From assembly GCA_016932215.1 (NCBI GenBank), contig JAFGDH010000037.1, positions 1 to 59,428 on the forward strand: 59,428 bases of DNA, read 5' to 3'. This document shows, piece by piece, positions 1 to 59,428 of this stretch (its first letter is position 1; every line of letters starts with the position of its first letter). The notes below the pieces were generated by a model. That model was not told the DNA's origin, did not search any database, and saw nothing but the letters and a program-made list of their open reading frames with translations. The translations under genes and the position numbers were made by a program. The DNA comes from Candidatus Aenigmatarchaeota archaeon (GTDB lineage: Archaea; Aenigmatarchaeota; Aenigmatarchaeia; QMZP01; QMZT01).

Positions 1-440
1 AGGGACATTTCCGATACCCCAGCCTTCATCGCCATCAGGGGGATTGCCGCGGGGAGGGTCAGCAGCGGCTTCTGCCACTGCTTCAGCCCTATCCTGAAAT
101 CATCGAGTCCCTTGTTTTTCACGGGGTTTCTTCGAGTGTTTATGTCATCCAGAAAACCTATCATGGTTATAATGAGAATGGCGCAGTAAGCCGCAAGCAT
201 GTATGAAAGGGTGATTCCGATCGGCATGATGAATGAATTGACGCCCATGAAAAAGAACCCTCCCAAAAGGATGCCGCATATGACAATAAGCCCTGCCGAT
301 GTGGGAAGCAGGGGCTTGGATGGTTTCTGCTGGTCCTTTGCCATTATGCCTATTCTGGAAAAGAACCTTTTCATGCTGGGCGTTATGAAAAGCACGGTGA
401 AAAAGGATACAAGAATGCTTATCAGAATCGCATATATCAT
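1..440 (-). CDS. GlcNAc-1-phosphate transferase (GPT/Alg7/MraY superfamily), 3' part outside window
   Basis: Membrane enzyme that would move a sugar-1-phosphate from a UDP-sugar to a dolichyl-type lipid phosphate, the first step of N-glycan assembly. The frame is open from the ATG at 440 to the window edge (146 codons seen). Visible are a hydrophobic first segment, the family signature AKDQQKP near residues 34-40 followed by a Pro-rich stretch and AGL, a second and third membrane segment, and GFLDD at residues 95-99, the acidic metal-binding motif of the superfamily. The sequence after it (WQKPLLTLPAAIPL) resembles the eukaryotic Alg7/archaeal branch more than bacterial MraY. It is divergent to the ATP synthase operon, 45 bases away. 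Family is certain; exact sugar is inferred. Confidence 0.8.
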   Translation of the reverse strand, partial: MIYAILISILVSFFTVLFITPSMKRFFSRIGIMAKDQQKPSKPLLPTSAGLIVICGILLGGFFFMGVNSFIMPIGITLSYMLAAYCAILIITMIGFLDDINTRRNPVKNKGLDDFRIGLKQWQKPLLTLPAAIPLMAMKAGVSEMS

Positions 441-455
441 CGTACCACTTAAATG

Positions 456-480
456 ATTTTTATTATTCAGCTATAAATTA
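456..480 (+). promoter_or_regulatory. AT-rich shared promoter of GPT and ATP synthase operon
   Basis: The 45-base gap between divergent ATGs (440 and 486) contains TTTTTATTATT (457-467) and CTATAAATTA (471-480). The first is centred about 24 bases before each ATG in both directions, which would give leaderless transcripts both ways. Inferred from spacing only. Confidence 0.4.
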
Positions 481-485
481 ATAGT

Positions 486-803
486 ATGACAGATTTGAAT
501 GATTTCGTCAAGAAGGTGAAACAGGCGGAATTAAAGGCGGAAAGATCAGTGGAAAGAGCGGAGTCTAAAGCAAAGGGAATAATAGAAATGGAAACGGAAG
601 CCGGGAAGAGGCTCGTGGAAAGCGTGAAAAGGGAAGCCGTGCTCGAAGGGGAAAGAATGATTTCCAAAACCGAAAGGGTGCTGGAAAAGAATATCAGGGA
701 AACTGAAGCGAAAATAAAGTCGGAGATGGCCAAAATAAAAAGGTCACACGAAAAAAACAGGGGAAGGGGAATTGATGTTGTTACCAAAATTCTCTCCGAA
801 TAG
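486..803 (+). CDS. atpH: A-type ATP synthase subunit H (peripheral stalk)
   Basis: Peripheral stalk subunit that pairs with subunit E and holds the catalytic head still while the rotor turns. The 105-residue protein is almost entirely a highly charged Lys/Glu/Arg/Ala helix, as expected for the AhaH/subunit G family, and has no catalytic motif. Its identity rests on this composition and length together with its place as first gene of an operon in the order H-I-K-E-C-F-A-B-D. The ATG lies about 24 bases from an AT-rich TATA-like element with no Shine-Dalgarno sequence, so the operon message is probably leaderless. Confidence 0.85.
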   Translation: MTDLNDFVKKVKQAELKAERSVERAESKAKGIIEMETEAGKRLVESVKREAVLEGERMISKTERVLEKNIRETEAKIKSEMAKIKRSHEKNRGRGIDVVTKILSE

Positions 804-845
804 CTTATTTTAATTAATTTAGGAAGGAAGCGACAATAATTAATT

Positions 846-2705
846 ATGATATTCCCCGCGGAGATGGAAAGGGTTGAAATCGCGTTTCTTTCTGAGGACA
901 GGGAAAGGGTTCTGGAAAGTCTTCAGAGGGAAGGCGTGGTTGAGATAGACGAAACGGACAAGGGGGTGCTCCGGGGGGTGGATGTCGATACGGGAGAAGT
1001 TTCTTCCTTGCACGTGAGATCAGAAAAGATAATAAGGGACACTAACGCCAGGGAATCTTTTCTTGGATCCGTCCTCGGAAACGGGAAGGGGAATGTTTTT
1101 TCCCTCAAAAAGGAGCAGTTTAACGAGGTTTTCGAGAATTCAAAGAGGTTCATTGATTTTTTCGAGAATAACATCAGCGGAATAAAGGAGAGCATTAAAT
1201 CGAACGAAAAGGAGATTTCATATGCATTAAATCAGACGGAGATACTGAAATTCGTCCGGGATCTGGATGTTGATTTTTCAGAGATGAACTCGCTGAAAAA
1301 CGTTTTTTATTTTGTCGGTAAGTGTGACAAGGGGATGGAAAAGGTTTTGGGGGAAACCGTCAGTAAATTCCACGTGTTCAGTCATTCATTCCGGAACGGG
1401 AATGATTTCGTATTATTTTTGATGGGAATGAAAAATATCGAAGAATATGTGGGAAAGGCTATCTCTTCGGCGGGGGTTGAAATTTTTGACACGTCCGGTT
1501 TCGGGGGGAAGCCGACGGAAATGATCCCTGCTCTGGAGGAAAGGGTTTCGGTCCTGATACAAGAGAATGAAAGGCTGAAAGGCAGGGAAGTGGAATTTCT
1601 TGAAGAGTGGTTGCCGGAACTGAAAAAAACAAACTCCATCCTGAAGACATGCAGGGAAAGAATGAAATCTCTTTCCCTGATAAAGCAGACCGGCTATGTT
1701 TCCTTCGCTACTGGTTTTGTTCCGAAAAAAAGAAAGGTGAATATAATTAAGGCGGTCGACAGGGCAACACTCGGGAGAATGTTCGTGAATTTCGAAAAGA
1801 CTGATGAGGGTCCGACGAAGCTGGAAAATCCGAACATTGTCAAAAGATTCGAGATATTCACGAAGGGATTCGGGCTTCCCAAAAACATGGAGATTGACCC
1901 GACAATTTTCATCTCAATGTTCTTTCCCGTGATGTTCGGGTTAATGCTTTCCGATGTTTTTTACGGCATGATTATGGTATGCGTCGCGTTCGGGATAAGG
2001 CTTTACGCGAAGAATGATCTCACGATGGATTTCTCGAGGATAATGGTATTGTGCGGGGTATCGGCAATGGCATGGGGGTTGCTGTTCGGTTCTTTCATGG
2101 GGAATTTCCTGGGTTTTAACGGTCTGTTGCTGTCACCAACAGGAAATCCGGTAAGCCTGCTGTTGCTGGCTTTGGGTATAGGCATGGCCCACATAAATCT
2201 GGGTTTCATTCTTTCCGCCGTACAGAAAATCAAATCCCGGAAGAGCGTCATCCGGGAAATATCTTGGTTTTTGATAGAAACAGGAGGGGGATTGCTCATA
2301 CTTAACATGTTTAACGTGATAAACGGTCTTGTTTTTTATCCTTCCGCTGCGCTTCTTGCTGCCGGCATTCTGATAAAGATCAGCAGGCCTTCCAATTTAA
2401 TAAACATGATGTCTTTTTTCGGTAACGTCCTTTCATACGTAAGGCTGGCCGCCATATGCCTTGCAACGGCTTACATAGCGCTCACGATAAATCACATCAC
2501 TTCAATAATTCTTCCCGCGTCGTTCGCTCTGGCCGCGGTTTTCTTCGTGTTTGGTCATATTTTCAATTGCACGATTTCGTCCGTCGGGGCTTTCGTGAAT
2601 TCGCTGAGATTGCAGTATGTTGAATTTTTCTCCAGTTTTTTCACCGGGGAGGGGAGGAGATTCATTCCCCTTAAATTTGATAAGGGGATAGAACTAATAG
2701 AATAG
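846..2705 (+). CDS. atpI: A-type ATP synthase subunit I (membrane a subunit)
   Basis: Stator membrane subunit that forms the two half-channels for the coupling ion. The 619-residue protein has the family's two-part layout: a soluble, coiled-coil-rich N-terminal half (to about residue 350) that contacts the E/H stalks, then a C-terminal half with seven or eight membrane segments from FISMFFPVMFG onward. The essential channel arginine is in the SYVRLA motif at about residue 533. Length is within the usual 600-680. An RBS-like AGGAAGG lies at 821-827, somewhat distant from the ATG. The stop is 10 bases before the proteolipid gene. Confidence 0.95.
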   Translation: MIFPAEMERVEIAFLSEDRERVLESLQREGVVEIDETDKGVLRGVDVDTGEVSSLHVRSEKIIRDTNARESFLGSVLGNGKGNVFSLKKEQFNEVFENSKRFIDFFENNISGIKESIKSNEKEISYALNQTEILKFVRDLDVDFSEMNSLKNVFYFVGKCDKGMEKVLGETVSKFHVFSHSFRNGNDFVLFLMGMKNIEEYVGKAISSAGVEIFDTSGFGGKPTEMIPALEERVSVLIQENERLKGREVEFLEEWLPELKKTNSILKTCRERMKSLSLIKQTGYVSFATGFVPKKRKVNIIKAVDRATLGRMFVNFEKTDEGPTKLENPNIVKRFEIFTKGFGLPKNMEIDPTIFISMFFPVMFGLMLSDVFYGMIMVCVAFGIRLYAKNDLTMDFSRIMVLCGVSAMAWGLLFGSFMGNFLGFNGLLLSPTGNPVSLLLLALGIGMAHINLGFILSAVQKIKSRKSVIREISWFLIETGGGLLILNMFNVINGLVFYPSAALLAAGILIKISRPSNLINMMSFFGNVLSYVRLAAICLATAYIALTINHITSIILPASFALAAVFFVFGHIFNCTISSVGAFVNSLRLQYVEFFSSFFTGEGRRFIPLKFDKGIELIE

Positions 2706-2715
2706 GTGGTGTTTC

Positions 2716-2952
2716 ATGGCAATAGAAGGTCTTGTTGCGGTTGGGGCCGGCATGGCTATAGGTCTGGCTGCGCTTGGTTCTGCGATAGGTCAGGGGAGAG
2801 CGGCATCAGCCGCTATAGGTGCAACGGCGGAAGACAGGAGTCTGTTCGGAAAATCCCTCGCACTGGCCGCGCTGACGGAAACCCAGGCCATATACGGTTT
2901 CGTCATAGCGCTGCTTTTGCTGCTGTACGGGTTTGGCGTGATAGCGATCTAG
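2716..2952 (+). CDS. atpK: A-type ATP synthase subunit K (c-ring proteolipid)
   Basis: Rotor-ring proteolipid. The 78-residue protein is a single two-helix hairpin: helix 1 about residues 5-34 with GQG at 25-27, helix 2 about 47-77 with TETQAIYG at 54-61. Glu55 is the ion-carrying carboxylate. Gln26, Glu55 and Thr56 take the places of the sodium ligands Gln32, Glu65 and Ser66 of the Ilyobacter c ring, and Tyr60 matches its Tyr70, so sodium coupling is a reasonable inference. It is a one-hairpin subunit, unlike the fused two-hairpin K of Enterococcus. It starts 10 bases after subunit I and has a GGTGGT-type RBS at 2705-2710. Confidence 0.95.
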   Translation: MAIEGLVAVGAGMAIGLAALGSAIGQGRAASAAIGATAEDRSLFGKSLALAALTETQAIYGFVIALLLLLYGFGVIAI

Positions 2953-2961
2953 GGGTTGATC

Positions 2962-3534
2962 ATGCTTCCTGCCGAGGTATTAAGAATAATTGAATTTATT
3001 GAAAATGACAGCCGTAAGAAGGCGGGGGAAATAATAAAAAAAGCTAAAGATGAATCCAAAAAAATCAGGGGTAATTTTGAAAAGATAGGCAATAAAGAGC
3101 GGGAAGGGATTCGCAGGGAATATGAAAAAAAGGCGGAGCAGCTAAAGAGCAGGGTTCTTTCCGAAATTGAGATAAAGAATAAATCCACGGTAAAAGGCCT
3201 GAAATCATCGATAGTCGATGAGATAAAGAAAGGCGCGGTTGCGAATTTAACTGGAAAGGAATATGAAAAATTATTTTTTTCACTGATGGATAAATCAGTC
3301 CGGGAAATCGGGAGGAAAAACCTGGAGGTTTCCCTGAGAAAGGAGGATGTAAACCTTGCGAAAAGATTCAGTGAAACAAATAAAATTAAAATCGATATAA
3401 GGGTGGTAAAAACGTCCGGCGGGGTGATGGTGAAATCCGGGAAGACCATTTCCAATCATCTCATTGATTCGATTATGGAAAGGGGATCGGACCGTATAGA
3501 TTCCGAGCTCAACAGGATATTTTTCAGTGAGTGA
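2962..3534 (+). CDS. atpE: A-type ATP synthase subunit E (peripheral stalk)
   Basis: Peripheral stalk partner of subunit H. The protein has a charged N-terminal helix (about residues 1-90, rich in Lys, Glu and Arg) followed by a globular domain that would bind the top of subunit B; GGVMVKSGK near residue 155 matches the conserved GG(V/L)-x-(V/L) strand of the family. I chose the ATG at 2962 because AGGGG (2951-2955) sits at ribosome-binding distance; an in-frame TTG at 2956 would add two residues. The 3' end overlaps the start of subunit C, so the two are probably translationally coupled. Confidence 0.9.
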   Translation: MLPAEVLRIIEFIENDSRKKAGEIIKKAKDESKKIRGNFEKIGNKEREGIRREYEKKAEQLKSRVLSEIEIKNKSTVKGLKSSIVDEIKKGAVANLTGKEYEKLFFSLMDKSVREIGRKNLEVSLRKEDVNLAKRFSETNKIKIDIRVVKTSGGVMVKSGKTISNHLIDSIMERGSDRIDSELNRIFFSE

Positions 3535-4513
3535 TATGTTTGATTTCCTCAGAAACGAATACGCGGCAGCGAGACTTCGCGCGATGAAGGGAGGTCTGCT
3601 AAAGCCGGGAGATATGGAAAGGCTGGCCAGTTCTAAAAATTTATCAGAATTTGTGAGCCATCTTGAAAGGACCGACTACGGGGAAACGCTGCTGAATTTT
3701 TTCGAGAAAGATGTATCAACGATCGAAAAGGAGCTTGATAAGTTTTATGTCGGCATGCTTTACAAGGTGGCTGCATTTTATCCCAAGAGTTACGGTTACT
3801 TGTTCGATTTTTTTATCAAAGAGTGGGAAGCCAGAAACCTGAAAATAATAATAAAATCAGTAGTTACCGGGGAGGATATCAGGGAATTTCTGATAAAGAC
3901 CAAAGGTATAGAGTGGGATTCTATTTCAAAATTAAATAGCCTGGGAGGGATTATTGATTTCCTTTCTTCCAGGGGTATTTACGAAAGGCTGGGTGATGCG
4001 ATCGGACTGTCCGAAAAATTCGGTTTTTTTGTTTTTGATTTCTGTATCGACAGGGAATATTCCGATTGCTGCAGGGAAAAAATAGGCGGGAAGGTTAAAA
4101 TATTAAACGAGTTTCTGAAGCTTAAAAATGACATGATTAATATCAGGAACATCGTAAGAGGACTGAATGCCGGGGTCAACTTCGAGGAATTCAGGATTTT
4201 GCCCACAAGAATCCCGAAGGATTTTTTCGGGATAAGGCAAAAAAATGTTCTTTTCGACAGGTTGAAAAAATTGGGAATATTCGAGATGGATGAACCATCT
4301 GTCTTGGATAATGGTTTTTTGCTGGAATCGGTATTCTGCAAAAAAATGATTTCTTTATCGGAGAGGTTTCTGAGGGAGGATCCCTTCGGCCCCGGTCTTT
4401 TGTTATACGTACTGATGAGGAGAAGGGGGGAAATAAACAAGATAAAAACCATAATGAAATTTGTGAAGGAGGATCTTCCCAGGGATTATCTGAATACCAT
4501 ATTAAATTCATAG
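3527..4513 (+). CDS. atpC: A-type ATP synthase subunit C (central stalk connector)
   Basis: Funnel-shaped subunit that couples the central stalk (D, F) to the proteolipid ring; homologue of eukaryotic subunit d. The 328 residues are mainly helical and show the family hallmarks: an N-terminal YAAARLRAMKG segment, three related helical bundles, E-x-R-N-L-K in EWEARNLKI, and DMINIRNIVRG near residue 205. The GTG at 3527 overlaps the subunit E stop; an ATG at 3536 is the alternative start and would remove three residues. It lies between E and F as in other archaeal operons. Confidence 0.92.
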   Translation: MSDMFDFLRNEYAAARLRAMKGGLLKPGDMERLASSKNLSEFVSHLERTDYGETLLNFFEKDVSTIEKELDKFYVGMLYKVAAFYPKSYGYLFDFFIKEWEARNLKIIIKSVVTGEDIREFLIKTKGIEWDSISKLNSLGGIIDFLSSRGIYERLGDAIGLSEKFGFFVFDFCIDREYSDCCREKIGGKVKILNEFLKLKNDMINIRNIVRGLNAGVNFEEFRILPTRIPKDFFGIRQKNVLFDRLKKLGIFEMDEPSVLDNGFLLESVFCKKMISLSERFLREDPFGPGLLLYVLMRRRGEINKIKTIMKFVKEDLPRDYLNTILNS

Positions 4514-4521
4514 GTGTAAAA

Positions 4522-4797
4522 ATGATTGCTGTTGTGGGGGACAGGGAAACCATGATCGGTTTCAGGATGGCTGGCATTAAACATTGCTACGAAGCCGATG
4601 AAAACGGGGTAAAGGGTCTCATTGAAAGCCTGGCCTGCAAGAAGATAATAATAATAAATGAAAGGTTATACAAAGTTCTTGGGGCAGAATTCCCGGGAAA
4701 AATATTCATCCGGGTACCGGACAAGAAGGGTTCTTCCGGGTCGGACGATATCAGAAAAATTATAAGGGAGATTGCCGGGAGGGACCTGGATATCTGA
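4522..4797 (+). CDS. atpF: A-type ATP synthase subunit F
   Basis: Small central-stalk subunit that binds subunit D. The 91-residue CheY-like alpha/beta protein opens with IAVVGDRETMIGFRMAGI, the conserved N-terminal strand and loop of the F family, and ends in a helix. The middle contains four successive AUA codons (4645-4656) for its Ile stretch, a plain example of this genome's AUA use. It starts 8 bases after subunit C and is followed by a 39-base gap before subunit A, the largest gap in this part of the operon. Confidence 0.92.
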   Translation: MIAVVGDRETMIGFRMAGIKHCYEADENGVKGLIESLACKKIIIINERLYKVLGAEFPGKIFIRVPDKKGSSGSDDIRKIIREIAGRDLDI

Positions 4798-4836
4798 AAC
4801 TGGATTTTCTTTTTATTACAAAATCACAAAGATTAA

Positions 4837-6495
4837 ATGATGATAAAAGGAGCGATAGAAAGAATCACCGGGCCCGTTGTCATTGCCAAGAACATGTTGG
4901 GCTCGAGGATGTGGGATGTTGTGAGGGTTGGTGACTCCTCCCTCCTTGGAGAGATCATAAAACTCGTGGGTGACAGGGCTTTCATAGAGGTTTACGAAAA
5001 CACGAACGGTCTTAAAGTAGGAGAGCCGGTAATTTCACTTGAAAAGCCTTTTTCTGTAGAACTTGGTCCGGGACTTATAGGAAACGTATACGATGGTCTC
5101 CAGAGGCCGCTTGAGGCGATAGAAAGGGAACAGGGGGAATTCATGGGCAAAGGCATCCGTATCAATTCGCTTGACAGGAAAAGGAAATGGAACTTCCGGG
5201 CCTCGGTGAAGGAGGGTGAAGACGTTGCTCCGGGTCAGGTTATCGGTGCTGTGAAGGAGGGTTCGGTTGATCATAAGATAATGGTTCCTCCCGGGATAAC
5301 CGGGAAGGTGAAGAAAATATCCAGCGGGAGCTTCACTGTCGACAGTACCATATGCAAAATAGGGGAAGAAAAAGTAAGCATGCTTCAGGAATGGGAGGTG
5401 CGCAGGATAAGACCATACAAAAGGAAGCTTGGTTTTTTTGATCCGCTGGTCACGGGCCAGAGGGTAATAGATTCGCTCTTTCCTATAACCAAGGGCGGAA
5501 CTGCGTGTGTGCCTGGTGGTTTCGGCTCGGGAAAAACCGTTCTCGAAAGCGTGATAACCAGAAACTGCGATTCGGATATCAATATCGTATGCAGAACGGG
5601 TGAAAGGGGGAACGAGGTCACCGAAATAATAAACGAGATGAAGGGGGACAGGGACAGGAACGACAAACCGCTCATGGAAAAATCAATACTTATCGTAAAC
5701 ACCTCAAACATGCCCGTCGTTGCTAGGGAAACATCGGTTTATACCGGCATAACGATGGGGGAATATTTCAGGGAACAGGGTTATAACGTGGTTATTCTTA
5801 TAGATTCCACCTCCAGGTGGGCAGAAGCCCTGAGGGAGGTTTCCGGCAGGCTGGAAGAGCTTCCGGGGGATGAAGGGTATCCGGTATACATGGAAAGCAG
5901 CATGGGGGAATTTTTTGAAAGGGCGGGCAGGGTGGAAAACCTTAACGGGAGCACGGGCTCGCTTACTCTAATAGCCTCGGTTTCCCCTCCGGGTGCTGAT
6001 TTTTCCGAGCCTGTAACCCAGTCAGCCATGCGCTCTTCAAAGGTTTTCTGGGCGCTGGACCAGAGGCTTTCTTGGAGAAGGCATTTTCCCGCGATGGACT
6101 GGCTGGTTTCATATTCAAATTATGTCGATGAACTGAACGGATGGTATGAAAAACAGACGGAAGGGTGGAATGAAACGAGAAAAAGGATAATGGAATTTCT
6201 TCAGAAAGAGGCAGAGCTGGAGAGGATCGCAAAGGTTATCGGGGTCGAGGTTCTTCCGGAAAGGGAGAAGTTCCTCCTGGAAATAACGAGGATAATAAGA
6301 GAAGACTTCCTTCAACAGGATGCATTCGACAGGGTGGATTCCTACACCGACATAAACAGGCAGCACAGCATGATGAAAAGGGTGACAAAGCTTCATGATG
6401 ACGGGATGAAACATATAGAGGAAGGCAAGAAAACCGCAGAGTTTCTCGACAAGAAAACAAGAGAAAGGTTCGCAAAGATGAGGGATGAAGTATGA
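4837..6495 (+). CDS. atpA: A-type ATP synthase catalytic subunit A
   Basis: Catalytic nucleotide-binding subunit of the A3B3 head. The 552-residue protein has the N-terminal beta barrel ([12 protein letters not shown]), the family-specific non-homologous insert (about residues 110-185) and the P-loop GFGSGKT at residues 228-234. The residue before it is Gly where most family members have Pro (usual GPFGSGKT). Walker B is [14 protein letters not shown] near residue 323. It is slightly shorter than the usual 575-590. Two consecutive ATGs occur (4837, 4840). The stop overlaps the subunit B start in an ATGA junction. Confidence 0.97.
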
Positions 6496-7865
6496 TAGAA
6501 TACCAGACGCTGACACAGGTAACGGGCCCGCTCATATTTCTGGACGGAATAAAGGGGGTAGGTTACGGTGAGATTGTTGAGATAGAGGTTAACGGTGAAA
6601 GGAGGAACGGACAGATACTGGAACTTAACAAAGACAGGGCAGTGATACAGGTTTTCGAGGGAACCAGGGGGATGGACATCAAAAGGACAAAGGTGAGGTT
6701 TACCGGAAAGACGATGACGCTCGGGGTTTCCAGGGACATGATCGGATCTTCATTTTCCGGGATGGGTAAACCTCTGGAGGGGAGAATGGTAATAGAGAAG
6801 GAGATGGACATACACGGAATGCCGATAAACCCGGTTTCCAGGGAATACCCGAAGGAGTTCATAGAGACCGGTATATCCGGGATAGATGTAATGAATTCCC
6901 TCGTGAGGGGGCAAAAACTCCCGTTGTTCTCGGGCGTGGGCCTGCCTCACACGGAGCTTGCGACCCAGATAGCAAAGCAGGCAAGACTCCCGGGCGGAGA
7001 GGATTTCCTTGTGATATTCGCGGGAATAGGTGTCAGCTACGACGACATAAGGTATTTCAAAAGGGAGTTCGAAAAGGCCGGGGCGCTCGAAAGGATAATA
7101 CTTTTCCTCAACAAAACCACAGACCCCACGATAGAACGACTTGCAACACCTAAAATAGCGCTTACGACGGCCGAATATTTCGCGTGGGAACTCGGATATC
7201 ACGTTCTCGTAATACTGACCGACATGACGTCATACTGCAATGCCCTGAGGGAGGTCTCTTCGGCGAAAGAGGAGATTCCCAGCAGGAGAGGGTACCCTTC
7301 TTATCTTTATACCGATCTCGCAAGCATTTACGAGAGATCAGGAAAGGTGAAAGGGAAGAAGGGATCGATAACCATGATGCCTGTACTGACCATGCCCGAA
7401 GACGACATAACCCATCCCATACCGGACCTGACGGGTTACATAACGGAAGGGCAGATAATGCTTTCAAGGGACATGTTCAGGAAGGGGATAGACCCCCCGA
7501 TAGACCTGCTTTCCTCGCTTTCCAGACTCATGGCACATGGTGTGGGTAAGGGGATGACGAGGGATGACCACAAACCCGTCTCCAACCAGTGCTATTCAAT
7601 AATGGCTGACGTGGAAAGGCTCAGGGCGCTCATATCGGTTATAGGTGAAGAGGGTCTGAGCGAAATCGACAAGAAATACCTGCAATGGGCAAGCGGGTTC
7701 GAGAAGGGGTTCATTTCACAAAAAAGGGACGAAAGGAGAAGCCTCGAGGAGTCGCTTGAAAAGGCCTGGGAACTGCTTTCAATTTTGCCGGAGGACAGGC
7801 TGAAAAGGATAGACAAAGAGACAAAAAAGAGGTACGGTTTTTTCAATGATAAGGAAAAGTCCTAA
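6492..7865 (+). CDS. atpB: A-type ATP synthase regulatory subunit B
   Basis: Non-catalytic nucleotide-binding subunit alternating with A in the head. The 457 residues contain the beta barrel ([16 protein letters not shown]), [10 protein letters not shown], and a degenerate P-loop region ([11 protein letters not shown]) lacking the Walker lysine, as is normal for [16 protein letters not shown] is the Walker-B-like strand and helix, and [20 protein letters not shown] is the classic family signature. It overlaps A by four bases and D by twenty, indicating coupled translation of the three head and rotor subunits. Confidence 0.97.
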
Positions 7866-8454
7866 CAGGCTGGAGCTGATGAAGACACGGGAAGAAATAG
7901 ACGTGGCGAAGAGGGGCAAGGAAATACTCCAGGAAAAGACAGATTCGCTGATGTCGCTTTTCTTTTCTTATGTAAAATCCAGTTCCGAGAAAAGGAAGGG
8001 CATGGAAGTTCGTATTTCCGAGGCGTTCAAAACCATGCTTTTTCTGGAGTCTTTATCGGGAAACAGTTCGGTAAGGATAGGCGCGACTTCAGTTCCGGAG
8101 GGTAAGATAAGAACGGAAGAAAGATATCTGATGGGTGTTGGTATGCCGAAACTCATATGGGAACCTTCCGGGGAAAGGTTCAGTTTCTTCAATGTGCCCA
8201 TATTATTCGATGAGCTGAAGAGTGATTTTGAGTGGATCCTCGGAGAGGTGCTTTCGGTCGGTGAGATGGAAAGCGGTATATCCATTCTTTCATCGGAGAT
8301 CAAGAAGGGCAGGAGGGTGATCAATTCCCTTGAAAATTTTGTAATACCTGAACTTGAATCGTCCAAAAGATGGATAGATTTCAGGCTGGAGCAGATATCC
8401 AGAGAGGACAGGCTGAGATATAAAATAATAAAGAAAAAGCTTGGCTTATTCTGA
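7846..8454 (+). CDS. atpD: A-type ATP synthase subunit D (rotor shaft)
   Basis: Central rotor shaft, analogue of F-type gamma. The 202-residue protein begins with the conserved [21 protein letters not shown] helix and ends with IDFRLEQISREDRLRYKIIKKK, the paired N- and C-terminal helices that form the antiparallel coiled-coil shaft; the middle is a short globular part. The ATG at 7846 lies inside the end of subunit B in another frame. It is the last gene of the operon and is followed by a convergent gene 18 bases away. Confidence 0.95.
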   Translation: MIRKSPNRLELMKTREEIDVAKRGKEILQEKTDSLMSLFFSYVKSSSEKRKGMEVRISEAFKTMLFLESLSGNSSVRIGATSVPEGKIRTEERYLMGVGMPKLIWEPSGERFSFFNVPILFDELKSDFEWILGEVLSVGEMESGISILSSEIKKGRRVINSLENFVIPELESSKRWIDFRLEQISREDRLRYKIIKKKLGLF

Positions 8455-8465
8455 AATGAATTGAA

Positions 8466-8487
8466 GGGATGTTTAAGAAATCATCCC
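8466..8487. terminator. Hairpin between convergent genes
   Basis: GGGATG (8466-8471) pairs with CATCCC (8482-8487) around a 10-base loop, at the junction of the ATP synthase operon and the convergent Yip1 gene, overlapping the last codons of the latter. A bidirectional terminator is possible; there is no strong T run. Confidence 0.3.
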
Positions 8488-9063
8488 TAAATTCATTAAC
8501 GGAAGGAATGCTGCTATGAAAAACGCGAAGACACTCAGCAAAATAACAACCGGTATTATTATTGCGATTATTATTGCAAGAGCCGCCTTGCCACCGTTAA
8601 TTTCCTGAAGCCTCATCAGGCCTAAACCGCTCAGTACCAATGACCATACGCCAAACACTATGTTGATGAACGGTATCCAGCCCAGCAGATAGTTTGGAGT
8701 GCCTGCGTAAAATACGGTTTTCATTGTCTTTTCCAAACCCTTCCTGGCCCCAAGAATGTAGACCCACAAATGAAGCCACAGGCTCCACAAAAGGTTTACC
8801 ACTATGATTCCGATATAACTCATTATTATGGTACTAATCAGAACCACCGGGCCAAGCTGCATCGGCATCTGCGCAGCGAACACTGCCGGGACCATTGAAT
8901 ACAAAAGAGTTGTAATTATCCCGTTAAGCACCGCAACCACCACCGACATCACTAACATGTATTTGAATGCTTCTCCGATCGTCACTTTTTTAACTGAATC
9001 GAAGGCTTTATTTGGCTCCTTCAGAAATTCCATCCCTTTATTGAAATAAACACCAAAGTCCAT
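8473..9063 (-). CDS. Yip1-domain membrane protein
   Basis: Integral membrane protein of the Yip1 superfamily; function in archaea unknown. The 196 residues show a short cytoplasmic N-terminus (MEFLKEPNKAF, typical of the family) and five predicted membrane segments. The central signature is GTPNYLLGWIPFINIVFGVWSLVLSGLGLM, in which the Pro-Gly and the Trp-containing segment are the Yip1 hallmark, followed by LQEINGGKA. Because it is alone on its strand and convergent to the ATP synthase operon, context adds no functional clue. Confidence 0.8.
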   Translation of the reverse strand: MDFGVYFNKGMEFLKEPNKAFDSVKKVTIGEAFKYMLVMSVVVAVLNGIITTLLYSMVPAVFAAQMPMQLGPVVLISTIIMSYIGIIVVNLLWSLWLHLWVYILGARKGLEKTMKTVFYAGTPNYLLGWIPFINIVFGVWSLVLSGLGLMRLQEINGGKAALAIIIAIIIPVVILLSVFAFFIAAFLPLMNLGMIS

Positions 9064-9144
9064 TAGAGATCACCTTGTATATTTGTTCATTTCAATATTT
9101 AAATTGTTTTGATCTTTTGCGCGGTTTTCAAATAAAATGAGTCA

Positions 9145-9468
9145 TCATTCCTTCTTAAGTTTCATTATCGTTTCCGCGAGATCGTTCGTCTCTTTCAGCA
9201 TTTTCCTGACATCCTCTTCAGAAGCCCCTGTCTCGTCCATTATCATCTCAACATCATCGTCCGAGAATTCCTCCCGCTCCCTCTCGGTTATGTTACCAGT
9301 TATCTGGAACGTTTCCTGGCCCATCATGTTGACCATCGAGACCTCAGGCTCGGTTATTACGATCTCCTTGTCGGATGTCTTTATTATCACTTCCTCGGCG
9401 TCGATGTGGGTCATATGCATCCCCATCTGTTTCATAGCACGCTCGAGTTGTTTCGGATTTATCTTCAT
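9145..9468 (-). CDS. nac: Archaeal nascent polypeptide-associated complex protein (aNAC)
   Basis: Ribosome-associated homodimer that shields nascent chains. The 107 residues have the two expected parts: an N-terminal NAC beta-barrel domain, starting MKINPKQLERAMKQMGM and containing EVIIKTSDKEIVITEPEVSMVNMMGQ and TFQITG, and a C-terminal UBA domain (about residues 66-104) with DDDVEMIMDETGASEEDVRKML. Length is typical for the archaeal single-chain form. RBS GGTGAT lies upstream of the ATG on the minus strand (9474-9469). Confidence 0.95.
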   Translation of the reverse strand: MKINPKQLERAMKQMGMHMTHIDAEEVIIKTSDKEIVITEPEVSMVNMMGQETFQITGNITEREREEFSDDDVEMIMDETGASEEDVRKMLKETNDLAETIMKLKKE

Positions 9469-9607
9469 GTTTTCATCACCTTAAACTCTATATTGTTTAA
9501 ATGGTTTTTATATTTTTAAGTGCCGAAGGGTGCGGGAGAAAATCTATATTAGAAAGGATGTTTCCAATTATCCAAATCGTTTTAAAATTTAGTTAACAAA
9601 TCTCATT

Positions 9608-12259
9608 ATGTTATTTCAGGTTTTGGATGTTGATTACACCATTGTCAACGAGCTTCCTGTTATACGAATTTTTGGCAAATCAGACAGGGGTAAACCGGTA
9701 TGCGGCTTCTTCGAAGGAAATTCGGAAAGGTATCTGCCTTATTTCTACGTTGACTCTGAAATGGATATAAACAAGGTTCTCGAGGGGGAAACAAACGTTC
9801 ATAAAACGGAAAGGGTGAAGAGATTCCTTCCCATAGGATATCACAAGGAAAAGAAGGATGTCTGGAAAATATTCCTTAAAAATCCCGCAAAAACCCCCGA
9901 GCTCCGTGACCGGCTGAAAGCGAAGGGTTTTGACGTCTACGAGGCTGATATACCATTCAAGTACAGATTCATGACAGATTTCGGGATCAGGGGAATGGAC
10001 TGGATAGAGGTGGAAAACGAGGTTCCAGTAAACACGAACACCGTCAACGTCGAGAGCAAAATAGTCATAAAAAAAATAAAAACCACCGAAAGGGAGCTTT
10101 CTGATCTCAAATACCTAGCATTTGATATCGAATGCGTACCGCTCAAGCCAGGCTCCGTACCGGACGAAAAATACGATCCGGTTATAATGATATCTCTTGT
10201 TTTCAGCGAACCTTACAAGGGGAAAAAATCCATGGTTATCAGCACACGGCCAGGAAAGGGTGTGACATCTTTCGAGACGGAGAAGGAGATGCTTGAAGGG
10301 TTCGTGAAGATAATGATGGAATACGATCCTGACATTCTGACGGGATTCAACGTGAAGAATTTCGATATTCCCTATATACTGGAAAGGATGAGGCAGAATG
10401 AAATTGTTCCCATGTTCGGGAGATGCAAAAAGCAGGTGACCGCAAATAAAGTAATGTCCAGGTACAGGGTAAACCTCACGGGCAGGATTATAGCCGATTC
10501 GTTCGAAATCGTAAAGAGGGATTTTTCCATGAAGAGATATGACCTCAACACGGTATCAGAAAACCTTCTCAATGAAAACAAGGAAGATGTCAAGCATTCG
10601 GAAATAGATAAATTATGGAAGGGTAGCCAGGACGGCTATGAGAAACTTGTCACATACTGCCTCAAGGACAGCAAGCTTGCAATGAGCCTGCTCCTTAAAC
10701 TGAACCTCCTTGACAAATATTTTGCCCTTGCAAAGACATCCGGAACCCTGATGCAGGACATACTCGATTCAGGGGAGACCATGAGAATAGAGAACGTGCT
10801 TCTCAACGAGTTCAACAAAAACGGTTTTATTCTGCCATGCAGGCCGGAAGGGTCGGATGTCGCCAAGAGGGAAAAGCAAAGGATAATCGAACTAAAGGGC
10901 GGTTTTGTGATAGAACCGAAGAAGGGACTGCACTCATCCGTTATTGTTCTTGATTTCAAGTCGATGTATCCTTCGCTGATACGTACTTTCAACATATGCC
11001 CTACCACCCTGATAATCGATGAGGATATGGAAAATTCCATAATGTCGCCGGCGGGTGCAAAATTCGTTCCGGAATCCGTCCGTAAGGGGATAATTCCGAG
11101 TATACTTGAAGGTCTGATGAAAGAAAGGGGCGATGTCAAGAAAAGACTGAAGGTGGAGAAAGACCCTCAGAAAAAAAAGGGGCTGGACGCGAAACAGTGG
11201 GCCCTTAAGATTCTATCGAATGCGTTCTACGGGCATTTCGGGTACCCAAGGGCGAAAATATATAAGCTTGAGATAGCGAATTCCATAACTTCATTCGGAA
11301 GGGAAACGATAGCAAGGACCAAGGAATTCATAGAAAAGAAGTACGGTTATGAGGTTGTTTACGGCGATACTGATTCCGTAATGGTCAAAATAGACAAAGA
11401 GGATCTGGAAGAGATCAAGAAAATAGGTGACAGCATAAGCCGAGATGTCACAAAAAACCTCAAGGGCGTGATGGAGCTCGAATTTGAGAAGGTTTTCAAG
11501 AGATTCCTCCCCCTCACGAAGAAAAGATATGCGGCGTGGTGTTTTGAATTAACCCAGGACGGCTGGAAGGACAAGATCGAGACCAAGGGTATAGAAACCG
11601 TAAGGAGGGACTGGTGCGACCTCGTATCAGAAACCACGAAAAGGGTGCTGGAAATAATACTCAAGGAAAATGACATAAAAAGCGCGGTTAAATTCTTCAA
11701 TGGTATAGTCAAGGAAGTGACCGAAAGAAAGGTGTCAATACAAAAGCTGGTTATCACAAAAACCCTCACAAAAAGGGCCGATGGTTACGCCGGTGTGCAG
11801 CCTCACGCGGAACTGGCGAAGAAGATGAAGAAGAGGTCACCTGCCGATGCGCCGGGGGTGGGCGACAGGATAGGATACGTCATAATCAAGGGGCTTGACC
11901 TGGTTTCCAAAAGGACCGAGGATCCGATGTATGTCATAGAGAGGGGGCTGGAGATAGATTCGAAATATTACATCGAAAACCAGCTGCTTCCCCCGGTAGA
12001 GAGGATATTCTCTGCGCTTGACGTTTCCAAAACAGAGCTTTTGGGTAAGGGCAAGCAGATCAGCCTGTGCGGGGCACTGAATAATTTCTCCGGAAAACCG
12101 AAAAAAATCGAGAAGGTGTCACTGGATGAGGTTAACGGTCTCATATGCGTCAAATGCAGCAAATGTTATGATATGCCTCCACTCACGGGGCTATGTGAAT
12201 GCGGGGGTGAGCTTATGTTCTCTTCCGTCAAGGGTATTGCCAGGAGTGTAACGGTTTAA
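9608..12259 (+). CDS. polB: DNA polymerase family B with C-terminal zinc ribbon
   Basis: Replicative or repair DNA polymerase with 3'-5' proofreading. Exonuclease motifs: ExoI FDIEC at residues 172-176, ExoII GFNVKNFD, ExoIII YCLKDS. Polymerase motifs: A DFKSMYPSLI at 449, B KILSNAFYGHFGY, C YGDTDS from 585 (Asp587 and Asp589), then KKRYAAW. All catalytic acids are present, so the enzyme should be active. At 883 residues it is about 100 longer than Pyrococcus Pol; the extra C-terminus carries cysteines 847, 850, 853, 863 and 865, a likely zinc ribbon. No PCNA-binding box is seen at the end. It stands alone on its strand between NAC and a repeat-bearing spacer. Confidence 0.97.
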   Translation: MLFQVLDVDYTIVNELPVIRIFGKSDRGKPVCGFFEGNSERYLPYFYVDSEMDINKVLEGETNVHKTERVKRFLPIGYHKEKKDVWKIFLKNPAKTPELRDRLKAKGFDVYEADIPFKYRFMTDFGIRGMDWIEVENEVPVNTNTVNVESKIVIKKIKTTERELSDLKYLAFDIECVPLKPGSVPDEKYDPVIMISLVFSEPYKGKKSMVISTRPGKGVTSFETEKEMLEGFVKIMMEYDPDILTGFNVKNFDIPYILERMRQNEIVPMFGRCKKQVTANKVMSRYRVNLTGRIIADSFEIVKRDFSMKRYDLNTVSENLLNENKEDVKHSEIDKLWKGSQDGYEKLVTYCLKDSKLAMSLLLKLNLLDKYFALAKTSGTLMQDILDSGETMRIENVLLNEFNKNGFILPCRPEGSDVAKREKQRIIELKGGFVIEPKKGLHSSVIVLDFKSMYPSLIRTFNICPTTLIIDEDMENSIMSPAGAKFVPESVRKGIIPSILEGLMKERGDVKKRLKVEKDPQKKKGLDAKQWALKILSNAFYGHFGYPRAKIYKLEIANSITSFGRETIARTKEFIEKKYGYEVVYGDTDSVMVKIDKEDLEEIKKIGDSISRDVTKNLKGVMELEFEKVFKRFLPLTKKRYAAWCFELTQDGWKDKIETKGIETVRRDWCDLVSETTKRVLEIILKENDIKSAVKFFNGIVKEVTERKVSIQKLVITKTLTKRADGYAGVQPHAELAKKMKKRSPADAPGVGDRIGYVIIKGLDLVSKRTEDPMYVIERGLEIDSKYYIENQLLPPVERIFSALDVSKTELLGKGKQISLCGALNNFSGKPKKIEKVSLDEVNGLICVKCSKCYDMPPLTGLCECGGELMFSSVKGIARSVTV

Positions 12260-12712
12260 TTCCCCGTTTTCCAAAAAGCCGGTTTTTCTTTTTTTCTGCA
12301 CGGTTTGAATCTGTTTTTTTTGTTAAAATGGATGGTTGTGAGTGTTTTTTTCAGGTTTTCCGTCTGTTTTGTAAAAATGCCAAATTTTCAAAATTTCCGC
12401 TGGCATGAAGCAAAAAACGATAAACATAAAGCAAGTTTTATTGCATAACATGAAAACAGACTACCAACGTTCATGCATTTCCGTGAACCCCTTCATTTCA
12501 TGTGGAAACGTGTGAAATATAGTCATAAAACCTTCATTTCATGTTGGTTTGTTTCACGTGTCATGGAAAACACACCTTCATTTCATGTGGAAAATACGCT
12601 ACTTTGCCTGTATATGTCGTTTTTTTCAAGTTCATATGAAGTCCATATGAAATTTATGACCGAATAATAGGGGGAAGAAAGTGATATCTGGTCGTGCTCA
12701 TTAAAAAACATG
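12260..12712. other. Intergenic spacer, 453 bases, no gene
   Basis: No convincing gene is present. After the polB stop come T-rich runs (12284-12295, 12313-12321, 12345-12351) that could terminate polB transcription. The second half holds three copies of CCTTCATTTCATGT (listed separately) and several related TTCA/TGAA words, such as CATATGAA at 12632 and 12643. The right end is the 3' end of the TctA-family gene. Confidence 0.6.
12490..12591. repeat. Three spaced copies of CCTTCATTTCATGT
   Basis: The 14-base word starts at 12490, 12531 and 12575, a period of 41 and 44 bases. Copies 1 and 3 continue as GGAAA, giving TTTCATGTGGAAA, a 13-base near-dyad that differs from the archaeal mini-ORB core TTTCCASTGGAAA at two positions. 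The intervals are not multiples of three and differ in sequence, so this is not coding and not a CRISPR. Confidence 0.6.
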
Positions 12713-13939
12713 TTATAAGAACAGGAAATTCAGCAGATATGGGCCAAATCCCGAATAATACATTATTGTTGGAAAAAGGAGAAATCCCATCAGTTGTGAT
12801 CTCTTTATCTTCGTTTTTATGGCCAGAAGTCCCATAAAGGTTCCTGTCAGGGCAACCAAAAGGCCCACGACCCCGGAAAAAATGAATACCAGGCATACGA
12901 GCATTATGATGGTAGACGTGGTTAACCTCGTGTAATTTACGTTTTTTATCCTGGAAACCATGAATCTGCCCAGTTTCAGTGTAATTACAACGGAGATGAA
13001 TGCAGACATCATCCCAGATATTATCACCAGATAAAGCTCGTTTATTGTAAGTGAACCGAATATCTGAGATATGAACCACACGGCACCGGATCTCGTCTTG
13101 CCTATCAGATAGAAAACGACAAAGGTGAAGAATATGTTTGACGTGTTTATACCACCGAGTGTGATCATGAATTCCTTGTGCTTGGCCCGGAGGAACTGGG
13201 AAGCTATTATACCGGCCTGGGAGGAACCAATTCCCGGCAGGAGGCCTGCAAGGAGGCCGGCCAACCATCCCGCAATCCCTCCCCTTACCCAGTCGGCTTC
13301 CGTGTCTCTTTTTATTTTTTGTTCGGGTATCCTTGTCTTCATCATTATGCTGGTAAGGAGAGTGGATATCGCAAAAAGGCCAGTCAGCCCGGGAAACAAT
13401 GTCTGTTCCGATGGCAGAGAACTGAGAACAATGAACCCGAAAAGTCCAGCCAGCAGGAAAATCAGCAGGGAATATATCCTTTTTCCCCCCTTCTCCGTAA
13501 TGACCATCCAGAATACCACCAACATAAGAATAAGATGGATAACTGGTTTTATCGAGGAATAAATGAAAGGTATCGAATAAAACATAATGGGAAGGGTGGA
13601 AACGGTCAGTATGACAACTATCATTCCTCCCACAACCGTAAGAAAAAGCGCCTCGTACCCCATCCCCTCCAGGAGCATTCTGTGGCCGGGTAGTATCGAA
13701 AGCAGCGAATCCTCCTCCGGTGCGCCGAAAAGTATGCTGGGTATGAAATCGACAAATGTGTTAGAGATGGCAAGAGAAACCGAGAATGCAAGTATGTGCG
13801 GTAAAGGGATGAATGACATCATAGGTATCAGGGAGAAAAGGATAACGAAAAGGTTGTTCGGATGGAGACCCGGGATTAATCCCGTCACCACGCCAAACAA
13901 AACCCCAAGAACCACGAAAGTGATGATCTCCAACACCAT
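12713..13939 (-). CDS. TctA-family (DUF112) membrane permease
   Basis: Multi-span membrane protein of the tripartite tricarboxylate transporter TctA family. The 408 residues contain about ten to twelve hydrophobic segments in two similar halves, each opening with the family's Gly/Pro signature: GLIPGLHPNN near residues 20-29 and GLLPGIGSSQAG near 233-244. The second lacks the usual final Pro. No periplasmic TctC or small TctB partner is near, as is common for archaeal members, so the substrate cannot be told. A TATA-like AAAATATTTT lies just upstream of the ATG. Confidence 0.8.
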   Translation of the reverse strand: MVLEIITFVVLGVLFGVVTGLIPGLHPNNLFVILFSLIPMMSFIPLPHILAFSVSLAISNTFVDFIPSILFGAPEEDSLLSILPGHRMLLEGMGYEALFLTVVGGMIVVILTVSTLPIMFYSIPFIYSSIKPVIHLILMLVVFWMVITEKGGKRIYSLLIFLLAGLFGFIVLSSLPSEQTLFPGLTGLFAISTLLTSIMMKTRIPEQKIKRDTEADWVRGGIAGWLAGLLAGLLPGIGSSQAGIIASQFLRAKHKEFMITLGGINTSNIFFTFVVFYLIGKTRSGAVWFISQIFGSLTINELYLVIISGMMSAFISVVITLKLGRFMVSRIKNVNYTRLTTSTIIMLVCLVFIFSGVVGLLVALTGTFMGLLAIKTKIKRSQLMGFLLFPTIMYYSGFGPYLLNFLFL

Positions 13940-13995
13940 AAAAATATTTTGATCTGGGGGGTTATTATTTTTAAAACAATAATTGAATTAACATT

Positions 13996-14358
13996 ATGAT
14001 CAGATGGTTTTTCAGGAAAAAACCCGATCAGTTCAGGGACAAAAGGTATTTGGCTGTATTATCACTCGTGATACTGGTTCTCGCTCTGGCGGTGTTCGTT
14101 CTGAACCCTTACATAATGGCCGAAAGGGAGTTTGGGGAGGAATGTGAAAGTTATTCCAGGGGCAAGGAAAACATGGACAGTTGCAGATCTTTTTGTCTGG
14201 GGCCGTGCGACAGCAAGGACAACCCGAACACCTCCATAAAGGACTGCTTCTACATGGGTGATATGGAAAGTTGCAAAGATGTTTGTGTGTCCAATTCGAG
14301 GATCAGGTGTGTAATGGATTTGTGGGCCAGTAAGCATGGTTTTGCTTACAAGGGATGA
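13996..14358 (+). CDS. Small single-span membrane protein with Cys-rich outer domain
   Basis: Not recognised. The 120-residue protein has a basic N-terminus (residues 1-20), one membrane segment (about 21-43, LAVLSLVILVLALAVFVL) and an outer domain with eight cysteines in about 75 residues, including CRSFCLGPC, arranged in a way that suggests four disulfides. Positive-inside rule places the Cys-rich part outside the cell. TTTTTAAAAC about 27 bases before the ATG suggests a leaderless message. Codons and spacing look like a real gene; no functional claim is possible. Confidence 0.65.
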   Translation: MIRWFFRKKPDQFRDKRYLAVLSLVILVLALAVFVLNPYIMAEREFGEECESYSRGKENMDSCRSFCLGPCDSKDNPNTSIKDCFYMGDMESCKDVCVSNSRIRCVMDLWASKHGFAYKG

Positions 14359-14409
14359 ATTAAGGGGAAACCCAATCATCTCTTTAATAAAGAAATACAA
14401 AAATTATCC

Positions 14410-15174
14410 ATGAAAAAACACGAGATAAAAAACCATTTCTATAATACGAAAACCCTCGTGGAGCTATGGAGAGATTTTATAGATTGGGACAAAAGACGCG
14501 AAGGTGAGAATGGTTTTTTGAAAAAACTTCTTTTGGGGCGTAGACGTGTCTTTGAATCCTGTCTCGGTGAAGGGTGCGATACGATTTATTTGACTAAAGA
14601 GGGATTTGACGTAACAAGCAATGAAATAGACACCCTTTTTGCAGACAAAGCAAAGGACAATGCCCAGAAGGAGGGGGTTGGGTTGAAAATTACAACCTTT
14701 GATTGGAGGGATATTGATAAAAAATTCAAGGAAGGGCAATTTGACGCGGTTTTGTGCCTAGGTAATTCGCTAACATATTTATTCAGTAAAAACGACCAGA
14801 TCAAGACACTTAAGAATTTCCGTTTTATTCTCAAAAGAAAGGGGATATTGATCATAGATGAGAGAAATTACCAGTATTTTCTGGATGATGCAGAATCAAT
14901 ATTAAAGGGGGGGTTTAGATATTCCGGAAAATACACATATTGCGGAACCAAGGTACACGGCCGACCCGTTGAGATAGAGGAAAACAAGGTTGTAATGGAA
15001 TATGAGGATGAGCGAACGGGTAAGAAGGCTTATCTTGTGTTATATCCCTTCAGAAGAGGCGAATTCTTATCATTGTTAAGGGAAGCGGGTTTCAGAAAAA
15101 TCACAATATATAGTGATTTCAAAGAGGGGTATAACAAAAACGCAGACTTCTATCAATATGTTGCCGTTAAATAA
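14410..15174 (+). CDS. Class I SAM-dependent methyltransferase (glycine N-methyltransferase-like)
   Basis: Probable SAM-dependent methyltransferase. Motif I is VFESCLGEGCDTIYL (residues about 46-60), an unusual form of the Asp-x-x-x-Gly-x-Gly loop with Glu and Cys; GFDVTSNEID follows as the acidic strand, FDAVLCLGNSLTYL is motif IV, and GILIIDERNYQ is motif V. The C-terminus (SDFKEGYNKNADFYQYVAVK) resembles glycine/sarcosine N-methyltransferases. The gene is richer in A+T than its neighbours and may have been acquired. TATA-like CTTTAATAAAG is placed for a near-leaderless start. Fold is confident; the substrate is unknown. Confidence 0.7.
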   Translation: MKKHEIKNHFYNTKTLVELWRDFIDWDKRREGENGFLKKLLLGRRRVFESCLGEGCDTIYLTKEGFDVTSNEIDTLFADKAKDNAQKEGVGLKITTFDWRDIDKKFKEGQFDAVLCLGNSLTYLFSKNDQIKTLKNFRFILKRKGILIIDERNYQYFLDDAESILKGGFRYSGKYTYCGTKVHGRPVEIEENKVVMEYEDERTGKKAYLVLYPFRRGEFLSLLREAGFRKITIYSDFKEGYNKNADFYQYVAVK

Positions 15175-15236
15175 AAAATTCATGCCCACTTTCGGAACTA
15201 CTGCAAACATTTAAATAATCAACGTATATTATTACT

Positions 15237-15959
15237 ATGGTTGACGAAATTCACCTTGCAAAGGAGAAGCTCGCGAAGGATATAATAGGGGAAATCGTGC
15301 TCTCAGATAACCCCGACAAGATACTTAAAAAGTGGAGGAGCATCTTCAATTTCTCGCAGAAGAAGATTGCTAACTATCTCGAGATAACGTCTTCGGTGAT
15401 ATCCGATTATGAATCCGGGAGGAGGAAATCTCCTGGCACCAACGTGGTGAAGAAATATGTCAATGCTCTCCTCAACCTGGACGTCAAGAGGGGAGGACAT
15501 GTGATAAAGAGCTTTACACAGACAACACAGTCGAACATTATATCAAGAGCCATAATCGATCTTAAGGAATTCTCTTCGGGAATAAACATAAACGAATTTT
15601 TTGGGCATCTCAACTGCAACATTCTGACGAAAAACATGGGTGGTATGGACAGGGAAATATATGGTTATACCATGATAGATTCCGTAAAGGCCATTTCGGA
15701 GCTTTCATTCCCCCAGCTGATCAATCTTTACGGGGCAACGACCCAGCGGGCGCTCATTTTCACCAACATATCAACTGGCCGTACGCCCATGGTCGCGATA
15801 AAACTCACAAATCTCCAGCCTGGCCTGGTGGTCCTTCACGGGATCGACAAGGTGGACGAAGTGGCTGTCAATATAGCAGAGGCAGAAAACATACCGCTCG
15901 GTGTGTGCAGGCTTGAAAAAACCAGCGACATTCTCGAAAGGCTGAAGGGATACGGTTAA
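15237..15959 (+). CDS. Helix-turn-helix transcription regulator (archaeal COG1709-like)
   Basis: Predicted archaeal DNA-binding regulator. An XRE-type helix-turn-helix lies at residues about 34-75, with SQKKIANYLEITSSVISDYESGRRKSPG as the recognition region. It is followed by a roughly 150-residue C-terminal domain of mixed alpha/beta type containing EFFGHLNCN and a conserved block (MVAIKLTNLQPGLVVLHG), typical of the archaeal family that joins HTH to a ligand-like domain. ATTTAAATA about 24 bases before the ATG fits a leaderless message. Target genes are unknown; the next gene is convergent. Confidence 0.8.
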   Translation: MVDEIHLAKEKLAKDIIGEIVLSDNPDKILKKWRSIFNFSQKKIANYLEITSSVISDYESGRRKSPGTNVVKKYVNALLNLDVKRGGHVIKSFTQTTQSNIISRAIIDLKEFSSGININEFFGHLNCNILTKNMGGMDREIYGYTMIDSVKAISELSFPQLINLYGATTQRALIFTNISTGRTPMVAIKLTNLQPGLVVLHGIDKVDEVAVNIAEAENIPLGVCRLEKTSDILERLKGYG

Positions 15960-15960
15960 T

Positions 15961-16632
15961 TCAGAATTTTTTTGATTCGCATTTGATCGTTTTTCCGATT
16001 GTAATGATGCCGTAATTTCTCTCATAAATCGCACCGGGGTAAAAAACCGTGGTGTTTCCGATTTTGTCTTCCCCGCTGTTTTCGTGTATGTGGGCCGATA
16101 TTGCGATCAGGGGTTTGTGCTTTTCTATGAATTCCCTGACCTTTCTGGATCCAACATGCTTCCCGCCTTCCACCCTGTCGAGTTTTGTTCCTTCAGGCGG
16201 AACGTGGGTAACCAGAATGAATTTTCCCTTCAATTCGGCGGAGGCATTTTCAAGCTTCTCCCATATTTCCTCTTCTGTGGGCTCGAACTTTGTGTTGAAT
16301 GGTGTGGAAGCGCCGCCGAATCCAACCATGTTATATTCGTTTATTTTTTTCGATACCGCATGGACATTAAGACCGTACTCCTCGAAAAGCTCAACTATTT
16401 CGTAAGGGTCATGGTTCCCGGGTATGCAGAGAACTGGCTTGTCCAGGGACATTATCTTCTGTATTATGATCTCTGCGATATCAATTTGGGAATAGCCCTC
16501 CGGTATGTTGAACATGTCGGTGAAATCCCCGGGGCAAATAACGAGATCGAATTCCTGACCCCTTACCTTTTCTATGAATTTTGAAAGAATTTCTATTTCA
16601 CCATGTATGTCCGCTATTATTAGGATTTTCAT
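15961..16632 (-). CDS. Calcineurin-like metallophosphoesterase
   Basis: Stand-alone metallophosphoesterase of the archaeal Icc-related group. All metal-ligand motifs are present: ADIHG (residues about 7-11), GDFTD, GNHDPYE, a His in VTHVPPEG and AHIHE. I set the start at the ATG 16632 because TTTAAATAA is centred 27 bases upstream (about 16660), giving a leaderless message; a TTG at 16653 would add seven residues. It follows the DP1-like gene on the same strand by about 45 bases. Because that DP1 has lost its own phosphoesterase motifs the pairing is notable, but sequence shows no direct evidence that this enzyme replaces it. Confidence 0.9.
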   Translation of the reverse strand: MKILIIADIHGEIEILSKFIEKVRGQEFDLVICPGDFTDMFNIPEGYSQIDIAEIIIQKIMSLDKPVLCIPGNHDPYEIVELFEEYGLNVHAVSKKINEYNMVGFGGASTPFNTKFEPTEEEIWEKLENASAELKGKFILVTHVPPEGTKLDRVEGGKHVGSRKVREFIEKHKPLIAISAHIHENSGEDKIGNTTVFYPGAIYERNYGIITIGKTIKCESKKF

Positions 16633-16677
16633 AAGATTATCTATTGTTTTCAAGTTATTTAAAATAACATAACACCG

Positions 16678-17586
16678 TTATAAATTTCCGAAAATAATTT
16701 TATTTGTCGTTGTGTTGTATGTTGCATAGCTGTTGCCCGTCGAGACTATCACAACCCCCTTGTAATTCCTGTTCCAGTTTTCCCTGTTCCCGGATATCCA
16801 GAAAACGTCAGGCACGTAAGAAATCGCGTTGTTCATGTCCATGTTATTCGTCTTGGGAAGCATTCTCTTCTTGAGTATGTTTTCAGCATCCTTCCCTGTT
16901 ATTTCATTTCCGGTCCTGAAAGCCAGTATGACCAGCTTTTTTTCCCCACTGGTTATCTCAAGCCATGCCGGGTTGGGGATGTTTGTTATGTTTTCCGGGT
17001 TTTCCGGTGGTTCGGCCTGTGTGCTAATGACTATTCCGCTGAAGCTGCCTGTGATTTTATCGGTGAATTTTATATCAATCCCGTCTACCGGGTCCCTGTG
17101 ATTTGAGAGTGGTATGTCCGGGAATATTATTTTTTCCGGGAACATCCTGTTGTCCCTGAACGTCCCCTCAATTGCTATAACATCACCAATCTCGATACCA
17201 TCCTCTTTACTGACCACTTCTGCTTCACCGGTGGTGTCCTCGACAACAAAACCCTCCCTGGCTATATCCTTCACGCGAACCACGACAACGCTTTCAGCGA
17301 AGATTTTTCTGGCCTTGTTTATCGATATAGCGTCTGTTTTTTTCAGCAGTATGTCCCTGAGGGTCTCGTATTTTTCATTGAATTTTTTTATAAAATCCCG
17401 GGAATTCAGTGTCTTATCCCCGTTGTTTTTCAGTATTCTTATATTCGTGGAAACTTCGTCTGTTTGATCATGTTTTTTCATATCCAAAAAGTTCGAAAGG
17501 TTTTCCCTGCTTATATTGTTAAGTTCGTCCGGTGTTGGCGCGATCCCGTGCTTCATGAGTTCCTTGAGTATTTGTTTTTTGTCCAT
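16678..17586 (-). CDS. PolD small-subunit (DP1) homologue with gutted phosphoesterase domain
   Basis: Homologue of the proofreading small subunit of archaeal DNA polymerase D, but only 302 residues against about 480-700. The order matches DP1: N-terminal helical domain with ISREN-type helix; DFIKKFNEKYETLRDIL (64-80); OB fold about 95-155; then IIFPDIPL (153-160), the DP1 linker. After this the first half of the phosphoesterase is missing. NPAWLEI (205-211), ILKKRMLP (237-244) and VPDVFW (258-263) still align with DP1, but the GHVH site reads GNREN (266-270), and the DxH, GDxVDG, GNHD and YHG motifs are absent. YKGVVIVSTG (275-284) is the DP1 end strand. It lies directly downstream of Orc1/Cdc6, as DP1 does in Pyrococcus. 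Confidence 0.75.
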   Translation of the reverse strand: MDKKQILKELMKHGIAPTPDELNNISRENLSNFLDMKKHDQTDEVSTNIRILKNNGDKTLNSRDFIKKFNEKYETLRDILLKKTDAISINKARKIFAESVVVVRVKDIAREGFVVEDTTGEAEVVSKEDGIEIGDVIAIEGTFRDNRMFPEKIIFPDIPLSNHRDPVDGIDIKFTDKITGSFSGIVISTQAEPPENPENITNIPNPAWLEITSGEKKLVILAFRTGNEITGKDAENILKKRMLPKTNNMDMNNAISYVPDVFWISGNRENWNRNYKGVVIVSTGNSYATYNTTTNKIIFGNL

Positions 17587-17627
17587 GTTTTCAGCTTTAT
17601 TATAAGGGTCAAAAATTAATAAAAGAA

Positions 17628-18830
17628 TTAATTCGGGAGCAGATCGTTTTCGGTTAGTATCTTTTTTACTTTGCTCAGCAGGTTTTCTCCCAGGAGCATG
17701 CGTATCTCCCTCGTTCTTCCATACCTTCCCTTTGAAATGACCCGTGTGTTTATCACTCCCATCATGTCAAGCTCTGCGATGAGATCGGAAACCCTTCTTT
17801 GTGTGAGCAGCTTAAGCCCCCTGGAGGAGCATATTTTTTCGTAAACATAAAAAACGTCTCCTGTCTGTATGTTTTTGTGCCCGTCCTCGGTTAGCCTGAT
17901 TACCGATGACAGGACGGCCAGTGATTGTTTTGGCTGAGACCTGACAACCTCAATAAGACGGTCGAAATCCAGTTTCTCCTCGGCCTTGTCTATGTGTTCT
18001 GTTTTTATGTTTTTTTCACCAGCTCTCTCCACTATTTCACCGGCCATTCTCAGCAGATCCAGCGCTCTCCTCGCATCCCCGTGTTCCTGCGCAGCAAGAG
18101 CTGCGCATTTCTGTATGACTCCGGGCTCTATAATACCATCACTGAAGGCCATACCGGCTCTCTGTGTCAGTATGTCCTTGAGTTGTGTTGCGTTATATGG
18201 GGGGAAAACTATCTCCTCCTCGGATAACGACGATTTTACCCTGGGGTCGATCGTCTCGGTAAAGGATATATCATTCGAAATCCCGACAATGGAAAGTTTG
18301 GATTTTTTCAGGTTTTCGTTTATTCTCGTAAGATTATACAAAAGGCCGTCGCCTATCTTCTTGACAAGCGCGTCTATCTCATCAAGAACCAATATCACTG
18401 AATTTCCCAGGGAATCTATTTTCTCGAAAAATATCTGGTAAACCCTGTCGGTCGGGAGCCCTGTATAAGGGATATCTTCTCCCATCATTCTTGACAGTTC
18501 GGCAAGAAGCCGGTACTCGGTGTCTGAAACGTTCTTCATTTTACAGTTCATGTAAAGTATTTTTATCTTTTTTGATGTTTTTTCGAGCTCCTTCACGACT
18601 GTGTTGGTCGATACTGTTTTCCCTGTTCCGACAGTACCGAAGACGAAAAGGTTGGAAACCTTCTCTCCTCGGAGAGAGGGCGCGAGTGTTTTTGCTATCT
18701 GATTTATCTGGTCTTCCCTGTGTGCTATTGTCTGCGGTATGTATCTGCTTGTCAATATGTCCTTGTTTTTGAATATGCCGTTTCCTTCCTTGTATGTTGA
18801 AAACATTTCCTTAAGACTTAGCTGGCCCAT
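17628..18830 (-). CDS. cdc6: Orc1/Cdc6 replication initiator
   Basis: Origin-binding AAA+ initiator and probable MCM loader. Visible are the linker helix RYIPQTIAHREDQI, Walker A GTVGTGKT near residue 66, Walker B VILVLDEID, sensor 1 GISND, sensor 2 GDARRALDLL, and a C-terminal winged helix (about 300-400) with LTQRRVSDLIAELDMMG. I take the ATG at 18830, preceded by GGGTG at ribosome-binding distance; the longer reading frame begins at a TTG (18845). The gene is followed on its strand by the DP1-like gene after 41 bases, and its upstream spacer contains an ORB-like element, so it probably recognises its own origin. Confidence 0.96.
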   Translation of the reverse strand: MGQLSLKEMFSTYKEGNGIFKNKDILTSRYIPQTIAHREDQINQIAKTLAPSLRGEKVSNLFVFGTVGTGKTVSTNTVVKELEKTSKKIKILYMNCKMKNVSDTEYRLLAELSRMMGEDIPYTGLPTDRVYQIFFEKIDSLGNSVILVLDEIDALVKKIGDGLLYNLTRINENLKKSKLSIVGISNDISFTETIDPRVKSSLSEEEIVFPPYNATQLKDILTQRAGMAFSDGIIEPGVIQKCAALAAQEHGDARRALDLLRMAGEIVERAGEKNIKTEHIDKAEEKLDFDRLIEVVRSQPKQSLAVLSSVIRLTEDGHKNIQTGDVFYVYEKICSSRGLKLLTQRRVSDLIAELDMMGVINTRVISKGRYGRTREIRMLLGENLLSKVKKILTENDLLPN

Positions 18831-18902
18831 ACAACACCCAAACAAATTAATTAAAACTTGAGATAAGTTCTATATGAAACTGAGGTTTTATATTCTTTTT
18901 CA

Positions 18903-18917
18903 TATAACAGTGTTATA
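18903..18917. repeat. 15-bp palindrome, TATAACA-N-TGTTATA type, copy 1
   Basis: TATAACA, G, TGTTATA: a perfect inverted repeat with one central base. The identical arms recur at 18992-19006. Centre lies 41 bases left of the ORB-like dyad. It could be a second initiator site or an operator controlling cdc6. Confidence 0.7.
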
Positions 18918-18936
18918 AAAACTCATAACACAATAA

Positions 18937-18958
18937 CCCCCTTTTTTCCAATGGAAAA
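18937..18958 (-). promoter_or_regulatory. ORB-like origin recognition box
   Basis: On the minus strand the dyad TTTTCCATTGGAAAA (18958-18944) is followed after two A by GGGGG (18941-18937). A dyad of TTCCA/TGGAA plus a downstream G-string is the recognised organisation of archaeal ORB elements bound by Orc1/Cdc6. Only one full copy is visible. Confidence 0.65.
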
Positions 18959-18991
18959 CCGACAAATAAAAGCTTTATTTCATATAGAAAC

Positions 18992-19006
18992 TATAACATT
19001 GTTATA
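18992..19006. repeat. 15-bp palindrome, TATAACA-N-TGTTATA type, copy 2
   Basis: TATAACA, T, TGTTATA: perfect inverted repeat with the same arms as at 18903-18917; centre 48 bases right of the ORB-like dyad and 89 bases from copy 1. Confidence 0.7.
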
Positions 19007-19063
19007 ATATAATTATAATATAAAATATGTTTATTTTATTTATTTCCATAAGAAATGAAGGTG

Positions 19064-20242
19064 TTATACCATATTTTCAACAACTTTTTCTATCCTGTCA
19101 AGAGCCGTTTCTATTTTACCATATCCGGTGGCGTAAGAGCAGCGAACATACCCCTCACCCATCTTCCCGAACTCCGTTCCCGGGACAACAGCAACCATTG
19201 CCTCCTTCAGCAACCACCTGGAGAATTTTAAAGAATCCATTTTGAATTTTTTTATGTTGGGGAAGGCGTAGAACGCACCCTTCGGGTTAACACATGAAAA
19301 GCCTGGTATGTCGTTAAGCCTCCTGATCATCATCTTCCTCCTCCTGTCGTATTCACTCGCCATTTTGTTTATTGATCCCTGTGGGCCCCTTAATGCCTCT
19401 ATGGCAGCAATCTGGGAAAGGGTAGGAGCGCATATCGAGGAATATATGTGAACCCTTTCCATCGCATTTATAAGGTTTTCCGGACCTGCTGCATATCCTA
19501 TCCTGAAACCGGGCATGGCATAAGTCTTGGAAAATGATTGCAACGTGATAACCCTCTCACTCATCCCGTTCAGAGATCCTATCGACACATGCCTTTCATC
19601 GTCATAAACAAATTTTTCATATGCTTCATCAGAGATTATTATAAGATCATTCTCTATCGCGAAATCGGCAATCTCTTCCAGTATTTTCTTCCCGAAAACA
19701 ACACCCGTCGGGTTTGATGGTGTGTTGATTATTATAACATTTGTTTTCTCCGGAACTATGACCCTTTTAGCCTCCTCAACATTAAACTGGAAGCCATCCC
19801 TTTCATGATGGGGAACGGACAACGGCATCCCGTTTAGGATTTCGACTGTCGGTTTGTAAGCCAGAAAGCCCGGATCGGGTATAAGCACACCTTCGCCGGG
19901 GTCTATCATGCAGACAAGCGAAAGAAGTATGCATTCTGTTGATCCGCACGTGACAACAACATGGTCGGGTGAAACGTCTATTTTGTTTTCCCTCCTGAGC
20001 TTTTTGGATATTTCCTCCCTCAGATCAGCCCTTCCGCCGGGCGGCGAGTAATGCGTGAATCCGCTCTTCAGTTTTTTGCAGGCTTCGCTGATTATGTTTT
20101 TTGGCGAATCGAAATCAGGCTCCCCCGGACCGAGAGATATTATACCCTTTCCTTCTTCCGCCAGTTTTATGAGTTCCCCTATGGTGGAAACGGGAAGCTC
20201 CGTTTCCCTTTCGGAAATAATTTCTTTCTTCCGTCCCTGCAT
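19064..20242 (-). CDS. Class I/II pyridoxal-phosphate aminotransferase (AspC/aromatic type)
   Basis: Cytoplasmic PLP aminotransferase, probably for aspartate or aromatic amino acids. Family landmarks are present in order: ISLGPGEPDFDSP, THYSPPGGRADLREEI, INTPSNPTG, ISDEAYEKFVYD, the PLP lysine in SFSKTYAMPGFRIGYAAGP, and the C-terminal substrate Arg in YVRCSYATG. Length of about 390 is usual. The start is set at the ATG 20242; an upstream ATG at 20257 would add five residues. The divergent acyl-CoA synthetase gene starts only a few tens of bases away, so promoters overlap. Substrate cannot be read from sequence. Confidence 0.93.
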   Translation of the reverse strand: MQGRKKEIISERETELPVSTIGELIKLAEEGKGIISLGPGEPDFDSPKNIISEACKKLKSGFTHYSPPGGRADLREEISKKLRRENKIDVSPDHVVVTCGSTECILLSLVCMIDPGEGVLIPDPGFLAYKPTVEILNGMPLSVPHHERDGFQFNVEEAKRVIVPEKTNVIIINTPSNPTGVVFGKKILEEIADFAIENDLIIISDEAYEKFVYDDERHVSIGSLNGMSERVITLQSFSKTYAMPGFRIGYAAGPENLINAMERVHIYSSICAPTLSQIAAIEALRGPQGSINKMASEYDRRRKMMIRRLNDIPGFSCVNPKGAFYAFPNIKKFKMDSLKFSRWLLKEAMVAVVPGTEFGKMGEGYVRCSYATGYGKIETALDRIEKVVENMV

Positions 20243-20274
20243 AATAATATATTGCATTTATGAATAATAATGAT

Positions 20275-21642
20275 ATGGACAACATATCAAAATTTTTTAA
20301 TCCGAAAACGGTCGCGGTTGTCGGGGCATCAAGGAACCCCAACAAAATCGGCCACATAATACTTTCTAATTTTATTGATGGTTTCAGGGGCAAGATATTC
20401 CCGATAAACCCCAACATTGATAAAATACTGAGGCACAGATGTTATCCCAGCATTTTCTCGGTCAGGGAGAAAATAGACCTCGTGGTAATAGCCGTTCCCG
20501 CACCGCTGGTGCCGGAGGTTCTTGACGAGTGCGGAAAAAAGAAAGTGGGTGCATGCATAATAGTATCCGGCGGCTTCCGGGAGTCAGGAAAAATCGATCT
20601 GGAAAAAAGGATGGAAAAAATAGTTAAAAAATATAAAACAAGGGTAATAGGACCCAACTGCATAGGGATTTATGATCCATACTCCGGCATCGACACGATA
20701 TTCAATCCCAGGTACAAGCTCGAAAGAACGGAGAAGGGCAGCATATCTTTTATTTCACAATCCGGAGCCACGATGTCGGTTATTATGGACTGGATGGCAA
20801 TGAGAAAATACAAAACATCCAAGCTGGTGTCGTACGGGAATGCCATAGATGTCGATGAGGCGGACTTGGTAGAATATCTCGGAAACGACAAGAAGACCAG
20901 CGTGATATGCCTGTACGTAGAGGGAGTCAGCCGGGGGAAAAAACTAATGAATAGCATGAAGAAGACGTCGAGAAAAAAACCGATAGTAGCGATGAAGGCA
21001 GGCGTCACCGAAGCCGGCAAGGGAGCCGCTCTATCGCACACAGGCTCGCTGGCGGGCCATTCCGATGTTTATCATGCCGCTTTCAAGCAATCCGGTGTTT
21101 TGCTGGCCAACGATTTGGAGCAGATGTTCGACTTCGCCAGGGTCCTTTCCACGCAGCCCAAACCATCCGGAAAAAGGGTACAGATAATAACGGACGGTGG
21201 CGGTTTCGGAGTCATATCGACCGACTGGCTGATAAAGAACGGGATGGAGATAGCAGAGATGGACGAAAAAAACAGGGAAAGAATAATGAAGCTGGTCCCC
21301 CCGCACGCGAGCGTGGAGGGTGTTATAGACCTTACCGGGGACGCGACAGCCGGCATGTACAAGGAATGTATAGATGCCTCCATGGATGACGAGAACGTTG
21401 ATATTGTTTTTGTCGTGGCCCTTTTCCAGCCCCCCATGCTGACTTCCGATCTCGTGGAGATACTGATAGAAGAAACCGCAAGAAAAAAGAAGCCGGTAAT
21501 AGTGGTTTCGGCCGGGGGAAGTTATACGGATGTTCTGAAAAAATCACTGGAAGAGAACGGCGTCCCGTGCTTCTCCTATCCCAGGGGAGCAGCTGAGGCA
21601 GCTAAATGCCTTTATAATTATTCAAAAATAAAATATAGTTAA
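20275..21642 (+). CDS. acdA: ADP-forming acetyl/acyl-CoA synthetase alpha subunit
   Basis: Converts acyl-CoA, ADP and phosphate to acid, CoA and ATP, with a beta subunit. Domain order is that of the alpha chain: CoA-binding Rossmann domain ([14 protein letters not shown]), then two succinyl-CoA-synthetase-like domains with [11 protein letters not shown] and [15 protein letters not shown]. The phospho-histidine region is [17 protein letters not shown]. The ATP-grasp beta subunit is not fused and not found in the window. The ATG at 20275 has AATATATT centred about 27 bases upstream, fitting a leaderless start; an ATG at 20260 is the alternative. It is followed by an AMP-forming acetyl-CoA synthetase 22 bases on. 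Confidence 0.9.
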
Positions 21643-21664
21643 AATCAGTGTTAGGGGTGAAGAT

Positions 21665-23617
21665 ATGGCAGAAAAGCTGGATGTTTTGCTGAAGGAAAAA
21701 AGGGTGTTTAAACCCTCCAAGAATTTTGTCGAGCAGACAAACGTTAAGGAATGGATGAACAAGCACGGGATAAAAACTTATGATGATCTACTGGAAAAAT
21801 CCCAGGATACTGAGTGGTTTTGGGAAGAAATGTCAAAGATTTTTTTGGAGTTCTATTCGCCTTACAAAAAGGTAATGGAATGGAAACCCCCATATGTCAA
21901 ATGGTTTACCGGAGCGAAATACAACATAGTTCATGACGCACTGGATAAACACGCGAAAGGGAAAAACAAGAGCAAGCTCGCATACATATGGGAAGGCGAA
22001 CCGGGTGATGTGGAAAAATACACATACGAGGAACTTTACCATGAAGTGAACAGGCTGGCAAACGGCCTGAAATCAATAGGCATCAAAAAGGGGGATCATG
22101 TGGGGATATATTTACCGATGATACCGGCCCTCCCGATAGCAATGCTCGCCTGCGCAAAAATAGGGGCGATACACGCGGTTGTTTTTTCCGGTTTTTCCGC
22201 GCACGCGCTTCACGAAAGGATGGTGGACTGCAGCGCAAAGGCAGTGATAACGTGCGACGGTTTCTACAGAAGAGGGAAGACCGTTCCCCTCAAGAAGCAG
22301 ACGGACGAGGCCGTCGCTAACACGCCAAAAATCAAAAACACCATAGTCTTCAAGCGAACCGGTGAAACAGTTCCCTGGAATGCCGGCAAGGATCTCTGGT
22401 GGCACGAACTGCTTGAGAAACAGGACGATGAATGCGAGACTGAAAAAATGGACGCCAACGACACGATCTTCGTTCTTTATACGTCCGGAACAACCGGCGC
22501 GCCCAAGGGGGTTTTGCATTCACATGCTGGTTACGCCCTGGGGATTTCCGCTACCATGAGCTGGGTTTTCGACATCAAGGATGATGACGTCTGGTGGTGC
22601 GCCGCTGATGTCGGGTGGATAACCGGGCACAGCTATATAGTTTATGCCCCGCTCATGTTGGGAACCACCTCGGTCATGTACGAGGGGGCTCCGGACACAC
22701 CAAAACCCGACAGGTGGTGGGAGATAATAGAAAAATACAAGGTCTCGATCCTTTACACGTCCCCGACGAGCATACGGATGTTCATGAGTTTTGGCGAGGA
22801 CTGGGTGGAAAAGCACAATCTCAGCTCCCTTCGTCTTCTGGGTTCCGTGGGCGAGCCGATAAACCCCGAGGCATGGATATGGTATTACAAGCATATAGGC
22901 AATAAAAAATGCCAGATAATGGATACGTGGTGGCAGACAGAGACCGGTCACCACTGCATCACACCGCTGCCGATAACCGATCTGAAACCAGGTTCCGGGA
23001 CAAAACCGTTCCCCGGTGTCTCTGCTGATGTTTTTGACGACAGCGGGAAGCCGGTAAAGAACGCGGGCGGCAGCCTCGTTCTCCTCAAGCCATGGCCCGG
23101 AATGCTGAGGGGACTTTACAAAGCGCCTGAAAGATTCCAGGAAACCTACTGGAAAAAATACCCGAAAAGGTATCTTACCGGTGACATGGCAAGACTTGAC
23201 GAGGACGGATACTTCTGGGTACAGGGAAGAGCCGACGACGTGCTAAGCATCGCCGGTCATAGGATAGGCAACTCGGAGGTGGAGTCCGCTCTTGTGAGCC
23301 ATCCAAAGGTCGCTGAAGCGGCAGTCATAGGAAGGCCGTCCGAAATAAAGGGAGAATCCATAGTAGCCTTCGTGAGGCTCATGAAGGGTGTGGAAGAGAG
23401 CGACGATCTTAAAAAGGAGCTTTTCAATCACGTAGGGGAGGAGATAGGGAAGATAGCAAGGCCCGAGGAGATATGGTTCGTGAAAGACCTCCCGAAGACC
23501 AGAAGCGGAAAAATAATGAGAAGGGTCATAAAGTCCAAAGCACTGGGAAAGGAAGTAGGTGACACTTCGACATTAGCCAATCCCGAGGCGGTCGATGAGA
23601 TAAAGACAATAGTTTGA
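21665..23617 (+). CDS. acs: Acetyl-CoA synthetase, AMP-forming
   Basis: Activates acetate with ATP to acetyl-CoA, AMP and PPi through acetyl-adenylate. The 650-residue length is standard. Motifs: A3 [20 protein letters not shown]5 WWQTETGHH, which contains the Trp that limits the acyl pocket to acetate/propionate, A7/A8 [24 protein letters not shown], and the catalytic and acetylatable lysine in [11 protein letters not shown] near the end. An RBS GGGGTGA stands before the ATG. It is probably co-transcribed with acdA, giving two acetate routes of opposite energetic direction in one operon. Confidence 0.96.
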
Positions 23618-23623
23618 TGATCG

Positions 23624-24265
23624 TCAGATCATCTTTTCCACTTTTTTTACATTTTCCAGGGGGGCGCATATGGTGAGTATGTCTCCCTCATTTATTTTCA
23701 TCGTTCTTTTAGGGACAACGAATTTCCCGCCCCTGTAAATAGAGCATATAATGAAACCCTTCTCTGCCGCTTCTATTGTTTTGTCAACGAAACCGGATTC
23801 CTTTGAAACACTCGCTTCGAATACTTCACCCTTGCCCCCGCCAACAAGACTGACAAGGTGTTTGCCCGGTTTTTCGAGGGCTTTCTTGAATGCGAGAACG
23901 GCCGCAGTGGTCGTGTTTATTATGTTGGATACCCCGGTTTTTGCGAATATTGATTCATTTTCCGGATCGTTTATCCTCGTTATATTGTTAGCGACATTGA
24001 CGCTTTTTGCCATCTCGCATACCATGAGGTTCGTCTTGTCGTCACCGGTCATTGCCACAACGGAATCGGAATTTTCGAAGTCCGCGTCGCGGAGTATGTT
24101 TATATCAGATCCGTCACCGTGGAGAACCAGTGCGTCCAGTTTTTCCGCAAGCCTCTCCGCAAGCTTCTCGTCTTTTTCAATTATAACCACGTCGTCCTTC
24201 TCCTTTATGAGAAGCTTTGCCAGAGCCTCACCAAGCGAACCCCCACCCACAATAACAACCTTCAT
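23624..24265 (-). CDS. trkA: TrkA/Ktr-type potassium uptake regulator (RCK)
   Basis: Cytosolic NAD(H)-binding gating subunit of a Trk/Ktr potassium system. Starting at the ATG 24265, the 213 residues show the Rossmann glycine motif VVIVGGGSLGEALAKLL, the acidic strand VVIIEKDEKLAERLAE, DGSDINILRDADFENSD, and a C-terminal RCK_C/TrkA-C domain (about 135-213) ending PKRTMKINEGDILTICAPLENV. The open frame runs upstream to 24406 but without homology, so the longer start is rejected. No TrkH/KtrB membrane gene lies in the window. It is convergent with acs. Confidence 0.9.
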   Translation of the reverse strand: MKVVIVGGGSLGEALAKLLIKEKDDVVIIEKDEKLAERLAEKLDALVLHGDGSDINILRDADFENSDSVVAMTGDDKTNLMVCEMAKSVNVANNITRINDPENESIFAKTGVSNIINTTTAAVLAFKKALEKPGKHLVSLVGGGKGEVFEASVSKESGFVDKTIEAAEKGFIICSIYRGGKFVVPKRTMKINEGDILTICAPLENVKKVEKMI

Positions 24266-24312
24266 AAGAATTATTGAAATACCATCATTTATATTGATAA
24301 CAACAAGTCCAA

Positions 24313-24825
24313 TCAGCCGCCGATTTCCCCGACAAAAACTTTCATGGTAACAATTTCCCCACCCGGCCCGTCCATAATTCCGATTCTCTGGACCTCGCTT
24401 TCCCACCAGAGTTCGTCTTCCTTCTGACCACAGTCAATTATCTTGTTTCTCCAGTCAGAGAGGTCGGTCGCGTTCGTTGCCATCACGATTCTCATCGATA
24501 ATAATCTTTTTCCCAAGTCGTCCGTCCTTTCCATGTTCAGCCTTTTTTTAAGTCCGTCGAAACTCACCTTTGAGCCACAATAAGTATCATTGAAAAGGGA
24601 TATTTTTGTAGAATTGAAATAAGGCCATTCGTCAACCAGGGTAATGTTCGAAGTCGGGCTGGTGAGCACCTCGGAAACCCACAAAGCCTTGCTCTGTATC
24701 TCATCCTTGTAGAATCTCCCCTCGAAATCTGAAACATTTATGTTAAGATAATTTATCGCGAAAAGTATTATCATGAAAAACATGAGCGCCGCAACTATGA
24801 ATTCGAAAATAAACTGGCCTTTCAT
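24313..24825 (-). CDS. Type IV pilin-like protein with class III signal peptide
   Basis: Exported pilin-like protein. The N-terminus is MKGQFIFEF followed by about 18 hydrophobic residues: the short basic leader, Gly cleavage site and following Gln/Glu resemble the archaeal KGQ-x-S-x-E class III signal (DUF361). The Ser of that motif is Ile or Phe here. The remaining 140 residues contain two cysteines (YCGS and IDCGQ) and several Asn-x-Ser/Thr sequons. It would be cut by a prepilin peptidase and anchored by its helix. Other pilins are at 32974, 53526 and 53962, with an ATPase at 49544. Confidence 0.7.
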   Translation of the reverse strand: MKGQFIFEFIVAALMFFMIILFAINYLNINVSDFEGRFYKDEIQSKALWVSEVLTSPTSNITLVDEWPYFNSTKISLFNDTYCGSKVSFDGLKKRLNMERTDDLGKRLLSMRIVMATNATDLSDWRNKIIDCGQKEDELWWESEVQRIGIMDGPGGEIVTMKVFVGEIGG

Positions 24826-24920
24826 AATAATATTCAGTTATTAGATAAAATAAAGTTGCTCCTGTTTTGACGAGAAGCAAAATGACGGCTTTTTTATTTT
24901 AAACCGCCCTAATAATTATT

Positions 24921-25997
24921 ATGAAGCTACTCTTACTCCCGGCCATCATGGTTTTGGTTCTTGTTTCCGGGTGCACCATACCAGGGACAACCATCGATAT
25001 ACCTTTCATCCCCAATTTTTTCGGTCCTAACATACAGGAGGAGACGCATGACGTTATTGTAATACAGAATCTTCAGGCCATACCCTCCGCCGAGGTCAGG
25101 TCAGGCCAGACTGTCACGCTCCGCGCATTCATCAAAAATCAGCAGAACCCCGAACTGGGACCCAAGGGAAACGTCAAAATAGTTTTGTACAACACATGCG
25201 AGCTTTTCGATGTCGATACAAGGTCCAGTTTTTGCACCATGGGAAAAGAGGTTTCCATGCAAAAGGATCAGATCAGCGGAGCTTATTATTGTACCATAGA
25301 AAAGATGTTCCCGCAGTCCACCGCGGTCGCCGAATGGAGCCTGAAAGCGAGGGACGTCAAGGTGCAGACACCGTGCAGAATCGGGATCATGGCCCAGTAT
25401 ACGTATTTCACACCGACAACGTACAGGATAACCTTCATAAACAAGCAGGAACTCGAACGGCTGGTCACACAGGGCAAATCGGCCGGGGTAAGCGGAATTG
25501 AGGGGGTTGCCGGGGAGGGTCCGGTAAAGACATTCATGGAGGTTCCCAACCAGCCGATAGTATATGACACTAACGATGGCGGGAGCGGGATACTTTCCCT
25601 TTGGATAGAAAACAAGGGATTCGGCCAGCTGGCGATACCGTCCAGGGCGAACATTTATTTCGCCACGCGGGACGGCGAGTGCCAGACCATATCCGAAACC
25701 GACACACCGGAAACTACGAGGCAGATATGCATTGACATATATCCTTCACAGGGGGACGTGGGCGATCTTTTGCTTGCCGGTGACGGAAGGTCGCTTAAGG
25801 ACTGCTTCAGGGAGAAAATAGGCGAGACCACTGCGCTTATAGGAAAGAGCACCCCGAAATATTCCTGCGAAATAACCTCACCCGTTGATTCAAAAATAAA
25901 GCTCCAGAAAACGTTCCAGATAAATTCTGAAATATCTTATCTTTACAAGTTCACACAGGAAATCGACCTCAAGATTAAACCGGGTGTGAGCCTGTAA
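24921..25997 (+). CDS. Lipoprotein of a four-member paralogous array, member 1
   Basis: Predicted membrane-anchored lipoprotein, function unknown. Signal peptide MKLLLLPAIMVLVLVSGC ends in a lipobox with Cys18. The mature part is beta-rich. It shares, in weaker form, the blocks found in the next three genes: an early Ig-like strand pair (EVRSGQTVTLRAFIKNQ), a Trp/Cys block (VAEWSLKARDVKVQTPC), the YTYFTPTTYRITFINKQEL segment followed by VTQGKSAG, and a late CEITSP block. Seven or more extra cysteines suggest disulfides. TTTTATTTTAAA about 27 bases before the ATG indicates a leaderless message. It is the most divergent of the four. Confidence 0.75.
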   Translation: MKLLLLPAIMVLVLVSGCTIPGTTIDIPFIPNFFGPNIQEETHDVIVIQNLQAIPSAEVRSGQTVTLRAFIKNQQNPELGPKGNVKIVLYNTCELFDVDTRSSFCTMGKEVSMQKDQISGAYYCTIEKMFPQSTAVAEWSLKARDVKVQTPCRIGIMAQYTYFTPTTYRITFINKQELERLVTQGKSAGVSGIEGVAGEGPVKTFMEVPNQPIVYDTNDGGSGILSLWIENKGFGQLAIPSRANIYFATRDGECQTISETDTPETTRQICIDIYPSQGDVGDLLLAGDGRSLKDCFREKIGETTALIGKSTPKYSCEITSPVDSKIKLQKTFQINSEISYLYKFTQEIDLKIKPGVSL

Positions 25998-26071
25998 TGC
26001 GAAAAATAAAGATATAAAAGCGTAATAGCAATAATTAAATATATTAACGTGGTGAACCACGTAATAAATCG

Positions 26072-26114
26072 TATGACGACTTGTATTGATTGTGAAAAGT
26101 CGTCTTTCGAAACA
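26072..26114 (+). promoter_or_regulatory. 43-nt hairpin leader motif, copy 1 (lipoprotein gene)
   Basis: TATGAC, then stem GACGACTT (26075-26082) pairing with AAGTCGTC (26097-26104) over a 14-nt loop containing GATTG, then TTTCGAAACA. Same layout as copies at 40633-40675 and 42980-43022. AAATATATT centred near 26043 would start transcription at or just before the hairpin. It ends 10 bases before the ATG at 26125. Confidence 0.75.
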
Positions 26115-26124
26115 AGGAAATGAT

Positions 26125-27102
26125 ATGATGAACGGGACAGAATCCAGTTATCTGAAAGTTTTGTTATTGATCTCAGTTGCGCTGACAGTGGCAGCTTCCG
26201 GTTGCGTTAGTCCCATGGGGGGCGGATCAACCGGACCAGGGGTGGCGATAGAAAATTTCGAACCATCCCTGACGCAAGTGGAATCCAACGAGCCAGTAAC
26301 ATTGCATTTGGAACTCAGAAACAAGGGCGAATACAACGGCCCTCTCAGTAACGGAGTACCTGTAGTAGCAGAGCTGATGGGAATAGACACGACGGAATGG
26401 ATGGTTTTGCCCAGCATTTATTCCCAGCCGATGTATCTTTTCGCTCCTGACATGGAATCGCAGACAGAGGGGGGACTTGGCACATGGAACTGGGAGCTCA
26501 CCACACCAATGCTCGCAAGAGGGCAGAGGCTCACATACTCCCCGCTGTCAAGGGTATATTACATGTATGAAACCGACGTGATTAAACCGGTATGGTTTGT
26601 TACCAAGGAAGAGCTGGAAACAATAGTCAGATCCGGAGGATCACTCACATCGGAACCAACAACATACACGTCAGGCCCATTAACGGTTGATGTAAAGACA
26701 GGAAATTTCGTCGCATCCAGGGAATGGATGGACAGCAAATTCCAGGTGCAGATAAAGATTTCAAACACGGGATCAGGAAACGTTTTCGGGAAGGAGAGAC
26801 CGATCGGGGTATATGTGGAATGGCCAAGCTTTGTCAGCCCGATAGGTGGGAACTGCCCGAAAGAAATTGACTGGACAGCGGGATATTCGGACATCCTGCC
26901 GATAGGACTGACTCCGCCGACGACACTCGGCAATTTCGTGAGACTCTGGGACACAAGGGAAACGGACATAACCTGCGAGTTCATGATAGTGGAGCCTCCT
27001 TCAAGCAGGACAAAAGCGAATTTCCACGTGAAGCTTTCATACATCTACTACATCGACCAGTCAACGCAGATAACTGTTAAGGGAGTAGAAGATTTCATTT
27101 AA
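26125..27102 (+). CDS. Lipoprotein of the paralogous array, member 2
   Basis: Predicted lipoprotein of unknown function. From the ATG at 26125 (AAGGA at ribosome-binding distance) the signal peptide runs to the lipobox AASGC, Cys27. Shared blocks: GVAIENFEPSLTQVESNEP (Ig-like start), LELRNKGE, the Trp block GTWNWELTTPML, LTYSPLSRVYYMYETD, VTKEELETIVRSGGSL and, late, ITCEFMI. Unlike its paralogues it has few cysteines. The reading frame can be extended to a TTG at 26086, but that would place the start inside the 43-nt hairpin motif, so the ATG is preferred. It lies between members 1 and 3. Confidence 0.75.
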   Translation: MMNGTESSYLKVLLLISVALTVAASGCVSPMGGGSTGPGVAIENFEPSLTQVESNEPVTLHLELRNKGEYNGPLSNGVPVVAELMGIDTTEWMVLPSIYSQPMYLFAPDMESQTEGGLGTWNWELTTPMLARGQRLTYSPLSRVYYMYETDVIKPVWFVTKEELETIVRSGGSLTSEPTTYTSGPLTVDVKTGNFVASREWMDSKFQVQIKISNTGSGNVFGKERPIGVYVEWPSFVSPIGGNCPKEIDWTAGYSDILPIGLTPPTTLGNFVRLWDTRETDITCEFMIVEPPSSRTKANFHVKLSYIYYIDQSTQITVKGVEDFI

Positions 27103-27136
27103 TTTCTTTTTATTTATTTTTTACCAATAATATAGC

Positions 27137-28123
27137 ATGCGCTATATAGTTCTCGTGTTCTTAACCGTTGTTTCAATAATTCTTGTTTCCGGATGCACTT
27201 ATCTGGGATCCTATAATTACAATTCCAATACCCCTGAAGGAGCGGGCGTAATAATAGAGAGTTTCCAGCCGGATTTTGCAGAGGTTTACTCGGGTGAGCC
27301 AGTCAAATTCACCATGAAGGTCCGGAATTCCGGTACATTCAGCGCAGAAAACGGATTTGCAGAGATGCTGGGTCTTGACCAGACATGGAAGGCGGTTAAC
27401 CAGGAACTCGTCCTTAACGATGAACTCCTCCCGAACGAGGCGGAGTGCAGATACCCCATGCACGCCATATCCCTTCTCCCGCCTGACCAGTCCGCAGGCA
27501 TCCAGGGCTCTGACAAGATATGCACATGGACCTACATCGCCCCTTCCATGCGGAGCGGACTCTTTTCCCATTACAGCCCTAGGGTAAGATTCTTTTACGA
27601 CTACAAATCATATGCCATAAAGACAGTGACCATCGTCCCGTCGGATGAGCTGAAGGTTCTCCAGACCCAGGGTAAGACCCTCCCTTCTGAAACGACTGAA
27701 AAATCCAACTCACCCGTAAGCATAGACATAACCACAGCAACGCCCGTCCGATCTTTCGGTTATGACATGATTTTCCCCATAATAATAAAGATAAAAAACA
27801 TGGGAGACGGGACCATATGCTACGATTCCCAGAAATGCAAGACATCTCTGGAGGGCGGGCCCAAATGGAACACATTCCAGTTCAAAATAATACTCCCGGA
27901 CGACATGACGCTTTACGGAAATTCCTGCGAGGAAACGATGGATTTGTACGTGCCAAGGGGGGCCGAGCAGACAATAACCTGCCAGATACAGGCCAGCCAG
28001 CCAGCCAGGCTGACGCAGAAAACCATAAGCGTAAGTGCCGATTATGGCTATTTCGTGGACAAGGTCACAGACATAAGGGTAAGTTCCGTTCAGATGGGTG
28101 ATTCCGGGGAGGGGCAGGAATGA
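27137..28123 (+). CDS. Lipoprotein of the paralogous array, member 3
   Basis: Predicted lipoprotein of unknown function. Signal peptide MRYIVLVFLTVVSIILVSGC gives lipidated Cys20. Blocks shared with members 2 and 4: GVIIESFQPDFAEVYSGEP, TMKVRNSGT, CTWTYIAPSM, SPRVRFFYDY, VPSDELKVLQTQGKTL, and a late TITCQIQ. Pairs of cysteines (CRYP/KICTW, CYDSQKC, SCEE/ITCQ) suggest disulfides. A T/A-rich promoter-like stretch lies just upstream (27103-27125). Its stop overlaps the start of member 4 in an ATGA junction, so these two are translationally coupled. Confidence 0.78.
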   Translation: MRYIVLVFLTVVSIILVSGCTYLGSYNYNSNTPEGAGVIIESFQPDFAEVYSGEPVKFTMKVRNSGTFSAENGFAEMLGLDQTWKAVNQELVLNDELLPNEAECRYPMHAISLLPPDQSAGIQGSDKICTWTYIAPSMRSGLFSHYSPRVRFFYDYKSYAIKTVTIVPSDELKVLQTQGKTLPSETTEKSNSPVSIDITTATPVRSFGYDMIFPIIIKIKNMGDGTICYDSQKCKTSLEGGPKWNTFQFKIILPDDMTLYGNSCEETMDLYVPRGAEQTITCQIQASQPARLTQKTISVSADYGYFVDKVTDIRVSSVQMGDSGEGQE

Positions 28124-29031
28124 AAAAAATAATATCCCTCTCGCTTTTCGTGATACTTGCGGTCTCCGGCTGCACGAGCCTCCCGTTTATCGGCGGGGGC
28201 ATATCAGCGGGCAACGGACTGGTAATCGAAGAATTCAAGACCGACTTTTCCGAGGTTAAGGCGGGAGAACCTTTCAAAATCATGCTTAAAGTGAGGAACA
28301 AGGGAACATCATTCGCAAGGAACGTGGTCGTCGACCTTTCCAATTCAGAAGAACTCCAGTGCATGGGGGGATGCAACTTCTACACCCCCATTTCACCACC
28401 GGATCCGGAATCCGGGACAGAAGGGGAATCCAGGACCTGCACGTGGAACTGCCGGGCGCCCTATGATATCCCATACGGCATGTCGGTCACATACAACCCG
28501 CTGGTCAGGATCACCTACCAGTATACCAGTGACATAGTCAGAACCATCACCCTCGCCTCCCAGGACGAGGTTAGGAATCTCCAGGACATGGGAAGATCCC
28601 TTTCCATCGATCCGGTCAGCACGTCATCGGGCCCGGTTTCCCTCGACCTTAAACTTCACTCGCCGGTCAGGTACTGGATGGACCAGGGACTCATATCGTC
28701 TCCCATGTCCATAGATATAATGAATACTGGCGGCGGCATCACATGCTATCCGGACTGTTTCGACCAGAACGGCTGGAACAAGATCAGCATCTATTCCCAG
28801 AATTTTCTGGGTGACATTCTGATAGACGAATGTGACGTAGGGATAGGTAGTCCAATAACACTTTGGGAGGGAAAGTCAAGAACCATCAGATGCAACCTCC
28901 AGATAATGAACATGCCCATGACCTTCGGTCAGACAAAGAAAACAATTAACATGAAAGCCGAATATTATTACATGGTCACAGCGAATACCGCCGTAAAGGC
29001 CGCGGGAACGGAAGAAAATCCGCTCTACTGA
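28120..29031 (+). CDS. Lipoprotein of the paralogous array, member 4
   Basis: Predicted lipoprotein of unknown function. Signal peptide MKKIISLSLFVILAVSGC gives lipidated Cys18. Shared blocks: GLVIEEFKTDFSEVKAGEP, MLKVRNKGT, CTWNCRAPYDIPYG, NPLVRITYQY, ASQDEVRNLQDMGRSL, CYPDCFDQN and TIRCNLQI. It is closest to member 3. The ATG overlaps the previous stop by four bases and is preceded by GGGGAGGGG, a strong ribosome-binding site. It is convergent with EndoQ, directly abutting its stop. Confidence 0.78.
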   Translation: MKKIISLSLFVILAVSGCTSLPFIGGGISAGNGLVIEEFKTDFSEVKAGEPFKIMLKVRNKGTSFARNVVVDLSNSEELQCMGGCNFYTPISPPDPESGTEGESRTCTWNCRAPYDIPYGMSVTYNPLVRITYQYTSDIVRTITLASQDEVRNLQDMGRSLSIDPVSTSSGPVSLDLKLHSPVRYWMDQGLISSPMSIDIMNTGGGITCYPDCFDQNGWNKISIYSQNFLGDILIDECDVGIGSPITLWEGKSRTIRCNLQIMNMPMTFGQTKKTINMKAEYYYMVTANTAVKAAGTEENPLY

Positions 29032-30285
29032 TCAGAAATCTCCCAGCGTTTTCTGGGGCCCTGCCGGTTTTGCTTTCAGCAGTTTTCCGTCATCGCTTAT
29101 CTTTCCGTAAACACCATCAAATCCTGCTTCTATGTTCACGTTCCCCCCTCTCGTCTCCATGACGAGATTTGCGATTTTCTCGGTTGTTATATTATTTAAC
29201 TCTTCCGGACTGGCGTCCAGAAGCACGTTGAATTCGGAACCGAAAGCGTTCGTGAGCTTCTTGTATTCCTCCCACACCCTTCCGGAGAATGTCTGCACAC
29301 CCATGACGTATGCTATCATTTCAGAAAGCGGGAGCAGGGAATGGAATTTTTTCGCGCCTTCCGGTACGAATCCTTCTTCCCTGTCGGCAAGATCTTCAAC
29401 CCTGTGCAGGACCCCCAGCGTTAGTGGCCGCCTGCACACAGGACAAATGTTATTATGCCTCTTCGCTTCTGCCGGAACCATCGAAACTTTGCAGTCCCTG
29501 TGGCCATCGAAATGATATTTCCCGTAAGACGGGTTGACCTCTATCGTCCCTTCCAGCCCATCCTTGGTCCTTAACGCTTTTATGATCCCATTGTAATCCG
29601 CGTTTTTTAGATCGAAAATCGTGGCTTCTCTCCCTATCCTCCACGGCCAGAACGAATGGGAATCGGAGAAAGAGACCAGTGAATATTTGTCGAGCTGCGA
29701 CAGTCTCCAGTTCATCCGAGGATCAGAAGAAAGACCGGTTTCGAGGGCGTGTATGTGTTTTGTCTGGTCGCCATAGCAATCCTCTATCCTGTCGAAACCG
29801 GATTTCGATCCGAACAGGGAAAACCACGGCGTCCATATGTGGGCCGGTATGATTTCCGCTTCGCTGCTCACGCATTTTATCAGATCAACCAGCTCCGGGC
29901 AGCTTATCCCGCATATTGGCCTCCCGTCGGAAGCCAGCTTGACGCCTTTGCCGGACAGCGCATCGTTTATCTGTTCAGCCACTTCGAAACCTGGCGCCAA
30001 CACCACGTTATGAACCCTTTTGACCTCTCCGCCCTGTGAATATATGCTGGATATCTCGGAAGAAAGCACGAAAGGGAAACCGTTACCATATTTTGGAATG
30101 CCGCTCCCGTCCTCGTTCAGCGTTTCTTTCAGCTCTTTGAGCCATAAGGGGTGAGTGAAATCACCCGTACCCAGCAAACCCAGCCCCTTCATTTTGGCAT
30201 ATTCCACCAGATTGGCTATGCTTATGTTCTTGCTCGTGGCACGGCTGTATTTTGAATGGATGTGGAGATCTGCGATTATTTTCAT
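29032..30285 (-). CDS. Endonuclease Q (PHP-domain DNA repair nuclease) with PIP box
   Basis: Repair nuclease that in Thermococcales cuts 5' of deaminated bases and abasic sites and is stimulated by PCNA. The 417-residue length fits. Seen here: PHP motif ADLHIHSKYSRATS (4-17), LLGTGDFTHPLW, SSEISSIY, IIPAHIWTPWFS, SFSDSHSFWPWRIGRE, then the zinc cluster CPVCRRPLTLGVLHRVEDLADRE typical of EndoQ. The last residues are QKTLGDF, a PCNA-interacting box (Q-x-x-L-x-x-F) exactly at the C-terminus. Start ATG is 30285. It shares its strand with the tRNA gene just upstream. Confidence 0.93.
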   Translation of the reverse strand: MKIIADLHIHSKYSRATSKNISIANLVEYAKMKGLGLLGTGDFTHPLWLKELKETLNEDGSGIPKYGNGFPFVLSSEISSIYSQGGEVKRVHNVVLAPGFEVAEQINDALSGKGVKLASDGRPICGISCPELVDLIKCVSSEAEIIPAHIWTPWFSLFGSKSGFDRIEDCYGDQTKHIHALETGLSSDPRMNWRLSQLDKYSLVSFSDSHSFWPWRIGREATIFDLKNADYNGIIKALRTKDGLEGTIEVNPSYGKYHFDGHRDCKVSMVPAEAKRHNNICPVCRRPLTLGVLHRVEDLADREEGFVPEGAKKFHSLLPLSEMIAYVMGVQTFSGRVWEEYKKLTNAFGSEFNVLLDASPEELNNITTEKIANLVMETRGGNVNIEAGFDGVYGKISDDGKLLKAKPAGPQKTLGDF

Positions 30286-30339
30286 GATTCAACCTGAGAC
30301 TATATTGTAATTAAGTCTTATAATTGAAAAGAAAAAATA

Positions 30340-30462
30340 TGGGCTCGTGGGGATTCGAACCCCAGACCTCCGGCTTTCCCAGTTTGAGGTTAAAACTTAC
30401 CAGGCAAATGCGCCTGGCGGCCATATAAGACCGGCGCTCTAACCAAGCTGAGCTACGAGCCC
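30340..30462 (-). tRNA. tRNA-Ile (anticodon UAU) with 48-nt intron
   Basis: Cloverleaf on the minus strand: acceptor GGGCTCG/CGAGCCC, D stem GCTC/GAGC, anticodon stem CCGGT/GCCGG, T arm TGGGG-TTCGAAT-CCCCA and A73. The mature anticodon loop is C-U-UAU-A-A, with U36 and A37. The intron is 30376-30423, in the canonical position between 37 and 38. CUUA of the loop can pair with UGGG near the intron end, leaving three-base bulges at both cut sites (UA^U and AA^A), as in a bulge-helix-bulge. The intron holds a hairpin CCAGGC/GCCTGG. No CCA is encoded. A T-rich run (ATTTTTTCTTTTC) follows on the minus strand. Confidence 0.92.
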
Positions 30463-30473
30463 ATTATTCAAGA

Positions 30474-30496
30474 GACGCAGAACGAAGTTCTGCGTC
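30474..30496. other. Perfect 10-bp hairpin with 3-nt loop
   Basis: GACGCAGAAC and GTTCTGCGTC are separated by GAA. It lies 11 bases upstream of the tRNA 5' end on the minus strand. If tRNA transcription starts from GTATAAAAG (about 30554-30546, minus) this hairpin would be in the pre-tRNA leader. Confidence 0.5.
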
Positions 30497-30512
30497 ATGT
30501 GCTGTTTCGGGA

Positions 30513-30551
30513 GAAGCATACCTCGTATGCTTCATGCGCTTATTTCTTTTA
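30513..30551 (+). terminator. Hairpin with T-rich tail
   Basis: GAAGCATAC (30513-30521) pairs with GTATGCTTC (30525-30533) over CTC and is followed on the plus strand by CTTATTTCTTTT. The same tail follows the hairpin after the thermosome gene. It would stop plus-strand transcription ahead of the thermosome promoter. Confidence 0.45.
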
Positions 30552-30739
30552 TACGTTGTTTACGATTTAATTAATTCTGTCAAAAAGGTTTATATTTGTT
30601 CGGAATGTGGGTAAATGAAGGGAAGGCAGGGATAATGCTTAAAAACCATTCGAGTATAATATGTATATCCTTTATAAGGGTTAAATGAAAAATAATTGAG
30701 AATTGATCATATTTGAGATATTAAACGGAGGTGATTGAG

Positions 30740-32380
30740 ATGAACGGACAAGGTTTACAACCTATCCTGATATTGCCCGAGGGAACGATGAGGACCAAGG
30801 GCAAGGAAGCGCAGAAGAACAACATAGCTGCGGCTATTGTCATTTCTGATACGGTCAAGACAACGCTCGGACCAAAGGGAATGGACAAGATGCTGGTGGA
30901 CTCCCTCGGGGATGTAACAATAACGAACGACGGGGCCACCATACTTGACGAGATGCAGATAGAGCATCCTGCGGCAAAGATGATAGCGGAGATAGCCAAA
31001 ACACAGGACGAGGCGGTCGGTGACGGAACGACGACGGCCGTCGTTATAGCAGGCGAGCTTCTCAAAGAGGCAGAAAAGCTACTTGAACAGCAGATACACC
31101 CCACTGTAATCACTAAGGGATTCAGGCTCGCCAAAAACAAGGCTCTGGAGGAGCTGGAAAGGCTTGCAAAACCGGTAAACATAAAAGACGAGGCCACGCT
31201 CAGAAAGATTGCCAATACCGCAATAACGGGCAAATCGGCCGAAAAGGCTTCTGATATATTCACGAATCTTTCAGTCAAGGCCGTAACGAGGGTAGCCGAT
31301 GTTTCGGCGGCAGGAGTCAATATCGATGCCGAGAACATAAAAATCGAAAAGAAACAGGGAGGTTCGATGGCAGACACCGAACTGATCGAAGGCGTTGTCC
31401 TGGACAAGGAAGTGGTTCACTCAGCGATGCCGAGGATGATCGAAAAGGCGAAGATAGCGTTGCTGGACTCTGCCCTCGAAGTCAAAGAACTGGAGGGCGA
31501 CGCGAAGATAAGCATAGATTCTCCCGACAAGATGCAGGCCTTCCTTGACCAGCAGGAGGCCAGCCTGAGAAACATGGTAAAAAAGGTCATCGATTCTGGC
31601 GCTAATGCCGTATTCTGCCAGAAGGGAATAGACGACATAGCCCAGCACTACCTTTCCAAGGCCGGGATAATGGCAGCCAGAAGGGTCAAGAAATCAGACA
31701 TGGATGCGCTCACGCGAGCTACGGGAGCTAAGATAGTGTCCAACGTGAAAGACCTTTCGAAGGACGACCTTGGTTATGCAGGTCTCGTGCAGGAGAAGAA
31801 GATAGCAGGCGACCAGATGATCTTCGTCGAGAGATGCAAAGACCCGAAAGCGGTGACTTTACTCCTTCGAGGTGGATCAGAGCATGTCGTTGACGAGGTT
31901 GAGAGAGCCGTGGAAGACGCGGTCAAAGGCGTCATAGCCGCGCTCGAGCTCGGCAAGATAGTTCCCGGCGGGGGAGCGATAGAGATCGAACTTTCCAAAA
32001 TCCTCAGAAAATACGCAGACTCGTTCCGCGGAAGGGAGCAGCTTGCCATAAGCGCATTCGCCACGGCACTCGAATCCATACCGAGGAGCCTGGCTGAGAA
32101 CGCGGGTCTCGACCCGATAGACAAGATCGCCCAGCTTAAGGCAGAGCACGACAAGAACAACACCGCATTTGGCCTGGATGTATTCACGGGAAGGGTCCAG
32201 GACATGTTCAGGGACGGCGTCGTGGAGCCGATGAAAATAAAGCAGCAGGCGCTTAAATCAGCATCCGAGGTCACCGAGATGATACTCAGAATAGACGACA
32301 TCATCTCAGGCGGACAGAAGGAAAGCGCCCCCTCAATGCCGCCCGGCGGAATGGGCGGTGGCATGGGCGGAATGTACTGA
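30740..32380 (+). CDS. thsA: Thermosome subunit (group II chaperonin)
   Basis: Subunit of the ATP-dependent double-ring folding chaperonin. The 546 residues have the equatorial start [28 protein letters not shown], the ATPase motif GDGTTT, the apical domain in the middle with its helical protrusion, and the second equatorial half with [17 protein letters not shown]. It ends with the flexible [11 protein letters not shown] tail. The start is ATG 30740 because GGAGGTGAT (30727-30735) is an unmistakable ribosome-binding site; the GTG at 30731 lies within it. TATA-like sequences occur at about 30654-30680. Only one chaperonin gene is in the window. Confidence 0.97.
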
Positions 32381-32391
32381 GCCGGACAAAA

Positions 32392-32425
32392 AGGTATACG
32401 CTAGGCGTATACCTGCCCCTTATTT
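32392..32425 (+). terminator. Terminator of thermosome gene
   Basis: AGGTATACGC (32392-32401) pairs perfectly with GCGTATACCT (32405-32414) over TAG, followed by CTTATTTCTTTTT. It sits 12 bases after the thermosome stop, a bacterial-looking hairpin-plus-T terminator. Confidence 0.6.
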
Positions 32426-32480
32426 CTTTTTAATCTTTTCCGAAAAAACATTTATATTGGGAAAGCCATAAATTATTATT

Positions 32481-32969
32481 ATGGTTGATGACGAATACGA
32501 GATTATTCCTACCTCGCCAATTCGAAGGCTAGAGCGAAGGATGGAAAGGGTGGAGGGCGGATCTTCTTCTTCAGAGGTTCATAAACTCATAGAACAGGTC
32601 GTGGAACTCATAAAATCCAACCAGCGGATAATAGACGATTCCATAAAAGCAAACAACGACCTCATAGCAGAGGTTTCCAAGGTCCCGAAAAGGGTTGACG
32701 ACCTTATAATGGAGATGAGGGAGTTCATGAAGCTCCTGAGAACGTCCGCTGAAAGCGAAGAGGTCTCTGCCGTCTCCAAAGAGGTAATGGAACCGCTCGT
32801 TGGCAAGATGTCAGAACTGATAGACCAGAACAAGAAGAACTTCGAGACGAACCAGGCAGCCCTCACCACGCTCGGTGTAATAGAAAAGCGGCTGAAAAGG
32901 CTGTATTACCAGTCTGGCCAGCCTGCAACATCATCTTCATCTAATCAGGCAATGGATTATGGGAGGTAA
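32481..32969 (+). CDS. Coiled-coil protein preceding a pilin gene
   Basis: Not assigned to a known family. The 162-residue soluble protein has a short tail with an RRLERRMERVE helix, a Ser-rich break (GGSSSSE), then continuous amphipathic helix (about 35-145) with heptad spacing, and a Gln/Ser/Thr-rich end. It resembles in general design the small coiled-coil accessory proteins found beside archaeal pilin or archaellum genes (FlaC/FlaD-like), but no motif proves this. Its stop codon forms part of the ribosome-binding site of the next pilin gene, so the two are made together. Confidence 0.6.
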   Translation: MVDDEYEIIPTSPIRRLERRMERVEGGSSSSEVHKLIEQVVELIKSNQRIIDDSIKANNDLIAEVSKVPKRVDDLIMEMREFMKLLRTSAESEEVSAVSKEVMEPLVGKMSELIDQNKKNFETNQAALTTLGVIEKRLKRLYYQSGQPATSSSSNQAMDYGR

Positions 32970-32973
32970 AAAA

Positions 32974-33411
32974 ATGAGGAAAGGTATAACGCCAATAGTA
33001 TCGATCATCATACTTCTGTTGATCACGATAGGTTTAGCGGCATCAGCTTATACATTCCTTTCAGGCTTCCTGGGAGGATATACCAGAGGATCCGTAATGA
33101 TAGTCGACAGCTATTGTCAGGGCATGACAACCACGACAATAAAACTGAGGAATGCCGGGACAGAGGAAATGAGCCTCGGGGACTGTAATAGCGTATTCAG
33201 CGGAGCTGACAAGGACTGCGGTTCGCTTACTGTCAGCAGGACAGACGGCCAACCAATGTCCAATGCGAAGTTTTCAGGTGCTTCAATAAAACCACAACAG
33301 TTAACAACATTTACGGATACTTGTGCAAGCGGTACAGAATCAAGGACATGCACGTACCGAATCGTTGGTTCCGGTCTCGGTGCCATAACGGCGACGGTTA
33401 ACTGCGGTTAA
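32974..33411 (+). CDS. Archaeal type IV pilin-like protein
   Basis: Exported pilin subunit. The N-terminus MRKGITPIVSIIILLLITIG is a class III signal: basic leader, Gly before the cleavage site, then ITPIV and a hydrophobic helix that would form the pilus core. The rest is a Ser/Thr-rich beta domain with six cysteines and an IKLRNAGTEE strand typical of archaeal pilins and archaellins. The ATG at 32974 is chosen because GGGAGGT (32960-32966), which includes the previous stop, is correctly spaced; the frame start at 32959 would spoil the leader. Confidence 0.85.
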   Translation: MRKGITPIVSIIILLLITIGLAASAYTFLSGFLGGYTRGSVMIVDSYCQGMTTTTIKLRNAGTEEMSLGDCNSVFSGADKDCGSLTVSRTDGQPMSNAKFSGASIKPQQLTTFTDTCASGTESRTCTYRIVGSGLGAITATVNCG

Positions 33412-33454
33412 ACCCGGTCCTTTTTCTTTTCATTTTCTCTAGAATTAGTGGTAT

Positions 33455-36241
33455 CTATATCTTCAGTTTTCTGAAATCGAGCCGGCCCTGGGCGAAGTGA
33501 TCCCTTCCGCCGCCTGAACCGCCGTGCTTTTCGCACAGGTCCCTGACTTCCCTGACTATATCGGTGGTTTTGCTCATTCCCACAACGTCACCCTTTCTGC
33601 TTACGAGTATTACGGTCATCTTCGGGTCATCGCCGATAATCGAATCGGCGGTCTTTATCATCTCCTTTCTGTCCATGTCCACGATCTCGAAAATACGGTC
33701 ATTCTTCGCCTTTTTCAGGAGGGATTCCGCATTGCTCCCCGCTCCATCCCTGAGCTTCCTGTCTCTCGATTTTTTCTGTTTTTTCCACGTATCAAACATG
33801 ATTTCGCAGCCCCTTCTAAGGGAATCCGCCCTGGCCTTCTTTAACCCCGCCAGATCGATTTCTTTGACGAATTTTTCCACTGTCCTTTCGAGCTGATCAA
33901 CCGGGACGGAAAAAAGAACTGAACATTCGTGAAGCTCTCTGGATACGTTTTCTTTCCTTTCTACCTCAGCAATTTCTTCCATGGTTTTGATCATGTTTTC
34001 GTATATCACCATTTCCTTCCCTTTCAGCTCCCCTACCTTTTCACCGGCAGTGAACTCTATCCTGTTAACACCGTCCTGGACCCTTTCGGATTTTATTATC
34101 TTTATCGATCCTACCTCCTTCGTGTTATCCAGGTGGGTTCCCCCGCAGGCCTCAACATCAAATATCTCGCCCTTTTCCGGTATTTTCACCACCCTCACCT
34201 TCTTTCCAGGCGAGGCGCCGCCCTGATACAATACGAAGCCGTACTCCCTCTCAGCCTCGCTCCTGTCCATAAGTTTCTTGAATACCTTTTTCTGTTTTTT
34301 GACCATTTCGTTGGCTATTTTTTCGATATCCTCCAGTTCCCTTCGGGTAAACGGGTTATAATGGGTAAGGTCAATCCTAGAAACATCAATCCCCTTTTGC
34401 GCCCCGGCCTGCCATACGTGCTTCCCGAGCAGTTTTCTCGCGGCGCCTGAAACCAGATGGGTTGCCGTGTGCATCTTCATCAGCTGGTATCTTCTTTCCC
34501 AGTTCAGCTCGCCTTTGACCGATTGTCCCGGTTTGAATTCCCCTTTCACCCTGTGAAGAATGACGCCCTCTGTCTTTCGTACTTCCTTAACTTCCTTGCC
34601 GTTGATCGTTCCCATGTCATGAGGCTGCCCGCCACCTTCCGGATAGAAAAGTGTCTGGTCGAGCACAACCCATTCTCCAATCGTTTTTAAGACCTTCGCA
34701 TGGAATTCCCTCCGGTAAGGATCATCATAAAAAAGCATCCCCGTTTCCTTTATGCCCGAAACGTCAATACGTTCCTTTTTCTTATTATCTTCCGTCATGT
34801 GCTTATCCGTTATTTTCCCGTAGAAACCCTCCGCTATGTTTATTTTCTTTCCCATCTTCTCTCCTGCTTTTTTGAAAAGTTCTGGTGTCACACCGTTAGA
34901 AACATACAGCTTAACAATATCCCCTTCCGTCGGTTTCCCCTTTTCAAGTATTCTGGCGACCAGTGACTTTGCCTTATCCATTGTTTTTTTGTGCCTTTCC
35001 CTCTCCACATCAATAATATCCGAAAGCGAACCAATGTTTTCCTCCAGCTCAGGGAAGAGCGGCTTTAAGAACCTGGAGTGGAGTTCTGCCATCTCTACGA
35101 GATCGAAACCAAAACCGAATTCCTCGATAAAGGAGAACGACCTCCTCAGCAGGACCCTCAGGTTGTATCCGCCACCCACGTTCGAGGGGATTGCCCCGTC
35201 AGATACCGCGAAGAGCAGGGTCTTAATGTGATCGGTTATCGCGTAAAGGGCCTGCATGGGTTCAACGACCTTGTTTATTTCACTCACCGATACACCCAGC
35301 CTTTTGGCTATTTCATCCCTTGCCGCTTTCACGTTTTTGACCTCGTCGAAATCAAGCCCGCCTGCAAGGGTTGAATACCTGTCGAACAGTTCGCTGCCCC
35401 TGAAACCCGTTTCCCTTTTTATCCATTTTATCACGGGACCAAAAGCCGCCTCGTATCCCGTGTGGGTTCCCTGTGAGAACCACACGAGCCTTTCATGCCC
35501 CCACCCGACATCTATAACCTTTTGCGGAAGTTCCCTGTAGGTGCTACCGGTTTTTGTGAACTGGGAAAAAACAGAGTTAACAAGCTCCAAACCAAGTGAT
35601 ATCGTTTCTAGTGACGGACCGAACTGGGAAAAATCAGGCATCGACCAGACGCTTTCTATATATACCATCTTTTCCTTGGGTATGCCAAGAACGCCGTTAA
35701 GGAAACCGAAATTAAGGTCTATGCACCTGTCTTTCCAGTAATTCCCGAAAGAATGCTGACCTCCCATTATGAATGAGGTATGATGCCTTCCAGTGACTCC
35801 GACGTTGGCTATGTCCGGGAACCTGAGGCATACCTGCGGAACGATCAGTGGATCTCCCGGATATTCCATGACTATCTTGCCGTTGTCTATTCTCTGGAAA
35901 TCCTGTATGGAAGCTATGGTGAAGAAAAGATCAGGTCTCCATCTGTCCACCACAGGATATCTGCTGACCGCCATGTGGCCATTCTTCACGAAAAACCTTT
36001 CGAACGCCTTCCACATATCCACGTAATTGAGGCTTTTTTTGGTTACCGGCTCCCCTATGAATCCGTAGTTGTCGCACGGAGGATCGCCGCATTTCCTCTT
36101 TTCACTGTCCAGCGTCCAGAAATACTTCCCGCAGTTTTCGCACTTCTTTCGCTCGAAACCCTCCCTCTTAAAAAGCTCTACCTGATATTGTTTTTTCCAG
36201 TCCTTCTCGAATTCCTTCTTGAGACTGTCTTTCGTGAACAT
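33455..36241 (-). CDS. alaS: Alanyl-tRNA synthetase, archaeal type
   Basis: Charges tRNA-Ala and edits mischarged Ser/Gly. The 928 residues begin with the archaeal-specific N-terminal zinc region CENCGKYFWTLD and CGDPPCDNYGF, followed by the class II catalytic core with RFPDIANVGVTGRHHTSFIMGGQHSFG. The tRNA-recognition region and the editing domain carry HTATH (HxxxH) and CGGTH, the zinc-binding residues of the editing site. A C-Ala domain ends with GGSGGGRDHFAQG. All key residues appear intact. It stands between a pilin (convergent) and PEP synthase (same strand, 44 bases upstream). Confidence 0.97.
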   Translation of the reverse strand: MFTKDSLKKEFEKDWKKQYQVELFKREGFERKKCENCGKYFWTLDSEKRKCGDPPCDNYGFIGEPVTKKSLNYVDMWKAFERFFVKNGHMAVSRYPVVDRWRPDLFFTIASIQDFQRIDNGKIVMEYPGDPLIVPQVCLRFPDIANVGVTGRHHTSFIMGGQHSFGNYWKDRCIDLNFGFLNGVLGIPKEKMVYIESVWSMPDFSQFGPSLETISLGLELVNSVFSQFTKTGSTYRELPQKVIDVGWGHERLVWFSQGTHTGYEAAFGPVIKWIKRETGFRGSELFDRYSTLAGGLDFDEVKNVKAARDEIAKRLGVSVSEINKVVEPMQALYAITDHIKTLLFAVSDGAIPSNVGGGYNLRVLLRRSFSFIEEFGFGFDLVEMAELHSRFLKPLFPELEENIGSLSDIIDVERERHKKTMDKAKSLVARILEKGKPTEGDIVKLYVSNGVTPELFKKAGEKMGKKINIAEGFYGKITDKHMTEDNKKKERIDVSGIKETGMLFYDDPYRREFHAKVLKTIGEWVVLDQTLFYPEGGGQPHDMGTINGKEVKEVRKTEGVILHRVKGEFKPGQSVKGELNWERRYQLMKMHTATHLVSGAARKLLGKHVWQAGAQKGIDVSRIDLTHYNPFTRRELEDIEKIANEMVKKQKKVFKKLMDRSEAEREYGFVLYQGGASPGKKVRVVKIPEKGEIFDVEACGGTHLDNTKEVGSIKIIKSERVQDGVNRIEFTAGEKVGELKGKEMVIYENMIKTMEEIAEVERKENVSRELHECSVLFSVPVDQLERTVEKFVKEIDLAGLKKARADSLRRGCEIMFDTWKKQKKSRDRKLRDGAGSNAESLLKKAKNDRIFEIVDMDRKEMIKTADSIIGDDPKMTVILVSRKGDVVGMSKTTDIVREVRDLCEKHGGSGGGRDHFAQGRLDFRKLKI

Positions 36242-36285
36242 AATAACAAATATTTATCCTGGCATATTTTTATAAAAAACGAGTG

Positions 36286-38559
36286 TCACTTCGGTTTTTC
36301 TGCCCTGGAAACCATTAATTTGGTTTTTACTGCCACGTCAGGATTCACTGAAATACTGTCTATTCCGCATTCCACCAGAAATTTAACGAACTCCGGGTAG
36401 TTGCTCGGGGCCTCCCCGCATATCCCCACCTTTCTTCTGTATTTATGGGCGGTTTCTATGAGATGCTTTATGGACCTTTTCACAGCTTCATCCCTCTCAT
36501 CAAACTCTTTCGAAAGCGTTTCGTTGTCCCTGTCTATACCCAGCGTGAGCTGAGTCAGGTCGTTGGAACCTATGGAGAAACCGTCAAACAGCCTCGAAAA
36601 TTTATCAGCCAGCCATATGTTGGATGGTATCTCTGCCATTGCGTATATTTCAAGATCCTTGCCCCTTTCAAGCCCTTCTTCTTCCATTATCTTGAGTACC
36701 CTTTCCCCTTCATCTATCGTTCTGCAGAATGGTATCATTATTTTTATGTTTTTCAGCCCCATTTCATCCCTTGCTGCTTTCAGGGCCTGGCATTCCAGCC
36801 TGAAAGCAGGTTCGTATTTCTTGTTTATGTATCTGGAAGCGCCTCTCCACCCTATCATTGGATTTTCCTCCAGAGGCTCGTATTCAACCCCTCCCTTCAG
36901 GCCTGCGTATTCGTTGCTCTTGAAGTCGGACATCCTTACTATGACAGGTCTCGGGTAGAAGGGAGCGGCTATCTTTGCTACCCCCTCGGAAAGCTTTTTC
37001 AGGAATTCCTTCTGCCTGTTCTTTTTTATCATGTGGAGGGGATGCTCCTTGACATATGATGTGATTATGAATTCCTCCCTTGCCAGTCCTATTCCGTCAA
37101 CGGGGAGTTTTGACGCATCCATTGATTCGTCCGGCACACCCACATTCACGAATATGTCGGTTTTCGTTTTCGGGAGATTTTCTATTTCCCTGTGGTCGAT
37201 TCTGTATTTCAGGATGCCGGAGTATATCTTTCCAACCTTCTCCGTGCAGTCTACCGTTATATTTTCCCCCGTTTTTATTGTCCTGGTCGCATCTATAGCA
37301 TCGATTATGCACGGAACACCCAGCTCCCTCGATACGATCGCAGCATGGCTGGTCGATCCGCCCTTCTCGGTTATTATAGCTGATGCCTTTTTCATTATGG
37401 GTTCCCAGTTGGGATCGGTCATTTCAGTTACCAGAACCTCCCCGGCTTTGAATTTATAGATGCCTTTGACGTTCTTTATCACGCTTGCTGTCCCTGCACC
37501 TATCCTTTGACCTATGGAATGTCCGGTCAGTATGAGCTTCCCCTGCTCCTCAAGAATGTATTTTTCAATGGTATTGGAATTCAGATTAGAATGGACTGTT
37601 TCCGGCCTTGCCTGCAGGATGAATATTTTACCGTTTTTGTCCTTTGCCCATTCAATATCCATGGGCCTTTTGTAATGCTTTTCTATACTCATTCCGTATT
37701 TTGCCAGCTTCAGCACGTCTTTGTCCTCGATCGAATACATGTCCCTCAGGAAGCTGAGTACCTTTTCATCGATGTTTTTCCCGAATTTTTTGGTCAGCAT
37801 GCGTTCTTTGCTGCCGAGTTTTCTTTCAATTATTTTCATCGTGGGCTTGAAAATGGTAAATTCGTCCGGCGTGACAACACCCTTGACAACATATTCACCA
37901 AGCCCGTAGGATGCATTTATGATGATTGAATTCCTGAAACCACTGTCAGGGTCCAGGGTGAACATTACCCCGGATGAATGGGACTCCACCATTATCTGGA
38001 TCCCCACTGAGAGCGCGACTGAGAAATGATCAAAACCCTTGTCCCCCCTGTAAGATATTGCCCTGTTCGTAAACAATGAAGCATAACATTTTTTTACTGC
38101 CTCAATCAGATCTTTCCTGCTAGTGTTGAGGTATGTTTCCTGCTGGCCAGCAAAGCTGGCATTTGGAAGGTCTTCCGCCGTAGCCGAGCTCCTGACGGCA
38201 ACCAATGGTTTGTTAATACCGGAAACCCCTGAAAGCTTTTTGTGGCAATCGAGTATTTCATTCTCCAGGTCATTTGGGATACCCGCCTTCATTATGGCTC
38301 TTCTTATGGATTTCCCGGCCTTTTCCAGATCCTTTACGCTTTTGGTGTTTATTCCCTTTAACTCCCTTTTTATGTGTTCCTCCAGTCCGTTCTCCTTCAG
38401 AAAGTGCCAGTATGCCTTGGAAGTTATGGCAAAGCCCGGCGGAACCGGTATTTTTGTTTTGCTTATCATTTCCCCAAGCGACGCGTTTTTTCCGCCTACC
38501 AGACTGACGTCACCCTTTCCGATCTCGTTAAACCACAAGACAAACCCCTTATTCACCAT
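36286..38559 (-). CDS. ppsA: Phosphoenolpyruvate synthase
   Basis: Converts pyruvate, ATP and water to PEP, AMP and phosphate, the entry to gluconeogenesis. The 757 residues have the N-terminal ATP-grasp domain (VSLVGGKNASLGEM, VRSSATAEDLPNASFAGQQETYLN), the swivelling phospho-histidine domain with GGSTSHAAIVSRELGVPCI, and the C-terminal PEP barrel with GIGLAREEF, GWRGASRY and FSIGSNDLTQLTLGIDRD, ending with the catalytic GICGEAPSN. Length is usual for archaeal PpsA. A related PPDK is encoded at 54631, so both pyruvate-to-PEP enzymes are present. Confidence 0.97.
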   Translation of the reverse strand: MVNKGFVLWFNEIGKGDVSLVGGKNASLGEMISKTKIPVPPGFAITSKAYWHFLKENGLEEHIKRELKGINTKSVKDLEKAGKSIRRAIMKAGIPNDLENEILDCHKKLSGVSGINKPLVAVRSSATAEDLPNASFAGQQETYLNTSRKDLIEAVKKCYASLFTNRAISYRGDKGFDHFSVALSVGIQIMVESHSSGVMFTLDPDSGFRNSIIINASYGLGEYVVKGVVTPDEFTIFKPTMKIIERKLGSKERMLTKKFGKNIDEKVLSFLRDMYSIEDKDVLKLAKYGMSIEKHYKRPMDIEWAKDKNGKIFILQARPETVHSNLNSNTIEKYILEEQGKLILTGHSIGQRIGAGTASVIKNVKGIYKFKAGEVLVTEMTDPNWEPIMKKASAIITEKGGSTSHAAIVSRELGVPCIIDAIDATRTIKTGENITVDCTEKVGKIYSGILKYRIDHREIENLPKTKTDIFVNVGVPDESMDASKLPVDGIGLAREEFIITSYVKEHPLHMIKKNRQKEFLKKLSEGVAKIAAPFYPRPVIVRMSDFKSNEYAGLKGGVEYEPLEENPMIGWRGASRYINKKYEPAFRLECQALKAARDEMGLKNIKIMIPFCRTIDEGERVLKIMEEEGLERGKDLEIYAMAEIPSNIWLADKFSRLFDGFSIGSNDLTQLTLGIDRDNETLSKEFDERDEAVKRSIKHLIETAHKYRRKVGICGEAPSNYPEFVKFLVECGIDSISVNPDVAVKTKLMVSRAEKPK

Positions 38560-38637
38560 AGATAATATTGGTCTCTCCGGGTACTTAAATTTATAATTAA
38601 AAATAAGGAATTCTGCTGTCCGGGCGCAAAAAACAAA

Positions 38638-38946
38638 TTAACCAAACAACGCACCCAGTCCAGCAGCGGCCTCTTCAGCCTTTTCTTCCTGTTTTTCTTC
38701 CTGCTTCTCTTCCTTTTTCTCGCCTTCTTCTTTTCCTGCTCCTGCAGATGCCTGTGGTGCTGCCTGTACAACCGCAGCCTGCTTTATTGCTTCGTCTATG
38801 TTAACGTCTTTAAGGGACGAAACCAGTGCCTTTATCTGCGCGTCTTCGGCCTTTGCCCCAGCAGCTTCTACTACCTTTTTAACACCTGCCTCGTCAACAG
38901 TTTTTCCGAGACTGTGCAAGAGAAGTGCCGCATATACTATATCCAT
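38638..38946 (-). CDS. rpl12: Ribosomal stalk protein P1 (L12ae)
   Basis: Flexible stalk protein that recruits translation factors. The N-terminal helical dimerisation domain (MDIVYAALLLHSLGKTVDEAGVKKV) is followed by an Ala-rich hinge, a highly charged Glu/Lys segment and the C-terminal factor-binding tail GLGALFG. The typical archaeal tail has an aromatic/Leu motif in this place. GGAGGTGTG lies before the ATG. It is the last gene of the L1-L10-P1 operon, 20 bases after L10. Confidence 0.95.
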   Translation of the reverse strand: MDIVYAALLLHSLGKTVDEAGVKKVVEAAGAKAEDAQIKALVSSLKDVNIDEAIKQAAVVQAAPQASAGAGKEEGEKKEEKQEEKQEEKAEEAAAGLGALFG

Positions 38947-38966
38947 TTTTCACACCTCCGTGAATA

Positions 38967-39962
38967 TTACTCCTTTTTTTTATCGGAACCTTTTGTTCCT
39001 TTACCCTTTGGATCATTCTTACCCTTTTTGGGTTTTTCCCCCTCTTCTTCTGTTTTTCCCTCTTTTGGAGCGTCCTTCTTCTGTGATTCGATTTTTTCTT
39101 CCGGTTTCTCTTCAGCCGGAGGAGCGGATAAGTCCGCTTTGCCCTTCAACGAAAACATCTGGGCATTTGCCTTCGAAAGAAGCCTGCCTATTGTTTCTTT
39201 GGTTATTATGTTCGCTTCCATGGCAAGCGATAATGCTTCCCTTTGGGCTTTGGATATAAGATGGGGAACTGTGACATCTGTTATATAATTTATGCTCATT
39301 GCCAGATTGAAGGCGCACGAGTGAGCATATTTAAGATCATCAACATATTTTTCCTGCGGTATGAAGAGGACGTCCTTCTTGAATATGGTTCCCTGGTCCC
39401 ATACAGCGACAAGGTTAAGCCCGATTTCCATTGGTTCTATCCCCAGTTTTCCGATTATGTCGGCAACGTTCCTGTCAATAACTTCCCCTTCCCTTACAAC
39501 TACCGTATCCTTCTTAACCACTATCTTTTCACCCTCCACACCTGCCGGTATCTTTACCCTCTGAAGTTCCCCGATAACCGGTCCCGGCTTAAGCGGGGTC
39601 GGGCCCGCCTTCACCACTATGTCGGTCGGAGCGATATCCCCTTCCTTCGCGGCGGCGAATGATTTGGAAGAATCTATTATCCTTGCCAGCTCAAACGGGT
39701 CTTTATCTGAAAGCAGGAGAGCAGGCTGGTTCTGAATAAGGGCTTCCAGGTCTTTCAGCCCTTTCTTGTCAATCTTTTCTATCGCTAGTCTGATAAGACT
39801 CTTCCTTATAACCATTATGGTAGCCTTGCCCCTGAGTTTGTCCCTCATCTCGTGAAGCTGCTTGCCGGGCATTTTGAACATGTCTAGCAGTCCTATTATT
39901 GGGTATTTCTCAAGATTCTTTGCAAGAACCTTCACACCCTCTCTCTTTTTTTCTGATACCAC
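38967..39962 (-). CDS. rpl10: Ribosomal protein L10 (P0 stalk base)
   Basis: Anchors P1 dimers to the ribosome. The globular domain (KNLEKYPIIGLLDMFKMPGKQLHEMRDKLRGKATIMVIRKSLI) and the archaeal insertion domain are followed by P1-binding helices and a C-terminal tail extremely rich in Lys and Glu. The canonical LFG-type end of P0 is not seen; the chain ends in a run of basic residues. I prefer GTG 39962, which AGGTGA precedes at proper distance; a GTG at 39971 directly adjoins the L1 stop and is the longer option. Confidence 0.93.
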   Translation of the reverse strand: MVSEKKREGVKVLAKNLEKYPIIGLLDMFKMPGKQLHEMRDKLRGKATIMVIRKSLIRLAIEKIDKKGLKDLEALIQNQPALLLSDKDPFELARIIDSSKSFAAAKEGDIAPTDIVVKAGPTPLKPGPVIGELQRVKIPAGVEGEKIVVKKDTVVVREGEVIDRNVADIIGKLGIEPMEIGLNLVAVWDQGTIFKKDVLFIPQEKYVDDLKYAHSCAFNLAMSINYITDVTVPHLISKAQREALSLAMEANIITKETIGRLLSKANAQMFSLKGKADLSAPPAEEKPEEKIESQKKDAPKEGKTEEEGEKPKKGKNDPKGKGTKGSDKKKE

Positions 39963-39971
39963 AATAATCAC

Positions 39972-40601
39972 CTATATCTTCAGCCTCACCGGTTTGCCCA
40001 TTGTCAGCTTTATGTAGGCATTTTTTACGTTATTCCTCCCCTTGGGAAGCTTTTCATTGACAAAGTTCATGAGGGCGGTTAAGTTTTTAGCGATCTGCTC
40101 ATCTTTCATCTCTTCTGTGCCCAGTGAAACATGAATAACCGGTGAGTCCTTTATTCTTACCCTCACAAGTTTTTTTGACATGATGATAAAAGGATCAATC
40201 TTTCCTTTGGGTGGTATAGGTTTCGGCATAAGTCCCCTGGGACCAAGAACTATACCCAGCGTCTTACCAACCTGTGGCATAAGCGGAGCCTCGGCAAACC
40301 ACCATTCGTATTCCTTCGAATATGCCTTGATCATTTTCTTGTCCTTTCCGAGCTTATCCAGATCGTTTTTTGTTATGACAAGGTCCGCTTTCCCCTTGGC
40401 CTCTGGCAGAAGGGTGTCTACTATGAAAACGTTTTTGGTTTCCCTCCCCTTACCCTCCGGAAGCGAAAACTCCAGATTTAGTTTGTTTTCTGGTTTTTTC
40501 AGGTCAATGTTCTTAAGAGAAATTGCAATATCCCATGTCTGGGTGAATTTTCTTTTCTTCGACTGCTCTTTCGCTTTCTTTATTTCTTCAATGAACTCCA
40601 T
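39972..40601 (-). CDS. rpl1: Ribosomal protein L1
   Basis: Forms the L1 stalk of the large subunit and in methanogens also represses its own operon by binding the mRNA leader. The 209 residues include the N-terminal FIEEIKKAKEQSKKRKFTQTWDIAI strand/helix, GKGRETKNVFIVD, and the signature LGPRGLMPKPIPPKG near residues 118-132. GGGAGGAT precedes the ATG. First gene of L1-L10-P1. Its leader contains the 43-nt hairpin motif (40633-40675) beginning at or near the expected transcription start. Confidence 0.96.
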   Translation of the reverse strand: MEFIEEIKKAKEQSKKRKFTQTWDIAISLKNIDLKKPENKLNLEFSLPEGKGRETKNVFIVDTLLPEAKGKADLVITKNDLDKLGKDKKMIKAYSKEYEWWFAEAPLMPQVGKTLGIVLGPRGLMPKPIPPKGKIDPFIIMSKKLVRVRIKDSPVIHVSLGTEEMKDEQIAKNLTALMNFVNEKLPKGRNNVKNAYIKLTMGKPVRLKI

Positions 40602-40632
40602 TCTGATCCTCCCACTTACGTGGTACAGCGGA

Positions 40633-40675
40633 TGTTTCGAAAGACAGCTTGATTCAGTCAGTCAAAGCTGTCATA
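40633..40675 (-). promoter_or_regulatory. 43-nt hairpin leader motif, copy 3 (L1 operon)
   Basis: Minus strand: TATGAC, stem GACAGCTT (40672-40665) with AAGCTGTC (40650-40643), a 14-nt loop containing GACTG, then TTTCGAAACA. It ends 31 bases before the L1 ATG. An upstream TTCGAAA (40687-40681) could also pair with the tail if transcribed. Confidence 0.75.
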
Positions 40676-40697
40676 CGCTATTTCGAATACAGTTATT

Positions 40698-40712
40698 TTA
40701 TTTATAAAGATA
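40698..40712 (-). promoter_or_regulatory. Promoter (TATA box) of L1-L10-P1 operon
   Basis: TTTATAAA at 40708-40701 within TCTTTATAAATAAAATAAC on the minus strand. Its centre is about 29 bases before TATGAC, so the transcript should begin at or a few bases ahead of the hairpin motif. Confidence 0.65.
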
Positions 40713-40713
40713 T

Positions 40714-42096
40714 TTAAACCTTTCTTTCGAGATATTCCTTCAGAAAAACGGCGAAATCCTGGTTTTTTCCGGAAAAGCTAAAAATCCTCTCCTTCCCCAG
40801 CAGATCAAAACCAGAGGAAATCGCCGTGGCTACGTATGAACGTATGCCATCTTCCATCAGCTTTTTTGCCGATTTACCCAGAAATTCTTTCAGAGAATCC
40901 CTGGCGGATGTCCATTTTCTTTCAGTAAATGCCACCCAGAAATCCTCCTCAACAAAAAGTTTTTCATTTTTGTATTTTTCCCTGAACTGTTTGCTGTGAA
41001 CCTTTGAAAACAATGGTGGTCCCCTGAGCTTTTTTATCCCGGGCAATGACCATACCCCCATTTCGAAGAGCATTGCGGATTTTTTCCCGTCACTGAAAAC
41101 ATCGTGATCAATTACACTGAAATCATTTTCCTCCAGGAAATTAGTGATCCTTTTGGACGTTTTTCTCAGCTGGGAAAAAAGGATATCATCCACAACAGGA
41201 TGTCTTTTGAACGTGACGCATATAAGTTCGCTGCCCCTTTTTTCAAATGATTTTCTAAGGTAAGAAGTCTTCACTACTGATTTTTTCAGGCTGAAGAATT
41301 TTTTACTAGGCCTTTTCACAAAAAGTTCACACATCTTCACAAAAAGCACGAAATTCCTCGGTGAAAGTGCGGCAGCAACGTTCCTGTTCGGATCTGTTGG
41401 ATCGATAATTATAAGTGGTTGCCCCCTGTAATAATTCTTGATATCCGCTACTCTGCAGTGTTTTTCTATATCTATGAACTCCCCTGCTTCCCAGTTTTTC
41501 GCGTTCTTTACGGTTTCCTTGAATGTTTTGTATTTTATTATGAGAAGTTCGCAAAGATACCCGGAAAATCCCTGAGTCTTGACATCGGATCCGTATACGC
41601 CAATAGATTTGCAGAACTGCTTGAGCAGCCTGACCTCCCCCGACATCTCTTTGCTCAGTTTTTTCGATATATACCTGTTATGGAAGGGGGTCCTGTCAAC
41701 CGCCGACTTTATCTTTGATGCGGATTCTACTTTATAGCACGGCACAATATCTATACCGTAATCCCCGATTTCTCCCTTGACGTAAGGGTGCTCCGCATAT
41801 GCTATAAGGAATTTGCCATTCAGTCGCTTCATTATCTTCTTACCCAGGTCTATCCCGGTTTTTTCAAGTCTGTCCCTGGAGTAGGTTGTGGGAAACATTA
41901 TAAAAAGATCTATCTCCTTCTTGTCCCTGAGCCATGTATCCCTTATGAATGACCCGGCTATTGTTTTTTCCAGACCCTGCGGCTTCAGTATACTTTCGGA
42001 CGCATTCAGTACGCTTTTCAGAATTCTGCCGATGTCTTCCCTTTCCCTCTCCGAAGGCGTGATATTTTTGAGAACATTTTTTAAAACAGATTCCAT
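40714..42096 (-). CDS. cca: CCA-adding tRNA nucleotidyltransferase, archaeal class I
   Basis: Adds or repairs the 3' CCA of tRNAs; required here because the tRNA-Ile in the window lacks an encoded CCA. From ATG 42096 the protein has 460 residues. The catalytic head is GSFIRDTWLRDKKEIDLFIMF, in which the usual Gly-Thr of GTWL is Asp-Thr; the paired acids are present in EIDLF and in YGIDIVP. KTQGFSGYLCELLIIKY is the archaeal-specific tRNA-binding block. The frame is open to 42135, but the added residues show no homology. Confidence 0.94.
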   Translation of the reverse strand: MESVLKNVLKNITPSEREREDIGRILKSVLNASESILKPQGLEKTIAGSFIRDTWLRDKKEIDLFIMFPTTYSRDRLEKTGIDLGKKIMKRLNGKFLIAYAEHPYVKGEIGDYGIDIVPCYKVESASKIKSAVDRTPFHNRYISKKLSKEMSGEVRLLKQFCKSIGVYGSDVKTQGFSGYLCELLIIKYKTFKETVKNAKNWEAGEFIDIEKHCRVADIKNYYRGQPLIIIDPTDPNRNVAAALSPRNFVLFVKMCELFVKRPSKKFFSLKKSVVKTSYLRKSFEKRGSELICVTFKRHPVVDDILFSQLRKTSKRITNFLEENDFSVIDHDVFSDGKKSAMLFEMGVWSLPGIKKLRGPPLFSKVHSKQFREKYKNEKLFVEEDFWVAFTERKWTSARDSLKEFLGKSAKKLMEDGIRSYVATAISSGFDLLGKERIFSFSGKNQDFAVFLKEYLERKV

Positions 42097-42147
42097 ATTA
42101 ATTATTATACAACCGAATATATACATTTTGATCAAACCTGGAAAAAT

Positions 42148-42984
42148 ATGTTGTTTTCAAATGATCTGCTGCTGAGCAAATTCATAGACGTAGAAAAACC
42201 CATAACCGCCATTTCTTCGCATGATCTGATATTATTGAACGAGAAACAGAAAACAAGGGAAGTCATCGATTTAATTATAGACAAGGGTTTCAGGAGAATT
42301 CCGGTCGTTGATAAAAAAAATCATCTGAAAGGAATCGTTACTACGATGGACATACTCAATTTTCTTGGCGGTGGCGATAAATACAGTATTTTCTTGAAAC
42401 ACAGGAAAAGCTTGTCTTCCCCCGTATCGGATATTATGGAAAGGCATGTAATAACAATAGATAAAAAAACATCCATCCGGAAATCACTCGGCATTTTCAA
42501 GATGAAGGGAAAGGGACTTTATCCGGTCGTTGACGGAAACAGAGTCATCGGTTTGGTTTCTGAATGGGATATAATAAAAAAGCTCAAGCATGAAGTCGGC
42601 CTGAAAGTGAAGGACTTTATGGTAAAAAGACCGATAGTCACCGGAGGCAACTTCACGTCATTTGAAATTTCAAAGATACTGTGCAGGGGCGGATTTCGCA
42701 GGCTTCCTGTTATGGACAGGGGGGTTCTGATAGGAATAATAACGCCTTTTGATGTAATAAAATACCTGAATGGAAAAAACAAGGAAGCCAGCCTTTTGGA
42801 GGACAAGACCAGAGTGTGGGAAATAATGCAGAAGGATGTCGTTAAAATAAAACCCGAAGCAAACTTAATGGCAGTAATAAAATCAATGAAGATGAAAGGA
42901 ATAGGAGGTTTTCCGGTTATGGAAAACGAGGAATTGGTGGGAATAATAACAGAAAGAAACATAATAGATGCGTTAATGGTATGA
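42148..42984 (+). CDS. Four-CBS-domain protein
   Basis: Probable adenine-nucleotide sensor. The 278 residues are four CBS repeats in two Bateman pairs, each with the (G)-x-R-x-(I/L)-P-V-x-D strand and the G-I-(I/V) turn: FRRIPVVDKKNHLKGIVTTMDIL; LYPVVDGNRVIGLVSEWDII; FRRLPVMDRGVLIGIITPFDVI; and GGFPVMENEELVGIITERNII. No other domain is attached. ATATATAC about 27 bases before the ATG suggests a leaderless message. Its stop codon (42982-42984) lies inside the 43-nt hairpin motif that leads the next gene. Confidence 0.9.
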   Translation: MLFSNDLLLSKFIDVEKPITAISSHDLILLNEKQKTREVIDLIIDKGFRRIPVVDKKNHLKGIVTTMDILNFLGGGDKYSIFLKHRKSLSSPVSDIMERHVITIDKKTSIRKSLGIFKMKGKGLYPVVDGNRVIGLVSEWDIIKKLKHEVGLKVKDFMVKRPIVTGGNFTSFEISKILCRGGFRRLPVMDRGVLIGIITPFDVIKYLNGKNKEASLLEDKTRVWEIMQKDVVKIKPEANLMAVIKSMKMKGIGGFPVMENEELVGIITERNIIDALMV

Positions 42985-43022
42985 CGGCTTATACAGATTG
43001 GATAAAGCCGTCCCTCGAAATA
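42980..43022 (+). promoter_or_regulatory. 43-nt hairpin leader motif, copy 2 (TOPRIM/dnaG)
   Basis: TATGAC, stem GACGGCTT (42983-42990) with AAGCCGTC (43005-43012), a 14-nt loop containing GATTG, then CCTCGAAATA. Ends 20 bases before the ATG at 43043. Only a weak A/T box (about 42942-42949) stands upstream, inside the CBS gene. Confidence 0.75.
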
Positions 43023-43042
43023 ACAGATTGACGAAGACTCAC

Positions 43043-43510
43043 ATGAATAAAAAAATAGACCCTGAAAAATTCAAAAAACTTATTCAGGAATTAAGCGAAA
43101 AAATTCTGCTTGTGGAAGGAAAAAAGGACGAAGAAGCTTTAAAAAGACTTGGTCTTAAAAATATTATTGCTATAAACGGCAAACCGCTTTATATTGTTGC
43201 GGAAGAACTGTCAGCAAAAAACCAGGAAATAGTAATACTTTCAGATTTCGATAAAGCAGGAAAGGAAATTAATTTGAAGCTTAAAAAACTGCTTCAGAGA
43301 TATAAAAAAACAACTAACGTGAGACTGAGGAAAGGCATCATGAATTTAGGTAAAAACAAGATCGAGGATCTTGGAAATTTGGCAAATTCGCAGGAATTGG
43401 AATATCCTGCATTTAAGGAGGATGATAATCATGTCAAAATTAGCACCAACTTCAATAAAATACGTAATAAAAGCACAGATAGATGCGAAGGGAGTAATAG
43501 AGAAACCTGA
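43043..43510 (+). CDS. Small TOPRIM-domain protein
   Basis: Small archaeal TOPRIM protein (RNase M5-related group); function unproven. The fold's acids are visible: KILLVEGKKDEEAL (the Glu) and VILSDFDKAGKEIN (DxD), with INGKPLY between. I start at ATG 43043; the frame can be extended to 42998 but that lies in the leader hairpin. The last 27 codons run out of frame over the beginning of dnaG (80-base overlap) and encode a Lys/Asn-rich tail without family similarity, so the tail may be an accident of a lost stop. The region is A+T richer than its neighbours. Confidence 0.8.
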   Translation: MNKKIDPEKFKKLIQELSEKILLVEGKKDEEALKRLGLKNIIAINGKPLYIVAEELSAKNQEIVILSDFDKAGKEINLKLKKLLQRYKKTTNVRLRKGIMNLGKNKIEDLGNLANSQELEYPAFKEDDNHVKISTNFNKIRNKSTDRCEGSNRET

Positions 43511-44675
43511 TGTTATAGGAGCTATTTTTGGTCAGACCGAAGGTTTGCTTGGTTCTGACCTTGATCTGAGAGAATTACAAAGAACTGGCAGGATAGGTAG
43601 AATTGAGGTAAACGTTAAATCTGACAGGGGAAATTCTTCAGGTGAACTTATAATACCAAGTTCCCTCGACTCCGCGGAAACTGCACTGATAGCCGCAACG
43701 CTCGAAACCATAGAAAGGGTAGGGCCCTGTACCGCGAGGATAACACTGAAGTCCGTTGAGGATACCCGTGCGCTGAAGAGAAAACAGGTTTTGGAAAAGG
43801 CAAAAATGATATTGAAGGAACTGCTTGACAAGGGAATACCCGATACCACAAAAATCACTGAAGAGATAAAAGAAGAAATCAAAACCTACGAAGTTACAAC
43901 CTATCAGAATCTCCCGTGTGGTCCGGGAATAATGGATTCTGACGAGATAATAGTGGTTGAAGGAAGAGCAGACGTAATAAATCTTATTAAATACGGAATA
44001 AGAAACGTGATAGCATTTGAGGGAAGTTCCGTTCCTCCCGCAATAGTGAATTTGATGAAAGAAAAAATCACTACCGTGTTTGTAGACGGTGACCGCGGAG
44101 GAGAGCTAAATCTCAAAGGTCTGCTGGAAGCTGCTGAGGTTGACTACGTTATTCAGGCACCAAACGGAAAGGAGGTGGAAGAACTCTCCAAAAAGGAGGT
44201 TTACAAATCGCTCAGAAACAAGATATCCGTTTCCCAGTTCAAGATGGAGAATCCGGCGATGTTCAAGAAGACTTCCACAACCACAACAACAAGGAGAACA
44301 ACAACAAGATCTTCAACTTCCACAACCACGTCAGCCCCACAGGCAAAGATTGAAACAAAAACATTACCCAACAAATCAGAAACAATAGACGAAAAACAGA
44401 TGTCCGTCTTCAAAAAAACGCTTGAGGAACTTATCGGAACAAGAGCAGCCTGTATATTCGATTCGGATTTCAACCTTCTGGGTAAAGTTCCGGTTAAGGA
44501 ACTGGAAAATGTTTTAAAGACGGTGGACAAACCATTTGCAGTCGTATTTGACGGAAAGATTGACTACAATTTAGATTTCATTGCCAAGAAAAAGGGAATT
44601 AAATTCCTTGTTGGAATGGAAAAGGAAAACATGAGGTCATCTATAACACTGCTTTCAAGGGAAAATCTCAAATAG
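43431..44675 (+). CDS. dnaG: Archaeal DnaG primase-like protein
   Basis: TOPRIM protein, primase-like and a stable component of the archaeal exosome. From ATG 43431 (AAGGAGG at 43415-43421) the 414 residues show the archaeal N-terminal domain (IKYVIKAQIDAKGVIEKPDVIGAIFGQTEGLLG), the TOPRIM core with IIVVEGRADVINLIKYG and TTVFVDGDRGGEL, then a Thr/Ser/Arg-rich linker of about 30 residues encoded by ACA/ACC repeats (44270-44345), and a C-terminal domain ending IKFLVG. The linker is unusual in its purity. It overlaps the small TOPRIM gene by 80 bases. Confidence 0.94.
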   Translation: MSKLAPTSIKYVIKAQIDAKGVIEKPDVIGAIFGQTEGLLGSDLDLRELQRTGRIGRIEVNVKSDRGNSSGELIIPSSLDSAETALIAATLETIERVGPCTARITLKSVEDTRALKRKQVLEKAKMILKELLDKGIPDTTKITEEIKEEIKTYEVTTYQNLPCGPGIMDSDEIIVVEGRADVINLIKYGIRNVIAFEGSSVPPAIVNLMKEKITTVFVDGDRGGELNLKGLLEAAEVDYVIQAPNGKEVEELSKKEVYKSLRNKISVSQFKMENPAMFKKTSTTTTTRRTTTRSSTSTTTSAPQAKIETKTLPNKSETIDEKQMSVFKKTLEELIGTRAACIFDSDFNLLGKVPVKELENVLKTVDKPFAVVFDGKIDYNLDFIAKKKGIKFLVGMEKENMRSSITLLSRENLK

Positions 44676-44679
44676 GGCA

Positions 44680-44694
44680 GCGGGGTTTACCCGC
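44680..44694. terminator. Hairpin between convergent dnaG and OB-fold gene
   Basis: GCGGG (44680-44684) pairs with CCCGC (44690-44694) just after the dnaG stop, overlapping the 3' end of the convergent gene. No T run follows on the plus strand, so this is a weak call. Confidence 0.3.
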
Positions 44695-45079
44695 CCCCTC
44701 TTATTATTAAATTTTCTCTCAGTGGTATAACTTCCAATTCACCATTGTATATCTGAACATTCCCTATAATATTCACATAATCCCCGTTTTTTAATTCACG
44801 CGTGTTCACATTTTTCATTTCCAGCAATTTTATTGTATCTTCCCATAAAACAATTTTAACAGAACCTGTCCCATCTTCCAGATCAAAAAACATATGACCA
44901 TTACTGGTTTTTACATCTTTCACACTTCCGCTTATGTTCACAGCGCTTCCAACAAAATACCTGTCCAATTGACCGACATTCACGTGAATATAATTCACAT
45001 AGTTCAAAACGATATACAGCGTTATAAGACAAAAAACCACTCCAGCAACGCAGAAAATTGTCAGATTTTTCTCTTTCAT
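44687..45079 (-). CDS. Membrane-anchored OB-fold protein
   Basis: Not assigned to a named family. One membrane segment (residues about 7-28, LTIFCVAGVVFCLITLYIVLNYV) is followed by an OB-fold of the tRNA_anti type at about 40-125: GSAVNISGSVKDVKTSNGHMFFDLEDGTGSVKIVLW and NGDYVNIIGNVQIYNGELEVIPL. The OB domain would face outside if the positive-inside rule holds (KEKN at the start). OB folds with this pattern bind single-stranded nucleic acid, but a nucleic-acid role outside the membrane is only a guess. It sits immediately downstream of the LigT gene on the same strand, one base from it. Confidence 0.7.
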   Translation of the reverse strand: MKEKNLTIFCVAGVVFCLITLYIVLNYVNYIHVNVGQLDRYFVGSAVNISGSVKDVKTSNGHMFFDLEDGTGSVKIVLWEDTIKLLEMKNVNTRELKNGDYVNIIGNVQIYNGELEVIPLRENLIIRGGG

Positions 45080-45080
45080 G

Positions 45081-45629
45081 CTAACACGTCAGGTAAAACG
45101 TAGATACATCTTCATATATAGGCCCCTTTGGAGTTAATGTACTCTTTTTCAATTTCACGCTATTCACTTCCATTTCACCTATATTCACATTATCATATTT
45201 ATCTATTTTTTCCAGCATCAGTTCCATGTTCCTGCCAGATTTCACCCTTCCTATGGTCAGATGCGGCGAATGATTAACATTTTTCTTAAAATCTATTTTA
45301 GCGTCTATACATTTCGATAAAAAAATGAAATCTTCATAACCCCTTTCTACACCTACCCATAATGTTCTTATGCGATTTTTGCTTCCGAAAAAAGATACGC
45401 CTTTGAATGAAATTTTGAATTTTTTAACCCCCTTGCACACATCAGATATATTATCAGAAATTATCTTCACGTCATTTTCACTTATTTCACCGAGGAATTT
45501 CAGTGTCAGATGAAGATTATCGGGTTCAACGAATTTCACATCAATCTCCAGGTTTCTGAAATCATTTATAACTTTTCTTGCCTCATCCAATACGTTTTTT
45601 TCTATTTCTATGGCAATAAAAGACCTCAT
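45081..45629 (-). CDS. thpR: RNA 2',3'-cyclic phosphodiesterase / 2'-5' RNA ligase (LigT/ThpR)
   Basis: Two-histidine phosphoesterase acting on 2',3'-cyclic phosphate or 2'-5' RNA ends. Both catalytic motifs are present: HLTLKFLG (about residues 41-48) and HLTIGRV (about 126-132), the HxTx pair. MRSFIAIEI at the start is the classic first strand of the family. The 182-residue length is normal. It is divergent to the AAA+ ATPase gene, with start regions close together. Which of the two reverse activities matters in the cell is unknown. Confidence 0.94.
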   Translation of the reverse strand: MRSFIAIEIEKNVLDEARKVINDFRNLEIDVKFVEPDNLHLTLKFLGEISENDVKIISDNISDVCKGVKKFKISFKGVSFFGSKNRIRTLWVGVERGYEDFIFLSKCIDAKIDFKKNVNHSPHLTIGRVKSGRNMELMLEKIDKYDNVNIGEMEVNSVKLKKSTLTPKGPIYEDVSTFYLTC

Positions 45630-45750
45630 AATAACAAATAAATTGGATTTTTTATATAAATTAATTCCATTACATTCACAAATGAATATAAATTTTCATG
45701 TTAAAATATATGAAATTATGAAATCAAATCCCAAAACAGGTGAACAATAC

Positions 45751-46797
45751 ATGAAGTTGTTTGAATGGAAGGAAAACCCATTCAATTTCAAAATACTACC
45801 TGAACTTTTTGTCGGGTATTCCAACGAATTGAAAAGCATGTCAGATGTTCTCGAAAACAGGGAAAAATTTTCACTCCTGATAGGACCAACTGGTTCAGGA
45901 AAAACCACATTACTCCGTCACATGTCTAGGAAATTCAACAAGAAATATATTATTTATTATTTACCAAAGCCACCCAAGGACCCGACCGATTTGATAGGAA
46001 TATTCACAAAATATATGGGTGGGGGGGTTTTTGACAAATTATTTTCACGTGAAAAGAACATAACATTATACAATCTTAGCGAATGGGTTAGCAAAAAACT
46101 CAAGGAAAATGAACTTTTCCTTTTCTTCGATGAGAGTCACGAAGCCTCAATCGAAACGCTGGAATGGCTCAGGACGATAGTTGACCAGGTTGATGGTCTG
46201 TCAGTCGTGCTTTCCGGGCTTCCTGTTCTGGATTCTCTTCTTAAAGAGCAGCTTGAAACGTTCACGTGTAGGGTGAACACAAAAATAGAGCTGACCAACC
46301 TTACACGTTCCGAGACGCGTGAAATGATAAAGAAAAGGATAGAGTGGGCAGGGGGGGGTGACATAAAACCATTCACATCAGAGACAATAGATCATGTTTA
46401 TGACACTACCGGCGGATTTCCCAGGGAGGTAATAAGGGTATGCAACAGTCTCGTGAAGAAGGCCCTTGAAAAAAACATATCAACAATAGACGTGAACTTT
46501 TTGAATGAAGTTGAGTACGGAAGCGTGAAGAGGGTTCCACTGAATTCGCTTGAGGGGATCCCTGCAAGGCAAAGATCAATACTGGAATTACTAAACGGAA
46601 GAGGACCGATGACACCAACCGAAATAGTGGCAAACATGGACCTCAGCGAATACAAAGACAAGCAAAATGCAATCCGTTCAGTTAATAACATACTGAAGAG
46701 ATTGCTAAAGGATGAATTCCTTACCAGGAAAGGAAGGGGAAAAAGCTATCAGTATATGGTCTCAGAAAAGATAAAAACATTGCTCGTTAACAAGTAA
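45751..46797 (+). CDS. AAA+ ATPase with C-terminal winged helix (ExeA/TniB-like)
   Basis: Probable DNA-related AAA+ ATPase, function unknown. It begins MKLFEWKENPF, an opening shared with ExeA/TniB-type ATPases; then Walker A IGPTGSGKTTLL (about residues 45-56), Walker B LFLFFDESHEAS, sensor-like VVLSGLP, and TGGFPREVIRVCN with the sensor 2 Arg. The C-terminal 75 residues (PARQRSILELLNGRGPMTPTEIVANM) form a winged helix. ATG 45751 is preceded by AGGTGA at ribosome-binding distance, so the longer frame to 45610, overlapping the divergent LigT gene, is rejected. TTTATATAAATT at 45651-45661 is the likely promoter. Confidence 0.8.
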   Translation: MKLFEWKENPFNFKILPELFVGYSNELKSMSDVLENREKFSLLIGPTGSGKTTLLRHMSRKFNKKYIIYYLPKPPKDPTDLIGIFTKYMGGGVFDKLFSREKNITLYNLSEWVSKKLKENELFLFFDESHEASIETLEWLRTIVDQVDGLSVVLSGLPVLDSLLKEQLETFTCRVNTKIELTNLTRSETREMIKKRIEWAGGGDIKPFTSETIDHVYDTTGGFPREVIRVCNSLVKKALEKNISTIDVNFLNEVEYGSVKRVPLNSLEGIPARQRSILELLNGRGPMTPTEIVANMDLSEYKDKQNAIRSVNNILKRLLKDEFLTRKGRGKSYQYMVSEKIKTLLVNK

Positions 46798-46845
46798 CCT
46801 TAAATATTTTATTCCCATAATATAACTATCTTTAGGAGGATTAAT

Positions 46846-47106
46846 ATGGAAGAAAGAGTAAGAAGCAGACAACTTGTAGGAAAGGTCTTGGTTTCTGAGG
46901 AAACCGGAAAGAAGTTCGGTGTTGTGGGTGATATCGACTACATAATAGAATCAGGGGAGCTTATAAACATAGTACTGGTTGAGCCTACTAAGCATACATC
47001 TGAACTGAATCTTCACGAAGATGAAAAAAGAAGGGTTTTGGTTCCATTCTCAGCAGTTAAGTCTGTAGGCGACTTCGTTATAGTCACCGAGAAGGATATA
47101 GTTTAA
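46846..47106 (+). CDS. PRC-barrel domain protein
   Basis: Small beta-barrel protein. The 86 residues form one PRC barrel: RSRQLVGKVLVSEETGKKFGVVGDIDYIIESGELINIVL, a proline/charged loop, RRVLVPFSAVKSVGDFVIVTE. Archaeal single-domain PRC proteins are widespread; RNA-metabolism or cell-division roles have been suggested for relatives, but nothing here decides it. AGGAGG (46833-46838) stands before the ATG. It lies between the AAA+ ATPase and a small HTH gene, each with its own promoter-like sequence. Confidence 0.85.
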   Translation: MEERVRSRQLVGKVLVSEETGKKFGVVGDIDYIIESGELINIVLVEPTKHTSELNLHEDEKRRVLVPFSAVKSVGDFVIVTEKDIV

Positions 47107-47169
47107 TTCCATTAGACCCTTTGATTTGATTTATTTTATATAAATTTGACCCCGTCAATAATAATTATT

Positions 47170-47484
47170 ATGAACAGGGAAAAATATTACAGAAACACCC
47201 TTATCAATACTTTAAAGATATTTAACTGCTTAAAAGATCACGAAAATGAAGGAGAAGGCTTTTTAACCATTTCTAAGATATCTAAGATAACTAAACTCCA
47301 TAAATGGACGGTTTCCAGGACTTTGGATCTTTACATGCACCCTTTGATTGAAATGATAATACCGGAAGGCTTTGAGGATGTCGGTTTACAGATAAAATTC
47401 ATAAGGCTCAAAAACCCAGATATAACAAAAGAACAAGTCCTACGTCTGTTGAAATTCAATAAAATAATAAAAAACGGGGACTAA
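47170..47484 (+). CDS. Small winged-helix transcription factor
   Basis: Predicted DNA-binding protein of 104 residues. A helix-turn-helix is visible in FLTISKISKITKLHKWTVSRTLDLYMHPLIEM (about residues 32-63), followed by a beta wing (GLQIKFIRLKN) and a basic C-terminal helix (KEQVLRLLKFNKIIKNGD). The ATG at 47170 is chosen because TTTATATAAA (47134-47143) is centred about 31 bases upstream, giving a nearly leaderless message; the frame start at 47146 lies too close to the TATA box. The convergent radA ends 12 bases later. Confidence 0.7.
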   Translation: MNREKYYRNTLINTLKIFNCLKDHENEGEGFLTISKISKITKLHKWTVSRTLDLYMHPLIEMIIPEGFEDVGLQIKFIRLKNPDITKEQVLRLLKFNKIIKNGD

Positions 47485-47496
47485 ACCTCACTTTTT

Positions 47497-48435
47497 TCAG
47501 TCCCTCACTCCCTCGGTGGAAACCCTGAAAACGGCTTCCCCCTCGGGCAGAGACGGTGAGTCTATGAGCTTGGCTATCCTCTTGTCACCCTTCGATTTTC
47601 TGAAATACAGACGGAATGTTGCCTGATGACCCAGTATATGCCCTCCGATTGGGGCCGTAGGATCACCGAACAGGACGTCAGGCCTCGACATGACTTGGTT
47701 TGTAACGTAAACTACGAGGTTGTGCACGTCTGCCAGCTTTTGAAGCTGATGCAGATGCCTGTTAAGCTTTTGCTGTCTGTTAGCCAGTGTACCCCTCCCA
47801 GTGTAGTCTGATCTGAATGAAGATGTGAGCGAATCCACGACAATCAGCTTCACGGGCTCGTTCTTAAGTATCTCGCTCGCCTTGTCTGCAAGAAGAACCT
47901 GGTGATCAGAGTTGTATGCCCTCGCAACGAAGACGTTTCCCAAAGCCTTTTTGGGGTCAATTCCGATGGCTTCTGCCATCTGCCGGATCCTTTCCGGTCT
48001 GAATGTCTGTTCTGTGTCTATAAATATGCATTTGCCGTTGAACCCGCCTTTCTCCTTCGGAAGCTGCACGATTACCGCGAGCTGATGGGCCAGCTGGCTC
48101 TTCCCTGAACCGAATGCCCCGTGGGCTTCCGTGATTGCCTGAGTCTCTATTCCTCCCCCAAGCAGTTCATCCAGCGCCTTTGAACCGGTGGACAGCTTCC
48201 CCACGGATTCCCTCCTTTTCATAACGGTTTCCGCCGTCTCGAAACCCATCTTCATCTTTGATCTCGCACTTGCGATTATTTTGTTTGCAGTTTCGACCCC
48301 TATCCCGGTTTCAGCCGATATCTCTCCCGCAGAAGCGGCAGCTATACTCATTAGATTATCATAACCACATTCCTTCAGTTTTTCAGCGGTCTTCTCACCG
48401 ACACCATCAAGATTTTCTATTTTTTCTTCAGCCAT
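47497..48435 (-). CDS. radA: DNA recombinase RadA
   Basis: Strand-exchange recombinase of the Rad51/RadA family. The N-terminal helix-hairpin-helix domain ([34 protein letters not shown]) is followed by the polymerisation motif region, Walker A GAFGSGKS (usual GEFGSGKT), Walker [35 protein letters not shown], and the L2 region with [54 protein letters not shown] is the conserved end. The 312-residue length is normal. GGTGATCT lies before the ATG. RPA is the next gene upstream on the same strand. Confidence 0.97.
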
Positions 48436-48478
48436 CAGATCACCTCACAATAGTTTATTATAACAATGATTTTAATAC

Positions 48479-49504
48479 CTAACCAGTCCCAGAAGCGGTG
48501 AATTTACTCAGCAGATCGTTCATTTCCTTCTTCACGTCAACTTCACCAACTTCATTCACGACAAATTCCAGCTTCTCACTGAACTGGCTGAACTTCACCC
48601 TGCCGGTCATCAGGAACTCTTTACCGACAACGTTGATGTTTTCATACATAGAAAGCACGTCCTCGGAAAATTTCTTCTTAAGCTCTTCCGCACCTTTCCC
48701 AAGAAGCCTTTCTGCGACATCCCCGAAGAACACCGCCCTAATGTTACCCGAGCCGTCATCTATTATCCCGGAAAGAACCATCCTGTATTTGGGTTCGACT
48801 GCACCGTGATCTTTGCATGTCCAGTTATCGGCCTTTTTTTCAAGCCTTCCTTCACACTGCGGACATATTTCAAAAAACGGGTTTCTTTTGAAAAGCTGTA
48901 TTAAGGATGCCCTTGTCTGGTTATACTCACCTTCCCTGAAATCATACACTGATTTATTTTTCACCTTCTCAAAATCCTGTTTTATTTCAGCGCTTTCGGG
49001 AACCTCTATCTTGATATCTTCCAGTTTTTCCACTTTACCCGTTTTTGTAAGCCTCAGTTCACAGTTTCCCCTGTTGTCTTCCCTGACGAAACCGTTTGAT
49101 ATTTCTATCACATCACCTTCATTTATGTTCATCCCATCAAAAACCTGTATATCGTCGTTCCACAGTGAAAAGCGTATAGTACCAGTCTCATCCCCGATTA
49201 TAACGTTTTTGACTGAACCCCTTTTACCATTCTTTTCAAAATCCCTCTTATCAAAAATCTGGACGACTCTCCCTGCGACATCGACGGATCTCATACCGGA
49301 AACTATGTTCTTCACCTTTAACTTTCTTGCTGTTTCCTTGAGGAGACTGACTCCCAGCTCGTTACCCACTATGTAGGCAGCACCTTCAGGAGAAACCAGC
49401 CCGGAAAGCTCATCCTGCTTCTCCTCAATCATCTTTTTTATTTCCTGTTCAGGTTGGCCTGATTTTTTCGATATCTCCTCTATTATCTTGTCAATAGAAA
49501 GCAT
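48479..49504 (-). CDS. rpa: Replication protein A (single-strand DNA-binding)
   Basis: Single-strand DNA-binding protein of euryarchaeal RPA41 type. The 341 residues contain an N-terminal helical region (about 1-65), a first OB fold (VAGRVVQIFDKRDFEKNGKRGSVKNVIIGDETGTIRFSLW), a helical linker, the zinc finger CPQCEGRLEKKADNWTCKDHG with three cysteines and a His (about 220-240), and a second OB-like fold (YRMVLSGIIDDGSGNIRAVFFGDVAERLLG). It stands directly upstream of radA on the same strand, an arrangement that fits joint work in recombination. Confidence 0.93.
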   Translation of the reverse strand: MLSIDKIIEEISKKSGQPEQEIKKMIEEKQDELSGLVSPEGAAYIVGNELGVSLLKETARKLKVKNIVSGMRSVDVAGRVVQIFDKRDFEKNGKRGSVKNVIIGDETGTIRFSLWNDDIQVFDGMNINEGDVIEISNGFVREDNRGNCELRLTKTGKVEKLEDIKIEVPESAEIKQDFEKVKNKSVYDFREGEYNQTRASLIQLFKRNPFFEICPQCEGRLEKKADNWTCKDHGAVEPKYRMVLSGIIDDGSGNIRAVFFGDVAERLLGKGAEELKKKFSEDVLSMYENINVVGKEFLMTGRVKFSQFSEKLEFVVNEVGEVDVKKEMNDLLSKFTASGTG

Positions 49505-49543
49505 AATTAAAGATGGAGAAAAAACTATAAAAGCGTTGAATAA

Positions 49544-51232
49544 TCATTCCATTACTTTAAGGCCAGTTGAGGACTCCCATAACCTTTCGACTTTATTTTT
49601 TGCTTTGGTTTTGTATGGTGGAATGTCATTATACACCCATTTCATCAGGGTTTCCGGCTCTTTATAATAAAGATTTACAAGTCTGCACACATCGTTAAAC
49701 TCAGTCACGTTGTTTTTAATCATCCATTTTATGATCTTGATTCTTTTTTCCATGTCATTTTTCATTTCTTCCCCAGACATCCCCCTTTCAAATGATATCT
49801 TTTTGAGAAGATAAGACTCGTCTATGTTTTTCGAGAACGAATCAACGGACGGCATCCATGAAAATGATTTTATAGTGTGGGGAGTTCCGGTTTTCGGGTC
49901 GACAGATTCGATTTCAACAGTGTTTTTAACCCTCCTGGCGGACTTGCCCCTTTCCTTCGCGCTTGTCATCACAACGATTAGATCAAGGGTTTCTATGAGA
50001 CTCGGGGAAAGCTCTATCGGAGGGCTCTCCAGCCTTTTGATCACGTCTTCCAGTGATCCCGCGTGAATCGTTCCTATCGAAGAATGTCCTGATGCCATGC
50101 CCTGGAACATTACGTAAGCTTCCTTCCCCCTTACCTCACCAACTATCACGTAATCGGGATTCTGCCTGAAAGACTCCTTCAGCAGTTCGAAAAGAGTCAC
50201 TTCCCCGTAAAGCCTCCCACCAGGTCCCGGTACCCCGAAACCCGTTCTGGAAACCGACGGTATCCAGTTTTCGTGCGGAAGATTGAGCTCCCTGGTATCT
50301 TCTATGCTCACTATCTTGTCTTCCGGGGGTATGAACATGCTTATGCAGTTAAGGAATGTGGTTTTCCCTGTCGAAACACCTCCGCAGATAAGTATCGACA
50401 GCTTTGATTCAACTATCATCCAGAGATATGCCATCATCTCAGGAGATGCTGTTTTGAGGTTTACTATATCCACTGGCGAGAAGGGATGTACCCTGAATTT
50501 ACGAATGGAGAATGTAGGACCGTGCGTTGTCACGTCCTTCGCCAGAGTCGCCTGTACCCTTGAACCATCCGGAAGTGAACCGTCAAGCAAAGGTTTAGCA
50601 TAAGAAATGTACCTTCCGCATCTTTCGGCGAGTTTTATTACAAAATTATTCAGGTTTTCCATGTTATCATAAAGAATATTTGTTTCCAGCGAACCGAATT
50701 TTCTGTGCACCACGAAAACCGGTATGTTAAATCCAGGACAACCTATGTCTTCTATGTAAGGGTCATGAAGAAGACTCTCTATCTCGTTAAGCCCCACAAA
50801 ATCCCTGTATACGTGGTATATTATTTTGAGGTATGTGTCGGTTTCAAGTACTATACCCTCATCCTCCAGAACCTTCTCTATCTTTTTTTGTATGTATTCA
50901 AGCGTTTTCCCGCCCTTCTTTATTTTGGTGAGATCGATGTCAAGCATGTCGAGTATGTCTTTTTTGATATTTTCCAGTATCTCTTTCTCTTTTTTGTCCA
51001 GCACCGGCTCTATCACATCGTATGCAAGCGCTTTCTTCTCAGTGTTCCATTTTATATGCGCATAAATGAAAGGTTCAAGAAGCGGGTATTTTATATCGAT
51101 TTCAGAAGCCTTTATTTTTTTGGGAAAAAATATCAGATGCCTCGGTTCCTTGAGAGTAATCGAGGGGTATTTAACCTTCCTTTTAAACATGATTTTCTCT
51201 ATCTTTCCCCTCAACACCCCTCTGAGGTTCAT
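49544..51232 (-). CDS. Type II/IV secretion (pilus) motor ATPase
   Basis: Cytoplasmic hexameric ATPase that would power assembly of a pilus from the pilins in this window. The 562 residues have an N-terminal domain of about 240, then Walker A GGVSTGKTT (about 280-288), the Asp box EDTRELNLPHENW, Walker B YVIVGEVRGKE and the His box GHSSIGTIHAGS, all as in GspE/FlaI/TadA proteins. FlaI lacks some of the C-terminal 100 residues seen here, so I use the general name. No polytopic FlaJ/TadC partner is found in the window. The start overlaps the eS26 stop by four bases. Confidence 0.93.
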   Translation of the reverse strand: MNLRGVLRGKIEKIMFKRKVKYPSITLKEPRHLIFFPKKIKASEIDIKYPLLEPFIYAHIKWNTEKKALAYDVIEPVLDKKEKEILENIKKDILDMLDIDLTKIKKGGKTLEYIQKKIEKVLEDEGIVLETDTYLKIIYHVYRDFVGLNEIESLLHDPYIEDIGCPGFNIPVFVVHRKFGSLETNILYDNMENLNNFVIKLAERCGRYISYAKPLLDGSLPDGSRVQATLAKDVTTHGPTFSIRKFRVHPFSPVDIVNLKTASPEMMAYLWMIVESKLSILICGGVSTGKTTFLNCISMFIPPEDKIVSIEDTRELNLPHENWIPSVSRTGFGVPGPGGRLYGEVTLFELLKESFRQNPDYVIVGEVRGKEAYVMFQGMASGHSSIGTIHAGSLEDVIKRLESPPIELSPSLIETLDLIVVMTSAKERGKSARRVKNTVEIESVDPKTGTPHTIKSFSWMPSVDSFSKNIDESYLLKKISFERGMSGEEMKNDMEKRIKIIKWMIKNNVTEFNDVCRLVNLYYKEPETLMKWVYNDIPPYKTKAKNKVERLWESSTGLKVME

Positions 51233-51480
51233 TTTCTTACCTTTTTTACAATTTTTCTGTGTCTTGCGCAGGCCGGACAGGCATAGAACTTTGTAGTGGA
51301 AAGGGTGGCCCTTCTCCCAAGTTCCTTTCGCAGGACCGGGTCAGATATAGTGAAACCTCTGTAAACCGGGAATGTCTTGTATTTAGGGACCTTTCTTCCG
51401 CAGAAACTACACGTTATTGTATTTTCTTTACCCCTGGTCTTGGTGTGATGCCAACCTCTTTTGTAAAATCCCTTTGTCAT
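51229..51480 (-). CDS. rps26e: Ribosomal protein eS26
   Basis: Small-subunit protein near the mRNA exit. The 83 residues match the eS26 plan: Lys/Arg/His-rich start (GFYKRGWHHTKTRGKENTIT), CSFCGRKVPKYKTF with the first zinc Cys pair, and FYACPACARHRKIVKK with the second pair. eS26 is patchily distributed in archaea. Its last codons overlap the secretion ATPase start (ATGA), which ties a ribosomal protein to a pilus motor in one transcript; this may simply be chance. Confidence 0.85.
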   Translation of the reverse strand: MTKGFYKRGWHHTKTRGKENTITCSFCGRKVPKYKTFPVYRGFTISDPVLRKELGRRATLSTTKFYACPACARHRKIVKKVRK

Positions 51481-51595
51481 ATCTTACTCCTCTATAATAT
51501 ATTTTTCCCTTGCAATATAAATTGAAACCAGCAACGATCAATTCGGGTAATTAGATAAGTGACATAACAAATTTAAATAGATAATTGCTTTGGTG

Positions 51596-53002
51596 CTATC
51601 CCTTTATTACCCCTATCGGAATCATCCTTGCAACCTTTGTTGATATGCCAGATCCGTGTACGCTGTCTATTACAGATTCTACGTCTTTGTACGCAAGCGG
51701 GGCTTCCTCGGCAAGACTTTTCGGGCTGGTGGCCTGTGACACTATTCCCCTTTCCAGAAGTTCGCTCTTTATTTTGTCGCCCCAGAATTTTTTGATTGCA
51801 GCGTGCCTGCTCATAGCCCTTCCTGCACCATGCGCTGATGATCCGAAGCTTATTTCCATCGCCTTCGCGGATCCTTTCATAAGGTAGGAAGACGTCCCCA
51901 TGGTACCGGCTATTATTACCGGCGTGTCGGGGAATGACCTTGTTGCACCCTTCCTGTGAACATAAAGTTGTCTTTTCTCACCGTTAACCTTGTGCTCTTC
52001 GTATTTCACGATGTTGTGTGCTATTGCGTATATTGTTTTCATGTCCATGGATTCCCAGCCCCTCGAGAAAACCCTCTCGAAAACCTCTCTTATCCATTTG
52101 GTCATGACAGCACGGTTTGTAAAAGAATAGTTGGCCGCGCATTTCATCGCGGCGAAAAAATCCTGGCCCTCTTTGGAATTTACCGGTGCGCATGCGAGCT
52201 GGCTGTCCGGAAGCCATATGTTGTATTTTTTAACCGCCTGCTCCTGTATCTTCAGGTAATCTGTTGCTATCTGGTGTCCCAGCCCTCTTGAACCGCAGTG
52301 AAGCATTATTAAAACCTGCCCGGGCTTTTCGATTCCCCATGATTTTGCGGCATTCTTGTCGAATACGTGAGTGACTTCCTGTATTTCAAGGAAATGATTT
52401 CCGGCACCGAGCGTTCCCAGCTGAGGGGAGCCCCTCTTTTTTGCCAGGTCAGAAACCTTCCCGGGGTCTGCATCTTCCATGCATCCCATTTCCTCCGTCC
52501 TGTCCTGGTCTTCCTTTGTTATATATCCCCTGTCCACTGCCCAGTTTATCCCGTGCTTTAGAACCTCTTCAAGATCATCTGGCGACAGCCTCAGCCTGCC
52601 CTTGGCGCCGACACCTGAAGGAATGGCCTTGAAAAGTGACGGTACAAGCCTGTCAGCCTCTTTCCTCACGTCATCCGATGACAGATTTGTTCTGATGAGA
52701 TTTATACCGCAGTTTATATCAAAACCGCACAGACCTGCCGATATGACGCCATCCTGATCATCGAAAGCCGATACTGCTCCCATTGGCAGTCCGTAGCCCC
52801 AGTGCATGTCAGGCAGTCCGACAACGGGGTTAACCACACCAGGAAGGCACGCAACGTTAGTCAGCTGCTGTACTGCGGCATCCTCTATCGCATCCATTAT
52901 CTTCTGGTTGGCTATCACCCTGGCGTCAACCCTCATTTCCTTTCTGGACTTCTTCGGGAGATTCCATTCGAACTTGTTTATTTTTTCCAGATTTTCTTTC
53001 AT
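51596..53002 (-). CDS. rtcB: RNA-splicing ligase RtcB
   Basis: GTP-dependent RNA ligase joining tRNA halves after intron removal. The 468 residues show the conserved blocks PDMHWGYGLPMGAVSAFD, CGFDINCGINLI (metal-binding Asp and Cys), GTLGAGNHFLEIQ, LHCGSRGLGHQI, AHNIVKYEEH, and GTMGTSSYLM with SSAHGAGRAMSR, whose His is the guanylylation site (usual form SCHGAGR; the Cys is Ala here). The archease gene lies 42 bases upstream on the same strand. The intron-containing tRNA-Ile at 30340 is a visible substrate. Confidence 0.96.
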   Translation of the reverse strand: MKENLEKINKFEWNLPKKSRKEMRVDARVIANQKIMDAIEDAAVQQLTNVACLPGVVNPVVGLPDMHWGYGLPMGAVSAFDDQDGVISAGLCGFDINCGINLIRTNLSSDDVRKEADRLVPSLFKAIPSGVGAKGRLRLSPDDLEEVLKHGINWAVDRGYITKEDQDRTEEMGCMEDADPGKVSDLAKKRGSPQLGTLGAGNHFLEIQEVTHVFDKNAAKSWGIEKPGQVLIMLHCGSRGLGHQIATDYLKIQEQAVKKYNIWLPDSQLACAPVNSKEGQDFFAAMKCAANYSFTNRAVMTKWIREVFERVFSRGWESMDMKTIYAIAHNIVKYEEHKVNGEKRQLYVHRKGATRSFPDTPVIIAGTMGTSSYLMKGSAKAMEISFGSSAHGAGRAMSRHAAIKKFWGDKIKSELLERGIVSQATSPKSLAEEAPLAYKDVESVIDSVHGSGISTKVARMIPIGVIKG

Positions 53003-53044
53003 CTTATCACACCATTAGATATGCAATTGTTTACTTAAATCTGT

Positions 53045-53455
53045 TCATATGTCAAGAGAAACCCTTGTTTTATAACCTTTGTCTGTTTTTTCGAATAGAT
53101 ATTTGTAATTGGTTACAGCCTTTACTACGGTTCCTCCCTTTGAAGGATCGGATTCCTCGCCGTAAATCTCCGCCTTTAAATATTTTTCATTTATTTCAAC
53201 AATCCTGAATTCAGAAAAAAACATCATATCTATGTCAACGGTGCTTATCAGTTCCTGGAGCCAGTTGAACATGAGCTCTCCCGGGTTGCGTCCTCTGACT
53301 TCTATTATCTTATTTTCCGTTTTTCCTATTTTTTCGATTTGGCATATTACTGAAAAAAGAGCACGTGCGGAGTTCTCGAAAACCTCTTTAAGGTCCTTCC
53401 CGTAAGCCTCGAACATCACATCCGAAGTCAAATCGTCTATAAACCTGTATTTCAT
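53045..53455 (-). CDS. Archease (RtcB activator)
   Basis: Small cofactor that speeds RtcB guanylylation and multiple turnover. The 136 residues begin with FIDDLTSDVMFEAYGKDLKEVFENSARALFSVI, the archease strand-helix in which the acidic metal-binding residues lie (the usual His before the Asp pair is replaced by Thr-Ser here), continue with LMFNWLQELISTVDIDMMFFSEF, and end VVKAVTNYKYLFEKTDKGYKTRVSLDI, matching the family's C-terminal Lys/Asp block. It directly precedes rtcB, so the pair forms an operon. Confidence 0.93.
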   Translation of the reverse strand: MKYRFIDDLTSDVMFEAYGKDLKEVFENSARALFSVICQIEKIGKTENKIIEVRGRNPGELMFNWLQELISTVDIDMMFFSEFRIVEINEKYLKAEIYGEESDPSKGGTVVKAVTNYKYLFEKTDKGYKTRVSLDI

Positions 53456-53525
53456 ATAAACAAATTACCATTTTTTGAATTTAAAAGTCGTTTGACTAAG
53501 GAGGAATAAATAAATATAGGATACC

Positions 53526-53957
53526 TTACAGTCCCTCTATGTCATATTTGTATATTATGTCCTGGGCCCCTTTGCACTGCAGCGACTGCAAAACAAACTC
53601 GTATAGCGTATTGTTGGCCGGTATTATGTATGTTTGTATGTTTTGTGAGGACACGTTTAGGCCGCCGAGCCTTTGCGGGATCGTGTACCTTTGCCCTGTT
53701 GTGTTGGATGTGTATGTGAGTCTGGCGGAAAAGCCACTAAGATCCACGTCTCCCGTGTTGAATATGTGAAGTGTCAGGTTCCCGTTACCGAAATACGCTC
53801 TCTGGATAAGGATACCTGCTCTTGAACAAAGAGCGAGTTCTGACCTTTGCTGTTCAACGAACTGCGTTGCCCACCCGGCCAAAATCCCTGCGACTATCAT
53901 AGTAAAGGCTATTAACATTATAACAGCAATCAAGGGCGAAATACCTTTCCTCATCAT
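53526..53957 (-). CDS. Archaeal type IV pilin
   Basis: Exported pilin. MMRKGISPLIAVIMLIAFTMIVAG gives a basic leader, the Gly before the cleavage point and the ISPLIAVI helix typical of archaeal DUF1628-type pilins. The rest is a beta domain with LTLHIFNTGDVDLSGFSARLTYTSNTT, an archaellin/pilin-like strand pattern, two cysteines (LCSR and LQCKG) and several N-glycosylation sequons, which fits the GlcNAc transferase at the left edge. It follows a second pilin by four bases on the same strand, so the two form an operon. Confidence 0.9.
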   Translation of the reverse strand: MMRKGISPLIAVIMLIAFTMIVAGILAGWATQFVEQQRSELALCSRAGILIQRAYFGNGNLTLHIFNTGDVDLSGFSARLTYTSNTTGQRYTIPQRLGGLNVSSQNIQTYIIPANNTLYEFVLQSLQCKGAQDIIYKYDIEGL

Positions 53958-53961
53958 AATT

Positions 53962-54450
53962 TTACTCCTTTGTGATATCGTTTCCTGTTACTCTGGCGAA
54001 TGACTGTGGGCAAGCCATGTTGAGCACCTTTATCTCCTCGCTTGTCGATCCGATAGCAGAGTAGTCACCTTCTGTACCATTCATGTCAACAATTATTATC
54101 GCGGATCTCTGTTCCTTGAGCGGGTTGTTTTCTGTTATTGTGGGACTTATTGACAGGTCACTTGACGTTGAATTGTATAGCACGACACTGGTCGCGTTCA
54201 GTATCTGAACCTCGAACCCGTGAAGATCTATTTTTCCGTTGTTTGTTATTTTCAGCGTCAGGTTTTTTGTGGAACTTTTGTATGTGGCGGAATCGATGCT
54301 GTATGTTGAATATGATGCACAGGAACTCGCACCGCCAATTTCGTTGTTTACCCACTGGGTAACCCAGCTCGATATCATCACCCCAACTGCAACTGTTATT
54401 CCGATAAGTATGACAGCAGCTATTACAGGAGATACCCCCTTCATTCCCAT
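53962..54450 (-). CDS. Archaeal type IV pilin
   Basis: Exported pilin. MGMKGVSPVIAAVILIGITVAVG has the KG/VSPVIA cleavage motif, one of the most typical archaeal prepilin leaders; the actual start may be the second ATG (54444). The mature domain has NLTLKITNNGKIDLHGFEVQILN, a strand pair like that of the neighbour pilin, two or three cysteines, and many Asn-x-Ser/Thr sequons. First gene of the two-pilin operon. Together with the motor ATPase at 49544 it argues for a working pilus. Confidence 0.9.
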   Translation of the reverse strand: MGMKGVSPVIAAVILIGITVAVGVMISSWVTQWVNNEIGGASSCASYSTYSIDSATYKSSTKNLTLKITNNGKIDLHGFEVQILNATSVVLYNSTSSDLSISPTITENNPLKEQRSAIIIVDMNGTEGDYSAIGSTSEEIKVLNMACPQSFARVTGNDITKE

Positions 54451-54630
54451 ATTTAATATCTTGACAGTGTTCCCTAATATATATTATTTCCTTAATCCCT
54501 TATTACGTTTATCATTTACTACAAACAGCGAAAAAAGTTACAAAAGCTTTAAAAATGATTGATTGAAAAGAATTTGTTAACATGGTAAATGATTTAAGGT
54601 ATTCGTAACTGAAACTGATGAGGTGATTTT

Positions 54631-57270
54631 GTGGAAGAAAAAATGGTTTATATGTTTGACGAGGTCAAGGGTGGAAATACACCTGAAAATATAATTTTAC
54701 TGGGTAACAAGGGAGCCCAGCTTTCGGAAATGACCGGAATAGGGCTACCCGTGCCTCCCGGTTTCACTATAACGACCAAGGCATGTGTTGCCTTTTATGA
54801 GGAAGGAAAGAAATGGCCGGCCGGTCTGGAGTCCCAGGTCAAAAAAGAGCTCTCCAAACTGGAGGAGAATACCGGGAAGAAGCTTGGAGGATCGCAAAAT
54901 CCGCTCTTCCTTTCTGTCAGATCCGGCAGTTATGTGTCAATGCCGGGCATGATGGACACGGTTCTGAACCTCGGGATGAATGATCAGAGCGTGCTGGCAC
55001 TCGCTAAAATGACAGATAACGAAAGGGGCGCATGGGACTCTTACCGGAGATTCATACAGATGTTTGGGGACGTCGTGATGGGTATAGAGCATTCCAAATT
55101 CGAGGAGATGCTGGATAAATTAAAGGAAAACTGCGGGGCGAAATATGATACTGATCTTACTGCAGAAAACCTGAAAGACCTGGTTGAAGATTACAAAAAG
55201 CTCGTTCATTCAGAAAATGGGAAATCATTCCCGGATGAACCATGGGAACAGTTAAAGATGTCGATAGACGCGGTTTTCGGTTCATGGAACAACAACAGGG
55301 CAATAAAATACAGGAAGATACACAAACTGAGGAATGATGCCGGAACGGGTGTCAATGTTCAGAGCATGGTTTTCGGTAACCTGGGAAATGACTGCGCCAC
55401 GGGTGTGGGATTTACCAGGAACCCGTCAAACGGCGATAAAGAGCACTACGGAGAATACCTCATAAACGCTCAGGGAGAGGATGTCGTGGCGGGCATAAGA
55501 ACACCTAAACATATAGATGATCTGAAAAAGGAAATGCCAAAAGCGTATGAAGAGCTTGTTAAAATATACGGCCTTCTCGAAAAACATTACAGGGACATGC
55601 AGGACTTTGAATTCACGATAGAGAAAGGAAAACTTTTCATTCTCCAGACAAGATCCGGCAAAAGGACAGTCCACGCAGCCGTTAAGATAGCGGTTGACAT
55701 GGAAAGGGAAGGAATAATAGACAAGAAAAAGGCCGTTATGAGAATAAAGCCGGAACAGCTGGATCAGCTTCTTCACAAGCAGCTCGATCCCGTAGCCAAG
55801 GAAAAGGAAGAGCCTGTTGCCAAGGGGCTTCCAGCTTCTCCCGGGGCTGCGGTCGGGAAGGTCGTTTTCACGGCCGAAGAGGCGGCCAGGATGGTCGATG
55901 AAAACCCCGACGAGAAGGTGGTTCTGGTCAGAACAGAAACAAGCCCGGAAGATATCGAGGGAATGCATGCCGCCGAGGGTATACTCACTGCGAGGGGCGG
56001 TATGACATCTCATGCCGCGGTAGTGGCAAGGGGGATGGGTAAATGCTGCGTTGCGGGCTGTGATGACATCGTTGTCAGCGAATCGGAAAGGAGTTTCAAA
56101 ATACCAAGCAAAAACAACATAATCATACGGGAGGGGGAATGCATAAGCCTTGACGGCTCAACCGGCGAGGTTTTCGTGGGTAAAATCGATCTGATCGAGC
56201 CGGAAATATCCGGGGAATTCGGCCGGCTGATGGAATGGGTAGACGGATTCAAGAAACTGAAGGTCAAGGCAAATGCGGACACACCCCACGATGCGAGTAT
56301 CGCCAGAAAATTCGGCGCTGAGGGAATAGGGCTCTGCAGGACCGAGCACATGTTCTTCAAGCCGGAAAGGATAATGGCGATGAGAGAGATGATACTCGCG
56401 GATAATCTGGACGGGAGGAAAAGGGCTCTTGACAAAATACTCCCCTACCAGAAAGAGGATTTCAGGGGGCTTTTCAAAGTCATGGGCGGCCTTCCGATAA
56501 TTATAAGATTGCTTGATCCCCCCCTTCACGAATTCCTTCCGAGCGAAGATAGGGACATCACTGAGGTTGCGGAAAGCATGGGTGTTTCTCCGGAGAAAAT
56601 AAGGGACACCATAAAAAACCTTCACGAGTTAAATCCTATGTTGGGTTTCAGGGGATGCAGACTTACCGTGAAATACCCAGAGATTACCGAGATGCAGGCG
56701 AGGGCCATATTCGAGGCCGCTCTGGAAGCAAAGGAGGAAGGTCATGACCCAAAACCGGAAATAGAGGTACCCCTCATAGGGAACGTCAGGGAATTTTCCC
56801 TTGTGAGAAAAATTATTGACGGTGTAGCTGAAGATATTGGAATCAGGGATAAAATCAAATACAAAGTAGGCACGATGATAGAGGTTCCACGGGCAGCCCT
56901 TACGGCGGATGAGATAGCAAAGGAAGCTGATTTCATGTCTTTCGGAACGAATGATCTAACCCAGATGGGCTGCGGATTCTCAAGAGATGATTCCGGGAAG
57001 TTCCTCGGGCTCTATGTGGAGAAAGGATTATACGAAATGGACCCATTCCAGTCGATTGATCAGGAAGGCGTGGGGAAGCTCATGCGAATTTGCATCGATA
57101 ACGCAAGGAAAACGAATCCCAAAATAGAGATCGGTATATGCGGTGAGCATGGCGGGGAACCGGAGTCGGTGAAATTCTGCCATAAGATAGGCCTGAATGA
57201 CGTGAGCTGCTCGCCTTTCAGGGTCCCTATAGCAAGGCTCGCTGCAGCACAGGCGGCAATAGAGCAATAA
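54631..57270 (+). CDS. ppdK: Pyruvate, phosphate dikinase
   Basis: Reversibly converts pyruvate, ATP and phosphate to PEP, AMP and PPi. The 879 residues have the ATP-grasp domain (LLGNKGAQLSEMTGIGLPVPPGFTITT and VRSGSYVSMPGMMDTVLNLG), the phospho-His domain with GGMTSHAAVVARGMGKCCVAG, and the C-terminal PEP barrel with GIGLCRTEHMFF, GFRGCRL, SFGTNDLTQMGCGFSRDD and IGICGEHGG. The GTG at 54631 follows GAGGTGAT at short distance; ATG 54643 is the alternative. AAGCTTTAAAAATG at 54543-54556 is the probable promoter. Confidence 0.97.
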   Translation: MEEKMVYMFDEVKGGNTPENIILLGNKGAQLSEMTGIGLPVPPGFTITTKACVAFYEEGKKWPAGLESQVKKELSKLEENTGKKLGGSQNPLFLSVRSGSYVSMPGMMDTVLNLGMNDQSVLALAKMTDNERGAWDSYRRFIQMFGDVVMGIEHSKFEEMLDKLKENCGAKYDTDLTAENLKDLVEDYKKLVHSENGKSFPDEPWEQLKMSIDAVFGSWNNNRAIKYRKIHKLRNDAGTGVNVQSMVFGNLGNDCATGVGFTRNPSNGDKEHYGEYLINAQGEDVVAGIRTPKHIDDLKKEMPKAYEELVKIYGLLEKHYRDMQDFEFTIEKGKLFILQTRSGKRTVHAAVKIAVDMEREGIIDKKKAVMRIKPEQLDQLLHKQLDPVAKEKEEPVAKGLPASPGAAVGKVVFTAEEAARMVDENPDEKVVLVRTETSPEDIEGMHAAEGILTARGGMTSHAAVVARGMGKCCVAGCDDIVVSESERSFKIPSKNNIIIREGECISLDGSTGEVFVGKIDLIEPEISGEFGRLMEWVDGFKKLKVKANADTPHDASIARKFGAEGIGLCRTEHMFFKPERIMAMREMILADNLDGRKRALDKILPYQKEDFRGLFKVMGGLPIIIRLLDPPLHEFLPSEDRDITEVAESMGVSPEKIRDTIKNLHELNPMLGFRGCRLTVKYPEITEMQARAIFEAALEAKEEGHDPKPEIEVPLIGNVREFSLVRKIIDGVAEDIGIRDKIKYKVGTMIEVPRAALTADEIAKEADFMSFGTNDLTQMGCGFSRDDSGKFLGLYVEKGLYEMDPFQSIDQEGVGKLMRICIDNARKTNPKIEIGICGEHGGEPESVKFCHKIGLNDVSCSPFRVPIARLAAAQAAIEQ

Positions 57271-57338
57271 ATGCAAACTTTCGCATTTTAAACAGTTTAA
57301 AAACACAGAATACAAAAATAAACCAGTTGGGTGTTAAT

Positions 57339-57875
57339 ATGGTAAAAGTAAAAGAAGTTATGAAGAAGCACGTGGTCACGATAGGACCCGAAGTCGACAT
57401 GTACACTGTTGCAAAGATACTGACCAACAACAGGATAGGATGCGCAGTGATAGTTCAGAAAGACATCCCGACAGGGATAGTCACGACCAACGATATTGTG
57501 ACACTGATAGCCAAGAAGAAAGACCCGCAAAAAATCAAGGCTGGCGAATTCTGGAAAAGCAAAAAAAGGCCTTTCGAGAGCGTTAACCCCAATCAGAACA
57601 TACTGAACGTTACCAAGAAAATGATAAAGACCGGTATCAAGAGGTTCCCGGTTGTAGACAAAGACCAGCTTAAGGGAATAATATCGGTCAAGGAAATACT
57701 TCTGGTTTCCCCGGAACTGATAGAAATACTCTCGGAAAAGCTCAAGTCAAAGGTGGAATCCGTAGTCAGGCCGGATGAAGAGATATCAGGCATTTGCGAG
57801 AACTGCGACGCATATTCCGATGAACTGGTCAATATCGAAGGAAGATGGATCTGTCCCGACTGCACTGGAGACTAG
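57339..57875 (+). CDS. CBS-pair protein with C-terminal zinc ribbon
   Basis: Two CBS domains followed by a zinc ribbon; probably a nucleotide-sensing regulator. CBS1 is VKEVMKKHVVTIGPEVDMYTVAKILTNNRIGCAVIVQKDIPTGIVTTNDIV, CBS2 covers about residues 75-125 with FPVVDKDQLKGIISVKEIL. The ribbon CENCDAYSDELVNIEGRWICPDC has two CxxC pairs. ATG 57339 is chosen because the family begins at VKVKEVM; the frame start at 57327 adds four residues. It lies 68 bases after ppdK. Its stop codon and that of the convergent surface-protein gene overlap in one CTAG (57872-57875). Confidence 0.88.
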   Translation: MVKVKEVMKKHVVTIGPEVDMYTVAKILTNNRIGCAVIVQKDIPTGIVTTNDIVTLIAKKKDPQKIKAGEFWKSKKRPFESVNPNQNILNVTKKMIKTGIKRFPVVDKDQLKGIISVKEILLVSPELIEILSEKLKSKVESVVRPDEEISGICENCDAYSDELVNIEGRWICPDCTGD

Positions 57876-59428
57876 GTGCATGAAGGTTCCGGTTCCTGGT
57901 CGCTTATCCAGTTTTCAGGACCATCACCGTTTGATATTCTTTTTATGATTTTGTTTTCACCTGCCTGGATATCCCAACCCTCCATATAATTTTCCCATGA
58001 AACAAAATCTATTTTTTCATTTTCACTGTTTCTTAATGTTAATTCATCACCGGTGTTACTGAGGGATAAAGTAAGCCCGCCGGCTGACGGCGAGCAGTTG
58101 AACATTTCAAAAAAACCATAATCCTTTCTCGCAATTGTGAAGTAGGAACCGGAACCTAAAGACAAACCTTCAGGAAAACTCCAGTTTCCTGAGTTATCCG
58201 ATATTCTCCATCCTGCTAGATTAACAGTTTCGTTGAGCGGGTTGTAAATCTTTATCCATTCCCTTTCCGTTTCCTTGCCGGGCGTATCGTACATAACTTC
58301 GGCAAACATCAGATGAAGTGAAATATTATTACAGGTTCCATTAATCTCACAATCATTTTCACATAGAGTTGAATTTTCCCCCTCTTCACATATCCCGTTA
58401 CCGCAGCAGGGAACAACATCCTCGTAAGAACACGATTCTTCCGTGTAATTGTAGTAATCATTCGTGCATGCGTCGTTATCGTCACAACCCGGACAATCCG
58501 GTTCCCCCTGTTCCCCCTCTTCGCATAAACCGTTACCTTCGCACGGAATTATCGTTTCGCAAAGACATTCGCTGTTGCTAAGTTCTTCACACGTTCCGCA
58601 AGTTATGTTGCACAAGAAACATTCCCTGCTCTCTTCAGGTTTGTTTTTTTCGCTGCCGCAGGAATTCAGATCAGTACATTCCCTTTCCTCTGTACCATCT
58701 GTGCAATCCCCCCACCCTGAACACACCCACGATTCTTCACACTGGCCTTTTTCGTGGCCTGTACAATCCGGTTCGCAATCCGTGCAGTCGTCCCAGATCA
58801 CCGAGTTTTTACATATCGCAGTGTAGCCGTCATCACATGTTTTTTCCGAATCTCTGCATACTATTTCGTCACACCCTGCCGGGGTCGCGGTTTTATTGTT
58901 CATCCAGTCGGATGACGAATCGCTGTCAGTGAAACCATTACGCTTGATCGTTTTACTTTCATCAGCGAATATATCCCAACCATCGGCAAAGCCTTCCCAG
59001 GAGACAGTATCTATTACTTTCCCCCCTCTTCCCTCAAGGACGAGAATGTCCCCATCATTATTCATCGTTCTTGAAAAACCGGAGATGTCGGGGTAACATC
59101 CGTACTCTTCATAAAATCCGCCCGCGTCTCTTGCCACGACGATGTAATCTTCCGGATCCAGCAGAGTTCCTTCAGGGAATTCCCACCTGTAATCGTTATC
59201 AGAAACGGAATACCCGGTGAGGTCGAAAATAACGTCTGCCGGATTGTATATTTCAAACCACTCCTTTTTGTTCTCCGGTTTTTCTGAGTCATACAATACC
59301 TCTGTGAAAATAATGGAAGCGGGGCAGTCATCGGGGCAGGATTCAAGTATCTCCTCGGCTTCGCATATACCATTACCGCAACAACTGATAACTTTTTCAC
59401 ACAAGCACTTTTCCTCGTCAAAGATTTC
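57872..59428 (-). CDS. Large Cys-rich surface protein with lamin-tail domains, 5' part outside window
   Basis: The frame is open through the right edge (519 codons seen), so the N-terminus and any signal peptide are missing. Two lamin-tail (LTD) domains are visible, each with FTEVLYD or FAEVMYD, EW-x-(E/K)-IYNP, DLTGYSVSDN or NLAGWRISDN, WxFPEG and VSWE. Between and around them are Cys-rich repeats: CCGNGICE three-fold in variants (also CEGNGLCEEGE), CxxCxxTC blocks, and SGWGDCTDGTEERECTD resembling a thrombospondin type 1 repeat. Very acidic and Cys-rich, so extracellular and disulfide-linked. Probably an adhesion or surface-structure protein; function is not shown. Confidence 0.85.
   Translation of the reverse strand, partial: EIFDEEKCLCEKVISCCGNGICEAEEILESCPDDCPASIIFTEVLYDSEKPENKKEWFEIYNPADVIFDLTGYSVSDNDYRWEFPEGTLLDPEDYIVVARDAGGFYEEYGCYPDISGFSRTMNNDGDILVLEGRGGKVIDTVSWEGFADGWDIFADESKTIKRNGFTDSDSSSDWMNNKTATPAGCDEIVCRDSEKTCDDGYTAICKNSVIWDDCTDCEPDCTGHEKGQCEESWVCSGWGDCTDGTEERECTDLNSCGSEKNKPEESRECFLCNITCGTCEELSNSECLCETIIPCEGNGLCEEGEQGEPDCPGCDDNDACTNDYYNYTEESCSYEDVVPCCGNGICEEGENSTLCENDCEINGTCNNISLHLMFAEVMYDTPGKETEREWIKIYNPLNETVNLAGWRISDNSGNWSFPEGLSLGSGSYFTIARKDYGFFEMFNCSPSAGGLTLSLSNTGDELTLRNSENEKIDFVSWENYMEGWDIQAGENKIIKRISNGDGPENWISDQEPEPSCT

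Follow-up and report, generated by a model that had tools for sequence, protein, structure and literature searches.

Short hairpin units that precede genes in a Candidatus Aenigmatarchaeota genome belong to the same family as the bulge-helix-bulge (BHB) introns that interrupt tRNA and rRNA genes in its relatives. We consider it probable, with a likelihood of roughly two in three, that these hairpins are dispersed, mobile copies of the BHB-intron family which survive in transcribed leaders. The starting point was a contig of 59,428 nt (the window, meaning the whole stretch of DNA that was analysed), for which an earlier note had described three copies of a hairpin and proposed a leader RNA or a binding site for one regulator. 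A covarying leader hairpin on the sense strand, with many further copies as the note had anticipated, was borne out by the analysis, but a one-regulon switch or operator is not the best account, because the targets comprise tRNAs as well as unrelated mRNAs, copies occur as BHB introns in relatives, and the occupancy of leaders is sporadic.

The three 43-nt window copies (Table 1) were recovered at the positions and on the strands described before by an exact pattern match, and the pattern gave 0 matches in 100 shuffles. All have an 8-bp stem (GAC-NN-CTT/AAG-NN-GTC), a 14-nt loop with GAYTG and a tail YYTCGAAAYA. At stem positions 4 and 5 the three copies carry GA/TC, GG/CC and AG/CT, and the stem was recovered by single-strand folding of each copy with z-scores of −2.7, −1.7 and −2.9. 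The distances to the ATG measured 10, 20 and 31 nt on the coding strand, in agreement with the range of 10-31 bases given earlier. Among the window copies an upstream TTCGAAA, which matches the 3′ tail of a unit, is present only at copy 3. The assignment of the downstream genes held in part. Copy 3 indeed precedes the first gene of the L1-L10-L12 ribosomal stalk operon, but the gene after copy 2 encodes a 155-aa Toprim protein and not full DnaG. The gene after copy 1, proposed to encode a lipoprotein, specifies a protein of 325 aa whose N-terminus resembles a lipobox; a Pfam search with this protein gave no match.

Table 1. Hairpin units and the associated tRNA gene in the window.
Feature	Position	Strand	Context	Score
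Long-form hairpin unit, copy 1	26072..26114	+	5′ leader of putative lipoprotein gene, ATG 26125	57.5 bits (covariance model)
Long-form hairpin unit, copy 2	42980..43022	+	Overlaps stop of CBS-domain gene; Toprim gene ATG at 43043, 20 nt on	57.9 bits (covariance model)
Long-form hairpin unit, copy 3	40633..40675	−	L1-L10-L12 operon leader	60.1 bits (covariance model)
Short-form unit AGCGCATGA-stem-loop-CCGAAACA, 38 nt	30503..30540	−	First of tandem pair before tRNA gene	
Short-form unit GCACATGACGCAGAAC...GTTCTGCGTCTCTTGAATAAT, 40 nt	30463..30502	−	Second of pair, ends at tRNA 5′ end	
Intron-containing tRNA gene	30340..30462	−	Both short-form units directly before it	58.6 bits (Rfam RF00005)

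In line with the earlier note, which knew of no described archaeal leader RNA of this form, no Rfam family was found to fit the hairpin. A search with Rfam 15 at the gathering threshold returned tRNA and rRNA models only, none of them over the window copies, and a known RNA family was rejected on this ground. A kink-turn or box C/D element was rejected by inspection since the required GA pairs are absent. Separately, ARAGORN called a tRNA-Ser at window positions 58127-58219 (minus strand), within a long open frame and without Rfam support; this call is probably false.

To determine the extent of the family a covariance model was built from 12 sequences, all of them copies of the source genome (1.14 Mb). 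This model gave 88 matches in the source genome at E ≤ 1 and 51 at E ≤ 0.001, and the family size is about 50-60 copies, with at least 50. The exact pattern was found at six further places in this genome. Tandem arrangement is common, with a period of ca. 47 nt. In 68 aligned genomic matches 97.2% of the stem cells were paired as compared to 86.6% in shuffles, figures which lean toward structure and may overstate pairing because the matches were fitted to the model. Changes on both sides were present at 5 stem pairs of this alignment, and the covariation score was 0.374, whereas slid controls did not exceed 0.078, which upholds the covariation that had been claimed from three copies. Among relatives 13 of 60 genomes had covariance-model matches (for example 34 in G019 and 20 in G015); all belong to the same order, including other families of that order, and no match was obtained in 20 genomes from other orders of the class. 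Every named contig that contains the exact pattern comes from a Candidatus Aenigmatarchaeota MAG. A viral carrier was sought by comparing two patterns with 2.9 million viral contigs, and no match was found. Two further observations were made in relatives. Genome G014 (L168-L173) carries TATGACGACTTGAACAGAATGAACARGTCGTCYTTAA six times, almost unchanged, in repetitive surroundings that look partly coding; this seems to be a separate repeat family. In G036 (L216) the hairpin upstream of rpl37ae carries the same loop, GGAUAGAUUGAAAA, on another stem, CCCGCAU/AUGCGGG.

The genomic context of the best 60 copies in the source genome was derived with a simple gene caller. About 34 of these copies lie in mRNA leaders (29 as called, plus 3 flagged as in-gene and 2 otherwise labelled, 42980 and L084:57, assigned by eye). 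Another 14 of the 60 are located in tRNA leaders, as marked from the sequence, and a few are positioned 3′ of tRNAs or at gene ends. Although 85% of the examined sequence is coding, none of the best 60 copies is truly within a coding sequence. Most are on the sense strand, 2-60 nt before an mRNA start or immediately ahead of a tRNA gene. Both flanking genes were on the strand of the copy in 24 cases and both were opposed in 6. The downstream genes include those for L1, L37ae, RpoN, deoxyhypusine synthase and AIR carboxylase. TATA-like boxes were present upstream of 36 of the 60 copies against a background of 12%, with a loose peak 21-45 nt upstream of the stem. A fixed promoter spacing was rejected since the distance from the TATA-like box to the stem varies. 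For the copies before tRNAs, a substitute tRNA-end signal that compensates for RNase P loss was rejected, as RNase P RNA was found in the source genome. The sense orientation and the position near predicted transcript starts suggest insertion through RNA.

The proximity to promoters, together with the near-palindromic form of the unit, would also fit a DNA operator, a palindrome bound in double-stranded form by a transcription factor. This is very improbable in view of the compensating stem changes and the position downstream of the predicted TATA box, and because relatives also carry the unit within the regions that encode mature tRNA and rRNA.

The latter copies connect the leader hairpins to introns. 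The model derived from the source genome alone matched copies in tRNA T-loops and in rRNA of relatives. In nine T-loop copies of G019 a 4-bp H helix is flanked by two 3-nt bulges, and the 5-bp T-stem serves as outer helix; their shuffle fractions were 0-0.013, and inspection indicated that removal of the intron restores 7-nt loops. The T-loop copy at L138:2874, for example, reads AGGGG-UUCG-AAA-AGCGUAU-[hairpin]-CCU-CGAA-UCU-CCCCU. At rRNA sites, of which only those checked by the first BHB method were used (a stricter inner-helix rule failed), the 16S copy L136:3482 of G019 pairs GGUA with UACC and has AGA/AGA bulges; its predicted splicing gives GGUAAGACUGGUGCCAGCC, in agreement with GGUAAGACAGGUGCCAGCC in the intron-free 16S rRNA gene of G015. 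A copy is located at the same 16S site in G004, which belongs to another family. In the 23S copy L136:7812 of G019 CGAG pairs with CUCG, with a weak shuffle value of its own (0.29), and removal would restore GACGAGAAGACCCC, which we take to be normal 23S rRNA sequence. The 16S and 23S rRNA genes of G019 (L136) and G015 (L160) further differ by many insertions of 31-67 nt, some with other hairpins.

The 30-nt core, with consensus GACGGCUUGGAUAgAUUGgAUcAAGCCGUC in G019, hardly differs between leaders and the introns of T-loops and rRNA. The ends AAGCG-UAU and UYU-CGAA are likewise common to leaders and T-loop introns, whereas those of rRNA introns are adapted to the individual site. T-loop introns are 45-48 nt long in G019 and G034 (long form) versus 35-40 nt in the source genome (short form). 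The long form equals the tandem period of the leader units and the short form equals the 38- and 40-nt units in the window, which argues for kinship. Of the tandem pair before the window tRNA gene, the unit at 30503-30540 matches T-loop introns of the source genome in plan and in length (38 nt); the loop is not conserved in the two units (30463-30540, minus strand). A T-loop intron common to G019 and G034 shows a compensating change, GAAGGC/GCCTTC versus GATGGC/GGCCATC. The kinship may be read from leader to intron or from intron to leader alike.

Splicing endonuclease (PF01974) was detected in all 9 genomes tested, in the source genome as a 409-aa open frame. This frame (C36:7408-7662) has the form of a fused enzyme. 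Genomes G019, G034 and G036 each have two endonuclease types, one of 184-234 aa and one of roughly 400 aa.

The leader copies of the source genome do not have the geometry of splice substrates. Only 2 of 60 gave a BHB at a shuffle fraction ≤0.01, which is about the chance level. For the three window copies, two gave no BHB and the third a weak one (0.033). Leader copies keep the CGAA of the 3′ strand, but most lack its upstream partner UUCG. As their geometry is no better than in shuffles, BHB splicing was rejected for the leader copies. The T-loop introns of the source genome are of the short form, and no long-form intron was found in it to match its long-form leader units.

We propose that the element consists of a 30-nt hairpin core within a 47-nt unit, A-AGCG-UAU-[core]-YYU-CGAA-NN. 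When inserted after the exon sequence UUCG of a tRNA T-loop, its CGAA would pair with UUCG to give a BHB motif, from which the splicing endonuclease could excise the unit to leave a normal tRNA. A core with site-adapted ends would allow the same excision in 16S and 23S rRNA. The unit would also be copied, singly or in tandem, into mRNA 5′ leaders, tRNA leaders and some trailers. A leader unit would not be a canonical splice substrate, yet a position after the transcription start and ahead of the ribosome-binding site or tRNA would let it be tolerated. The element would thus be actively mobile, insert at the RNA level, and survive either by splicing or by its neutral position in a leader. A more far-reaching version, which we put forward tentatively, is that the family corresponds in archaea to the introners, with a 47-nt RNA unit spreading via RNA to transcript 5′ ends and to tRNA and rRNA genes; in the latter, removal by the tRNA splicing endonuclease would hide it.

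Orthologous leaders of rpoN, rpl37ae, secY and rpl4 were compared among relatives. The secY leader of G019 contains a 49-nt insert; G034, a genome of the same genus, has an empty site here whose flanks match on either side. The same was found for a 52-nt insert in the leader of tRNA-Asp. An insert of ca. 50 nt in the rpl4 leader of G019 is likewise absent from G034, with matching flanks and a less clean junction. The empty sites may reflect gain in G019 or loss in G034. The ends of the inserts do not exactly coincide with predicted intron ends, and the empty sites of secY and tRNA-Asp showed no evident target duplication. Across the 14 genomes searched the occupancy of the rpoN, rpl37ae and secY leaders is sporadic.

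The missing target duplication at these two sites, along with the stem covariation and the tandem arrays, could be explained by REP-like transposition of the hairpin at the DNA level, with single-stranded DNA as the substrate of an IS200/IS605-type transposase. We regard this as quite improbable, since almost all copies are on the sense strand, with the excess of same-strand over opposite-strand neighbourhoods given above, and since the unit ends are intron ends and not transposase feet.

Another explanation, in our opinion unlikely but the best of the alternatives, is that the leader copies are functional 5′-UTR elements in processing, stability or translation control, and that one factor binds both these and the intron hairpins; the requirement of this factor for the hairpin would then explain why introns and leaders have it in common. 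The tight positioning just before ribosome-binding sites and tRNA 5′ ends would be expected for such elements, as would the 97% pairing with covariation in the stems of the source genome, and the enrichment of TATA-like boxes places many units close to where transcripts begin. Conservation of core and loop across families extends to the introns, in which a loop would be expected to vary freely, and the leaders of SepF and of one tRNA are occupied in both G019 and G034. This explanation is at odds with the variation of occupied genes between genomes, with the empty orthologous sites within one genus and with targets that have no common function and include tRNAs. Furthermore, two leader stems common to G019 and G034 show unpaired changes between the genomes, although this sample is small. 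We therefore prefer dispersal of a BHB-intron family, and since placement is tight, the stems of the source genome are well kept and the loop is conserved, some of the leader copies may have a regulatory role.

It is not settled how archaea acquire introns in tRNA and rRNA genes. As one family occurs both as introns and as free leader units, with occupied and empty sites in a single genus, gain becomes testable by sequencing of close genomes and RNA. The family also calls for caution: a leader RNA that is multi-copy, covarying and gene-proximal need not be a regulator. Transposition of tRNA introns is known in Thermoproteales (Fujishima et al. 2010, as cited in PMC4033280), intron gain via mobile elements has been proposed (PMC3293823), splicing endonucleases of broad specificity have been described (PMC12397907), and introns are known in an archaeal protein gene (PMC2738675) and in 16S rRNA genes of Thermoproteales (PMC4496867). 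When the literature was searched for BHB units in leaders of archaeal mRNAs or in DPANN rRNA, with subscription papers mostly outside the scope, nothing closer came up, and we found no earlier description of the spread of a BHB-intron hairpin into mRNA and tRNA leaders.

The tRNA introns of Thermoproteales, as far as the citing paper portrays them, are similar in that related introns occur in many tRNAs, at non-canonical positions, with an hBHBh′ motif and an endonuclease for their removal. The family described here differs from that account by its occurrence in a DPANN order and by a single core that is found in T-loop, 16S and 23S introns as well as in mRNA and tRNA leaders. The 16S introns of Thermoproteales (PMC4496867) are also located within archaeal 16S rRNA genes, whereas those found here are ca. 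45 nt long and have a hairpin core in common with tRNA introns and leaders. Eukaryotic introners likewise occur as many similar dispersed copies per genome that are present or absent between close relatives, and near-full units were present or absent at orthologous sites of G019 and G034. The likeness is one of resemblance only, since the splicing machinery is different and many copies here are unspliceable in leaders. REP and other palindromic intergenic repeats are also short transcribed palindromes with tandem arrays and stem covariation; in the present family, in contrast, sense-strand 5′ leaders dominate and further copies are BHB introns in RNA genes.
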